A DNA stretch of 64,000 bases from Branchiostoma lanceolatum (lineage: Eukaryota; Chordata; Leptocardii; Amphioxiformes; Branchiostomatidae), in the NCBI RefSeq assembly GCF_035083965.1, contig NC_089740.1, forward strand, positions 7,995,552 through 8,059,551, read 5' to 3'. The translations under genes and the position numbers were made by a program. Under the pieces are notes generated by a model, which saw only the letters and a program-made list of their open reading frames with translations, was not told the DNA's origin and did no database searches. Of this stretch, positions 1-64,000 are shown one piece after another. Numbering within the stretch: the stretch's first letter is position 1; the number at the start of each line of letters is the position of its first letter.

Positions 1-423
1 ATTTTTTTGCGTGTGCGCATATTCAGGCGTGACCCCTACGTCTCTCCGTGGGACACCTTGCGGTTGCCGGGCTATTTTGGGGGCCGGCCGGTACCCCGAA
101 TCATTTTAACTCGGACTTTAAATGCTTACCTATAGGCATCCCTAACTCTGTCATCAGTGTTGGGAACATGTCCGCTTCTAAACTGCCCTGTTGTCTAGAC
201 GAAAAACGAACACGATCTACATAGAGGTAGTGTTCAAGAATAAACATTGAATGAAAAAAAAAACACAGCAAAAAACAATCTGAAGAAGCACGACATCAAA
301 AAGATGGCCCGGAACCGAACTGATTGGAGACGAAACTCGACCCAACGTTGATTAGAATAAATTATTTAGAAAGTATTTGATAAAGTATGACAAAATTCAG
401 TGATCTTTTCTCTTTATTGAAAG

Positions 424-3400
424 GGGGACGGCGGGTTGACAGTAAGGGAAGCGAAACATGACGACTACGAGGCCGTGATGAAGATGGCTCGACCGGACAC
501 CTTCCGTGACGGTTTCGACTACCTACCAGCCAGGTTTCACCAGTATGTGGATGATCCGGACGTTTTCATCATCATGGCAGAAAGTGGCGACAGCCTGGTA
601 AGTACGTGGGCATGATTTTATCTAGTGATACACAATTTTGTACTTTTGGGGGGGCTGGCCGGCGAGTTGAGATTAACAGGTCCAAAGACAGTGGATTGCT
701 TGCTTTCGCCCCACCATGGAATTGACCTCCTTCCGTGAAGGATCTTGGTGACATTTTTCGGTGTTGTTGCAAATAAATGAAAAGTGGATCATAGTCATAA
801 TGATTCGATACTAGCGTTCTACATTGAGAAAAAAGGGGGCGTTGTCACAGATAAGGGTAAATGTTTAACCGAACAAGTAGGACACTAAATGGAAATAATG
901 TATGCGATTAGTAATTATACACTGGTCCAGAACACTGCAATGTGGCAAGAATACACTACTAAAGATGACACGAAGCTTGTAAATCTCCCCAGAATAACGA
1001 TTATATTAGTTGTATTACGACCAATTTAAGTTGGTCTAGTGGGCCAGGACTAGCTTCATATGAGACCACATATACCTATTCTCCAAGCAAGGATTTCGGT
1101 TGTGTGGGAGGCAGACGTAAAAAAACCCGGCCACTACTACCCCACAAGACCGAAACCTCTGCTTGGAGAATAATATATACCAGTACAATTGATTTGATAT
1201 GAATCTTGAAAAGGAGGAGTTATCAGCAAACAATGAAGTGATCTGGTTCAATGGACAGTGAACACTGTGGTTATTGGTACACATGAATCACATGTTGTTT
1301 AGGTATATGATTTATATTTTCCAAACTTTTCCCATTTTCACCACAGTACACAAGTTAACCACCGAAAGCGGTTGATTCCACGACCGTTTAAGTCAACAAT
1401 CCACGGTATTTGGATATGACGTCACAGTCGCCCAAAAGTTTCAACATGGAGATTCTAAAAACGACAGAAAACAAGAGTTCCGCGACCTCATATCTCCAAA
1501 AACAATTCTATTTATGCAAATGACTTACATATCAACATGATATATGCTTAATCATTAACACCTTTATCTTACTTACACATGTTGCAATATTGAAAGTCCT
1601 ATAATTTTCCAATTTGATGAATTTCGGTGTTTTTGCATTAATTATGCAAATCAGGAATTTACGTCCATAATTGGTATCTGTTGATGCTCCACTTTCAATA
1701 AACTGCATATGTTAATGCATTTGAGTCTTATAATGGAAAACACTGCAACTGTAAATTATCCTCATTATCTATGCAAATTAAGTCAAAATTAGCATAATTT
1801 GCAATTCACTGTGTATATCTCTGTCTAAGCTAACCGCATGCTAAATATCATGGAAATCCGTTGTTCCTTTGTCCAGTTATTCCCCTTAGAAGATTTTCAC
1901 AATAACGCCCCTGCAGTTCCAGAGCAAGCTGCTAGGGGCCCAAACCAACACCATTTCTTAGTTACATCACAAGTTATCTGCCATTAAAAAATCAAGACTA
2001 TAGCACGTCAAGGTCAACAGATACAAAAATTGAAGTTCTGCTGCAGTACCAAGGTCACATACCAGGGGGCCCAAAATCGACCTTGAATTTCGGCTTCACA
2101 ACAACCGCCCACATGCCATATATCATTGTAATCCATCCAGAAGTTCTTGAGTTATGCTGACTACAATAGTCCGGAAACATAAACACACTGACAGACACAC
2201 AGACACGCCAAAAACAATTCCTCCATTTTTCATGGAGATAACAACAGATAAAAGACATTTGCAAACCATTAATTCAAAATGTGATAATTTGTTTTCCTGT
2301 CTCAGAATCAATCTCAAATCTCTTGGTGTTTATTTCTTACGAAAGACTTTCTAATGCAGGTAGGGATCGCCCTTTACATGTTTCACGACGACGACGAGGC
2401 TCTACTGTTGAAAACCGGTCGTCAAAACCCAAAATATGACGGCGGGGGTGCGTTTCGTCGTGTGAGTCAGTCCGTGCCGATGGTATACAAGGATTTCCTC
2501 CTCCAGCGATGTAAGCCAACGACCTTGTATCAAAGTGTCGTTGAAGGTCACCGGACGAACCTTCACAAATACCTGCAGAACTATGGGCTTTGGGGCAAGG
2601 ACAAGTGCAAGTTTGTAAGTACATCGCGCATTCTTTAACACCCTTCTTTGATATGCATTCATTTTGTTCTGCTTTAGTGGATTTCAAGGACATAGATTCT
2701 GACCAAATTTTATTGTTATGAGATACGCAATTCAGCTCCGAAGGCTGCGAAGTATTTTGATCGAATAAACCTCAGAACAAGACTGTATGGTCCATCAACA
2801 GCCCCGACGTACGGGACTACAGTAAGCCATTCTCGCTGCGTATTTGCTGGCCAGCCGTCAGTAGCCAATCACGTCGCTGCCTACGGCCAAGATGCAACAT
2901 GATTGGCTGAAAACTTTCCCTTTGACAACAGGGATCTGATTGGCTGACGGATGATCAGTTGTTAACTCAGCGAAACGACACGCCAGGGTCGTTGATTGAA
3001 AGTGTGCATCAACGAGACCTCGTCCCCTATCCGTGTATTTTTTGTTTTGTTTCTCTCAACATGAGGACGATAGACCTGTATCACGTTATGACTTGTGTAC
3101 TGCGTAACTGTGTTACTATATTTAATGTCCTTTCCTTTTCAGGATACCATGTACTTTCAGTCTGACGTGTCTGCCATCCAAAGTAGTCTGGCGTCGAGCA
3201 ACACGACCAACCTTCCACCGCTCACCCCCTACCAGCCTCCCGACCTCCACCGCCTCCTGCCGCCCGCCTTCTCGGCCGCCGTCCTGTCTGAAGGCCGTGT
3301 GTTTGTTGACTGGGAACCGTACAAACTTTCTGAGTCCAACATGAAGAAGTTTGTAGAAGCGGGCTGCTATATTCTTGTCGACTCGACCGAACCGGCCGCT

Positions 3401-3712
3401 AAGAGTTTTAGTTTCGGCGGGAGTTACATGACTCCCCGAGGCAGGGTGTATCACATAGACATACACTGTAAGGACGAGGCTTTATGTAAGGCTCATATCA
3501 TAAACCAAGTGAAGAACGCCTGTAGTCAGTATAGAGGCATGATAACCTTCTGTATTATGGTGATAGACCAGGCTTTGAAGGAAACAGTCGTGAAATATTG
3601 TGTAGAAAGTCTGACACTGAGTCACCTGCCCCACGATCACACCTATACTCTGTATGAAACAGATCTCACCACCGTGGCTAAAGCTGTTCTTGGAAACAAA
3701 GCTAAGTACTAG
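424..3712 (+). CDS. NAT16/histidine N-acetyltransferase-like protein, copy 1 (5' exon outside window)
   Basis: Exons: 424-597 (58 codons), 2360-2614 (85 codons), 3143-3712 (189 codons plus stop). All have good AG and GT(A)AGT sites and every junction is in phase 0. The ATG exon should lie left of the window, by comparison with copy 2. The protein of about 333 residues resembles the GNAT-fold NAT16/HISAT family: an N-terminal segment with DYEAVMKM and DYLPARFHQY, then an acyl-CoA-loop region, then a long C-terminal half ending in KAKY. Known NAT16 relatives acetylate amino acids such as histidine in the cytosol; the substrate here is not determinable. The usual Q/RxxGxG/A loop is replaced by NPKYDGGGAFRR at about residues 82-93. 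No in-frame stop or frameshift is present, so the copy looks functional if its first exon exists. The family call is from memory of the motif layout. Confidence 0.75.
1069..1180. repeat. Foldback (hairpin) element in NAT16-like intron, copy 1
   Basis: Two arms of about 40 bp are inverted relative to each other. The left arm contains TATTCTCCAAGCA and the right arm GCTTGGAGAATAATATA, separated by a short spacer. The same hairpin, better preserved, is at 8244-8340, so it was present before the locus duplicated. The arm core TCTCCAAGCAGA recurs in the foldback at 14611-14800, and its complement at one end of the one at 57105-57285. Confidence 0.75.
1457..2270 (+). repeat. Interspersed repeat present only in NAT16-like copy 1
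   Basis: Between the conserved flanks this stretch is replaced in copy 2 by a LINE fragment (8615-9528). It is AT-rich with repeated ATGCAAAT-like words. Its right part (about 1840-2220) has the layout AATCCATCCAGAAG, GAGTTATGCTG, then ACACACAGACACGCC. The same words recur at 36395-36560 and, inverted, at 23754-23975. No coding capacity is visible. It is probably a non-autonomous element. Confidence 0.55.
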
Positions 3713-4402
3713 GCAGCAAGCACTGATGATGTGGTCGAAAAGACGAAAACTTGTTCATGATAAAGTCAGACGTTAACAAATCACACAGTTGATTTACAAC
3801 ATTTCTTTTCGTCTGTCACTGTTACATTTCTATAGCGACATAGTTATATTGATTTCTTGTCTGGGTATGAAGTGGGGAGTGATGGGAATTCCAGTAGCAT
3901 AACTAGGATGCTATGTATGCCAGTAAGTTTAACCCTTGTGCTGCTGGCTTTCCAGGGCCACTGCTTAAGTGCCTAGACATCTTTGAAACAAAGGGTCCTA
4001 GTTTGCATTGCTCATTTTTAGCTACCTCGCCGTATAACAACCACACGGGTGCAACATATATGCATTCTTGAAATACCATCGATTCGACAATTGCCAGGGC
4101 TAGCATGCAGAACGAACATGTGTAAACTAATACTTATCGGGCTCAGTAGCACTCGGACTACGGCCTAAACTGCGTAAATAGGCTCCTTCCTAACAATCGT
4201 CCAGTGACTCCCCCAGTCTCTTCACGACAAGAAATCCTGACTAGCCTCTAGGATAGAGCTCTTATTGACTTGACAAAGACTAGAGCTGTACAGTCGAACA
4301 TTTTGGTAAGTCCAATTTGTGTGGTGGAAATTATGGTTCAAACTTGTCCCAGAATGACTTGTACAAGCACAGATGAACTTTCAAGCTCAGAGCTCTTGTT
4401 GT

Positions 4403-6100
4403 TTTATGCACAACACCACAGCTTTCTTATGTTACAACCACTTCGTTTGTTATGTTTAGCCATACCTAGTATGGCTCAACATATTGTTTTTGTTCATGTT
4501 CTTCTTCTCCTGCCAAATCTTCAAATGGATTCAACTCCGCCATTTTTTAACCAACCGACCTGAAATTTGGCATGGAGGTAAAGAAAGCAAATACCCTCAG
4601 GTGATTTTAAAATTGCTTTGAAACAGCCCTTAAAATCATTTTTATGGAGGTTTTTTGGGGCATTTTTAGGCAATTTTTATATTTTTGGCTCCTGTGGCCT
4701 GGTTTTACAAGCAAATGACCTGACATTCGGTACAAGGGTGCCTTGAACATGTCCCTACAGGATTTCAATCACAATTCTGGTGTACATCACTTCAGAATGC
4801 TTCATTTTGGGGACTTTTGGACCCATTTTCAGACCAAAAACAGGTCAAAAGTGGTATCCACGTTCCATGTTCTATTTGCTGCTGGCCAAGGAATCCATGT
4901 TCTATCTAAGGATCCCTGCGTTCCATTTGCTACTGGCCAAAGAACACTGTTCTATTTAGGTCACCTGAGGTCATATTGCAGGAACACACGCAAGCCTTTG
5001 CAGTAAGAAGCTCTTGGGGTCTCGCAGAACTTGTAGAGAGAGTTTTTGTACGGGTGATTTTGGAACAGTCCATTTATGCATCAGGAGGGAGATTGTCGAA
5101 GTATAATGCTCTCGCAAATGTTGCCTTTCTACATGCAGTTAATATTTCGATTTGCCCAGGTGTTATTTTGGGACAGCCCACTTCTTGCATGGGGAGGAGT
5201 ATGGCTAAACATGCTGTATTTGCTCAGGGGCAAATGACGGCCTTTCTAGTTTCAATTTAATCTGTTTATGCAAACAACCTTCCCTCGTCACAAATCGAAT
5301 ATTCCGAAAAACAAACCTAAAAAAAAGTAATGCTAATGAAACAAATTACTGGCGAAGACTTGCTCAGCTGTTGTCAAAACAGCTAATTTTAAGACAGATT
5401 TTGTCTTGATAGATATGTTCTTATTAAACACGAACCTTTCTATACCGGCTTAGACGTTCTAGTTATCAATTCCGTGAAAACGGAGGTATTGTAGTCACTT
5501 GGTGTGTTTGCTTGTGTGTCTAGGTGTGTGTGCCCGCAATTATATGAATACCAATATCGCAGAGAGGCATGCGGCAACATGTAACTAGTAAGAGTGGTTT
5601 GGGTCATTTGTACGGATGGCAAACCATATTGTCACATCTTGATATAAACATCGTTTGCCATCGTGAATCCGTTCTGCTTCGATACCATCTAATTCTGTAC
5701 TTGGCTAATACGAGAGAGAAACTTTGATTTGCGATCGCGATCACATTTACAATCAACGCACTACGGAGTTGAAAAATGAATTGTTCCCTTTACCGTAGTA
5801 CAGACAGACTTGTGTACAACACTAAACTATAGTAGAACATTTTCTTTGGCCGGCGGAAGTAAGCAACTTGTCCAATATTGTGACGTGCAATATGTCATTC
5901 AATTACATAAAAAAAAGCTTAAGCGTTGCGCCTTAGACAATTGTTGTGCCTGGGACGCATTTGGACCTTGAGCTCAGCTTCCCTGCCGAAGCGCCCGAAA
6001 GTCGGTAGGTGGCGTTGTGCGGTCTTGTATTGCGCAACACCTCTTCGTAAGATACTGATTCGCGGATGGTGACCTCCTGACCTCTATCGGCTTGTTGCGT
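4403..6100. other. Single-copy intergenic DNA, no gene seen
   Basis: This lies between the two duplicated units. Short internally repeated phrases are visible around 4870-4960 (TTCCATTTGCTACTGGCC and variants) and around 5040-5200 (GGAACAGTCCA / GGGACAGCCCA). No exon with matching splice sites or long conserved frame was found. It probably holds the promoter of NAT16-like copy 2 near its right end. Confidence 0.4.
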
Positions 6101-6252
6101 TGTTTGCTTGATCTATTTGCACTGAGCTCACCGATCACAATTGAGAATAGGGTCCAAAGTGCGAGCTTGTGCGTGAGGTGTCCATAACGGCGAAGGGAGG
6201 GGAATCAACTTTTAAAACGGTTGGATTTAAAGAAGCTACACAGAGAAGTACA

Positions 6253-9200
6253 ATGGTAAGTGAAGGTTTGCCAAACATTTTCTCTTTACAAAGCCACCAG
6301 ATATTTGCTGTTACTTAACACAGAATTTTGGAAACCTGGTCAGGTCGATTAAATCTCTTTTTTGTTTTATTATCTTTTTCAGTGCATTATTTGTATCCTT
6401 TTTTAGATTGTTTATCATCCTTGACTGCTTCACAGTTGAGCCTCCTGGCTCCAATTAGTTGGTAACTACTAATGAGACCCCTGTTCGAATCCGGGAAGGG
6501 TATCCTTATTGGAGCCGCACCGTCTTTCGGAAGAGACATAAATGGGGTCCCGTGTTCGAGGAGGTGCCACGAGCAGGTTACAACAGCCTCATTACTCAGA
6601 TGGGTTCCTACTGGCTGTAATAATGCAACCAGCAGAACATTAACATTGCTACGATCGTATATATGGTTCATGGGTCGGGCACCAGGCTGCGTAGATGAGC
6701 TTGTTCCGAGACAAAAGTGCTGACATTTCCCACGATCATTTATCTGTTGTTGTTTTCGCGACGGTCTCAGGGAGCGAGTACATTTACTAGTATACTATTG
6801 TGTTCTCTCTACAAGAGTTCCAAATATTGGATAGGAATTCTTCCCGCACTCCACAGGAATGCATACTGTGGAATACCCAGTCGAGAAAGTGTGTCACCCC
6901 CCTCCCCCTTTGCGTAATGAAAATCCCCGGGACAGTAAACTAGGTCACATGCGTCAAAAATAGTTACTCAAGCAACTGGATAAAATTTTGAAACAGTCAG
7001 ACGTTTCAGACAGCATATCCGCCATCTTTCGTCAGTGACTAAGGAAAGATCTGGCAGAACCAGGTTTTATACTAAAACTTTGAAGGTCACATACGTTCAG
7101 TTATAAAAAAGGGCCCCGCCGGGTAGTTCACGGGATTTTTTTTGCATATTCAGGCGTGACCCCTGCGTCTCTCCGTGGGACACCTTGCGGTTGCCGGGCT
7201 ATTTTGGGGGCCGGCCGGTACCCCGAATCATTTTAACTCGGACTTTAAATGCTTACCTATAGGCATTCCCTAACTCTGTCATCAGCCTAAAGCTGTGTTG
7301 GGAACCTGACCGCTTCTAAACTGCCCTGTTGTCTAGACGAAAAAGGAACACGATCTACATAGAGGTAGTGTTCAAGAATAAACATTGAATGAAAAAAAAA
7401 AACACAGCAAAAAACAATCTGAAGATGCACGACATCAAAAAATGGCCCGGAACCGAACTGATTGGAGACGAAAGTTACGCAACTGAGACGCAGAGACCCA
7501 AACGCAGGCCACTCGACCCAACGTTGAGGAGAATCAAGTATCCAGAAAGTATTTGATAAAGTATGACAAAATTCAGTGATCTTTTCTCTTTATTGAAAGG
7601 GGGACGGCGGGTTGACAGTAAGGGAAGCGAAACATGACGACTACGAGGCCGTCATGAAGATGGCTCGACCAGACACCTTCCGTGACGGTTTCGACTACCT
7701 ACCAGCCAGGTTTCACCAGTATGTGGATGATCCGGACGTTTTCATCATCATGGCAGAAAGTGGCGACAGCCTGGTAAGTACGTGGGCATTATTTTATCTA
7801 GTGATACACAATTTTGCACTTCTGGGGGCTGGCCGGCGAGTTGAGATTAACAGGTCCAAAGACAGTGGATTGCTTGCTTTCGCCCCACCATGGAATTGAC
7901 CTCCTTCCGTGAAGGTTCTTTTCGGTGTTGTTGCAAATAAATGAAAAGTGGAGCATAACCATAATGATTCAATTCTAGCGTTCTAGATTGAGAGAAAAGG
8001 GGGCGTTGTCACAGATAAGCGTAAATGTTTAACCGAACAACGGACAATTAGGACACTAAATGGAAATAATGTATGTGATTAGTAATTTTACATTGGTCCA
8101 GAACACTGCAATGTGGCAAGAATACACTACTAAAGATGACATAAAGTTTCTAAATCTCCTGGCCCGGAATAACGATTGTATCGGTTGAATCACGACCAAT
8201 TTAAGTTGGTTTAGTGGGCCAGGACTAGCTTCATATGAGGCCATATATACCTATTCTCCAAGCAGAGGTTTCGGTCGAGTGGGAGGCAGACGTAAAAAAC
8301 CCCACACGACCGAAACCTCTGCTTGGAGAATAATATATACCAGTACATTTGATCTGATTTGAATCTTAAAAAGGGGGAGTTGTCAGCAAACAATGAAGTG
8401 ATCTGGTTCAACGGAGAGTGAACACTGTGGTTATCGGTGCACATGAATCATATGTTGTTTAGGTATATGATTTATATTTCCAAACTTTTCACATTTCCAC
8501 CACAGTACACAAGTTAACCACCCAAAGCGGTTGATTCCACGACCGTGGAAGTCAACAATCCACGGTTTTTGGATATGACGTCACAGTCGCCCAAAAGTTT
8601 CAACATGGAGATCCTATATTACGTGTACCAAAATCTGCTTGCAGCCTAGCTGCAAGGGCGGAATTAGGAAGATACCCCATACAAGTGGAGGCTTCGCTAA
8701 ATGCCGTCAAATATTTTCTTAGACTTCGCCAAAATGTGCCAGCCGACAGTTTTCAAGCAGATGCTTTCTACTGTCAGTTAGATCTAGACGAATCTGGTGT
8801 TAAATGTTGGGCGACAGGAATACGTAAGTCTTTAGAGGAGAGCGGGTTTGCTTTCTTATGGCATCTTCCAATTTCATACAATACAAATACGTTACAAATT
8901 GTTAGTTCCATTGGCCAGCGGATAAAGACATTTACTTCCAAACGTTTCTAAAAGAAATACATAACGACAACAAAGGTGGGGCTGCCAAAAACAAGTTAAG
9001 ATCATATAGATTATTCAAAGCAACTTATAATGAAGAAAAATATCTAAGTAATGCAAATATGAGGGTCAGGAATACAGTCACAAGACTAAGGATCAGCTGC
9101 CACAAACTACACATTGAAACGGGAAGACATACCCGCACTCCTCTAGAACAACGATTATGTAAACATTGTAATTTGAATAGAATAGAAAACGAATGTCATT

Positions 9201-10995
9201 TTGTGGTAGAATGTGGATTATATACCAAAGAAAGAAATGAACTGTATAAGCTTGTAGAAAACTTATTTCCCTACTTCACACATTTAAGCACTGTACAAAA
9301 ATTCATATTCCTAATGCGACTAGACAAACCTCCCATTGAAAAACACGTCTGTTCTTTTATATCTACTATAACCGAAAAGCGAGGAGAAGTAGAATTTATC
9401 TAATGATAGTCATATTCTTTTTGTCCCGTTAACTGTACTTGTTGTTTTGTTTTGTTGTGACCTGTACTTAGCCAAGTGTGGCAGAAATGTGCAATAAAGG
9501 TCTTCATTCAATTCAATTAAAAAAAAACATTGACTGAAAATGTGATAATCTGTTTTACTGTCTCAAAACGTTTCATCAGTCAAAATCTCTTGGTGTTTAT
9601 CTCTTACGAAAGAATTTTTAATGCAGGTAGGGATGTTCCTTTACATGTTTCACGACGATGGCGAGGCTCTACTGGGGAAAACCGGTCGTCAAAACCCAAA
9701 ATATGACGACGGGGGTGCGTTTCGTCGTGTGAGTCAGTCCATTCCGATGGTATTCAAAGATTTCCTCCTCCAGCGATGTAAGCCAACGACCTTGTATCAA
9801 AGTGTCGTTGAAGGTCACCGGACGAATCTTCGCAAATACCTGCAGTACTTTGGGCTTAGGGGCAAGGACAAGTGCAAGTTTGTAAGTACATCGTGCATTT
9901 TTTAACACCCGTCTTTAATATGCATTCATTTTGTTCTGCTTTAGAGGATTTTAAGGACAATGATTCTGACCAATTTTGATTGCTATGAGATACGCAATTC
10001 AGCTCCAAAGGCTGCAAACGTATTTTGATCGAATAAACCTCAGAACAAGACTGTATGGTCCATCAACAGCCCCGGCGTACGGGACTACAGTTAGCCTTTC
10101 TCGCTGCGTATCAAGTTGCTGGCTAGCCGTTAGAAGCCAATCACGTCGCTGCCTACGGCTAAGATGCAACATGATTGGCTGAAAACTTTCCTTTTAACAA
10201 CAGGAGGAGAAGTATCTGATTGGCTGACGGATGACTAGTTGTTAACTCAGCGAAACGACACGCCAGGGTTGTTGATTGAAAGTGTGCATCAACGAGACCT
10301 TGTCCCCTATCCGTGTATTTTTTGTTTTGTTTCTCTCAACATGGGGACGATAGACCTGTATCACGTTATAACTTGTGTACTGTGTAACTGTGTTACTATA
10401 TTTAATGTCCTTTCCTTTTCAGCATGCCATGTACTTTCAGTCTGACGTGTCTGCCATCCAGTGTAGTCTGGCATCAAGCAACACGACCTACCTTCTACCG
10501 CTCATCACCCCCTACCAGCCTCCCGACCTCCACCGCCTGCTGCCGCCCGCCTTCTCGGCCGCCGTCCTGGTTGAAGACCGACTGTTTGTTGACTGGGAAC
10601 CGTACAAACTCTCTCAGTCCAACATGAAGAAGTTTGTAGAAGCGGGCTGCTACATCCTTGTCGACCCGACCGAACCGGCCGCTAAGAGTCTTAGTTTCGG
10701 CGGGAGTTACATGACTCCCCGAGGCAGGGTGTATCACATAGACATACACTGTAAGGACGAGGCTTTATGCAAGGCTCATATCATAAACCACGTGAAGAAC
10801 GCATGTAGCCATTATAGAGGCATGATAACCTTCTGTATCATGGTGATAGACCAGGCTTTGAAGGAAACCGTCGTGAAATATTGTGTAGAAAATCTGACGC
10901 TGAGTCACCTGCCCCACGATCACATCTATACTCTGTATGAAACAGATCTCACCACCATGGCTAATGCTGCTCTTAGAAAAAAAGCTAAGTACTAG
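6253..10995 (+). CDS. NAT16/histidine N-acetyltransferase-like protein, copy 2 (complete)
   Basis: Exons: 6253-6255 (ATG only, after a 5' UTR of unknown start), 7600-7773, 9627-9881, 10423-10995; total 334 aa. The first exon ends ATG|gtaagt. Joining it to 7600 gives MGDGGLTVREAKHDDYEAV, which supplies a start codon where exon 2 has none. Exon 2 encodes the same residues as in copy 1. Exon 3 and exon 4 differ by scattered substitutions, for example HAMYF for DTMYF at the start of exon 4 and ALRKKAKY for VLGNKAKY at the end. The GNAT acyl-CoA region is again NPKYDDGGAFRR. Intron 2 carries a LINE fragment and a foldback. An AATAAA lies 250 bp after the stop. All junctions are phase 0. Both copies look intact, so this is probably a recent paralogue pair. 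Confidence 0.78.
6425..6720 (+). mobile_element. tRNA-derived SINE
   Basis: A tRNA-like head with A-box-like TTAGTTGGTAACTAC and B-box-like GTTCGAATCCGG is followed by an unrelated body containing GCCGCACCGTCTTTCGG. This is the layout of a Pol III-transcribed SINE. It lies in intron 1 of NAT16-like copy 2. The ends are approximate. Confidence 0.6.
6960..7080 (+). repeat. Half of a foldback-type interspersed repeat
   Basis: The stretch begins GTTACTCAAGCAACTGGATA and includes TTTCGTCAGTGACT and AGATCTGGCAGAACCAGG. Similar words occur in the foldback at 46048-46252 and, in reverse orientation, around 58430-58515, so this is a dispersed family. Confidence 0.5.
8244..8340. repeat. Foldback element in NAT16-like intron, copy 2
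   Basis: Arms of about 40 bp at 8244-8283 and 8301-8340 are near-perfect inverted repeats. The left arm holds TTCTCCAAGCAGAGGTTTCG and the right arm its complement, with a 17 bp loop. It is the better-preserved counterpart of 1069-1180. Confidence 0.85.
8615..9528 (+). mobile_element. 5'-truncated LINE, 3' end with decayed ORF2 C-terminus and poly(A)
   Basis: Two frames together give the C-terminal end of a LINE polyprotein. One holds RAELGRYPIQVEASLNAVK and the other (9059-9403) a cysteine/histidine knuckle, CKHCNLNRIENECHF. A one-base deletion near 8915 separates them, so the copy is dead. The 3' UTR ends in GCAATAAAGGTCTTCATTC and a short A-run at about 9519-9528. It replaces the sequence found at the same place in NAT16-like copy 1, so it arrived after the duplication or removed that sequence. 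A related 3' tail is at 41342-41403. Confidence 0.85.
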
Positions 10996-11245
10996 GCAGC
11001 AAGCACTGATGATGTGGTCAAAAAGACGAAAACTTGTTCATGATAAAGTCAAACGTTAACAAATCACACAGTTGATTTTACAACATTTCTTTTCGACTGT
11101 CGCTGTTACATTTCTTTAGCGACATATTTATATTGGTTTCTTGTCTGCGTATGAAGTGGGGAGTGATGGGAACTCCAGTAGCATAACTAGAATGGTATGT
11201 ATGTCAGTAAGTTTAACCCTTGTCCTGCTGGCTTTCCAGAGCAGA

Positions 11246-11251
11246 AATAAA
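11246..11251 (+). promoter_or_regulatory. Poly(A) signal AATAAA, NAT16-like copy 2 only
   Basis: AATAAA stands 251 bp after the copy 2 stop codon. In copy 1 the aligned sequence has a 13 bp gap that removes exactly this hexamer, and I saw no other AATAAA close behind the copy 1 stop. Confidence 0.5.
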
Positions 11252-11464
11252 CTCCCACTGCTTAAGTGCCTAGACATCTTTGAAACAAAGGGTACTATAG
11301 CTAGTTTGATATTGCTCATGTTTAGCTAACTCGCCGTACAACAACCACGCGGGTGCAACATACGCATCATTGAAATACCCTCGGTTCGACAATTGCCAGG
11401 GCTAGCATACAGAACAAACATGTGTAAACTAATACTTATCGGGCTCAGCAGGACTAGGACTAAG

Positions 11465-12022
11465 GTCTCATTCTTGTATTACTCCGAGTGGGTACCCTAA
11501 AAAAATCCGTGGGTCCAAAAATAAACGGCTGCATGAACGTGTGTTTGTATCCGTGGGAAATTATCCGGTTTTTAGACGGCCCGACTGATTTCAAGCGTCA
11601 AACTGATGAAATCTTGTTTGTAGCTGAAAAAATTAGCAGGTAAAGTTTGGCAGCCGCGCGCGAGGTCGGACGTGTACACTCCGGCCGCGGCATTGTGTGC
11701 GATGCGGTCATGCGCTTACAGCTGGAAAATACCTTTTTGGGGTGTAGCTAAGTGCAGTTTGTAATTGCTATAAAAAGAGATTGTGTGTAGTGAAAATGTT
11801 GGCAATTCGTTTTTTTACATAATCTAGGGTAAATGTTCTCAACGAAGCTGGTGTGTTACGCCTAATGGCGGTTGTACCGGCTCTATAGATACAGAAATAC
11901 AGCTGTAGAAACATAGAATGAATAACATTGGCACATTTTCTATAGCTTCATTGCGAACGAGCCCATGTAAAACACGTTTTATAACATGGAATCCTATGGG
12001 GCGAAAAACTCATGAATGAGAC
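11465..12022. mobile_element. MITE-like DNA element with 12 bp TIRs, in 3' flank of NAT16-like copy 2
   Basis: The element is absent from the aligned position in copy 1. It begins GTCTCATTCTTG and ends CATGAATGAGAC, which are inverted repeats with one mismatch. It has no ORF. Inside it, at 11842-11902, lies the 3' tail of the LINE family described at 31494-33560, so the LINE tail was nested in it or captured by it. No clear target duplication was found. Confidence 0.7.
11842..11902 (+). mobile_element. Short 3' tail of the 31,494-33,560 LINE family
   Basis: GAAGCTGGTGTGTTACGCCT, a GGCGGTT block and a terminal ATAGATACAG match the extreme 3' end of the larger LINE copy. It is nested inside the TIR element at 11465-12022. 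Confidence 0.7.
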
Positions 12023-12274
12023 ATTTAAGACCTAAACTGCGCAAATAGGCTATCTCCTTCCTAACAATCGTCCAGTGACTCCGAGTCCCTTCACGACAAG
12101 AAATCCTGACTAGCCTCTAGGATAGAGCTCTTGTTGACTTGACAAAGACTGTTCGGTCGAAAGTTTTGGTAAGTCCACAGTTTGTGTAGTGGAAATTATA
12201 GTTCAAACCTGTCCCAGAATGACTTGTACCAACACAGATAAACTTTCAAGCTCAGAGCTTTTGTTGTTTTGGGA

Positions 12275-13250
12275 CGCTAAATGGGTACTCATTTGGGGCC
12301 TGCAGATCGGCGATGTGACGCTAGGGGCGCGATTTGGCCAGGCTTTTGTACGTCCCAGACGAGAAAGCAATCCAGTTTGCGAGCGTGTGCGTATTTTTGA
12401 CAAACGAGGGTATATGATATCATCTATATATACACGAACACGTCCTTATACGATATGCTATGTGGAAGTTCTTACGCAAGCACGCTTCGTGCAGATACGT
12501 CTTACTACAGGCAGCAAAAACCTGCCGACCCTTAGCCTTTTATTGGTTCGACCGCTGCGCTGGCAAGGCCGAAGGGACATTAAGTTTTCGATCTGTTAAA
12601 CATATCTGAGTGATGAAACTCATAACTGACTTCCTTGATGTAAAATAATCAGCAAACATTTCATCACAATGTACATTTATAATCACACTGATAGGACGCT
12701 GAAAATGTCCTGTTGAGTTTTCTGATTTAAAAAAGATTTATGCTGTTACCATGACCTAATATGATTCTCTTTTCACAATGTTACAAAACTGTTTAGCTGG
12801 ATCACTTCGTCTAAAAAAGAAAATATTCTCTACAGCTGACCCCAATATTTTCCGGACCGTAATCAGAAAAACAACATTTTCCCAAGGCTTTACTTTAAAC
12901 GACGAACTGCATTCCCTCCGCCTGTGACACCCTCGGAGAGTCGCCGCGCCCGATAAGGCAAGGAACACGGATTGAGGGTCTGTATACATGTTCCAGTAAG
13001 GTGTAGGCAAACTATTTTAGTTTTCCGTTACTTGTAATAAAAGACATGTTTTCCTCACAATTCGTGCGCGGTGGCCAGATTTTGCGTATTTGGCGTCCTG
13101 AATTTAGCGTAATGCGGAGGCGGTTCTTCTGAATCCAGCGTAAAGTGTTGTAGGAACCCCCATGCAGACCCCACAGATAAGGCGACGACCACAGATTGAT
13201 ACCAGAGCTTTTAAACTTTGCAGTCCGGGCAAGGAAAGCCGTCCGCGCAT
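12275..13250. other. Intergenic stretch before the LDLa gene
   Basis: No convincing exon was found. Around 12900-13250 the DNA becomes GC-richer and is the likely promoter/5' UTR area of the gene starting at 13312, but no TATA box or defined initiation site could be chosen. An open frame at about 12189-12599 has no splice or composition support. Confidence 0.3.
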
Positions 13251-13311
13251 CTTGCGTTAGCGTGTCTGTGCTCTATTTGCGTGTGAAGTATCGCATCGTA
13301 GCGGGTTGACC

Positions 13312-16300
13312 ATGCAGCTAGGGGTCAGCGTGGTGGTGGGGTTTCTAGCGGTGTTGCTGCTGTGTTCCTTCGGGGAGGGGCAGTTCCCGTGCCCGAGGAG
13401 TTTCTACCGGTGTGCCGACGGTTACTGCTTGGAGAGGACGCGGCTGTGTGACGGGGTGGCCCACTGTCGGGACCGATCGGACGAGAGAGACTGCCCCAGT
13501 ATGTAAACCGTCTCATTTCCTACATTGAAATCTTCTCTAGAAAAAGACTCCGTTTCTACACCATGATCTGTACCAACATAGCCTAGGAAGCCAGACTGTT
13601 TCCAGGCTGATCTGTTTATGCCCGGGAAACAGCCTGACTTCCAGGCTATACCAGTATGTAATCATCTCGTTTCCTGCATTTGGAATCTTCTCTAGAAAAA
13701 GACTCGTGTCATTTTCTGTATCGTAATCTACAACAGTATTAGCCTGGAAGCCAGGCTGTTTCCAGGACCTCATGGCCCTAGCCAGTAGCTGAGGAGCTGG
13801 CCTGTTTATACCCCGGAAACAGTCTGGCTTCCAGACTGACAAGCCAGACTGAGATTATCCCAGTATGTACTCATCTTATGGTTCATCTTATATCCTGTAT
13901 CGAAATCCTGTCTAGTATGGACGCCTCTCCGACGGTTTCCTCAGTCTAGTCTGATCTTCTTAGTAAGGACTAATGTCGTTTTCTGCATCATAATCCGTAT
14001 TAGAATTGACATAGAAGCCAGGCTGTTTCCAGATACTAGCTTGAATGCAAGACCCCGAATCTCCAAAATATAGATACTTTAGAGTTTGGGGGTCTGGCAT
14101 CCAGGCCATACCTACACAGGCTACCTCTTCGGCACCAGAGCCAACATGCCCTCAAGGCACTGAACCTGAGGTGTCGGCCTGTGTAGGCCCTGGAAACGCC
14201 GAGCAAAAAATAACAATGGATGAAAACATGTAGAAAGTCACAAAATGTAGTAGCTCATCGATTTTGTGATTTTGTAACATATTGTTCTTCCACTAGTTTC
14301 AGTTGATATTCTATAAGCGAAAAGGGTGACATAAGACCATCATTTTATTTTTTATTATTAATATGTCTGACTCCTTCTTCATATTTTGCTGTTATACACT
14401 TGAGTTTGGCTATGGCCATGTCTTCCTTTTGTAGTTTTACGTTATAAAAAGAGAAATCGAAGAATGCGTTAGTTCCCACCGCAGCTTGAAGCCCGCAGTA
14501 CAGACCTGAAGTGTTACGCCGCGGGGATGTTTACCGATATATGTCATCCGTCATCACATGGCTGAACCCCAGATCTATCCAAGGCGCTAGTCGCACTACC
14601 GTACTTTGTCGTACTCTCCAAGCAGATGTTCGTTTCCGCCTTGTTTTTGTCTTTTTAAGGCATTTCTATCGGGCTTTCTATTATGTCCCGTTTCTTTATG
14701 TCCGTACAAACGGTTTGGTGACATATAGAAAACGGGACAAAATAGAAAGCCCCACAAAAAAAACTAAAAAGTCGGAGCCGAACATCTACTTGGAGAGTAC
14801 ATGTAGCTTTATCGCAAGTCACAAAAGCTGCCATATATAGTGTAGATCTGGCTGTCAGCGGAGGATTAACCCACTCAAACCCAATATTTTTTTGTCGCAT
14901 ACCAGGATTGGCACGCTTCGATCGCGTAAATTCAATAGTAACAGCAGGTTGAGTAGCCTGGAATCCAGACTGTTTCCAGGGCCTCGGCACAGGCCAGCTT
15001 CTCGGCTCTAGGGCCAACATGTCCTTAGCCTGGATGGCAGACTGTATCCAGGGCCTACACAGGGCAATTCCTCGGCTTCAAGGACAACTAGACTGACCAT
15101 CTGTGTCTGACAAGTGAAGCGATGGCCGCTGCTGTGTTTTGAATTAAAACGTACAGTCATCAGTGACTGTCGGGCGCGTGTGTTTACATGTGATCAAGTC
15201 AAACTACAGGATTGATTTGTAGCATGTTACATCTTATTCTGATTACCAGTCCAGAACGTATCCCGATTAGGATATGTCATTAATCACGCCGTCAGCGGTG
15301 CTGCGCAGGCGTGATTCTCTTGACCCCAAAATTTGACCCCAAATCCAAGACGGCGGACGGACGATGGAACGCCGATTTGAGTACACAAATATTATGCTGC
15401 AAACAAGAAGTACTGGCGCAGTCACGATGCGTCGAACCGAGCTATTATATGTGTTACCGTGATCTCTAAAAGTTGAACAATCCCGGGTAGGTCATTCGAG
15501 AAGTCAAAAGGTAGTTTGAAATGAGATTTGTCCCGTCAAAGTTGACCTACTTGTTGAGCTTTTCTGAGAAAAGCTACGGCCCTCCGACTTACCTTTCTCG
15601 CAAAATTATCTGCCAGGTTAATCGACGGGATGAACGATTCCTGCATTGTTGACATGAAGTGGAAATTCTCCAGTTCTTACTAGCATAACAACGATATAGT
15701 GATTTTTGCGAGTTTTTCACGGGCGGACGTGAGTCTCTGATCTGCTTTCTCGGGGAGTGGGAACGCTACACTGTCATGTATAATTTTTACGCCGTAAGTT
15801 ACTAGATTTAGTTACCATGGTGCTGAAGCTGAAAATACATGTACTATTGATATGATGTCGCAAAATTACAAATGAAAACTACGGCGTTCTTCAAATACGT
15901 GAAGCTATTTCCTATGGACGTGAGCGGTTTCGCGCCCCCTCCCCACCCCCACGAGAACAGCTGATATCGTGACATCGCCCACTTAGAAAACATGTACAAT
16001 TTTTTAAACATAAATATTAAATTATTATGTCTGAAACCCATGTGGAAAGAGTGTTTATAAAAACATTGCGTATTGCAACTAGAAGGATTTTTCTCCAATA
16101 GAACCGGTGCGCTATCGACCCAACTTCTATAGAAAAACATATGAAGCAGACAACACGGCCTTACCACACACAAAAGGAAAGCAGAGGAACTTCAGGAAGG
16201 GGAGAGCGGCTTGCACCCAGACAACTAAAAATCTACCCGTGGAAAGGGTAGTGATAGTCTCTAGAAACACATGTGACAACACAGCAGGTTATGTGCCTCA

Positions 16301-19300
16301 AAGTAAAATATATTTATGTACATGAACCGAACATAATGTTACTTGTACCTAGTTTTGAAGTGTTGTTTACCTAACTGCTTATAACATAAAGTTTGTTTTC
16401 CATTTATCACTGTAGGTCATTTTGCAAATAAACATAGTGTCTTTACATTGCTTCCTTTCTGTTGTTCATTCACTGATACATTGTATACGTGACACATATG
16501 TACTGTATACACATACTAGAGTATGTATAGAAACATGCAGTAGTATATAGAAAAATCAATCCACTTGCTTGTTGTGTTTGCAGCTGTAAGTTCAGCTGTA
16601 TATACTATATCTACTACAAGATTGCACATTTTGACAAAGCACAAGATTAATACAGAAATATTCAAACATCAAAGTTGACATTCATTGTCGAATTTGAACT
16701 GAGTTCTGAAGAAAGTGTCCGCCAATGAAATATACAGAACATACCATGTCATCAATGCATTGCTACATATCTACATGTATATGACAACAGTATTTGACAA
16801 AATACTGCTCCGCTTACTTGTGTTGGCACAAAATTCAGCCGTCTACTAACAACTAACAACTTACAACCTAAAAAAAACACATGATAGATAGATGTATGTA
16901 TAAGACAAAGATTTTATGTATTTTTATGTTTATTTTTAAGTACAAGATTAGTATCGCAAACACTGAAACATCTTCTGCCCCCTCCTGTTGGTCTGTTTGT
17001 CAGCGCTGTAGTTGTGATTGACTGTGGTTTTGTCGTAGCAGATTTGACATGAGTCACTGTGTGCTACAAACAGGTAAGGCGTTGTGAATGTTTGGAAGGT
17101 ATCTTTGTTGGGAGCTTTTGTGTACCTGTCAAATTTACACCTGCATTTGTGGCAGACATATGGTGAATGAATAGGCGGTACATCTGAATTGAGATCTATT
17201 CGAAATATGTTTGAAAATCTCTCATTAAACGACAAACACAGATACTCTCTATCTCCAACACCATGTCCACACAGGTGACACTTTGTTCTCAGCAGCTGTA
17301 TTTGGCCATCCTCCAGTTTTTCATCTACAAATACAATGACATAGGCAAAATGAATAAATATCAACAGTGTTGAATTGTAGGTACTATTACTACTATTACA
17401 ACACCGAGCAAACAATCCATCAATCATTACCAAAAAACAATGTACATTGTATATCACTCAGATAATCATACATGATCGTGCACTTTTTGACTCAGTCATG
17501 ATACTGTATGATCAACTGGTGAAAGATCCAGGACTAACAACATCAAAAAATACAGAAAAACCTAACTATAATATGCATAGAAATTGGATGTAAGCTACAT
17601 GTATACTAATATTCAAACAAAAGTGCATCTATACTAGGGCTAAATATGAATTGGCATGACTTGAAGTGACAATTGGTGAAAAATCATGGAAGCAAATAAT
17701 GGGAGTTTACACAATACTTGACAATAATTGGATTAGCATAGTAAGGACAATTGACAAGATAATATGGACCCGAAAATACACATTACATGGAACTAGTATT
17801 CAATTGTTGATAAGATGTGGACATCAGGAAGAACATTTTATTACATTCTGTATGACATTGTACATCATCTTTTGATTCGAAGCTGTGTGTTATAAAGGCT
17901 TATAACATGTAGGTACTAGTATAGATACAACAACCCAAAATTGACTGCGTCCAGAAAATTATGCCATCATTCCGATATCTTTTTTGGAATGACAACAAAC
18001 GCAAAAACTATTCAAGACCTTCACATCTGCGTCAAACTTCGAACTACGGCGTTGTCAAAAAAATACGTAAAGCTATAGATTTCATGTGCACGTGAGCGGT
18101 TTCGCGCCCCCCTCCCCACCCCCGCTTAAACAGCTGACATCGTGACATCGCCGACTTAAAAAACATGTACAATTTTTCTACAGTAAAAGTATTGACTAAA
18201 ACCCAGATGGAAGGATGGCAGAGGGTCTATAGAATTAATAGAAATTATTCATTGTTATGAAAAACATTGCATTTTGCAACGAGAAGGATTTTTCACCGAG
18301 AGAAACGACGCGCCCGTGACCCAACTCCAATGAAAAAACATACGGGCCGGGCGCCTCTAGGCCCGAAACCTCCCAACTTCAAAAACATGTACATTTTTTC
18401 CAGTGCATTTTTCTACCGAACAAAATGGCGCAGACGACAGAAAAACACACAGACGATGAAGGAAAATTGCTAAGAACTACCACCAATTCCATGTAAACAT
18501 ACAGTTAGGCCAGCAAAATAACCCCCAAAATGTGTAAATTGTAGTCTTACCTGACGTTTCGCCCGCCATCACCGACAGAATAAGCGATTTTGGAGCGGTT
18601 TGTCCGATCAAAACACACGTGCAAACCTGTCCTTTTCGGCTGGAAGAGTCTATGGAGTCTATGACGTATATTTGACCTCTGAACTGGGTTATACCACTGA
18701 GATATAGGGGGTAGAAGAAGAAAATCTCTAGAAAAAGAGCAAAGATTCTGACTGAGACAGGCTTTGGCGGTAAAATGACGTCATAGCCGCGCGGGCGATC
18801 TGATTGGCTGAATGCTTGCATCACAGAGTATCCAATTTGGGATACGTTCTGGACTGATTACGACGAAGTTGTGTTTTATAAATACATGATTAATTGATAG
18901 CAATTATCAAAGAATTTTACTGAGTCACCATTTTTTTTGCGTTTCGGCGCATGCGCGCCGGAACGCATTGTCCTGGCTTTTACCTTCAAGCAAGGAGGAA
19001 GGAACCAGGGAAGCTTGGTTCAACACTGTGTCGCACACAACAAGACCTTATATGGCAATACGTTCTCAAATCCTTGTATAGCCGTTGCCTTATATGGCAA
19101 GAGAGCACGAAAATGCAGGCAGGCTAGATTTGCATGTGACACAGGACGGCGACCGCATGTAACTGCTACAACTGTTCGGAAATATCATTGCATTGTGGTT
19201 TCGGACTTTGATATCCTGAAAAATGACCATATTACATCTATTCCACAAGATTGCAGAAGAAAAAAAATGATTTCGTCAAGAAAACGACCAAAAATCGGCA

Positions 19301-22300
19301 TAAATGATACCATATAGTGAGGCTATAGCATTACGTCCAGAGTGTCCAGTACGTACCGCAGCTTGGCCGATCTGGCAACGCGAAGCACTTCGGACCCAGA
19401 AGATCCGGGTTCGTGTCCGTGCATGTTTTTTTGTTGTTCTTTTTAGATATTGAATATCAAAAATATATATTGATATTATATTAATCTATCAATATCATAT
19501 TTATGAATATCATTTTTTTCATTAATAAATAAAGAAATATTTTATATTTGTTATTTTTAAATATTCATTTAATATATACAAGGCCTTTGTCTTATGAACA
19601 GGACTTCATAGATTCCAAACCCGGCATTCGAATTTTTCTGTTCATTGTAATGGAAAATACCGTGCAGCGGCTCCTATGCGCGGTAAGATGATTCTTGCAA
19701 AACACTCGCCACTAAACTTCTATCCCCGATGTAAACAGAGGCTCTTGATGTTGTTTGCAAAACAGCGATTCTTTGTTACAGTAGCAAATGCTCCATTGTT
19801 CAGTATCGACTTCATTCAGACAACACGGACGTGGAAAGTGGCGCCCCTCGGCACAAAACTATGGGAATTTTCATGAATTTTAGCAAAATTACCCAGGAAA
19901 ATAAGGAAGAAATGTTGTAAATGCGGAAACCAGAATAATACGGATGAGGTAGCTGTTGATTTGTTTGACATTTGGTAGTCATTTTAGATAGAACCTTAGC
20001 TGTTATGAACTTCTATTTCACTTAATTACCATAGTGCTGATGATTCAATGGTGCTTTTTCAAATTTTATGTTTTATTGCGTGCCATGTACATAATTACAT
20101 TGATAGCTTTTATAATGAGCCTATTATACATTTTACAAATAAGTACAAGTTGTAGGCCAAGACCAGCTTTTTCAAAAGCACTTAAGTTAAGTGACGTAAC
20201 TTCAAAATTGCTTTCCCCAATCTGCCTTTCTCTATTAAAACAGTACTCATTTCCCAAAATGACAATTTTTCTTATAGACTGAACAGCCCTTGAGTGACTT
20301 CCTCTGGCAGATTTTACTTCAAGTAAAGGGAAAAGACAATTCACACTTATAAACGTAGCCGAAACGCCAGCTTTTTTTAAAAGCTCTTGTTTAAATTGAG
20401 ATTGTTATCGGGTGTCAGTTAGTTGTCACGTTGGGGTGACCTTAATAACACATGATTGCGTAGTTGCGGCCTGATAAGGAAAACCTGAAGCCACTTACAT
20501 GTACGACACGCTTCTTTTTACAGAGTGTACTGTATTCAACCCGTACTTGATCCAACAAATATGGGGGTGTGTGTGTCTTTTTAGTCTATAATTCTTTACA
20601 TGTTTATTCGCTACAACTACTCAAATTCTGAATGGCAATGTCATTCGTTCTATCATGTGGTTGCAAAACAATATTCAAAGAAGAGAATGTGAGAATATAG
20701 ATGGTATGAAATACAGAATGCATATCATTATGTACTAGTAACAGGTTTACGTCTGGTAAAAACAGGAGTGGATTTCAATTGATAAAAATTTACGGCGGAT
20801 CGTTCTAAACTGAAAAGCCGGCAGCCCCGTGTTAGAGGAAGCTTCAGGCATAAGTCTCAAGCGTCAAACATCTGCACGTAAAAGAACCCCACACACTTAT
20901 TGAGAAGAGTAGGGGTGACCCGATGTGCTTGGCTAAAAATCGCGAGCTGCAGTGCACTACCATCATGATCATTAGCTACTTAAAAAGCATCAAGCTTCGC
21001 CTCAATTGAGGATGACTGCTTTACCTTTCTTACCTCAGAGGCATTCTGTAGCACTATACTGTAGGGCGTAGAGAGTCAGAGTCAGACGCTATCGTAGCTG
21101 GTTAAATGATCCCCCGATGATTCCCGAAGTAGGCCTTTTGGTAAGACTTGTGGCCTCGAGGTGTCGTCCTTGTGACGTCTGCTTCCGTGGCTTGTCAACA
21201 TACCGAATAAGACGTTTGTGAGCGGACCTTCGCTTCCTTCAGACCGAAACGGAAAATACATAGAAGTGCACATGTTGGAAAATATGTTCATACATACCGT
21301 AACGTTTAGATTACAGTTACAGGGATTTGGTGAATTTGAATTTGGCAGAGAAGGTCAGGCTACTTCTCTCTCCCTTCATCTGTCTCCCCTTCCTTCCTTC
21401 CTTCCTTCCTTCCTTCCTTCCTTCCTTCCTTCCTTCCTTCCTTCCTTCCTTCCTTCCTTCCTTCCTTCCTTCCTTCCTTCCTTCCTTCCTTCCTTCCTTC
21501 CTTCCTTCCTTCCTTCCTTCCTTCCTTCCTTTCTTCCTCACTCCTTCCTCTCTTCCTACTTTCCCTCTTTCTATCGTTCCTTTCTCCATTGCCCCTCTCT
21601 CTTCAAAGATTGCCTATATTTTACTTCATCACTTTCGGTCTTTATCTTGCTTTAATTTTTGTTCCCCGATCCGTCACCCGTCTGTCCATACGTGATGTCT
21701 ACTCCATCCATCAAAACACGCTTCCCACAGTTGTCAAAACTGCCAACATGCCCCCAAGGAAACTTGTGCCACAGGCCCTGGGTTAGACCTTGGATGTCAG
21801 ACTGTTTCCAGGGCATATACACAGACTAGCTCCCCAGCGCCAGGGCTAACATACCCCGCAAGGAAACTTTCTGCCACAGCCCCTGAGTTCAGACTCCGAG
21901 TAACAGTTTGGACATGATGACATAGGAAGGAATTGATGGTTTCTCACACAAATGTTTCCTATGTCATCTGGTTTTTAGCCTTGTATTCAAACCTGCTAGC
22001 TGCATATTATGTATGGATACTGTACGCTAGTCTAACTCAGGGGCTGTGGCAGATATTTTATTGGGACCTGTTGGCCCTGGAGCCGGGGAGCTGTATGTAT
22101 TAGCCATCGGAACGGTCTGGCTTCCAGGCTATTAAAACACACACACGCCTTATCTGAAACTCTGGGCTCAAATTCCAACCCGATGGGAGCAGTGGTATTG
22201 AATCGGTCAGTAGGGAACATGCCGCTTGTTTTCTCTGGGCGTGTACTCTTCCTGTTGCCCTTCTGTGACGTACACCTGGGACACAGGTTCTTACGCCTAG

Positions 22301-22607
22301 AAGGCAGTTTGTTACACCAGGGACACAGGTTGCTACACCTAGAAGGCAGTTTGTTAGACCCCTGCCATGTTACACCTGTCGACCTGTTGGTTTCGGGTCA
22401 GCCTGCACTAAAGCTGCATTGTTAATCCGGAATGAGATCCCTTCGGCGTTAAGTACAAGCTTCCTAGGAACGCGGCTGTTACATGGATTAATGTATGTAG
22501 TCTTTGTTTTCGGTGCATCTGTGTGTGTGTGTGTGTACAGTCACTACAGTGTGCGTGTACGTGTGTGTGTGTGTGTGTGTGTGCGTGCTTCTGTGTGTGT
22601 GTGTTTT

Positions 22608-22651
<44 letters not shown>

Positions 22652-25600
22652 CACTACAGTGTGTGTGTGTGTGGGGGGGTATTGAATGGATGAGTGAATG
22701 AACGAAGAAATGAATGAGTGAATTAATTAATGGAAGTATTCATTGTATCTTTGTGTTTTGTGCCCCCAACATTGTAGCCATAGCTAGCCTGGGTACCCGG
22801 TGATCCTCCATATACGTAGTAACCACTGGCTCAATCTCAAGCGAAAAAATTGAGCCAGAGGTTACTAGGAAGGATGGTACGTACCCAGGCTAAGCTTTAG
22901 TTGCTATACCAAAGAAAAAATACTTAAGTGTAATGTAACTCGTATAGTGTCCATTTTAATGAAGCTGTTGACTAGGAATGAGCGAGTGTTGGGTTCGTCA
23001 TTGATGAACAATTCACAATGACCAGGCTTTGAGCTGTTTCAGCTTTCTGTCAGCGTTTAAGTACTCGGTCCTTGACTGTTAAAATCAGGGTTTATACTAG
23101 CTTTGAAAAGCCGACTTACTGAGACTAAGTTGATTACATAGATTATTCTGTGCCTTATGGTAAGATGGACAGCAAGCTCTTTTTTTGATGAAAAGCTGAA
23201 GAGTTTGAAAATGTTGCAAAGGATAATGGGATCTTCAAATCTAGGTAAATGAAATACTCTTAGAAAAACAGTTTCTTCTCCACTCGCCTGTTATGAAAAG
23301 TGGAAAATTGTTATTAAGAATACGAAGATACAAAACCATTCATAGTAACAATACCCCTTGTAATTGTGATTGGCTTGGCAAGGATCTGAACAATTCTGTT
23401 TGTTTACTGTATGTCAGCAGCTGGTGTATTTTTCACAGACATTTTAAAACTCGTTTGGGACAGAAGGCACGCTTCCTGGCACGCCAACATTCAGACTAAA
23501 CATAGCTTCATATTCAAAACACAGGAACAACGCTTTTGGCAGACAGCATATTTTATTTTAATTGATAAAGATAGCTCGACATTCAAAACAAGGGAAGAGC
23601 GTTTTGGGCAGACACCGCATTTGACTTTAATTGGGAAACATCCATCTATATTCAAAAGACATGAACAACGCTTTTGGCAGACAACGTATTTATCTTAAAT
23701 GGGAAACATCACTCTACATTCAAAGCATGGTAACAGTGCATTGGACAGTAGTGGCTTTGTTACCTTCGCCGAAGAGGGTTATGTTTTGGGTTGCGTTCGT
23801 TCGTATGTCTGTCTGTCTGTTTGTCCGTCTGTAAAAACGAGAATTGACTTGGTGTGGTATGCGGGAAGGTCTTGATGAGACCTCAAGACAAGTGATTAGA
23901 TTTTGGGCCCTAGCGGATTGTTATGGTAGTGTGGCGAAACTTCCGGTTTTTGTTTCTTTTGATCTGAAGACGTACTTCAGTACGTTCACCAAATTGAAGT
24001 GACAGATAGCCTTTGTGAACGGGGAGAAGTGACAAAGTTTTGAGCTCCCTAGCAGCTTGGTTCAATTGACAAACATAGCGCTGCATTCAAAACAAGGGAG
24101 CTATGCAGTTGTTAACACTAACAGTTAACACCAGTTTTAATTGGGAAACATAGCTCTACATTCAACACAAAGTAACAGCCAATTTGAGAGTAGAGGCTAA
24201 AATCTGATTTCGATTGGGAAACATAGTTATACATTGAAAACAATGTAACAGTGTACGTGTGCTGCACAGAATTGCCTTTGATTTTAATTGGGAAACATAG
24301 CTTCACATTCAGAACACAAAAGATCCACACATTCAACGGAAGTCCCTTTGATTTTAATTGGGAACCCCTTGTGGAAGGTTAACATTTCTGACATCGCGCG
24401 CGCCGTTTTGAAATGTCAACCATTTTACGCTAATGGATTTTCCTGTAGGGTCAAATTGTGACTGGTTTTCTGTGCACCACAGCTTTGCCAATGGGTAAAG
24501 CGGGTACATTCAAACCTGCCTAGGCGACCACCTTTTCAAGACGACCACCTGGCCATGGCGACCGCTTTTTTTCTGTCTCGAAAATTTTCCCCATAGGCAT
24601 CTCATAGGTATCTCACTGGACCGCGCCAAATTGCGGCAACTTTGCGAAATTCCGCCATGCAATTTCCCCTTGTAGTCACACTGAGGTGCAGTGTACGGGT
24701 GAAATACGTCACCTCCACAAACAGAAAAGGAGATTTTCAGTGATTGTGGCGTTTTGTGCCATTTTAGCTAATTTGCACAATTAGACTAACTGCGATTACA
24801 TATAAAAAATCGCAATTTCAGGCGCCAGTTTGTGCTACTTTCCAAAGGCCTTTCGCAGTTTGGTGCAATTTGGCGCAGTTCTGTGAGATACCCGCTTAGA
24901 GTACTCTAACCTAAGGAAGAAGATAACCGCAAAATGATGATTATGGAAAGGGCTATAGCATTTGAAGCACTTTTAGTCTTTGTGGGCGAGCTTAATCTTT
25001 GCTGGAAGACTCTGATTGATATAATCGATATTTGTATAACACTGGTCATTTTAATCTGAACCGATACTGAAGGTTTTAGATGCCAAATATAGCTACAGAA
25101 TGCACATCAATGCAGAGGGTTGCATGCGGTTTTGATTAAAGTTTGAAAGCTGAGCTTAAACGAAATAATCCTCTTAATTGTAGGCATTCTAACTCGTTTC
25201 CTTCAATTTCGAAATTCGTAAAATGATTTTCCACAAAAGACATTGGACCTTTCCACTTTCAATACTTTTATCACTATAGCAATGAGCCGTTTTAATTCTA
25301 CGTAACTCGCAGCCGGACCGCTATAGAGTGTAATCGGTTCATTCTGCACAAAATGCAATTGACGCCTGAATTTAGCGTAAAGTGAAGCCAGCCTAGCCTA
25401 AGTGTTATCCTGGTTAGTTCCAGGCTCTACATTCTCCAAGGGAGAGCCTGGAACCTGGACATAGATTATGCTAATGAGGACCTCATTTTCATAATTTATG
25501 CAGAAACTTGCATTTCCCTTACCGTTAAAGCTGCGGATGTCATATTTGAGATGTAGGTATCTTTAGGAAAGGTGAACACACCTGGCCATATATATTGCTA

Positions 25601-27378
25601 ATGAGGACCTCATTTGTATAATTAATGCAAATTATGCAAGTTATTCATTTGTATAACTTGCTGGAACTAACCAAGATGACACTCAGGCTAACGTCAGCCT
25701 CGAATCAAACCTTATACGTTGCTGCTGCTTGCTCACACTTTACAGTACAACTTATTAGGGTGAAGGGTCTGAACAAACGGATACAGACTTTATACCGTAC
25801 AGAGTTGAAGGTACACCCTTCCCCAACAAAACACATTTGAAGTTGCATCACAGCGACTTGCCGTTCAGCCCGCGTCCCTTCACTCAAAACCTGACGTGAT
25901 TTGTTAAACATTTCAGCCTTAATCACCGTAATTCCTGCCACAGCCCCGGTGTTGACATAACACGGCCCTGGCGTTCTCTCAGGCCACGGCAAGTAAACTT
26001 TATGGGTGACGTCCTCGGCAGACTCCAAATCTAATGCGAGAGGGTGAAAAAAACACGACGGGCAAAAAGGTGCCAACAGAGAGACCATGAACGCTGTCAC
26101 AAGCATTGCCATTGAACGGACACAACATGGTAAAACAGCGACCGACGTCTTTTTTCCTGTATTCAGTAGTTTGCTATCTTTGTCACTACAACGACAACCA
26201 TACTCAATGCTACTCCACTTGTCATGGTTGCGATAGAACAGATATAATTTTACAAAATATTTTCCGATTTTCAGTATTTTCCTGCCACATTGGCCAAAGG
26301 AAAGCGAATTTTTTCAGTACCAGGCGAAAGCTAAGGCACGCATGGTTGTCATCCATGAAATGTACATGCGACGGCCTTATTCCGTTAAGCAAACGTCGGT
26401 GATGCAAAGCAAATGTGTCTTAAAGATCACCACAGTTGCTTGCCATACGTTAACCTTGAGGTCATGCCTATAAATAAACGGAATTTGTGGAGGAAACAGG
26501 CGAGGCGTTATGTAAAACCGCGCGGTTATCTAAACACGAGATAAGACGGAGGCTTGTCTGGGGAATAATTCATTAACACCCAGTGGAACAAAAACAAACA
26601 CCAATTTGTAGGGGGAAGGAGAAGAACCAAATAGCGAGGGGGTGATGTTTAAAAGTCCCTCATCACACGTTCAGGACCTTCCCACGACTTTGCTCGCGAC
26701 CACTCCCCAACCAAGGTCGGCGCTGGGTTGGAAGTAGCCTGGAATTCATCCTATTCAAACTCCAGTTCGCTCCTCTGATAGCATCCAAGCAGAAAGTAAC
26801 TTGCCCGGCTTTGACTTTTCTAGTAGGCATCCTCGCCAACCAGCACCCAACCACAGATGATCTTGCTCACGACTAAGTCCCAACCATGGTCTGGTGAGGG
26901 TCGGGAGGCCATGGTCAGCCATGTGTAACAGGGGCTTAAGACACATACCCGACTAAGGCCTCCTGCACGTGGACTTGATTTTATGGTCTTCACCCACGCA
27001 CACATATATTACTTCAAGCCGAGGGGTGAGCTCCCTTGGTCTGTGCGTGTGTCTGGTGGTCTGTCAGTGTGAACATGTGTGTGCGTCTTCTGTCTGTTTT
27101 CCTGTATGTGTGTCTGTCTGTGAGTGCGTGCCTGAGTGTGTTTCTCTTTGGGTGTCAGTGTGCCTGTGTGTGTCAGTGTGCCCGTGTGTTTCAGTTCGTC
27201 TGTGTGTGTGTGTGTGCCTGTGTGTGTGTGCCTGTGTCTGTTTGTCTCTGTGTCAATTCGTCTGTGTGTGTCAGTTCGTCTGTGTGTGTCAGTTCATCTG
27301 TGTGTGTCAGTTCGTCTGTGTGTGTCAGTTCGTTTGTGTGTGTCAGTTCGTCTGTGTGTGTCAGTTCGTCTGTGTGTG

Positions 27379-27435
<57 letters not shown>

Positions 27436-28396
27436 CAGGGGCTTCAGTAGCACGCCTAGAACATTGATCCTTCTCATCTGCTCGGAGAAACACGCCCACC
27501 GTTCCGCACGAGGGGCCAGGTCAGAGGTTAATGATGACGGACGGTTTTTGGGTCACTTTGCTTGGCAGCAAGACTTAGCAGGAGACAAATTGTCCGCTGT
27601 GACACCGGTCAGGTGTAGCAGTCCAACCGTACCCCACACTAGAACTAGTACCCTGGTATAATCTGTAAGAGCAGAGAATGTATACAGAGGGCTATACGGT
27701 AATAGTCCCGACCATTTTATTCTCATGGATGTATTCTAGGTCAACAAGCTTACAGGGGTACAGTTTAGTCAGCTGTACACTTTGAAAGGCTATGAAATAT
27801 TTTGATGGCACCATATGTGACAAGCAATCGTCGAGAAATTTAGAAATTCAAACTATATACTTAGTAAACGTCGTTTGTCTTTGTCTCAAGCATAATCGTC
27901 ATGGTTAATGTACAGGGTGCTCGCTGTTCTGTTGGTACAATTCACAATTTCTTCAATTTCAAGCAAATTTAGAACATCTTTAATATTTCAGGACAGTCTT
28001 TTTTCCACTCTCACGCTAGCTTTAGGGTCTAGCTTTTACGTCATCCATAAAGTCAAGTTCATGTTGCCTAATCTCAGGATCAGCAGTGAACTTGAAAAGT
28101 GCACTTGTCCTCACTTACAGAACCCCAGGAACGCGACGCCTCCACAGGGACCGCTAAAAGCTTCCCGTGTCTGAGAGTGGACGAAAAATATTATCTTTGC
28201 TAAGGAGGATATCTAAGGACGTGATGATATGTTAGCTGCACACTGTGTTGTATTGGGGGGTAATTGGTTAAGAAATCTTGGGAATACGTTATTTGTGTTC
28301 GTAATAACGCAACCAAATTTGGTTTGCGACGATTAACACCGGTGTGCGGTGTTGATGTAATTATTCGCTTTATACTTTTCCTTACATTTCTTTTTT

Positions 28397-28472
<76 letters not shown>

Positions 28473-31400
28473 TCTTACATTCTTTCTTCCATATAATTTT
28501 TTCGTCCATTATTTTTCTTTCTTTTTTACTTTCTCTCCTTCATTTCTTCCTTCTATTTCTTTTTCCTCCGTTCTTCCTTCCTTTCTTTCTTTCTTTCGCT
28601 CTCTCTTTTTTATTTCTGTCTTCTTTCTTTCTTCATCTATATGATATATCTATGTGTTGACAGGAGTGACCATCTTATCTTGACAAAGGCGGATATTTCA
28701 ACCCCTCCCCCTGCTACCTCCTTCCTGATTCCATCCATCCGTCCTTCTTACCTGGTATCCAAACCAATTATAGCTAAACCTATCATAAGTCTTCTGTCCT
28801 CTCCGCAAGTATTTGAGGAGGAGGCAGAAGAGACCCGGGAGCTAAAATAGTTTTGGATACCAGACTACCGTCCTTCCTTCCCAGCTTCCATCCTAGCAAA
28901 ATATAATGTGACATGTTACCTTTTAACTCGCTGGCAACCGACAAGAACCTTTACCTCCTTAAAGACTTTGACAATGATAACATACCCCTAAGACGCTAAC
29001 CCTAAGGTTTCAACCCAACAATTCCTGTCTCGCCGTCTAGATTGGGAAATTGAATCACGCTAAAATCAAGTCCAGACTTTGTAGAGCCTGAGCAACGTCA
29101 CATGTTGTCAGTTTCAGGACGTGTCCTGATTTTGATCTTACGTTTGGCCTTGTTTACTTTCAGATGATATCAAAAGCTCCTGTCACACATAGCTGACTTT
29201 GGCCTCTCGACCATGGCCTCCCGACCTTCTCCAGACCATGGTTGGGAGTAATCCCCTGCCACACATAGCTGACCAAGGCCTTCCAACCATGGCCTCCCGA
29301 CCTTCTCCAGACCATGGTTGGGAGTTAAGCCCCTGCCACATATAGCTGACCAATGTTGACTGAGGATGAAGCATGACGCTCAGATTTTTAAAGCTGTTAG
29401 TTCTTGACAAGTGCAGAATTTTAACGCCCAGAGCTCCCTCATACAATGTACACGGGACCGTCGGCTTTACGTCACCATCCAAATTACCTGTTGCGATCCT
29501 TGAAGCCATGCCATGGCCGAACAAGACTCCAGAGTCCTTCTCTTTATCACTCTCTTGCCTTCGATTTGGAGTCTTTATAGCGTGTCTTCCGTAACACCAA
29601 GTTAGCGTGGGTGATGTTGTCCACGGTTCATGCCGGGCTGTCTCCGGCGTGTTTATCACCTGTCTGACCTCGCGCTGTGCACTGTAGCGACGTCTTACAG
29701 CAAGATGTGGGGCGGAGAAGATCGCAGACAGTTATATATAATGGGATAGAGATGGGGAGTCTTCTCAGAAAATTGAGAATGTTTATATCTAATTCTTGTT
29801 GCAGCATTTGTCACTCCTTAATTCGTATGATTCGGTCCTAAAGCAACTTAGTTGATCCCGGCGCAGATAATAGTTGTGGAACAGGCCCTTGTAGTCTTCG
29901 CATTGACCCTGGCCATGCTGCATGCATTATCTGTCGATTTAATTCTTGTTGTAACATTTCTCATCTTTTTATTGCTAAGATTTGGTCGTAGAGTAAGATG
30001 AAGGGTGGAGAAGATCTCAGACAGATATATCTAAAGGAATAGGGATGGGGAGTCGGTTTAAGTCTCTTCATATGTAAGATTTGGTCTTTTAGCAACTTTT
30101 AGTTTGGAGAAGGTCTCAGACAATAGTATCTTAACGGAAAGACATCTCGTTATGGAGAGATGTCATATATTAAGAAGTCTGATCGGATTAGTAAAAGAAC
30201 CCTTATCATGGGTGTGGAATAAAAAGGTTATCGTTTGAACGTTTCGTCAGACAGTGCTAGACAAGTGTGCTGTCGATTCAAATCTTCTTACAATATTTGG
30301 TCTCTGTAACGTTGTCCGTAGCATCAAGTCTGTATGCTCTGATAAGTACCAACATTAGCATAGGTTACTACAAACTGAAGCAGACACTCTAATGCAGGGG
30401 AAGTCACACTCATTATCGAATTGTTCGGTTGGCACGCCGCCATTTTGACCTTGACCTCCAGCTGACCTCCCCCGAGGGCTATTCCATTATAAGAATCAGA
30501 CGGGGGTATGGTACCGTGAGGGACATTTTCGACATTAGAGACACGAGATTAAGAAGAATGTCGTGCATGTAAGATAGTAATTGAGGTAGAGGAAACGAGT
30601 TTTGTTGATTACAAATTCTTAAGCTTTTATGGTATGGGGAGGGGGGCTTTGCCCTCGCAATCAGAAGCTGAATTGTAAATGCTACGATCTGTGGAACTAA
30701 ACTGAGTCCCCATCAGACACTTCAGTGTGATTAATGGTAGAAATTGCCCAAAACGGTGGAACAATTTGCCAGGGAATTTAACCGACCATGGGACTTAAAT
30801 TTGCTCTCTGCGAGCTAATTTGAACTCCCCCAGCAGTCCAACTCGTCTTGGCAAAACATTCTCCCTATTTGAACAATTTCTACAATTTGTTCCGAGCCCC
30901 CCTGAAGGGTTTGGTGGAGACAAGGACTGAAGAGCAACCAACCCATATGACCGCATTTACCCCAGTTAGGGCATGTGGTAAGGGATTGCAGCCTTATTTC
31001 GGATGGTGACGTAAAGCCGACGGGCCCGTGCATGAGCGAGCTGCAAGCGTCAAACCTCTGCACGTGAAAGGACTCAACACACTTATTGAAAACATAAGAG
31101 ACCTCATGTGCTTGGTTAAAACACGAGCCGTAGCTATAAGCCACACTACTTGCTAATTGAGGATGATAAAGAAAAAAACACCATTGAAGGTGTCTGGATA
31201 CGTGTTCCTATGCAAAATCAACTCGATCCGACATTGTAGTGCATATTGTTGTTACGTATACCAAAAACAGCGTTAGAAAGCCTTTGTCAATAGACACTGG
31301 TTTCATGATAAGGACTGCAGCCCCTCAGTAGCGTGCTCATCTTGTGTCACTGCCCGATAAGACGGGATTCGAACTCGTGACCTTATTCTCCAGAAACTGC

Positions 31401-34400
31401 ATTGCCATTGGTAGACAATGCATCACCCTCTTTGCCACATTTAATGCCTCAGCTCTGTGCCCACACACCTACTTCTAACAAATAGAATCAGGCGTGCATA
31501 TCCCTAGTAAAACAACATCAAGCAGATACAACCTGCCTTGGTTCAACAGAAACCTAAGAAGGCATTGTCGTAAGAAACAACGTCTTTACAACAAAGCTAA
31601 GAGAACAGGGCGAGAGGAAGACATGAACAAATACAAGAGAGTTAAGAAGGGCGTACAGAAAAGCATAAGAGCAGCACATTCAAAATATGTGGCAGACATA
31701 CTGGGGGAAGCCATAATTGACAAACCCAAAACATTCTGGTCATACATAAAAGGCCTAAGAAGAGACCTTGTCGGCGTAGCCCCTCTAAAGATTGGTAATT
31801 CCATTGTCAGTGATAGCGAGAAAAAAGCAGAGGCACTCAGTTCACAGTTTAAAAGTGTGTTCACAGAGGAAGACACAACAAACATGCCAACTCTCGGACA
31901 GCCCTGTACCCCTCCCATGGAACACATAGTGATTTCCCCTAATGGTGTCGAAAAAATGCTCCAAGGGCTCAATCCATCTAAAGCATCTGGTCCAGACCAA
32001 ATACCTCCTTGGTTCCTCAAAATGACAGCCACCGAAATAGCACCTGTGTTAACCAATATTTTCCAACACTCGTTAGACACAGGAGAAATTCCCAAAGACT
32101 GGAGGGATGCAAATATATGTGCCATTTTTAAAAAGGGAGATAGAGCTGTCCCCGGCAACTACCGACCTGTATCACTGACCTGTATATCCTGCAAACTACT
32201 TGAACACATTATCCATAGTCATGTCATGAAACACTTAGAAAGTTTCAACATATTGACTGACTACCAACATGGATTCAGAGCAAAGCGATCCACAGAAACA
32301 CAGCTTATATTGACAGCTCACGACATAGCTGGCGCACTGAACAGTAAAAAACAGGTAGATCTAGCAATTCTTGATTTACTAAAGCTTTCGATAAAGTCCC
32401 ACATAGCAGACTCATCACTAAACTAGAGCACTACGGAATTCAAGGCACCACACTAAATTGGTTGAAGGCTTTCTTGACCAATAGGGAACAGACGGTAGTG
32501 GTAGAAGGCAAGGCCTCAGCTCCAGTTAGAGTTGCGTCAGGCGTACCACAGGGAACTGTTCTGGGACCGTTACTCTTCCTCCTGTACATAAATGACTTAC
32601 CAGACCAGCTTGATTCAAATGTTAGGTTATTTGCCGATGACTGCCTGTTATATATAGAGTTGTCCACACAGAGTGATTCACAGCTTTTGCAAGAAGATTT
32701 GAACACACTCGAAGAATGGCAAAGCAGATGGCTAATGCAGTTTAATCCGGAAAAATGTTACATCATGCATATAACAAACAAACGAAACCCAATTGTAACC
32801 ACCTACCAGTTCTGTGGACAGGCTCTAGCAACAGCAAAGAGCCACCCGTACCTAGGCGTTACATTAACAACGGGGCTAAAGTGGAACACCCATATCAACA
32901 AAGTAACAACTAAGGCTAAACAGACATTGGGAGTGATCAAACGTAATTTGTGGGCATGCCCAGCAAAGGTAAAATCCCTTGCATACACGTCTCTAGTAAG
33001 ACCAAACCTTGAATATGCTGCAACAGTTTGGGATCCATACACAAAGAAGGATATAGATAAACTCGAGAGGGTGCAGAACCAATCTGCCAGATTCTGCACG
33101 AACAACTATGAAAGGGGCGCCAGCGTAACAAAAATGAAAGCAGACCTGCAATGGATGTCACTTGAGGACAGGAGAACAATGTCCAGACTTTGCATGATGT
33201 ACAAGATGACTAATAAACTTGTGGACGTACCGACTGATAAGTATCTAATGCCAGCTCAGAAGAGGACCAGAAATAGTCATGCTTTTAAGTACCAGAGTTA
33301 TCAGCCAAGGATTGACGTGTTCAAAAATTCGTATTTCCCGAGAACCATAGTAGAATGGAACTCGTTGTCATCAAGTACTGTAGGAGCTTCATCACTAAGT
33401 AGCTTTAAAGAACGGTTGCAGTCAGATATGCAAAGACTAGGTGTAACAGACCGTTCGGTGTAATATGACCAGCTGCTGCCGCGCCGCGTGCCTGCGAAGC
33501 TGGTGTGTTACGCCTGATGGCGGTTATACCGGCTATATAGATACAGATACAGATACAGGCGTTTAATGGATGTAGAACCTGGCTAGTTTGCACCCTACCA
33601 AGTCGCCATGTGATCCTGATTACGGCGACTTCAGCCTTGTAAAGTTTACAAGTAGCAGGGAATACCAGACTGCCGCTTCGCACGGCATGTACTTGCTCCA
33701 TATCTATGTATCTAGGCCAATTATATAATATGTATGTAGCGCTTCAGTCATGAGAGATCTCATCATTTCTGACGTAAACTACTACGATGTTTCCTGTGCA
33801 TTTTCAGTATCAGAATGAAGCAACGGTAAAGGGATTTAATCTACAGTAATCAGGCCATATCTACAGAAAATTATTTTTTTGCTTTAAAGGAGGGATTTTT
33901 TTGTAAATAAATGGATCAACATCTTTCCTGACGTAACACCTATTTCAAACATAAGTGTTTTTCAAAATTATTTTACCAAGTTAGGCCCCTACATGAGGGA
34001 CAAATTACTAGCTGCAACAGGCCAAAACATACCACTTGGCAGAATGAACCTACTATTTGGTGCAGTTTGGTCCAGAGGTGTAGTCTGGGATGTTACACCG
34101 GCTTGGCGCCCACCCTAGTCGTGTCATCCAGCTTGTAGGCGGAACATTCGAACCAGACTGCGTTCCCACGGTAACCAGTTCTAACAAATGTACCACTAGG
34201 TTGAGGCGCGCTACGTACAAGACTGATTTATCAGCCTTCTACGATCTCACAGAATGTCACAGAGACTGACATTCGCCTGATAAAAGAAATGTTGATGTAC
34301 ATGTCTAATTCTCTTTTTACAAATCGTTGGTCTTCTTCTGTGTTCCTAGTTTTTCCTCTTGCATGTGTGTGTCGTGCGAGTTGTTGAAGTTCATCAAATT

Positions 34401-35243
34401 TTGGATGTTCATGCCAGAAACCGAGCAAGCCTATCATAGCTCCCGAGTGCCAAGACTGTCCTGACATTTTCCATCTTACGAAGCTTGTACGTACTGTACA
34501 AAACTGGTGTATACTTTTTACATGTACGTCTCCGGGATCGCCCTAGAAATGAAGAGCAGGAGAGGGGGGGGGGTCAAGCACAGGATACCTGTCGCGAGGG
34601 GGGAGGTCTGGAGAGTAGTTGTTCTAGACATAAATGGAAGTGATTTCCTGCAACTTCAGGTTTACATCTCGTCTAATTAGTGAAATATCGAGTTTTGAGC
34701 AAAACTATAGGCTCATTTGGGGAAATATTTGAAAATATACTCTAACTTTGAAAATCAACAGGATGGAGCTGTGATTAAAACAGGAAGGAGCAGCACCACT
34801 GTTTTATTCTTTAGGGACATCCCTGCGTCAAAAGGCAGTTTACCGATTATCATCGGTGAAATTAAACAAAAATACTTGAGGTTTCCCTTTCGGTGATTAT
34901 CCACTACACGTTATCTCCTCGCCTCCGGTCTCCCCTATTTCCGCCCGATAACCTATGGTACAAGTTCTTAAGTGAAAACAGATAATTGGAATTAAGACGA
35001 CTTATCACCGTAAGAAGTGCAACTGTCGGCGCTTTCATGTCTGAGATGCCTGACTTGCAATTGTGAGAAAGTTTAGTTAAGATAAAGAGGGGCCTTATGG
35101 TACATAATGGGTTATTTTGGCTCCCCCTCTCTCTGCATCTGTCTCTTTCTCTCCCTCTTTCTTTCTCTCTCTCCTGCTCTCTCACCCTCTCTTTCCTCTC
35201 CCTCTTTCCCCTTCTCTCCCCTCCCCTCTCCTCTCCTCTCCCT

Positions 35244-35286
<43 letters not shown>

Positions 35287-38200
35287 CTCCCTCTTTCATT
35301 CTCTCTATGAGACTCGTTCTCCATTTCCGACCTACTTCAGCCATCATAAGAAGCTATGGATACATTTGGATGCTTTATGACATGTGGGGGCATGTCTTAT
35401 TATCGAATGAAACTTCAAAGTGGCCTGTAAAGTTCAGCTGTTTCTAATAGAAAAAACACTTAACATTCATCCGACAAGATCACCGTGAAAATCAAATTTG
35501 GAGCAACGTCAAGAAAAGCAAAGTGTTGGCGTTAAGGTTATCTATCATACGTTTTCACTTACAACATTGCAACGCATAGCCTATAATGATCTATAATGGG
35601 TTCTCTGTTTACCTTGCCGGTTGATCCCCGGCCAAGTCATACTAAAGACTTTCGCCATGCTTACAAAGACTTACAAAGTGGACCATACAGCTTTCTCTGC
35701 TTAGCACTCTCAACTGCCAAGAAGGGGAAAAAAGGCAGCACCTGAAGCATCATGAATGGTATCACAGCAAAAGCAACCAGAACGCAGTATCCATCAGAAA
35801 AGTGCAAGTTGAAAAAAGCCTTACGGACCTATCGATGATGGGGGTGCATTTCCCGACCTTCTTCTTATTGGAAGGGAAGAATAACTCTAAATCAATGCTC
35901 CCAGAATAGTAACCTGTTTAGTTATAGGTTTGCGTTATAGGTTTGCGTAGCAAAACCTTTGTTGGATCCGTAGGCATGTGTGGTGGCCGCCATCTTAATT
36001 TTGTGACGTCGCAGGGTAGCCAAACTATTTCATTGGGAGGGGTGTTTTGGGGGGACGCTAGCGTTCTCTCTATTTTTAACAAATCGGCACACAACTAGCA
36101 CAAATTCAACTCAGATAAAAATTCAATACCAATTCATCTTCATAAAAAAGACACCGTAATCGCTTAACTAACATAGAAAACCTGAAGTATATGTAGCACA
36201 GATAATTGACTCTAGTTCCTTATTATCTAATGCAAGCCTCCATTTGTATCGCAGAAATCGCCTGTTACGGTCACTCTTCTGAGCGGGACCCGTTCAGCGG
36301 GCATTGTCTGGTAAGTAGATTCCATTCATCATCGTCTATCGCATATTTCATGTGGAGTACGTAAACGTACGTACAGATGAAATAAGACAAATAAAAAAAA
36401 GCCGCTAGGGGACCCAAAATCTAATCATGTCCATGTCTCATCAAGACCTACCCACCTACCAAATATCAAGACAATCCATCCAAGCCTTCTCGAGTTATGC
36501 TGGTCATTACATACACGCACACAAACGCTACCCTATGCATAACCTTCTCGGCGAAGGTAACAAGCTAAGAAATACTGGAACAAGAATGCAGATAAATCAT
36601 GCATAAACTGGTAATGCGTGGTGCTATGTATGTGTAACGATAGCCCTATATGTTTAGACATTCAAATATAAGACCTTTAACCAGTAAATATTATCGGCGC
36701 ATGTTGGTTTAAGTTCTGATAAATCCATATGTTCATAGATTTATTAGAACGTAAACCAACAGGATGACATTTGGTGACTCCTTGGTGCGAGTAATCCTAA
36801 CAGTTCTTGTATCATGTCTCAAAATGTTTTCATCATTATTATATATCAGAACTGCCAGCATGGCACGGAGGGGAGAGACTGTGAACTGTGTAAAAGCGGG
36901 TACGTCGGTGATGCTACACAACCCACTACTAACGCCTGCCACCCACCCACACGGTTACAGGTGATCCCTATATCTTATATCCCTTATTGTTTTATTGATT
37001 AGGATATTAAGTTTATACCTCTATTTTTACAAGTTGTTGCCATACATTGTACCGTGTGCGATTGTCGTGCAATAAAGTTCTTCTTCTATCTTAATAGAAA
37101 ACGAACAGAAATACTTCTGTCTTTTGTTTGTTTTGTTTTCAAAAGGATACTTTAAGGTGGTCACCAAGACAGTATCAAGACAGTGTATGATTTTAGTGTG
37201 TGATTTGAAAGATGTTGCGATAGGAGTGAGAGTCGCTAGAGGACGCAACTTCAATCTTTTTTCAGGTCTAGACCTACCTAAGTAGTGAAAATAGCCAAAC
37301 TAAAGGTCCATTACTTAATAATGCATTCTGTTTGCAACCAACGAACCAACCTACAAACAAACAAGTAAACATCTAATTGTATGTTTGTGTTCACTTATCC
37401 TCCAGCGATGCCACCTAATCTACATGGGGGAGTTCTGTTACCGGTGCTCGGCGTCGGTTCGCTACGGGAACCCGGACATTCTCCGCCGAGGGTACTGCAA
37501 CAGGTGCCCCTGCGCAGTTCAGACACGCCTGCCCCTGCTACACGGAAGGTAACGTTGCGAAATTTGGTCAAAAGTTGCTTCGATTATTTTGTTTGCAATT
37601 AGATGTGACAGGTCGTTCGGTGTAATGTGAACAGTTGTTACCGCGCCGCGTGCCTGCGAGGCTAGTGCGTTACGCCGATGGCGGTTATACCGAATATACA
37701 GAGACTGAGATTTAGGTCAATATACACCGCCAACTAGGGATAAAGATCATGGAGTGCAAAAACAGCATATATGATTGTGGATCCAGTTTTCAAAACAAAC
37801 AATAGCAGTAGTTCACTCTGTTTCCCTCCGTCCCTTTTTACAGATTCCGACGTGATGTCAGCCAAACCAGACCAGAAGAAGACAGGTAAAGTTTTAGTTA
37901 TTAATTCTAGCAAACGTATGCTAATTGGACGGTTACGGTGTGATCAACATCAAGTCTAGGGCTATGCCTTGGCTGTATCCAGGACCCATCCCTCCGTCTC
38001 GGGACGGCAATTTGCTTCTTGGGACGGACAAAAGTTTCACTACGTCCGTCCAAAATATCCTAACATAATGACATGAAATTGATGAAAATATGTTTTGTGA
38101 GCTTTGAATGACAAATATTAGCAAAGAAAATTTACAACATGGGCCAATTGATGGCACAGACATTTTTACGATTGCTGTTGCAGACTTGAACTGTGGCACA

Positions 38201-38730
38201 GACTACAGAACGTAGCAGACCTGTCTCAGCGGCTGGACGGCTATCTTCAGCACAACACGCCCACAGAACGGACGCTGGTCGACGCAGCAAACCGCCTCCT
38301 GTCTTCCCTCCACTCTCTCACTAACACAACGTCTGAAGAGACGTTCAGACTGAGACACCACCTTCGAAAATCACTGCTTCCAGTCAAGAGAAAAACGCAG
38401 GTGAGCCGCCATCTTGTTTCCGGCGTCATGCATTCGAATTCCCATGATGCACAGCTATAATTTTATGACCAATTTAGCGTCATTTTTAAAGATACGCAGA
38501 TAATTTGAGAAACTTATAGCAAATATTAGAGAAGTTGAGCAGCCATGTTGTTTTTGGTAGAATTCCCATGATGCACAGCTTTGATTTTATGACCACTTTA
38601 GCGTCACCATAAAACGCACATAGATTAAGTCGAGACTCTTAAAGCCAACGACATGTAAAATAAAGTTGTAAATTCCATTTTTTTGTCTCTCATACAGGCT
38701 CTCCTGAAAGTGATGAGCCATCCAGCATAA
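13312..38730 (+). CDS. Secreted LDLa / laminin-EGF-like protein
   Basis: Model: 13312-13498, 36255-36310, 36850-36960, 37406-37548, 37844-37885, 38184-38400, 38698-38730 (262 aa). All introns are GT-AG and frame continuity holds at all six junctions, including a phase 1 join (A|AA) across the ~22.8 kb first intron. Residues 1-23 form a signal peptide. Residues 27-61 form an LDL-receptor class A domain with six Cys (27, 34, 39, 46, 52, 61) and the calcium box D54-x-S-D-E58. Residues 66-111 form a laminin-type EGF module (CYGHSS, GTEGRDCELC, GYVGD). Residues 119-155 are a second Cys-rich piece (GEFCYRC). Residues about 180-262 are helical and leucine-rich, without Cys or a membrane segment. The likely role is extracellular matrix or ligand binding. 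The LDLa exon could instead belong to another transcript, or further exons may lie in intron 1; the four downstream Cys/helix exons hold together well. Confidence 0.6.
13490..14040 (+). repeat. Tandem repeat that copies the exon 1 splice donor
   Basis: Three imperfect units of about 150-190 bp start with CCAGTATGTA (13496, about 13650 and 13859). The first two share ATCTTCTCTAGAAAAAGACT; all three have a GAAGCCAG-CTGTTTCCAG block near their end. The first unit overlaps the real donor of the LDLa exon, so near-identical donor sequences are repeated downstream in the intron. Confidence 0.65.
14611..14800. repeat. Foldback element
   Basis: Outer arms GTACTCTCCAAGCAGATG and its complement-like CATCTACTTGGAGAGTAC bound the element. 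Inner arms contain GGGCTTTCTATT and AATAGAAAGCCCC. There is no ORF. It shares its end sequence with the hairpins at 1069 and 8244. Confidence 0.75.
14945..15090. repeat. Copies of the AGCCTGGAAGCCAGACTG repeat family
   Basis: Two units, GTAGCCTGGAATCCAGACTG...CCAGGGCCT and TTAGCCTGGATGGCAGACTG...CCAGGGCCT, follow each other. The same family, often in both orientations so that it can form hairpins, occurs at 13583-13850, 21780-22130 and 56605-56790. Confidence 0.6.
15874..16146 (+). repeat. Internal direct repeat, left copy
   Basis: This copy matches 18041-18338 over most of its length: CTACGGCGTT, ACGTGAGCGGTTTCGCGCCC, CAGCTGATATCGTGACATCG and a GAAGGATTTTTC block occur in the same order. 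It lies downstream of the N-RAG1-like gene, between its stop and the left end of the transposon. Confidence 0.8.
16948..18569 (-). CDS. RAG1 N-terminal-region-like zinc-binding protein (N-RAG1-like), transposon-encoded
   Basis: Two exons: 18569-18551 (ATG GCG GGC GAA ACG TCA G|gtaag) and 17324-16948 (acceptor ttgtag), giving 131 aa with TAA stop. Residues 22-25 are CHLC followed by G26. Residues 46-61 read IFRIDLNSDVPPIHSP. Residues 64-67 are CHKC. Residues 94-102 read AHSDSCQIC. In vertebrate RAG1 the same order occurs in the N-terminal, non-core region (CxxCG, VFRID..DV..IHP..CH.C, then H-x3-C-x2-C), which binds zinc and supports recombination; the catalytic core is absent here. The protein ends with a basic stretch (R120-R121, K124) and a stop rather than running into RING or core sequence. 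Its start is supported by frame-correct splicing and by promoter-like sequence upstream. AATAAA on the minus strand lies about 15-25 bp past the stop. The role is unknown; DNA-binding or accessory function for a mobile element is inference. Confidence 0.8.
18041..18338 (+). repeat. Internal direct repeat, right copy (in intron of N-RAG1-like gene)
   Basis: This copy is homologous to 15874-16146 in the same orientation. It lies between the two coding exons of the minus-strand gene. Recombination between the copies would remove exon 2. Confidence 0.8.
18570..18835 (-). promoter_or_regulatory. Promoter-like region of the N-RAG1-like gene next to the right TIR
   Basis: Reading on the minus strand, from the TIR inward there is a CCAAT box (ATTGG on plus at 18803-18807), a full palindromic CRE (TGACGTCA at 18776-18783), then a GC-rich 5' leader running to the ATG at 18569. 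The order and spacing suit a Pol II promoter. The transcription start is not determined. Confidence 0.5.
19357..19427 (+). pseudogene. tRNA-Arg(TCG)-like sequence, degenerate or SINE head
   Basis: The anticodon arm CACTTCGGACCCAGAAGAT and the B-box GGGTTCGTGTCC resemble tRNA-Arg(TCG), and TTGGCCGATCTGG resembles an A-box. Only three of five T-stem pairs form and the acceptor stem does not pair, so it is not a working tRNA. A T-rich run follows, as in a Pol III terminator or SINE. Confidence 0.45.
19441..19580. repeat. AT-rich quasi-palindromic tract
   Basis: Alternating ATATTGA / TCAATAT words form several short overlapping inverted repeats. There is no coding potential. Confidence 0.5.
20820..21020 (+). 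repeat. Dispersed repeat (family of 30960-31170)
   Basis: Shared words in the same order are AAGCGTCAAAC(A/C)TCTGCACGT, CACACTTATTGA, ATGTGCTTGG and AATTGAGGATGA. The two copies are in the same orientation. No coding frame is seen. Confidence 0.6.
21390..21532 (+). repeat. (TTCC)n microsatellite
   Basis: An almost perfect tetranucleotide array of about 140 bp. Open frames across it on either strand are an artefact of the repeat. Confidence 0.97.
21780..22130. repeat. AGCCTGGAAGCCAGACTG family, inverted pair
   Basis: The left part holds GGATGTCAGACTGTTTCCAG; the right part ends GGTCTGGCTTCCAGGCTAT in the opposite sense. CCTGAGTTCAGACT and CTAACTCAGGGGCTGTGGCA face each other between them, making a loose hairpin of about 350 bp. 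Confidence 0.55.
22521..22672 (+). repeat. (TG)n microsatellite
   Basis: An interrupted TG array with two copies of CAGTCACTACAGTGTG inside it. Confidence 0.95.
22785..22892. repeat. Short foldback element
   Basis: It begins TAGCCTGGGTAC and ends GTACCCAGGCTA; inner arms TAGTAACCACTGGCTCAAT and ATTGAGCCAGAGGTTACTA also pair. The loop is short and AT-rich, so the 108 bp form nearly one hairpin. Confidence 0.85.
23480..24370 (+). repeat. Degenerate tandem repeat, interrupted
   Basis: The phrase TTTTAATTGGGAAACATAGC followed by TACATTCAAAACA recurs about eight times with drift. The array is split by the dispersed repeat at 23754-23975. Confidence 0.65.
23754..23975 (-). repeat. Dispersed repeat, inverse of 36395-36560
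   Basis: GTTACCTTCGCCGAAGAGG here faces CCTTCTCGGCGAAGGTAAC at 36540-36560. Both copies also carry a GGTCTTGATGAGAC block and a stretch rich in TCTGTCTG or its counterpart. Confidence 0.65.
25409..25675. mobile_element. Small TIR element (MITE-like)
   Basis: The ends CCTGGTTAGTTCCAG and CTGGAACTAACCAAG are inverted repeats with one mismatch. The interior repeats GCTAATGAGGACCTCATTT twice. No ORF. Confidence 0.65.
25705..26112 (-). CDS. Possible small secreted cysteine-containing protein, unrecognised
   Basis: An uninterrupted 135-codon frame starts with a hydrophobic leader MAMLVTAFMVSLLAPF, as in a signal peptide. It continues with a mixed hydrophilic region and ends with a Cys-containing part (CFVGEGCTF, YKVC, SCTVKCEQ). 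The first 110 codons are GC-richer than the surrounding intron. A potential donor (gtataaag) at about codon 111 could end a first coding exon earlier. It lies antisense inside intron 1 of the LDLa gene. I do not recognise a family. It may be a chance frame. Confidence 0.35.
   Translation of the reverse strand: MAMLVTAFMVSLLAPFCPSCFFHPLALDLESAEDVTHKVYLPWPERTPGPCYVNTGAVAGITVIKAEMFNKSRQVLSEGTRAERQVAVMQLQMCFVGEGCTFNSVRYKVCIRLFRPFTLISCTVKCEQAAATYKV
26655..26945. repeat. Diverged repeat related to 29185-29350
   Basis: GGAGGCCATGGTCAGCCATG and nearby CCCAACCATGG phrases are the inverse counterpart of the unit repeated at 29185-29350. Confidence 0.5.
27246..27435 (+). repeat. 18 bp minisatellite running into (TG)n
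   Basis: The unit TCAGTTCGTCTGTGTGTG is repeated about seven times to 27380 and is followed by a pure TG run. Cys/Val-rich or Thr/His-rich frames across it are artefacts. Confidence 0.95.
28389..28640 (+). repeat. (TTTC)n microsatellite with degenerate pyrimidine tail
   Basis: A clean TTTC array to about 28470 is followed by mixed C/T sequence to about 28640. Confidence 0.95.
29185..29350 (+). repeat. 75 bp tandem repeat, about 2.3 copies
   Basis: The unit includes CACATAGCTGAC, CCATGGCCTCCCGACCTTCT and CCATGGTTGGGAGT. Two full copies and a partial third stand head to tail. Confidence 0.85.
30960..31170 (+). repeat. Dispersed repeat (family of 20820-21020)
   Basis: This is the second copy of the family, with GCAAGCGTCAAACCTCTGCA and ACTTATTGAAAACATAAGAG. 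No gene is seen. Confidence 0.6.
31330..31450 (-). mobile_element. tRNA-derived SINE fragment, minus strand
   Basis: On the minus strand, GGCAAAGAGGGTGATGCATT resembles an A-box region and CGAGTTCGAATCCCGTC is a strong B-box. The ends are approximate. It abuts the 5' side of the LINE at 31494. Confidence 0.55.
31494..33560 (+). pseudogene. 5'-truncated non-LTR retrotransposon, reverse transcriptase with frameshift (CR1/L2-like)
   Basis: The frame 31494-32426 carries the start of a reverse transcriptase (NPSKASGPDQIP, GNYRPVSLT, YQHGFRAKRST). A one-base loss near 32378 breaks the block expected as DFTKAFDKVPH, and the next frame to 33463 continues with SGVPQGTVLGPLLFLLYIND, FADDCLLY and a C-terminal thumb/RNA-binding part. 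The endonuclease end is missing, as expected for 5' truncation. The 3' UTR ends in GGCGGTTATACCGGC and ATAGATACAGATACAG. The copy is dead. It sits in sense orientation in intron 1 of the LDLa gene. Three short 3' tails of the same family lie at 11842, 37601 and 63811, all in + orientation. Confidence 0.9.
34090..34220 (-). mobile_element. Possible tRNA-derived SINE fragment
   Basis: On the minus strand CTGGTTCGAATGTTCC resembles a B-box preceded by CAACCTAGTGGTACA. No clear body or tail. Confidence 0.3.
35126..35312 (+). repeat. (CT)n-rich microsatellite
   Basis: A pyrimidine tract with a pure TC run near 35248-35279. Ser/Leu or Glu/Arg frames across it are artefacts. Confidence 0.95.
36395..36560 (+). 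repeat. Dispersed repeat, inverse of 23754-23975
   Basis: It contains CAAGACAATCCATCCAAG, CTCGAGTTATGCTGG, ACACGCACACAAACGC and ends CTTCTCGGCGAAGGTAAC. It lies in the intron between exons 2 and 3 of the LDLa/laminin-EGF gene. Confidence 0.65.
37601..37710 (+). mobile_element. 3' tail of the 31,494-33,560 LINE family
   Basis: GGTCGTTCGGTGTAATGTGA, the CGCCGCGTGCCTGCGA block and GGCGGTTATACCG match the last codons and 3' UTR of the larger copy. It lies in the intron after the GEFCYRC exon. Confidence 0.8.
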
Positions 38731-39795
38731 AGGACTAGAAGCATCAAGTGCAAACGTCGAAACGTCTGTTGTTGGTTGACCTTTAACCCTCTTGACCGAG
38801 AGACACCTGATTGCAATGTTCAAAAGTTAGCTTATCATTTTAAACGTCGTCACTATTTCTATGGTGCTATTACACGGACTTCTATTTGTCCTTTTTTATG
38901 CAATTGTTGATGAACTTCGTGAAAAATCGCCAGTTCGTGGACAACATTTAAAGGTGGTGCTGTTAAAGTTTGAGCAAAACAACCAAATCAAAAATAAATG
39001 AGAACAGTATGACAAATGTATCATTTCTGAAATAGACTAGACATCAATGTATTGTGTAATATGTTGTGATCTAAAAAAGGTACCAAGAATATTTGCTTAG
39101 ATAATTCCTGTGTATGTTGTACCTCTGTATCAAAGAAATAGCACATCTTATACGAAAGATCAAGACCATATATTGATAAATGTGAAAGTTATGACAATAA
39201 AAGCTTCCCTAAAATAAACACCAATGTTTTGTCACCGTTGTGTTTCGATCCAAAATAGATACCTACATGTATATTATCAAGTCGTCTCTCTTCCAAAGTG
39301 TATCTTACACAGTACTGATCCAGACCAGAATTACAATGTAAAAATTATGGCCGATTTATCTTTTCTTAAATAGACGTATTGTCACCATTATGTTTGGATG
39401 ATCTTATACAATAGAAACAGACTATATGAAAGTACAATCGTGTATATATTTTCTCTGCTTATCGTTCATTATACGTGTATGTATAGATATGTCTTCACAT
39501 GTGCCAATCTGACTAAATTCTAACTATATATATCTAGTATATACACCTATATATAGTTATATGCCTATCAATCTGGTATTATGTAGCTTAAGCTTGTACC
39601 TATATTGTACAAAACTTATGTTGCACCTCAAAGTGGTTTACCCTTTATACGGTTCAACCAAACTAACAAATAAACATATATTGTATGTAAATCATTAAAC
39701 CAATTTAGATCTGAATATAAGAAATAAAAAAGCGATAAACAAGTCGCCATGTTGTCTTTAATAAATACTTTCTCGGCTCCACTTCTTTGCTCACA
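38731..39795. other. Convergent 3' region between LDLa gene (+) and SLC22 gene A (-)
   Basis: It holds the 3' UTR of the LDLa gene, with AATAAA hexamers near 38993 and 39196. On the minus strand an ATTAAA variant (plus TTTAAT at 39758-39763) stands 33 bp past the SLC22 A stop. The rest is AT-rich with ATATATATCTAG-like words. No further exon was seen. Confidence 0.5.
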
Positions 39796-42700
39796 TCACT
39801 CCTCTTCAACAATGGCGTCTTTCTTCCCGATGTTCTCCGCCTCTTCGATGGTAGCCGGAAGTTCCTTTCCGACCGTTTCCGGCAGCAGCAGCGCCAGCAG
39901 TCCGGCAGCGATCGACACTCCTCCGAAGATGACGTAAGGCATCGGCGCCCAATAGGAGCCGAGTAAGTTCACGAACGGGGCGACCATGCCGCCGACACGA
40001 GCGCTCATGGAGGACATGCCCATGCCGATCTGCCTGTGTTGATAATGTCAAAAAATACTACTGGTTATATGATTTGAAGTCAGCACTTGAATGAGGACAA
40101 TATCAGACAGGATAAGAAATGACTTTAGACTCGCTTGGATCCCTTTTATGCAACTGACATGGATTTGATAAACGTTTTTGTTTGTTCTGAATTTCACATG
40201 TGACCTTTATCATAGAAAAAAAACACTGTTTCGTCAGTTTATCTTTAAAAAAGTGAAATAGATAAAGAAGTCTCGCACTCCCTAAATTCCATTACATTCA
40301 TAGCGTGGATTCCTGACACGATTTCAGTTGTTGAATCAGTGATGGGATTTTTTTTACGAAAACGTTTTTTTTTCATATCTAGCGATGATATGAACAACGA
40401 ATTTGATACCATACCTGACTACGGTGGGAAAGATTTCAGCCGAGAAGATGTAGATAACAGCGAAAGAAGCGGTGATGCAGAATTTGCCGATCATCGCAAG
40501 GGTGGTCGTCATCCAGCTAAGGTCTGTCAAATATTAAACAAATATTGAAAATGTTGACTGACCACGTCTCTTCCGCCCAGCAATATTGATATGGTGAGGT
40601 TTGGGGTTCGAATCCTCTGACATGCTATCGATGTGTCTTTGGGGAAGGCCCTTAACAGCGAATTTACTCATTCCACCCAACTTGCGTAAAAATGGGTACA
40701 TGACTTTGTTTCTGAACGTAAAAGGCAGTGGAAGGAGAGGTATGGGCTCCGCCTTCCAATACCGTGCCCTAGACACAGTAGATAACAGCCCACCGCACGA
40801 ACAGCCTCAAAAAGGCTATGGGACTACTTGTACTTATACTCTTTTTGCATCAGTTCGTCATCACCACGTGAATTCAAGCACCTAACCGCTCTAAAACAGG
40901 CACAGAGTAGAGATTTAGAAATAAAATTTGAAAAAAAAAAATTGTGTGCGTGTTCGTACGTACGTTTGGGAATGAAGAAAGCCACAATACAGGCGACGCC
41001 TCCAATCAGAAGGAGCATGCAGAGGGGCCATCGTCTTCCGAACCTGCAAGGGACAGAAGCAACCAAAGATAAACTTAAAACGGTTAAACGATTCTTTTCT
41101 CTACATTCCCTGTCTTTTTATCCCAGGATAATACGTTGTTCTTAGAACTATTGACATGTTTCTAGTGTTTTTTGTGAAGAAACGTTGATAGGCTTGGAGT
41201 ACATAACTGCTGACAAATACATACAGACTAATTGCAGTGGCTGAGTGGCCAGACCACTGCAGCAGCAGATCCTCACATGCAACAGTGACTACTACAACAT
41301 GACTAGTTTATTTTGTATCTATTAACTTTTAACATGTTTTTCTATGTCCTGTATTTAGCCCAGTGTGGCAAAGAATGTGCAGCAATAAAAGTCTTCATTC
41401 ATGGCCTTAGTCTTACGGGTCCTGGTTTGCTAGTGTCACAAAATGACAACAGATCCACAGTGGAAGAAGTCACTCGAAGTAAAAAGCCCAGACTATGCGC
41501 CAACCAACGGGTGAACTCACCAGCTTTAAAAAGGCTATAGTACCTTGTCAAAGAGAAACTGAAGAAACTAATAAAATGTGAAGTAAACCGTTATAACATA
41601 CTTATTCAAGATGACAATGGACATGAGGTATGCTGGGATCTCGATGAAACCGGAAATGGCGAAGTTCAGGTAGAAATTTCCGCTCAAGGCGGCCGTGTTG
41701 AGGGATATCCCATAATACACAAAGGTGTTGACAATCCTACATTGATATAGAACACGGCACCCCGTTGCAATCAAATTTTGATGAATTCAAATGCATATAA
41801 TCTATGCCATTTTTACTTTATGGTGTTGGCTTCAACGTTGCGTTTACCATCTATATACATAACACATTGTTGTGATTGGACCCTTACAGTTTGATGCAAA
41901 GATAACAAAATTAGTTGCGACAAATTATGACTTGTGAAACAAGTACATTGTATTAGAAATGACGAGAAAAAGGAAACAGTATAGCAAGGCTCTTTACTGA
42001 CCAGTTGAAGAAGATGTTGACTGTCCACTTCCGAAGATTCGGGGTCCTGAACAGGTCGATAAATGTGTAGAGCTTCTCCTTTTTCTCAGAATCTTCCTCC
42101 GTCTGATTTCAAGACAAACGACATATAAGAATGGTTTTCACCGTTACTGTAATAGTCAGTTCGCAAAGGAAAGGACTGTTGAATTTCCGTCAATGAAAGT
42201 ATTCGTATTGAATGAAGCCTCACAAGTACGGACGTTGTACCCGTGCTAACATCATGGATTATAAAGAAAAAATTTGTGACTCGCTATACAAGCAATCATT
42301 TGATTTGCCCCCTTCAATATGTGAGCAATTATACCGGCCACACTGGAAAAGGTGTGGGTTCAGTCTAATTAGTCTGTATAGCGCAAACTCCAGCTGTCCG
42401 GGGATTTCTGTCCCCTCCCCGATTACAGGACGGCGAGCGGTCACAGGAGGCTTGATTGAATTCAGGCTACAGTCTAATATGCACTCACAAGCTTTACTAT
42501 TTGATACAGTCTAAGAAAATATTTATCAACTTCACCAACCTCAGTCAGCGGGATGGCGGGATGGAATACCTCATCAGGTAGACCGGCTTTGGTGACTTTC
42601 GCGGCTTTCCGCAGGATGGCTGCCGCCTCTTTGTGGCGACTCCTGGAGATCAACCATCGTGGTGACTCGGGCATCAGCCTGGAGAGTAATCAATGATGTA

Positions 42701-45109
42701 TGTACACTAAACATACGAGGCTTTCAAAAAGGGAAACGCTTATCAAATGGGAAAACCATGGATAGAGACTTCATCTGTATTATATCCGTTTGTATATCAA
42801 ATATCTTTCGTCCTAACTATTTGCAATGTACTTGAAATACAGCAAAGTTATTTGGGACATCAGGGATAACTTGCCTTGACCTTAGTAGGTGACCTTTTCT
42901 GTGAATTGCCCGCTGCCCATACGTGCGGCTCAAGATGTTTTAATACTGAGGGATGACTGCGGTACTAAAGATGGCAGGCTGAATAAACGTTCTGAACGAG
43001 AACTATGCGGCTGTAGATCATAGTAGATGTCTCACTGAGGGATGACTGCGGTGCCACAGATGCTGGTTAGTTGAGGAATGAGTCCCTTCAACTAGCGTAT
43101 AACGGTTGTTCACCATTTAGGTGATGACAAAAAAAAAAAAAGAATAAGAATAATGATAGGACAAAGTCAAAGTTCCTTCCCGCACCGATGGTGCATAGGT
43201 CATCTCCCATCTCCAGTTCAGTAGCCCTTGGGCCACAAAACTTTGTGCAATCACTACAGAAGGGAGCTAGTCCACTGGTAGTGGTGTGTGTTTAACTACC
43301 ATACTCTTTCCAAAATGCTGGGCGCTAAGAAGAGAAGGCAGTATGACCATAAAGTCTTTGGTATGACCCGGCCGGGATCGAACTTACGATCTACCGTATG
43401 CAAGGCGAACACTCTACCCAACTGATGATAGAGAGCGGAATGGAACAAATAATGAAACACGTACCACCAGAATGACATGAAGAGGAGGAACGGCATGGTT
43501 GTGGTGATCTGGAGCCACATCCAGGCGCGGACGAAGTAGGCGATCCCGGGCAGCAGCACGTAGGCCAGGGCGAAGGGGAGCCAGATGACATTCCCCACCA
43601 GGCTGCGCTTGTCGGCGGTAACGAGCTCTTGTGCTGAGGGGGAGGTGTCAGTTTATGCAATAAGTTACAATCTTTATGGACACAACAACTTGTTTCAGAG
43701 GAAGGAAAGTTGCACAAAGAAAAACCGTCGGATATATACCTAGCTTGTACTGCTCAGTACAGACCTGTTATTTTGTGCCATGAAACAAACAGACCCCAAG
43801 CTTACGTACCCATCACAAACAGGGCCAGGCCGGTGACTGTGGTGCTCGCCGCCATCACGAACCGGATGGCCATGAAGACTGTGTAGTTGGGAGAGAAGGC
43901 AACCGCTATCCCAGACACGTAGTCGAGGGCGAGGGAGGCGAGCAGCACTGGTCTTCGGCCCCATCTTGAACGGGCGGAAAAATCAATAAGTGTTTTCATC
44001 TCGAAATGACAGTATCTATTCATGGTATATCAAAGTATAAACTCAACAAGCCATGTATAGTCTGCATGACCGCCTTTCGGTGTGACATATCAGTAGTTGC
44101 AAACTAATACTAGACAACTTGCATAAACAAATACATATCACAATACCAAGAATATACCCTTGAGTTTAATGATTTCTATAACCATTTCAAAGTCGAAGAT
44201 ATCTGGCGCAAAGACATAATACAGAATAACGTTTTAGTTAAGCGTAGGCGATAGACTGCATTTGTTGCCAAATACTAATAAACCTACTTTCATTTCGCTT
44301 TGCCGTGGAGGATACTACGCACCTGTCTGCCGCGTGCCCACCAAAACCCGCTCCGACCATTCTCCCCGCGAACCAGATGGACTTGGCCAGTTTCACTTTC
44401 CAGCTGTTGTCGCAGACAAGATCCCACTGGACAGAAAAAGTATCAAGTCTTGTAGCCGCAGTTTGGTAATTACTACAACCACGATTTATGTCGCTACAGT
44501 GGCCTTCAGGCACTTGTTCGTTGGTTAATTTAGTGTATGTTTAGTTTAGTTTGATTTAGGATATGTTTAGTTTAGTTTAGTTTAGTTTAGTTTAGTTTAG
44601 TTTAGTTTAGTTTAGTTTAGTTTAGTTTAGTTTAGTTTAGTTTAGTTTAGTTTAGTTTAGTTTAGTTATCATTATTTAAATTAGTTCAAATTAAAAGCTG
44701 CATTCTATACTTACTTCAGGTCTCCCCTTCTATCAATTACTACAAATGTGCAAGAAAACCACCCCCGAGGACTGAAGCACTATCATATAGTGTAGAATAG
44801 TTTACATTGCTAGCACCTCATGTCAACACAGATTTTTTTGAAGAAGATGTAGCTTACGTCCATGGTGACAGTGCTCGTGTACTCGGACGTGTCGTATTCG
44901 TACCCCTGGTCACACGGAATCTGGGTCCGGTTGGCCACTGGATGCGCTTCCACAAAGTCTCGATAGGTAGTGTTAAGTGTTGTGCGGAAACGATCGTAGC
45001 TGTAACTAATGATATAAGGATTTCAATATCATTATACGTGTATGCTTCATTGAAAGTTTATTGCAAATTCAATTCTTCACATCTCACACACACACAAAGA
45101 CACACAAAG

Positions 45110-45172
<63 letters not shown>

Positions 45173-45930
45173 AACAGACAGAGAGAGAGCAAGACTAACC
45201 GTTTGCACTGACTCCGTTTCCATTCCTCGTCCTTCAGCTCCCAGGGGATGGTGACGTTCAGCAGCTCGGCAGGGGTCGCGTTCAGCCCCGAGAAGCTTGC
45301 TCTGGGGACCCGGCAGTGGAATTCGGGCTCGACGGCTAGGAAGACGATAAGGAATGTCTGGAAGGCATTGATACCAATAGGTAGGCAGATGAGGAAGAAC
45401 ACCCTCTTCTGCCACGGTCCGAATCCACCAAGGTACTCCATAGCGAGGTCGTAGTTGACTTTCATCTAAGAAAAATGCATCATAAACAGAGGCAATTTGT
45501 AAGAATGGCCATTCATTGAACACAAACAGACAGATACGTAAGTTAACCAACAAACAAAAGACACCCTGAAACTCCGGCACTAGTTGTGAAGACGACTAAA
45601 AGTTTGGCCAGAGTCACACCGACACAATGCGTAACATTCAATATGCTTAGTTTTCAAGAGCTCTTGACTGCCTATCTTTTCACAAACCAATCAAAAGTCT
45701 AAAAATAAAATTGCTCGTTCTTTACGTCAAGACCCATATAACAATAATTCTCAATTCATAATTTTATCTAGAATTTCTGTTCAAAACAAAAATTAAGTAA
45801 ACGTCAAAGGTTTCTAGTCATCTTGTAGAATACTGAAGCATTTACGAACCTGCACATCATCCTTGTCGCCGCCAGGTGGCGTGTTCTCGAGCATTATAGC
45901 TTCTTCGTCGTGCTCTTTTCTTTCCGCCAT
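39796..45930 (-). CDS. SLC22-family organic ion transporter, gene A
   Basis: Twelve exons (high to low): 45930-45850, 45465-45200, 45005-44858, 44426-44323, 43964-43810, 43627-43465, 42678-42540, 42102-42002, 41736-41602, 41043-40964, 40523-40415, 40033-39796; 572 aa, all GT-AG and in frame. It is a major facilitator of the SLC22 type at the plasma membrane. Exon 2 holds the first membrane helix and the start of the large extracellular loop, with NAT and NVT glycosylation sequons. GGHAADRWGRRP (about 193-204) is the loop 2-3 signature, MPESPRW (308-314) the loop 6-7 signature, FGRRW (432-436) its second-half counterpart, and AEIFPTVVR (486-494) the helix 11 motif. Length fits the family. Substrate (cation, anion or zwitterion) cannot be told. 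Introns carry SINEs, a LINE tail and two microsatellites. Confidence 0.93.
40560..40850 (+). mobile_element. tRNA-derived SINE in SLC22 A intron 10
   Basis: The B-box GGGGTTCGAATCCTCTGA is followed by a body with TTTGGGGAAGGCCCTTAACA, TCATTCCACCCAACTT and CCTTCCAATACCGTGCC. The same body occurs at 53120-53390 and, inverted, at 59440-59645. Confidence 0.65.
41342..41403 (+). mobile_element. 3' tail of the LINE family seen at 8615-9528
   Basis: TTTAGCCCAGTGTGGCA, an AATGTGCAGCAATAAAAG block and TCTTCATTCA match the 3' UTR end at 9471-9510. Confidence 0.65.
43150..43440 (-). mobile_element. tRNA-derived SINE, minus strand, in SLC22 A intron 6
   Basis: On the minus strand TTGGGTAGAGTGTTCGCC is an A-box and AAGTTCGATCCCGGCC a B-box; the body contains CATACTGCCTTCTCTTC. 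Its head begins about 25 bp from the exon 6 donor. Confidence 0.7.
44539..44666 (+). repeat. (TTTAG)n microsatellite
   Basis: About 20 clean pentamer copies from 44565, with a degenerate start, lie in intron 3 of SLC22 A. It is not the TTAGGG telomere unit. Confidence 0.95.
45088..45190 (+). repeat. (CA)n(GA)n microsatellite next to SLC22 A exon 2 donor
   Basis: A CA run followed by a GA run ends 10 bp from the exon 2 donor, so on the sense strand the intron opens with a long CT then GT tract. Confidence 0.95.
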
Positions 45931-48273
45931 TATCTTTTATGTTATATCCTGCAGGATAGACTGAGTGGCAGGGAAAAATGCTACGGTCAAAGATCAGATT
46001 AGTATGAGTTAGTAATAGTAAATTATATCCCGTGTATACCAAATATCAGTTACCCAAGCAACTGGATATGATTTTGGAAACGGGAATACGGTTCGAGTAG
46101 CATCCATGACTTTTCGTCAGTAACTCTGAGCAAGATTTGTCGAACAGCAGGTTTTAACCACGAACTATGAATTGCTGTTCGACAAATCTTCGACAAAAGT
46201 CTGACCGTTTTTAAAATCATTTCCAGTTGCTTGTCATATGAGTAACTGTTTACCTGGATGACTAGCCTTAATAATAATCGACGTATATCCCGTGTACCTT
46301 TTACAAAAGTACAACAAATTTTGAAATTGAGTGACCGGATAGGAAAACTTTGCTGTTGCTTACCCCGACATCTGCTTGGAGATTATTCTACCAGCTACTC
46401 AACGAACATGGCGGACTGTTCATCGCAGGATTTGTTTGAAATTGTAGCTTCCGGCCTTCTTGTCAAAAACAGAATTACTAACAAGTAACAACTATAACCA
46501 AAGAATTTTAACGCAGCCTTTGTTGTATCCACAAAGGTTTTTTATTGAACCCTCACCGACGCCATGATTGTACATATACACAAACACACACATAAAACCC
46601 GTTTCTCTAATCTTCACAATCGGCTATATTGTAGGTAGAACGCTGTGCTCATACGGATTTCTATGGCGGTGCCTCAGGGATGAACCGTCCTTGTCCGGCC
46701 ATACTTACCTACATACCTTTATCCTGACTAACGTTTAAATGCTGCTCAACACACAGACTAGACTATGGACACAGTCCTCTACGGCGCGGTTACAGTCATC
46801 GTTCGTAGTCGTACGATTTTGATGTTGTGCGATTGTCAAGCAGGCCGTGACAGAACCAACCACCGACAAGAATTTTAGACAGCCTTGACGCTTAGAAGAC
46901 AGCTATATTTTGTACGACAAACGCACAACTAACCCAAGATCACCCTCAATTTCATTTCTTACGACAATTGTACGACGACCGTACGGTGAATTTGAACGAG
47001 CTCTTACCGTGCTCAGCCCTTCCTAAGTGCGTCTAGTTGGTCGCGACCTAGACATGAGTTTGAATACGCCAACGAGCTGATCTGTTTTATTGATAGAATC
47101 AAAACCGGACTAACCACTCTCCGATCTTTCTAAGGTCATTAAATTCTTTCGCCTATAGGTACATGCAGTCAAGCATAGCCGGCACACCACCTCTTTCGTA
47201 GGCCACATTCAAACATTGCCAACAACTTTTACATAGTTTAGGCCGTCTTACTAACCACCAAACAGGCTTACAAAAGCAGCAACCATTTTAATGCAGTCCT
47301 CGTTGACATTCGGACCTCGATCAATAACTATCGATGATACACAATGAAAATTTAGTGAAGCGTGTTAATCTTGTAACAAGTACAAATTTTACCAGGGAAT
47401 TTCGATAAAGAAAAACTGGAAGCGCGTTTTGTCTATTTTAGGAACACACAACCTACTCAAACATTTCATTGTGGTAATACCAGAACTGTATCATTCTCCA
47501 TGATTTGCTCAGAATCTTTTGGCTAAAAATTCATCTCTTTACCAACACAGATTCAACATTATTACATAAAAAAAGAAAACCTTGACAGGGACATAGAGAA
47601 TTACGTATTTTATTGTCTTCAGCAGGTCGGAATGATACTTGTAACTGTGCATATTTTTCTAATTTCAGTGACATTTTTACACGGATGTATACGGATAAAA
47701 TTATGTTTTATAGATATTTTCCGATTTAAAATGTATGAATATTGTGCCTATTTACCCTTACCAGCATAATACACCTATCATCATATACAATAGAAGCATC
47801 TTAATAAGTGATCTTTGCTTACTGGAGTAAATAAAAACATAAAGAAGTTGAAAATCTAATCGAGCAAAGACATTCTTTGAATACAGTACGATTAGCTCGA
47901 TCAACTATTAACCAGCCTTTTTTCAAAAACTACATTCACAAATTAAATCAACGAAGAACGCATAGTTTTAACAAACAAAAGCTAGATTCTCGTGATTTTG
48001 TTCATGTCTGAGATAAAAAAAATACAATATCAAAAGCTTTATGCATACTTTCTGTTCGGCCTCTCGAGTACTATTACTCGTGGCTACTACTCATCTATGT
48101 TTTTGTTTTATGCCTATTTGTATACTTATTGGGATTTACCACATTTGTGAAAGGATTGACATAACAGGTGACAATCATCTTTTCAAGATGTCAACCCAGA
48201 CCACTCACAACGGGATAAGTGTGTCTTGTCGATACGTGTGGTGGGTTCTTTAACGTGCATTTACAAGTTCACA
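45931..48273. other. Intergenic DNA between SLC22 A and B
   Basis: No coding exon was found. An acceptor-like TATCCTGCAG stands just upstream of the gene A ATG on the minus strand, suggesting an untranslated first exon further right that I could not place. A foldback lies at 46048-46252. The rest is AT-rich without recognisable features. Confidence 0.4.
46048..46252. repeat. Foldback element
   Basis: The arm GTTACCCAAGCAACTGGAT faces CCAGTTGCTTGTCATATGAG, and the middle CAAGATTTGTCGAACAGCA faces TGCTGTTCGACAAATCTT. Similar words occur at 6960-7080 and 58430-58515. Confidence 0.8.
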
Positions 48274-51200
48274 TCACTCCTCATCCACAATGGCGTCTTT
48301 CTTCCCGATGTTCTCCGCCTCCTCGATGGTAGACGGAAGTTCCTTCCCGACCGTTTCCGGCAGCAGCAGCGCCAGCAGTCCGGCGGCGATTGACACTCCT
48401 CCGAAGATGACGTAAGGCATCGGGGCCCAATAGGAGCCGAGCAAATTCACGAACGGGGCGACCATGCCGCCGACACGAGCGCTCATGGAGGACATGCCGA
48501 TCCCGATTTGCCTGTAAAAATGATGACGTCACAAAGTATCAATACAACAGGCATTCGACATAATATAAAGAATGTATATACAGTCAAACCTGTACATGTG
48601 ACCACCTCTACATAAGGACCACCTGGCCATTGATATACAGTCAAACCTGTACCAGTGACTACCTCTATAAAGAACCACCTGGCCATTGATAAACAGTCAA
48701 ATCTTCATGAGTGACCACCTCTACATAAGGACCACCTGGCCACTGATATACTTGTACAGTCAAACCTGTACATGTGACCACATCTACATGAGGACCACCT
48801 CGCTATTGATATACAGTCAAACCGGTACTAGTGCCCACCTCTGGACCATCTGGCCTATATGTGACCACTTTTTGGTGGTCCATTTGATAATTTTCCCATT
48901 GACACAAGCATTAAGAATCCTGTCTACAGACACCACCTGTCTATATAGACCATATTTTATCGGTCTGGAATGGTCTTCTTGGGCAGGTATGACTTTCGAT
49001 CATGTTGGCTTACATGGTCCAATTTTGCTGCCGTATCATTTTCAGCAAAACTTTCTCTAATCCTATAAAACACGAGCCCTTGAATACACGTGACATCAGT
49101 AAATGATCAAAAGTCCCTAAAAATCCATGTTTTAGCCACATAAAACGTATTTAATGTATACCTTACAACAGTTGGAAAGATCTCAGCCGAGAAGATGTAG
49201 ATAATAGAGAACGTAGCGGTGATCATAAAATTCCCGGTCATGGCAAGGGTGGTAGTCATCCAACCAAGGTCTGTGAAATATCATGCAAATCTAAATTTTA
49301 GCTGTATAAAGTGTTTTGATATATACCTTACAACAGTAGGAAAGATCTCCGCCGAGAAGACATAGATGACCGCGAAGGAAGCAGTGATCATGAATTTGCC
49401 GGTCATGGCCAGGGTGGTGGTCATCCAGCCGAGGTCTGTGGCATCAGGAAGACCATATGAAAGGGACGTTATGAAAAGCTACCGGTTACAGAAATATGGT
49501 CCAAGTATTGTATCATTAATGGATGCAGGGATAAATGAATTGAATTTCATCTGGTAATGCCCCCATTACAGTTTCCACAATCGCAAAAAAGCCCAAAACA
49601 TTTCTATTGAAATTCCAAAACCCACGTTTCATTTAAAACGTTGGGTTATTCATCAACCACTACCTTCCAAGAACAAGTCAGATCGCCCCCCCCCCCCAAA
49701 GCAATGCACGTAAGAACACCATTTACAGTAGTTAATCATACACACGCTTTGGAATGAAGAAGGCCACGATACAGGCGACGCCTCCAAACAGAAGCATCAG
49801 GCACAGGGGCCAGCGCCGTCCGAACCTGCAACAGATATAAACATCTCATTTCATCAAATATAAAAAACCTGCAATGTTTCAAATAGAATCGAGCCTTTGT
49901 TGTGTATTTTCCAATGTTGCTTTTCTTTTTAGTTCTGCTGATCAGATCAACTTTGGCTGCTTTCGGTGTACTTAAATTAGATTTAAAGTTGAATTAGGTC
50001 AAATTGTAGTCTAACACGATTTAGATAGGTCTGTCTAAATGCATCGGCCACTGTCCAGCCAGGCCTCAACAGACGGGAACAAAACAGCTGTCAGTTGCAG
50101 ACTGAAGTCTGGTTGTTTACGTTAGCCGAATTTATTGGGTGCTTTTGCGGTACAAGCTTCCTTTTTAAGGCCAATGGAAACAAACAGACAAACAAACACA
50201 CAAAAAAACACTGCAACATACTTATCCAAGATGACGATTGAGATGAGGTATGCTGGAATCTCGATGAAACCGGAAATAGCGAAGTTCAGATACAAGTTCC
50301 CGCTCAGGGCGGCCGTGTTGAGGGAGATGCCGTAGTACACAAACGTGTTGACGATCCTGAAAGCACAATAGATAATCCTGAATCAAGACGTTTACCCAGA
50401 AAACTGGACGTTGCATCCTTGTCAGAGTATCACTATACAAAATGTATACTGTTTTCTCAAAAGTTCATCTGCTTTGGTAGAAGTCATTATAAACCAAAGT
50501 TTCAACCGATCGGGAATAAGATTAAGTCCAATTTTTGTGTTGGCAATTGCAGTTTGACTTTGATTTAGAATGACTTCCACCAACACAGATAAACTTTTAT
50601 GTGAACAATATATTATCATACTCTGATAATGATGCAACGCCCAGCTTTCCGACTAAGTCTTGATGCAATGAAACCATTCTACACTAAATTCCCTGTTATT
50701 GGTCTGGCTCTAGCAATTTCCTGCTACAAGAAAGGCTAGCCCATGAGACATCATTATGGGACGTTGAATACACTTAAGCGATAAGACATACAAATGAACT
50801 TACAAGATTTATAGTAACCGCTTAGAGGCTAAACGTTTTCAGATATTTGCTTGTAACAAAATGGCAAATGTCACACAAGAAACAAACAAAAAACAGTTTA
50901 GTGCTTTACCGACCAGTTGAAGAAGATGTTGATAGTCCACTTTCGAAGATTCGGGGTCCTGAACAGGTCGATGAATGTGTAGAGCTTCTCATTCTTCTTA
51001 GCCTTTTCCTCCGTCTTAAAAGCGTACAAAGGATTAAATAGAACCTAACAAAGCTTTCTTCCATCCAATAGTCCATTTCACTCCAGAGATAGTTGAATGT
51101 ATCGACAAATAATCAATTGACGATACTAGATAACAGGACACAGGTACCATCTAACAACTCAATGGCTCAATGTTATGTATGACCATGTTTATTCTGTTAC

Positions 51201-53819
51201 GTGTTTGAAAAATACAAAACTTTTATCACCTACATCAAATGTGCAAGTAAAATCACAAACTTTTATCATCACTGAAAATACCAACTTTTATCATCACTGA
51301 AAAAGATGATCACCTGGGTCAAAGGAATCTCGTCATGGAAGACCTCATCAGGTATGGTGACCTTGGCGACCTTGGCGGCATCAAGCAAGATGGCCGCCGC
51401 CTCTTCGTGGCGATTTCTGGAGATCAGCCATCGTGGGGACTCTGGGATGAGCCTGGAGGGTGATTCATGATATATGCAAATGAGAAGAATGACGAAAGCA
51501 ATGGGTTAAAAGTGACTGGTAGCTGGTGGCGACCCCCGCCCCGGCTCAATGAAGGGTCCTGATGTAGTTGCTTCGAATTTCCATGTAAGAAACTATGTTA
51601 GACCTGTTTCAACCAGACCTACGCCCATCTTCAAGATCTATGACAAAGCATATTTTCATGTGACCTCATAGTCGCGTGACTCCATGAATGGGGCAAAGAT
51701 CACTACCTCTACAAGTTTCAGGTGGCCAAGCATGCACTAGTGACCAACTCTACATAAGGACAATATGACAGCCAAGCCTGTACTAGTGACCAACTCTGCA
51801 TAAGGACAATATTACAATCAAGCATGCACTTTATAGCTAGTGACCAACTCTATATAAGGACAATATGACAGTCGAGCCTGTACTAGTGACCAACTCTGTA
51901 TAAGGACAATATGACAGTCAAGCCTGTACTAGTGACCAACTCTGCATAAGGACAATATTACAATCAAGCCTGCACTAGTGACCATCTCTGTATAAGGACA
52001 ATATGATAGTCAAGCCTGTACTAGTGACCAACTCTGCATAAGGACAATATTACAATCAAGCCTGCACTAGTGACCATCTCTGTATAAGGACAATATGACA
52101 GCCAAGCCTGTACTAGTGACCGCCTCTGCATAAGGACAATATGACAGCCAACCTTCCGTTGTAATTGTGACCACCTCTGTATCAAGACATGAAAGGATGA
52201 ATTAGAAGCATAAAACCACTCACCACCAGAAGGATATGAAGAACAGGTATGGCATGGTGATGGCGATCTGAAGCCACATCCAGGTCCGGATGAAGTAGGC
52301 GATCCCGGCAAAGATCACGTATCCGACCGCCCAGTAGATCCAGATCACCATGCCAACGAAGCCGCGCTTGTCCGGGGACACCAGCTCTGTCACTAATGAC
52401 ATAATCTAAGAATTGGTCTACTTTTGACGCTCTAGCATGTAGATATTTTGAGATTTAAGTCAAAAAATGAACTGTTTTGCTCAGAAAATTTGTTCTATAA
52501 CTTGTGATAAGAAAAAAAAAATGAAAAGACAAGTTCACTAAAAACGACGACCCCAAGCGTACCCATCACGAACGCCACAATGCCGGACGCCATGGTGCAG
52601 GCAGCTATGATCAGCCGGCAGGTCATGAAGGTGGCGTAGTTCGGAGAAAAGGCACAGATGATCCCCACAAGATAGCAGACGGCGAGGGAAACCAGCAGTG
52701 TCGGTTTTCGGCCCCATCTTGAAAATAAGTAAACGGGTTGATTCAAATGTCAAGTTTCAGCTAGGTCCAGCTTTAGATTCTTTTAAATGTATAAAATAAT
52801 GTGTACCCTTATGATGTAGCATGTATGATACATTTGTCTTTGCAGTTATGTTCAGTTGTATTTTTCATTGTATTTGTGTATGTATTGTATAATCATCGAG
52901 TTAGGAACGCATGATTGTATTTTACAAACAAACAAGCAAACAAACACACAAACAAACGAACCTGTCAGCCGCGTGTCCGCCCACTACCGCTCCGACCATC
53001 ACACCGGCGAACCATAGAGACTCGGCCAGACTCACTTTCCAACTGTTGTCACAGACGAGATCCCACTGTGGAAAAATGCATACATGTACAACAATGCCCT
53101 GGCCGCAACTGGGCAAACAATAACGTATTAAGGTCCCCGAGTTGGCGGCTTACAGCATTGCACATTAGCCCATCTAATAAACACACGCCACCGATGTTGT
53201 GTCATTGGGAAGGGAACTTAACACAACTTTCCTCACTCCACCGAGGTGTAAAAATAGGTACCTGACTTCGGCTGGGGAGGTAAAAGGCGGTGGAAGGATA
53301 AAGTTGGGCTTCGCCTTGTGATACCATGCCAGTGGATAACAACTCGCTGGCCCTACGTACGGCCTCCAAAAGGACTATCTTTAGAATGGTTTGGAGTAAA
53401 TATTATAAGAAAGTTGGACCCTTACGTCTATGGTGACAGTGCTCTTGTACTCGGAAGTGTCGTATTCGTACCCCCGGTCACACGGAATCGTCGTCCGGTT
53501 GGCCACCGGGTGTGCTTCCACGAAGTCTCCATAGTTGGCGTCCGCGTTAGAAGAATTGTAACTGTAACTGATTATAAATGTTTGATATTATAATCACACA
53601 CAAAAATTATAATCAAATAGCCACAAGACCAAACAAGTTGGTTAGTCTACGTATGTTCGTGCATCTGTGTGTTCTTTGTACACGCGTGTGTTTCTTTGTT
53701 TCTCTTTATGTTTATGTCTGTGTGTGTCTGTGTGTTGTATTTGTGCGCGTTAATGTTTGTATTTGTGTGTGTTAGAGTGCATGTGTGAGTTTGAGTGTGT
53801 GTGTGTCTGTCTGTATGTG

Positions 53820-53850
<31 letters not shown>

Positions 53851-54859
53851 ATTTGTGAGTTAGCGTGTGTGTGTTTAATAGTGTATGTGTGTTTTTATGT
53901 CTCTGTGTGAATGTATTTAGAGAGAAAAAGATAGAGGCAAAGAGAGCGAGAGGCGACAAACGTCCGATCAAGCTGGAGATGATTGGATGCATGGATACAT
54001 AGCTGAATTGATTAATACATGAATGACTGAATGAATGAATGGATGACTGAATGAATGAATGACTGACTGACTGACTGACTAAATGCATAAAAGAGCAGGA
54101 CCAACCGTTTGCACTGACTCCGTTTCCATTCCTCGTCCTTCAGCTCCCAGGGGATGGTGACGTTCAGCAGCTCGGCAGGGGTCGCGTTCAGCCCCGAGAA
54201 CCTGGCCTGCGGCACCCGGCAGTGGAAGCCCGGCTCGAAGGCCATAAAGACGGTACCGAACACGTGAAAGGCATTGAAACCGATGGGCAGACAGACGAGG
54301 TAGAACACCCTCTTCTGCCACGGTCCGAATCCACCCAGGAAGTCCATAGCACGGTCGTAGTTCACTCTGACCTGTTCATAATATAACGTGTACGATCATG
54401 CATGGAGGTTAAAACACATGGCAAGATATGAACATTGTACCGTTACAATTGCTGAGACATAGAGTTTAGTTTGGAGTAGACTGGAGTCACGTTGAGTTTT
54501 TGTCGAGTTTGCACAAAAATGAAATTTTTCATATACTCCAAAACGTAATGAAGAACTTGTAATCATCGTTGAAAAATCAACTATTACAAAATTGGACTAC
54601 GAACGTCTTCTTATTAACCACTTATAACCATTAATAACCACTACTATTTCTTGACGGCACATCTAAATGAGAGCTACGCCTTCTAGCGGTATAGGTAGGA
54701 GGTGTTCCGACAAAAGCGTCCGATTGCAAAGATTGAAACTACGCCTTCTATCGGAATAGGTAGGAAGTGTTCACGAACCGGCACGTCGTCCTTGCCCTCG
54801 ACAGGCCGTCCGTTTTGGAACACCAGAGCTTCTTCGGCGGTGTTCTCGTTTTCAGCCAT
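48274..54859 (-). CDS. SLC22-family organic ion transporter, gene B (with duplicated exon 11)
   Basis: Exons (high to low): 54859-54779, 54371-54106, 53567-53426, 53065-52962, 52717-52563, 52386-52224, 51452-51314, 51014-50914, 50356-50222, 49825-49746, then either 49435-49327 (11a) or 49270-49162 (11b), and 48511-48274; 570 aa with either version. Exon phases equal gene A throughout; exon 3 is two codons shorter. Signatures: GGHAADRWGRKP, IPESPRW, FGRRW and AEIFPTVVR, as expected for an SLC22 plasma-membrane transporter. Introns 7 and 6 hold minisatellites. Genes A and B are closest in exons 8, 9 and 12 and in part of exon 2. Substrate unknown. An untranslated first exon is probable because an acceptor (tttcttaaag) lies 25 bp upstream of the ATG. 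Confidence 0.93.
48580..48860 (+). repeat. ~57 bp minisatellite in SLC22 B intron 11
   Basis: About five units contain CAGTCAAACCTGTAC, TGACCACCTCTACATAAGGA and CCACCTGGCCATTGATA. Related single phrases occur at 24500-24565 (+), and a related unit forms the array at 51728-52155. Confidence 0.9.
49162..49435 (-). other. Duplicated, probably mutually exclusive exons 11a and 11b of SLC22 B
   Basis: 11a (49435-49327) and 11b (49270-49162) are both 109 bp, both bounded by CAG acceptors and GTAAG|GTATA donors, in the same phase. They encode 37-residue versions of the helix 10-11 segment that differ at five places: K/N at about residue 469, S/T at 475, A/S at 477, V/I at 478 and V/I at 481. The intron between them is only 56 bp. 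Using both would shift the frame, because 109 is not a multiple of three. Gene A shows a single exon 11 with Lys; gene C also has a single one. Confidence 0.85.
51728..52155 (+). repeat. 46 bp minisatellite in SLC22 B intron 6
   Basis: About nine units contain TACTAGTGACCAACTCTG, TATAAGGACAATATGACA and GTCAAGCCTG, alternating between two sub-variants (GACAGTC and TACAATC). Confidence 0.93.
53120..53390 (+). mobile_element. SINE body, family of 40560-40850, in SLC22 B intron 3
   Basis: CATTGGGAAGGGAACTTAAC, TTCCTCACTCCACCGAGGTG and GGGCTTCGCCTTGTGATACC match the body of the other copies. The tRNA-like head is weak or missing. Confidence 0.6.
53660..53893 (+). repeat. (TG)n microsatellite in SLC22 B intron 2
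   Basis: An irregular TG-rich array lies in the intron homologous to the one carrying the CA/GA array in gene A. A short TGAA/TGAC array follows at 54019-54082, next to the exon 2 donor. Confidence 0.9.
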
Positions 54860-55830
54860 GTTCTTCCGTGTCGTAGCAAGACAGCTTTAAGAAAACATAT
54901 TTCAAAAGTTTGTTTGTTCGTTCGTTTCCTGTTTAGTGAAATATAAACACTTTTAACTATGGAGAAGTCGGGTTATAATTTGGTCTTTTTAGGCTTCTAT
55001 CCTTAACTACATAGAGGTGTAATCGTAGGCCATTCATGAGTTCACCGAAAGCTATGCTTAACTGGGGTTTTTGAACCCGTCATTCTAATGAGAGGTTACA
55101 ACACTACTGATAACGCCAACTTGCCCCGGGGCATACACGTGTAAGGTGCGGCCCGATAGACGCCACGCCGGCTATCAATGGCGTCCCTAACTCGAATCCC
55201 AACCAGTCGTGTTCAGATCAGGGCTCAAATCCAGACAGGTTTGCCAGAATGCGAACCACAGATCTCCGGATCCCTAGCAATAGTGGCATTGCTAACAAAA
55301 CCAAACACTAGCTCCTAAGCATATTGCAGGCCATATCATAATCTAACTCAGTGATTGTCAAGTATCCTATACTGTCACGCCCCTAGAGAGCGTGTATGTT
55401 AAGGTCATAGATTCGGGCCACCATATGCATTGTAACATATGAGTATACACATTTGACAGCATTTCTTATTCAAATGATGTTGGCCTTTAAACGGTGTCTC
55501 CTACTCCCGATCTATTACATGTGTGCATTGTAATAGATGACTTACTAAAGTAGATTAGCTAAGTGTAAAATCCTACTTGTTAGGGTGGTAGACTCTTTGA
55601 ATGTGACGTTAAACTGTCAGCCCTGAAGCCAAGAGGAGCCACACCTCAAACGGTTTAAAGATAATATCTAAACGTTATGATTTGAATTGGCTTGTTCCTT
55701 TTCCAGCTTAAGTATAAAACTATATATAGGCTTAAAACTGGTGTGTGTCACTATGGAGAGGCCTACGATACAATTTGCCTGTATGTACGTCAAGTAATAC
55801 ATGTATAACTCCAAGTGAAATACCGACTAC

Positions 55831-58110
55831 CTTAACTCGTCTCAAGCGATGCCAAGCAAGTCGGTGTGTTATACGACAGAGAACTGTAGTTACACAGTGC
55901 ATGTTACTGTATGGCACAAGGCCAGCAGTCATGCTTGTACAAAGATCATCGTAAAGATTCCACAACTTTTGCGACAACTATTTAAAGACCCAGAACCTAC
56001 CTTGACTCCTCTCAAGCGATGTCGTTGCAAGTGAGACGTACAATAACAAACGGCAGAGAGCACTTAAGACCTGTCCAGCGCCTTGTACAGGGTTTATAAG
56101 TACATGTGACAGAGAATACACGAGGCTTGTTGACATGTATGTGTAATTGTGTGTCACTGCAAGGCCACGGCACGGCTAATTACCCTGTCCGACTGGGTGT
56201 CGGTAGTCTCGTGTACCAGACCTCTACGGATGACGAAAAATGTGTATACCTTTAGTTTGGTTGTCTATTCGCTGACTCCTATTACGTATGCGAACCTATA
56301 CAGTAGATTTATAACAATAGTAAGGTCATACATTCTGAGTAGCACCCCAGCCCCCTCGTAGCCCCTACACACCCCTAGTAGTGACTATACTGTTTAGTAG
56401 AGTAAGGTAATGTATCGACAGTGGTATGGCTTCTGTGTAACTTAGGTAGTGCATCGACTGTGGTATGGCTTTTTTAACCACATCGTGCCACGTTGAACCC
56501 GTTACAACTAGGATACACACATTTTGATCAATCAATCAATCGATAGAAAGATAAACTCATTGATAGATCGGTTGACTGATATTCAAAAGTTTAGGAACAA
56601 AAACCCGGAAGCCAGACTGCAGCCTGTGGCCTGCGTAGACTAACTCTTACGCTCTAGGGCAGACATGTGTCCGAGGAAACCTTCCCTGTGCCTCCGGAGG
56701 AAAGCCTGGAGCAGAAGAGTTTGCCCGTTTAGGCCCTGCCTAGAATCTGGCTTTCAGGCAATCTGTTCTGGACCCAAAGTAGAGCCTGAAGTTGCAGGCT
56801 ATGTTCCGGATGACTGAGACCGATACAAAGCCAGGTAAGGACGTTAGCGCCGGTCTCACGCACTGTCAAAGTGTCTTAAAGACGCGGACGGCATCTTAGA
56901 TCGTATTTCTTGCCTAGCAATGACAGCTAATAATATTTCCCAGAAAAACAAAAGTTAGGAACATTGTATATTCAGATAATCTTAAAATATATGTCCGATG
57001 AATAGCTATCGATGTTTTGGCTAAGTAGTTTAAAAGTATGACGTGCAGCTATTATTGAATTTTCCCTCTGAATAAATGATTTATGTCAACAGAAGGTGTT
57101 AGTAGAAGTTAGGTTCCGGCTCGTTTTTGAAGCCTTTTTTGGGGTTTCTATTTTGCTAGTTTTTCTTTTTGTTTGTCTGCCACCCAAACTAACAAAAAGG
57201 AACCCTAACAAAATAGAACGCCAAACAAAAACGTATAAGAAGACGTGAACAAAACCGCCGGAGCCTATCCTCTGCTTGGAGGGTAGTGTATGCTGTGGTA
57301 AGCTCTTCTGGCCCGAAAACAACATTGTGAGTAAAGTGCTTTCGAAGCAAAGAAGAGCGAATCTGTCCCTTAACCAGGAGAAAAGTAATGTGATCTAAAA
57401 GGCCGTGTTGACTAAAGAATTTGTGACATCACCGAATAAAGCAAGCATTTCACATGTCAGGTCCTCTCTTCCTCTATAGTTGTCGCGTTTTACTCGCTTG
57501 TACATGTTTCTCAGCGCAAGACTAGGTGTTAATTCTAGATGAAACCACAGTCACAAAGCATAAACCCATAACAAAGTTTTGCTTCTCTTGTTTTTACACC
57601 AGCTTTAAGACTGTAGAAAACAAACATTCCGTTCCCCTTGGGCAATGACCATGTTTATTTTGTTTCAGAGACCTGGATTTTTTTAACGGTGTCGTCAGCA
57701 AACATAAGAAACCCCTAAGGCGACATTATAGATTTATGTATAACAAAGTTACAATTACATAACTTGTAATTTATGCTTCTCTTCGCACCTTTAGGCTCCA
57801 CCCTAGCTTCTAAGCCCACCTCTGCGTAGAACTAGGGATGTAAGACATGTAAGACAGAAGATGGCCACCACAATGAAAACAGGAGCGTTATGTTACTCTC
57901 GGGGGGGGGGGGGGGGGGTTAGTTAAGGAGGACAGTTTGCCCTGTTCCCCGCACCAAACCTTCGTTATATGAATACCGCTAGTCCAAAGAGCTTTAGAGC
58001 ATATCTTAAGTCATAGAAATCACCTTATTTATCATACATATCGCCCGTTACAGTGAAGGAATAAGAAGTCTTACCTTGTTCTTTGTTCTTTCTTGAGTAG
58101 TCAGGGCGTC
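55831..58110 (-). promoter_or_regulatory. Candidate alternative untranslated first exons of SLC22 B
   Basis: On the minus strand three donor-ended segments are seen: ...AAGAACAAG|gtaaga ending at 58075, ...GGAGTCAAG|gtaggt ending at 56001 and ...CGAGTTAAG|gtagtc ending at 55831. The last two share GCATCGCTTGAGA just before the donor, as if one was copied. A TATAAA-like word (plus TTTATAA near 56093) lies upstream of the middle one. Any of them could join the acceptor at 54885 in front of the ATG. This is inference from sites only. Confidence 0.3.
57105..57285. repeat. Foldback element ending in CTCTGCTTGGAGGG
   Basis: Arms with GGGGTTTCTATTTTG and CAAAATAGAACGCC face each other, as do GGTTCCGGCTCGTTTT and AAAACCGCCGGAGCC. 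The end resembles the hairpins at 1069, 8244 and 14611. Confidence 0.7.
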
Positions 58111-59439
58111 TCACCTGAACGTGAGGAGACTCTAAGTACAGGTGTTGAAAGCGTCTGAGCGGTTCAAGGGCGTTTATCTGGGTCAGCAAGGTGTGACGGT
58201 ACACAAAGGACGGGGGTTGCGTTACATTTCACGGGTTAGAAAGAGGACACGAACAGATTCACCCAAACTCTAGGCCCTGGCACGTGTCTATGTCAGTAAT
58301 TTGAGGTCATTCGTAGATACGTTGAACCTTGTATTCACTTAATATTATATAGAGCCATCCTACATTATCTTCACTTCATTAACATTTCAACTCAGAGCTT
58401 TGGTATACAACCTAGTTCTCCTGTTCTTTCCATTAGTCACCGGCGAAAGATAGCAGATGCTATCTTAAATGTTTTGAAATTTTATCCAGTTGCTTGAATT
58501 GAGTAACAATTTTGTTGGCGAACCATTTGTAGATATGTTGTGTAAAGATTGGCTGTCCTGTAGCGACAAAAAGATTGTCGTAGAACTTGTCGACGTTCGA
58601 CTTTGTCATAGATTAGCCTAGTAGAAATCCTGTGACAGCCTCACCCTAACCCAAACCTAACGGTAACCTAACTTTAACTCCTCTAAAATCTTTCGACCGC
58701 AGCCTTAGCTTTACACTAACAACAATGGTTGCTGAACAACGGCAGCCATCTTGTTGTAGTCATCATCTTCTTGCCAAACTGCTAAATCGGTCAAGTGGGA
58801 CACCTTCCTTGCAAGAGGTCACTCGGTTTTCTTTAGCAACTTCTTTTTATCACAGAAAATATATCAAATTACTGCGTCTTTGCGTAAAGTTTAGAAAGGG
58901 TAAGACCCTTTTTCATAGAAGATGCGACTGCGCTGTGACCGCTGAAGGACCAAACATTTGACAAATCACTCAACAAAGCTTATGGAAACAGAAATGATTT
59001 TAAAAATGATTTCTTTGGTTATTTTTCCATGTCATATTTTCATACCTTGCAACATATTCCAGTTATGAAATCAAGGGTTACATAAATTCAAGTCTGGTCG
59101 CTGCACGGTCGCTCGGCGTCTAGTGGAAAGCGGGCCTAACATGACCTGTACGTGCAATCACAAGCCAAAACGTCGTCAAAGTCTTCATTCAAGCACGAAG
59201 TGAGGAACTCAAAATAAACATGAAGACGTGCACGGAGAGAGAACAACATTTGGAGAGACTGGTGTTAGGTAACTAGAACTTCTATGCATGACGTTTACTG
59301 CTGGGTTTATATTGCAGACTGTGTTTTCGAGTCCGTGTCTGAGTGAAAGGTCGTTACATCGCACACGTCTGATTTCGTGAATTCCATGGACTGGAAAGTT
59401 GTTGTCTTTTTACTTAGCTTTTGACAGACAAGGACGACG

Positions 59440-59645
59440 TGGCACTGCACTCAAGATGTTCCTTAGCCATTAAACAGTGCCACGTACAGAGAACAATATA
59501 CCCATTTCTACACTTGGGTGGAGTGAGGAAAGTCGTGCAAAGTGCCTTTCCCAAGGACACAACATCGGTGGCGTCAGGAGAATTCAAACCCGGGACCGCT
59601 TGGTTCTGGGCCGAAAACCCTGCCGTTACGCCACACGACCACACG
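59440..59645 (-). mobile_element. tRNA-derived SINE, minus strand
   Basis: On the minus strand, GTGTGGCGTAACGGCAGG (A-box side) and CCCGGGTTTGAATTCTCC (B-box side) precede a body with TTGGGAAAGGCACTTTGCA and TTTCCTCACTCCACCC. The body matches 40560-40850 and 53120-53390. Confidence 0.65.
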
Positions 59646-61134
59646 ACTGGAAAGTTGACACCAGGCTGCCATGTATCTTAGTCTGTTGAGCGAGATCTTT
59701 TCTTCTTTTATCACAAACGGGATGTCTCTCCGGCTTTTTACTTAGCTGCCATATAGAATTTCGCAGCCTTTCTACTTTTAATAGCTGCCATAGAGTGTTC
59801 CTCCGCCACCCTAGGCGATCTTATCTAATCCAAGGCCATAAACACACCACGAGCGGACTAAGCTATCTGGGCGGGCGGGCATCCCTCCTAGTGCCGTATA
59901 GATATCGGGGAGCCCCCGATGGTATGGTTTCTAAGTAAGCTATAGACCGATCCGCACTCGCTGTAATATAAATCTATTCAGCCTGGCAATATGTGAGTAT
60001 ATCCTTAATGATCGTACCCGCACGTGATCATAACTTTTAATAGACCAATGTGCACGTGTCATCATAGTAATCTTACTAAACGGTGCAGATACGATGTGAT
60101 GCAAACACCATTAGTAACGTTTGCTAGTTTATTGACACAAATAAATTGTGAAAGCCTGCTTAACATATCGACGGATACCATTTAAATGTCATATCACAAA
60201 TCACTGCTGCCAAGTAGGCGACTACAATGTGCTCAACTTAAGGTGATTAAACTTAAGCTATTTCAAAAATCATTACCGATTGGTACTCGTACAAAATACA
60301 GTCAACTCCAAACGTCAAACAGTTCTTTTTTGTTACATATACATTGATCATTTACTATACTAAGCTTACGAAACATACACGAATAACTGGAGTTTTCACA
60401 ACATTATTGTCAACAGACAGCTGATATTTGCGGAAATAGTAAGTAATAGGAATGTTTCTATCACAATTTTACACATTTATGGTGCTCTCTACATCTTGAT
60501 CTAAAGGTGCATTACAATGTACAAAAAATCCTTAATCGGGCTGTCATATTGTATAAATTATCATAACACGAGTCAATCGAAAAAATATCAAGATGAATCT
60601 AAGATTAATACAATCACTGACACTTAGCGTTAAGGCAGCAATTCTGAACTCGTGATAATGAAAATCTGGTAATATGATATGATAAGGATAGCTTTATTTT
60701 TTGTGCCAGTCGAGTATTTATAGCATAATTTTCAGTGAATCTTCGTATGCTATATCTACATCAAATTCAGTGATATAACTTCACAATCTATTGACAATAA
60801 TTTGGATTTGCTTTAATCTATAACCAGGAATTTGGGTGGAAAAAAAGTTTTCCACCTGCCCCATTATCTGCTTGTTTATTAGCTTTACGTCAGAAAGAGC
60901 TTTTTTCAGAGCTACAGTCGCCATTTTCTGTCTCCTCTGTGATTCCCGATCCCACTCAACGTTCTTCTCATTTACGTCAGTATTCGAACGCGTTCGAATA
61001 CGCTAAATGCGTTAGAAAGCGCAAAACATGTTCTTAAAAGATTACAACGCGTTTGAACGTTCTCGGAAATGACGTAACCCCCCGCGACAGTCGCCTATAC
61101 ATCATCTTCACGTGAGAAAGATCTGGTCCCAGAG

Positions 61135-63495
61135 CTAAAGTCGGGCTGTTTCTCTCTCTTCGTCCACGATGCCGTCTTTCTTCCCGAAGTTCTCGCCGTC
61201 CGCGATGGTTGCCGTAAGGTCCATCCCCTTGGTCTCCGGCAGCAGCAGCGCCAGCAGGCCGGCGGCGATCGACGTCCCGCCGAAGATGACGTAAGGCATC
61301 GGCGTCCAATAGACGCCCAGTAGATCGATAAATGGCGCGATAATCCCGCCGACGCGAGCCATCATGGCGCCCATGCCCAGCCCGATTTGCCTGTAAAAAT
61401 ACACAATTTTACAGCACAATTATTCCTTGTAGTAACGGTAACATTTTACCAACTTTGAAAATAAAGATCAGACTTGCAATCTCGGTTCAAAACGATGAAT
61501 CTAAAGGTCCTGGGTTCTAGCAGGTTAACTTACTCGTATCTAGCTTTGCTTAGGGATGGGAGGTAATGCTTGACAGAAAGCTTTAAAGGAAAGTGATACA
61601 TCGAGCGTCAAAGGACCCTTTGTTGACAAAAGTAGGGTCCATTCCAGTATGGTCTTGTGCAGTTCGTACTTAACATACAAAACTGGTGTGTCTGGTCCAC
61701 CAGTTCTGTAATACAGACAAACAAACAAACAAAGAAAAACAAAAAGGCAACGACAAACAAACTTGAACTCCAAAGTTACCTGATGACGGTGGGGTAGAGC
61801 TCGGCAGTGAAGATGTAGACAATGGCGAAAGTGGCGGTGATGCAAAACTTCCCTATCATGGCCAGGGTGGTGGTCAGCCAGAACAGGTCTGTACGGTAGA
61901 CACATAGACATTAGTATCATGGTTTAACTCACTCACTCGCTCACACGCTCACTCGCTCGCTCGACACTAACGATTTAAAAACATTAAATCGTACAACATT
62001 GAAAAACACATTCGGAAATACATGTGCCCTATCTGAAAGCGTTCCTTGGTACACAGTGGAATACTGAATTTCAGTCTGCTGCGTTCACCATAACATGGTT
62101 GTACTTGATAAGTTTAAGATCGAAAATAGAAAAAAAAAGATAGTTGTTCACTTACGCTTTGGTACGAAGAAGGCGGAGGTACAAGCCAACCCTCCTATGA
62201 CCATTAGACTGGACAGAGACCAGCGTCTTCCAAACCTGACAAAAAACGGTAAGTTTAGAGATAATTTATTATTCTCTTAAACTCTAAGACTGAGTAAGAA
62301 AAACGGATGAATAGAGTATATTTCATCTCAATCAATTCAGAGGCTATTTCAACAGCACTAAAAGAAACAAAAAGGCTTTAGTTGCAGGTCCAATTTGTCG
62401 TGTAATAATGTCAATACATTTGATACCTAGTCATCGCAATAGTAACGTTTAGTGTTCTTACAGTCTCTGATTAGTTGGGCTGTATGTTACACTTTACCCA
62501 TTGCAAAAAGATAAATGGGCGCTGCTACATATATGGATGGATGGATGCTTTGGATATTAGGGCCCTGTCAAACTTGTGCGTATATTCAAGTGCACATGAC
62601 TCCCGCAAAAACTTTTTTTTGGTTTAAGTAAATTTTGCAGGGAGGAAGTTGTTTTCTACTTTTACCCACCGTTGAGCAGTCTAGTTATCAAACCAAAGAA
62701 ATTACTTCTTCGGCTGCAAACTTAACTTAACCAAAAACATGTTAATACGCAACTCATTCGGGTTTGTATGTACGCACAAGTGTGACAGGGGCTTAAGAAT
62801 TGAATTTATGGATGGATAGAAGCAGATAAATAAAGAAAATATCTCACTTGTCCAGGGTGTAGATGGAGATGAGGTACGCCGGGATCTCCACGAAACCGGA
62901 AATGGCGAAGTTCAGGTACAAGTTCCCGTGGAAGGCCGCCGCGTTCAGGGATATCCCATAATACACCATGCTGTTCACGGCCCTGGGATGGATAGAAGCG
63001 AATTGATGTGTTAGATTTATTCTAACTTGTAATCATATATAGTGTAGATGAAAAACAATTACTCATAGTTGAATACCATGAGATCAAAATGCGACATCAA
63101 TGATATAGTATTGTGAATATCTGGTAGTAGAACGTTCGCGAAGCAGTCAAAATTTTGCTAAACACAGGATTATCACGTCTATTTCCTAACAGTTTTCTAC
63201 AAGCATTTTAAGGAGTATAAACATGTATGCAAACAAACCATCGTACAAGTGTAACAACAAGACTTAGTGATCAAAATGCACACAGGGGTCCAGAGGCTAC
63301 GAAGCACGACTTCATATATTATAGATTAATGTCTTCATATGCATAGACAGGATTGTTTTACTACTTAAAATAAATAGAATCAACCAGGAACACTCACCAG
63401 TTGAAGAACAGGTTAAGAGTCCACTTGCGCAGGTTCGGTGTCCTGAACAGATCCACAAATGTGTAGAGGACTCTGTCCGAACCGACTTCCTCCTC
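61135..63495 (-). CDS. SLC22-family organic ion transporter, gene C (3' half; continues beyond right edge)
   Basis: Five exons in the window: 63495-63398, 62982-62848, 62235-62156, 61888-61780 and 61390-61135, equal to exons 8-12 of genes A and B with the same phases. Motifs: [29 protein letters not shown] and [10 protein letters not shown], then [15 protein letters not shown]. It ends with an acidic tail lengthened to DEERETARL. Exon 8 is one codon shorter than in A and B. It is more diverged than A and B are from each other. Exons 1-7 should lie right of the window. No stop or frameshift is seen. It belongs to the same plasma-membrane transporter family, substrate unknown. Confidence 0.9.
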
Positions 63496-63810
63496 CTTTT
63501 TGTAATCATAATCATAAGGAATTATGAATGAATGATAGTATTCATTGTACAGGCATGTCCTATCGGGCTAAGTACAGGCATACGAATATAAAAGTTGTAA
63601 TTAAGTACATATAGTGACAGGACTTCATATACTGAATCTAATCTAATACATAGGTACAACAGGTATATTACAAATTCTGTTCCAAAAGCTATTTAACAGG
63701 ACAAACACAATTAATCGAGACTCGAGAATATGATACATAGATGTTAGTTGTCTAGGTATAAACTTGTTGAGTCAGATTTATTGTGAAAAGAGTGGTAGAC
63801 AAAAACAGTA

Positions 63811-63924
63811 ACTGGTCAGGTCGTTCGGCGTAATATAACCAGCTGCTGCTGCACCACGTGCCTACGAAGCTGGTGTGTTACTCTGAATGGCGGTTATACC
63901 GGCTATATAGGTACAGATACAGAA
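63811..63924 (+). mobile_element. 3' tail of the 31,494-33,560 LINE family
   Basis: GGTCGTTCGGCGTAATATAA, ACGAAGCTGGTGTGTTAC and GGCGGTTATACCGGC, then GGTACAGATACAG. It lies in the SLC22 C intron left of exon 8 in transcript terms. Confidence 0.8.
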
Positions 63925-64000
63925 CTGCAACCCCTTCCAGTAGTCTTCATGTTTGGTGAGCGGCATGAAACAGTTGTTGGCATGAGAACCACTTATCACT

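Follow-up and report, generated by a model that had tools for sequence, protein, structure and literature searches.

The 3,610 bp unit at positions 15247-18856 of the window, the 64,000-nucleotide stretch of Branchiostoma lanceolatum DNA that was analysed, is a transposon whose sole recognisable gene encodes the N-terminal zinc region of RAG1. RAG1 is the recombinase of antibody genes, and it is held to be a Transib-like core fused to an N-terminal region whose source is disputed. The present element is clearly bounded, looks intact and has this N-terminal region alone, and it thereby offers a testable handle. We consider it probable that the unit is a non-autonomous cut-and-paste DNA transposon with a RAG1-N-like gene as cargo and with a non-RAG helper, likely hAT5-like, acting in trans.

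The unit has inverted ends and is flanked by a 5 bp direct duplication, ATTAC, which was read directly at 15242-15246 on the left and at 18857-18861 on the right. The outer 18 bp of the terminal inverted repeats (TIRs), CAGTCCAGAACGTATCCC, are perfect inverted copies of each other (15247-15264 and 18839-18856). Over 28 bp, i.e., from 15247 to 15274 for the left TIR on the plus strand and from 18829 to 18856 for the right TIR on the minus strand, 25 of the 28 bp are paired (89% complementary, 3 mismatches). Since the duplication lies at the outer edges of the repeats, the stretch in between appears to have been inserted as one unit. For comparison with the rest of the window, perfect inverted pairs with arms of 14 bp or more, no farther than 10 kb apart, were listed, low-complexity sequence being excluded. 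This gave 24 pairs, and the pair at 15247-18856 was the only one with a 5 bp flanking duplication; one other listed pair, the hairpin at 8252-8332, is flanked by a duplication of 9 bp. Forty dinucleotide shuffles of the window contained no 18 bp perfect inverted pair within 10 kb and none of 14 bp flanked by a 5 bp duplication; pairs of 12 bp with such a duplication occurred 0.125 times per shuffle, against 2 in the real window. The TIRs and target-site duplication (TSD) of the element exceed chance expectation. No further copy of the ends was found elsewhere in the window, whether the 18 bp were searched with at most 4 mismatches or the 28 bp with at most 7, and a tblastn search of the window gave no second copy of the encoded protein (best other match, E 0.12). 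As the element was seen as one copy in the window, we infer its mobility from one insertion.

The gene lies on the minus strand and consists of two exons with 131 codons, giving a product of 131 aa as judged from translation, GT/AG sites and frame. Exon 1 (18551-18569) starts with MAGETS, is followed by a GT donor, and has a G at both positions -3 and +4 of the ATG, which favours initiation. The putative GT-AG intron (17325-18550) would connect the two frames by a GTAAG donor and a TGTAG acceptor, and the 18551/17324 splice junction is predicted from the GT/AG sites and the frame. Exon 2 (16948-17324), preceded by the AG acceptor, includes the TAA stop codon and contains the match to Pfam family PF12560. 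A polyadenylation-like AATAAA starts at base 14 past the stop codon, and the stretch from the stop to the left end of the element contains no other AATAAA or ATTAAA. The undamaged frame, the GT-AG sites and the AATAAA suggest that the gene is functional now or was so recently. Taken alone, the exon-2 frame spans 169 codons from stop to stop, a length that 8 of 500 shuffled versions of the element also reach. The length of this open frame is modest evidence for a gene, and the profile match is the decisive evidence. A longer N-terminus in the frame that stays open to the right TIR (18480-18857) gave no Pfam match at E ≤0.01. AlphaFold2 modeling of the exon-2 part alone yielded a pLDDT of 33.9, and the model was therefore set aside. 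A preliminary description of this DNA had reported 18 bp perfect inverted termini with an ATTAC duplication and, between them, a two-exon minus-strand gene for a 131-residue product. The letters and the 40-shuffle control confirm the former, and the coordinates of the latter were exact, with the splice predicted from GT/AG sites and frame.

The 131-aa product matched PF12560 (RAG1_imp_bd, RAG1 importin binding) with an E-value of 8.9e-7 and 29.2 bits, above the curated cut-off of 23.3 bits of this family. One other Pfam match was obtained at E ≤1, a zinc ribbon below its cut-off (E 0.1). Shuffled copies of the protein (10 made, 5 scanned) gave no PF12560 match in the five scans, and a single unrelated match below cut-off appeared (NdhM, E 0.028). 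A phmmer search against solved structures placed RAG1 at the top (E 1.1e-4), with two more RAG1 sequences at E 1.9e-4, and the other six of the nine rows had E 0.36 or worse. The product aligns with RAG1 chain 21wb_A over 69 residues without gaps, 19 of which are identical (28%). Seven Cys/His residues are matched in this alignment, namely H59, C64, H65, C67, H95, C99 and C102 in product numbering, and the C2 and C3 zinc motifs of the product keep the RAG1 spacing. The names C1, C2, C3 and ZDD are taken from PMC7204232; the assignment of residues to C1, C2 and C3 was made in the present analysis. A candidate C1 motif, C22-x2-C25, precedes the FRID block, with an alignment score of 0.4 bits, which is not significant, and its distance to the FRID phenylalanine is 25 residues in the product versus 48 in 21wb_A. 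Judged from the sequence, the product is a homologue of the N-terminal zinc region of RAG1; its C2 and C3 were recognised from the alignment, and its C1 was assigned from motif order.

To find out what else the element encodes, it was scanned against Pfam in six frames, with stops read as X and matches accepted at E ≤1. PF12560 was the only credible domain, and the scan gave no DDE or other transposase core, RING, Kelch or hAT domain. One further match, to Cry1Ac_D5, stayed below its cut-off (E 0.066; 13.5 versus 25 bits) and was taken as chance. These searches bear on the preliminary description in three respects. It had placed the product in the block order of the RAG1 N-terminus, which agrees with the PF12560 and phmmer matches and, for the C2-C3 part, with the RAG1 spacing. 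It had proposed a profile comparison with the RAG1 N-terminal family, and the match is significant (29.2 versus 23.3 bits). Its statement that the element has no catalytic core and no RAG2-like frame holds for the six-frame Pfam scan, in which neither a core nor Kelch repeats appeared. Relatives of the protein were also sought in IMG/VR viral contigs (7 pattern stretches) and GTDB contigs (104), and none was confirmed; as these collections represent viruses, bacteria and archaea, the absence of relatives there says little about animals. The outer 17 bp of the TIR occurred in 7 stretches of viral contigs, none of which extended as a 28 bp end, and these hits were taken as chance. An Rfam search of the window at gathering thresholds gave no match.

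N-RAG-TP of Aplysia californica was reportedly described by Panchin and Moroz in 2008. Published descriptions present it as a transposon that encodes a RAG1-N-terminus-like protein (PMC8355894, PMC2996935, PMC13337447), so that the preliminary claim that such proteins are known from invertebrate mobile elements is borne out by these accounts. Compared by description only, N-RAG-TP and the present element are both mobile elements with a RAG1 N-terminus-like protein, and the present one has no core. Since N-RAG-TP is said to consist of RAG1 N-terminal-like sequence, this kind of element is already known. Among the listings and passages returned by a literature search, no described CAG-ended element with a RAG1 N-terminal domain was found.

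In the mechanism that we favour, a transposase would be supplied in trans. It would not be of the Transib, RAG or Chapaev kind, and most likely would be hAT5-like, cutting at the CAG ends and reinserting the unit so that 5 bp of the target are duplicated. The cargo product, which is a small zinc protein and has a basic tail, would most likely serve as a nucleic-acid- or protein-binding accessory factor. The strongest competitor, which we regard as a real but lesser possibility, assigns the cargo no role in transposition and sees it as a passenger of the Pack-TYPE kind, either a captured host gene or a piece taken from a RAG1L or Chapaev gene. Such a passenger would agree with the lack of any other coding trace in the element, and the intron of the cargo is consistent with a captured piece of genomic DNA. 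Non-autonomous DNA transposons that carry genes have been described, among them the Pack-TYPE elements of plants (PMC8903248). On the other hand, the gene appears complete, having a start, a stop and a polyadenylation-like signal of its own, and repeated independent capture explains less well why the sea-slug element, as described, has the same cargo; neither point is decisive.

CAG is typical of hAT ends, and the ends of the element begin with CAGTCCA next to the AT-rich TSD ATTAC. The hAT elements usually have an 8 bp TSD, but the hAT5 group is defined by 5 bp TSDs (PMC12730594). They are described with TIRs of 5-27 bp and a length below 4 kb, and one family has CAG(G/A)GG... ends (PMC3517528). 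The present element resembles hAT5 in its 5 bp TSD, its CAG ends, as in that one family (PMC3517528), and its size below 4 kb, whereas it differs in having neither a hAT transposase nor a remnant of one in the six-frame Pfam scan. A missing hAT transposase is expected for a non-autonomous element and only bars the label of an autonomous hAT5. By its anatomy only, a hAT5-type partner would fit the 5 bp TSD and CAG ends better than the alternatives; it is our best guess, and a weak one, as it was chosen on the length of the TSD and on three bases at the termini.

The RAG-like elements match the vehicle less closely. RAG1L of ProtoRAG and related transposons has the C1, C2 and C3 zinc motifs (PMC8289069, PMC7204232), and 5 bp TSDs are reported for ProtoRAG and Transib (PMC8289069, PMC8355894), as found here. 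However, ProtoRAG termini begin with CACTATG instead of CAGTCCA, and cleavage of ProtoRAG was shown to require the CAC triplet (PMC8289069). RAG signals, too, begin with CAC. The 5 bp TSDs of ProtoRAG are GC-biased, as was observed also for Transib and RAG (PMC8289069), and the present element is without the core, the ZDD/RING and RAG2L. Transib and ProtoRAG were rejected as the vehicle because their ends begin with CAC; the six-frame Pfam scan also gave neither a DDE core nor a RAG2-like partner. With CAG in place of CAC and an AT-rich TSD set against the GC-biased TSDs reported for ProtoRAG, the suggestion of a Transib-like partner is weakened, and a Transib/RAG-type partner is not supported. 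For the same reasons we find it very unlikely that the element is an internally deleted RAG-like transposon (ProtoRAG or TransibSU) that retained the RAG1L N-terminus, even though its TSD length and its homology to the RAG1 N-terminus would suit such an origin: besides the ends and the TSD composition, the six frames contain no trace of a RAG1 core or RAG2 Kelch repeats, and the frame is closed by a stop codon, with AATAAA after it, instead of breaking off at a deletion joint.

Chapaev and Chapaev3 transposases carry the Chapa domain, which is described as the N-terminal part of RAG1 (PMC4411706, PMC4079192), and in this they would resemble the cargo. In these elements the domain is fused to the transposase, whereas here it stands alone. 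Chapaev was rejected as the vehicle, since its termini are described as CAC...GTG with TSDs of 3-4 bp (PMC4079192), in contrast to CAG ends and a 5 bp TSD. Kapitonov and Koonin define Chapa as a truncated N-terminal part of RAG1 present in Chapaev and TransibSU transposases, and state that RING and Chapa are absent from all other transposable elements known (PMC4411706). If Chapa and the PF12560 domain are the same, the present element and N-RAG-TP, as described, contradict that wording. The same authors argue that Chapa and the core had been joined before Chapaev, Transib and RAG1 diverged from their common ancestor (PMC4411706), and a stand-alone copy may therefore be a later split-off.

Each TIR contains, within its 28 bp, a palindrome TATCC-N6-GGATA of which the arms are kept at both ends while the spacer bases differ. 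The pattern occurs in the window only in the two TIRs. The interior of the element (15275-18828) has no TATCC or GGATA, whereas 500 shuffles contained 5.2 on average and one of them had none. As the palindrome was sought after the ends had been seen, it is a lead only. That the TIRs and TSD merely enclose a resident host gene, or arose by coincidence, is very unlikely: the one copy seen in the window would accord with it, but an 18 bp perfect pair and a 5 bp duplication were absent from 40 shuffles, and the palindrome arms persist at both ends despite differing inner bases. Returning to the transposon with a helper in trans, a more far-reaching version of this reading, which we put forward as speculative and rather improbable, is that the RAG1 N-terminal module is a self-standing gene on non-RAG elements with CAG ends and a 5 bp TSD, perhaps hAT5-like. 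Its product would bind the TIR palindrome as an accessory protein, and the two halves of RAG1 would once have resided on unrelated mobile elements. Should the element have an autonomous partner of another superfamily, the RAG1 N-terminal half would have travelled on unrelated DNA.

The element also contains a direct repeat, detected as a BLASTN self-match and aligned with MAFFT, with both copies on the plus strand. Copy A (15877-16141) lies past the gene's 3' end and copy B (18042-18342) lies within the predicted intron, so that exon 2 is located between them. Their identity is 69.6% over 309 aligned columns.

Several other features were observed in the window. The hairpin at 8252-8332, whose perfect arms measure 26 bp and which lies between 9 bp duplications, is possibly a very small DNA transposon, and the stretches at 14611-14800 (73%) and 62557-62796 (69%) are self-complementary and MITE-like. 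A non-LTR reverse transcriptase (RVT_1, 31479-33460) is divided between two frames, with an overlap near 32.4 kb, and represents a retrotransposon with a probable frameshift. The regions 17-4405 and 7144-12270 form a tandem duplication whose pieces are about 88-91% identical; a frame matching Hisat_C (acetyltransferase) lies in both copies, at 3092-3709 and 10372-10992. The minus strand of 39791-64000 contains repeated blocks; within them, 54015-54395 resembles SLC22 transporters of known structure (PDB, E 6.6e-9), which points to transporter genes arranged in tandem.
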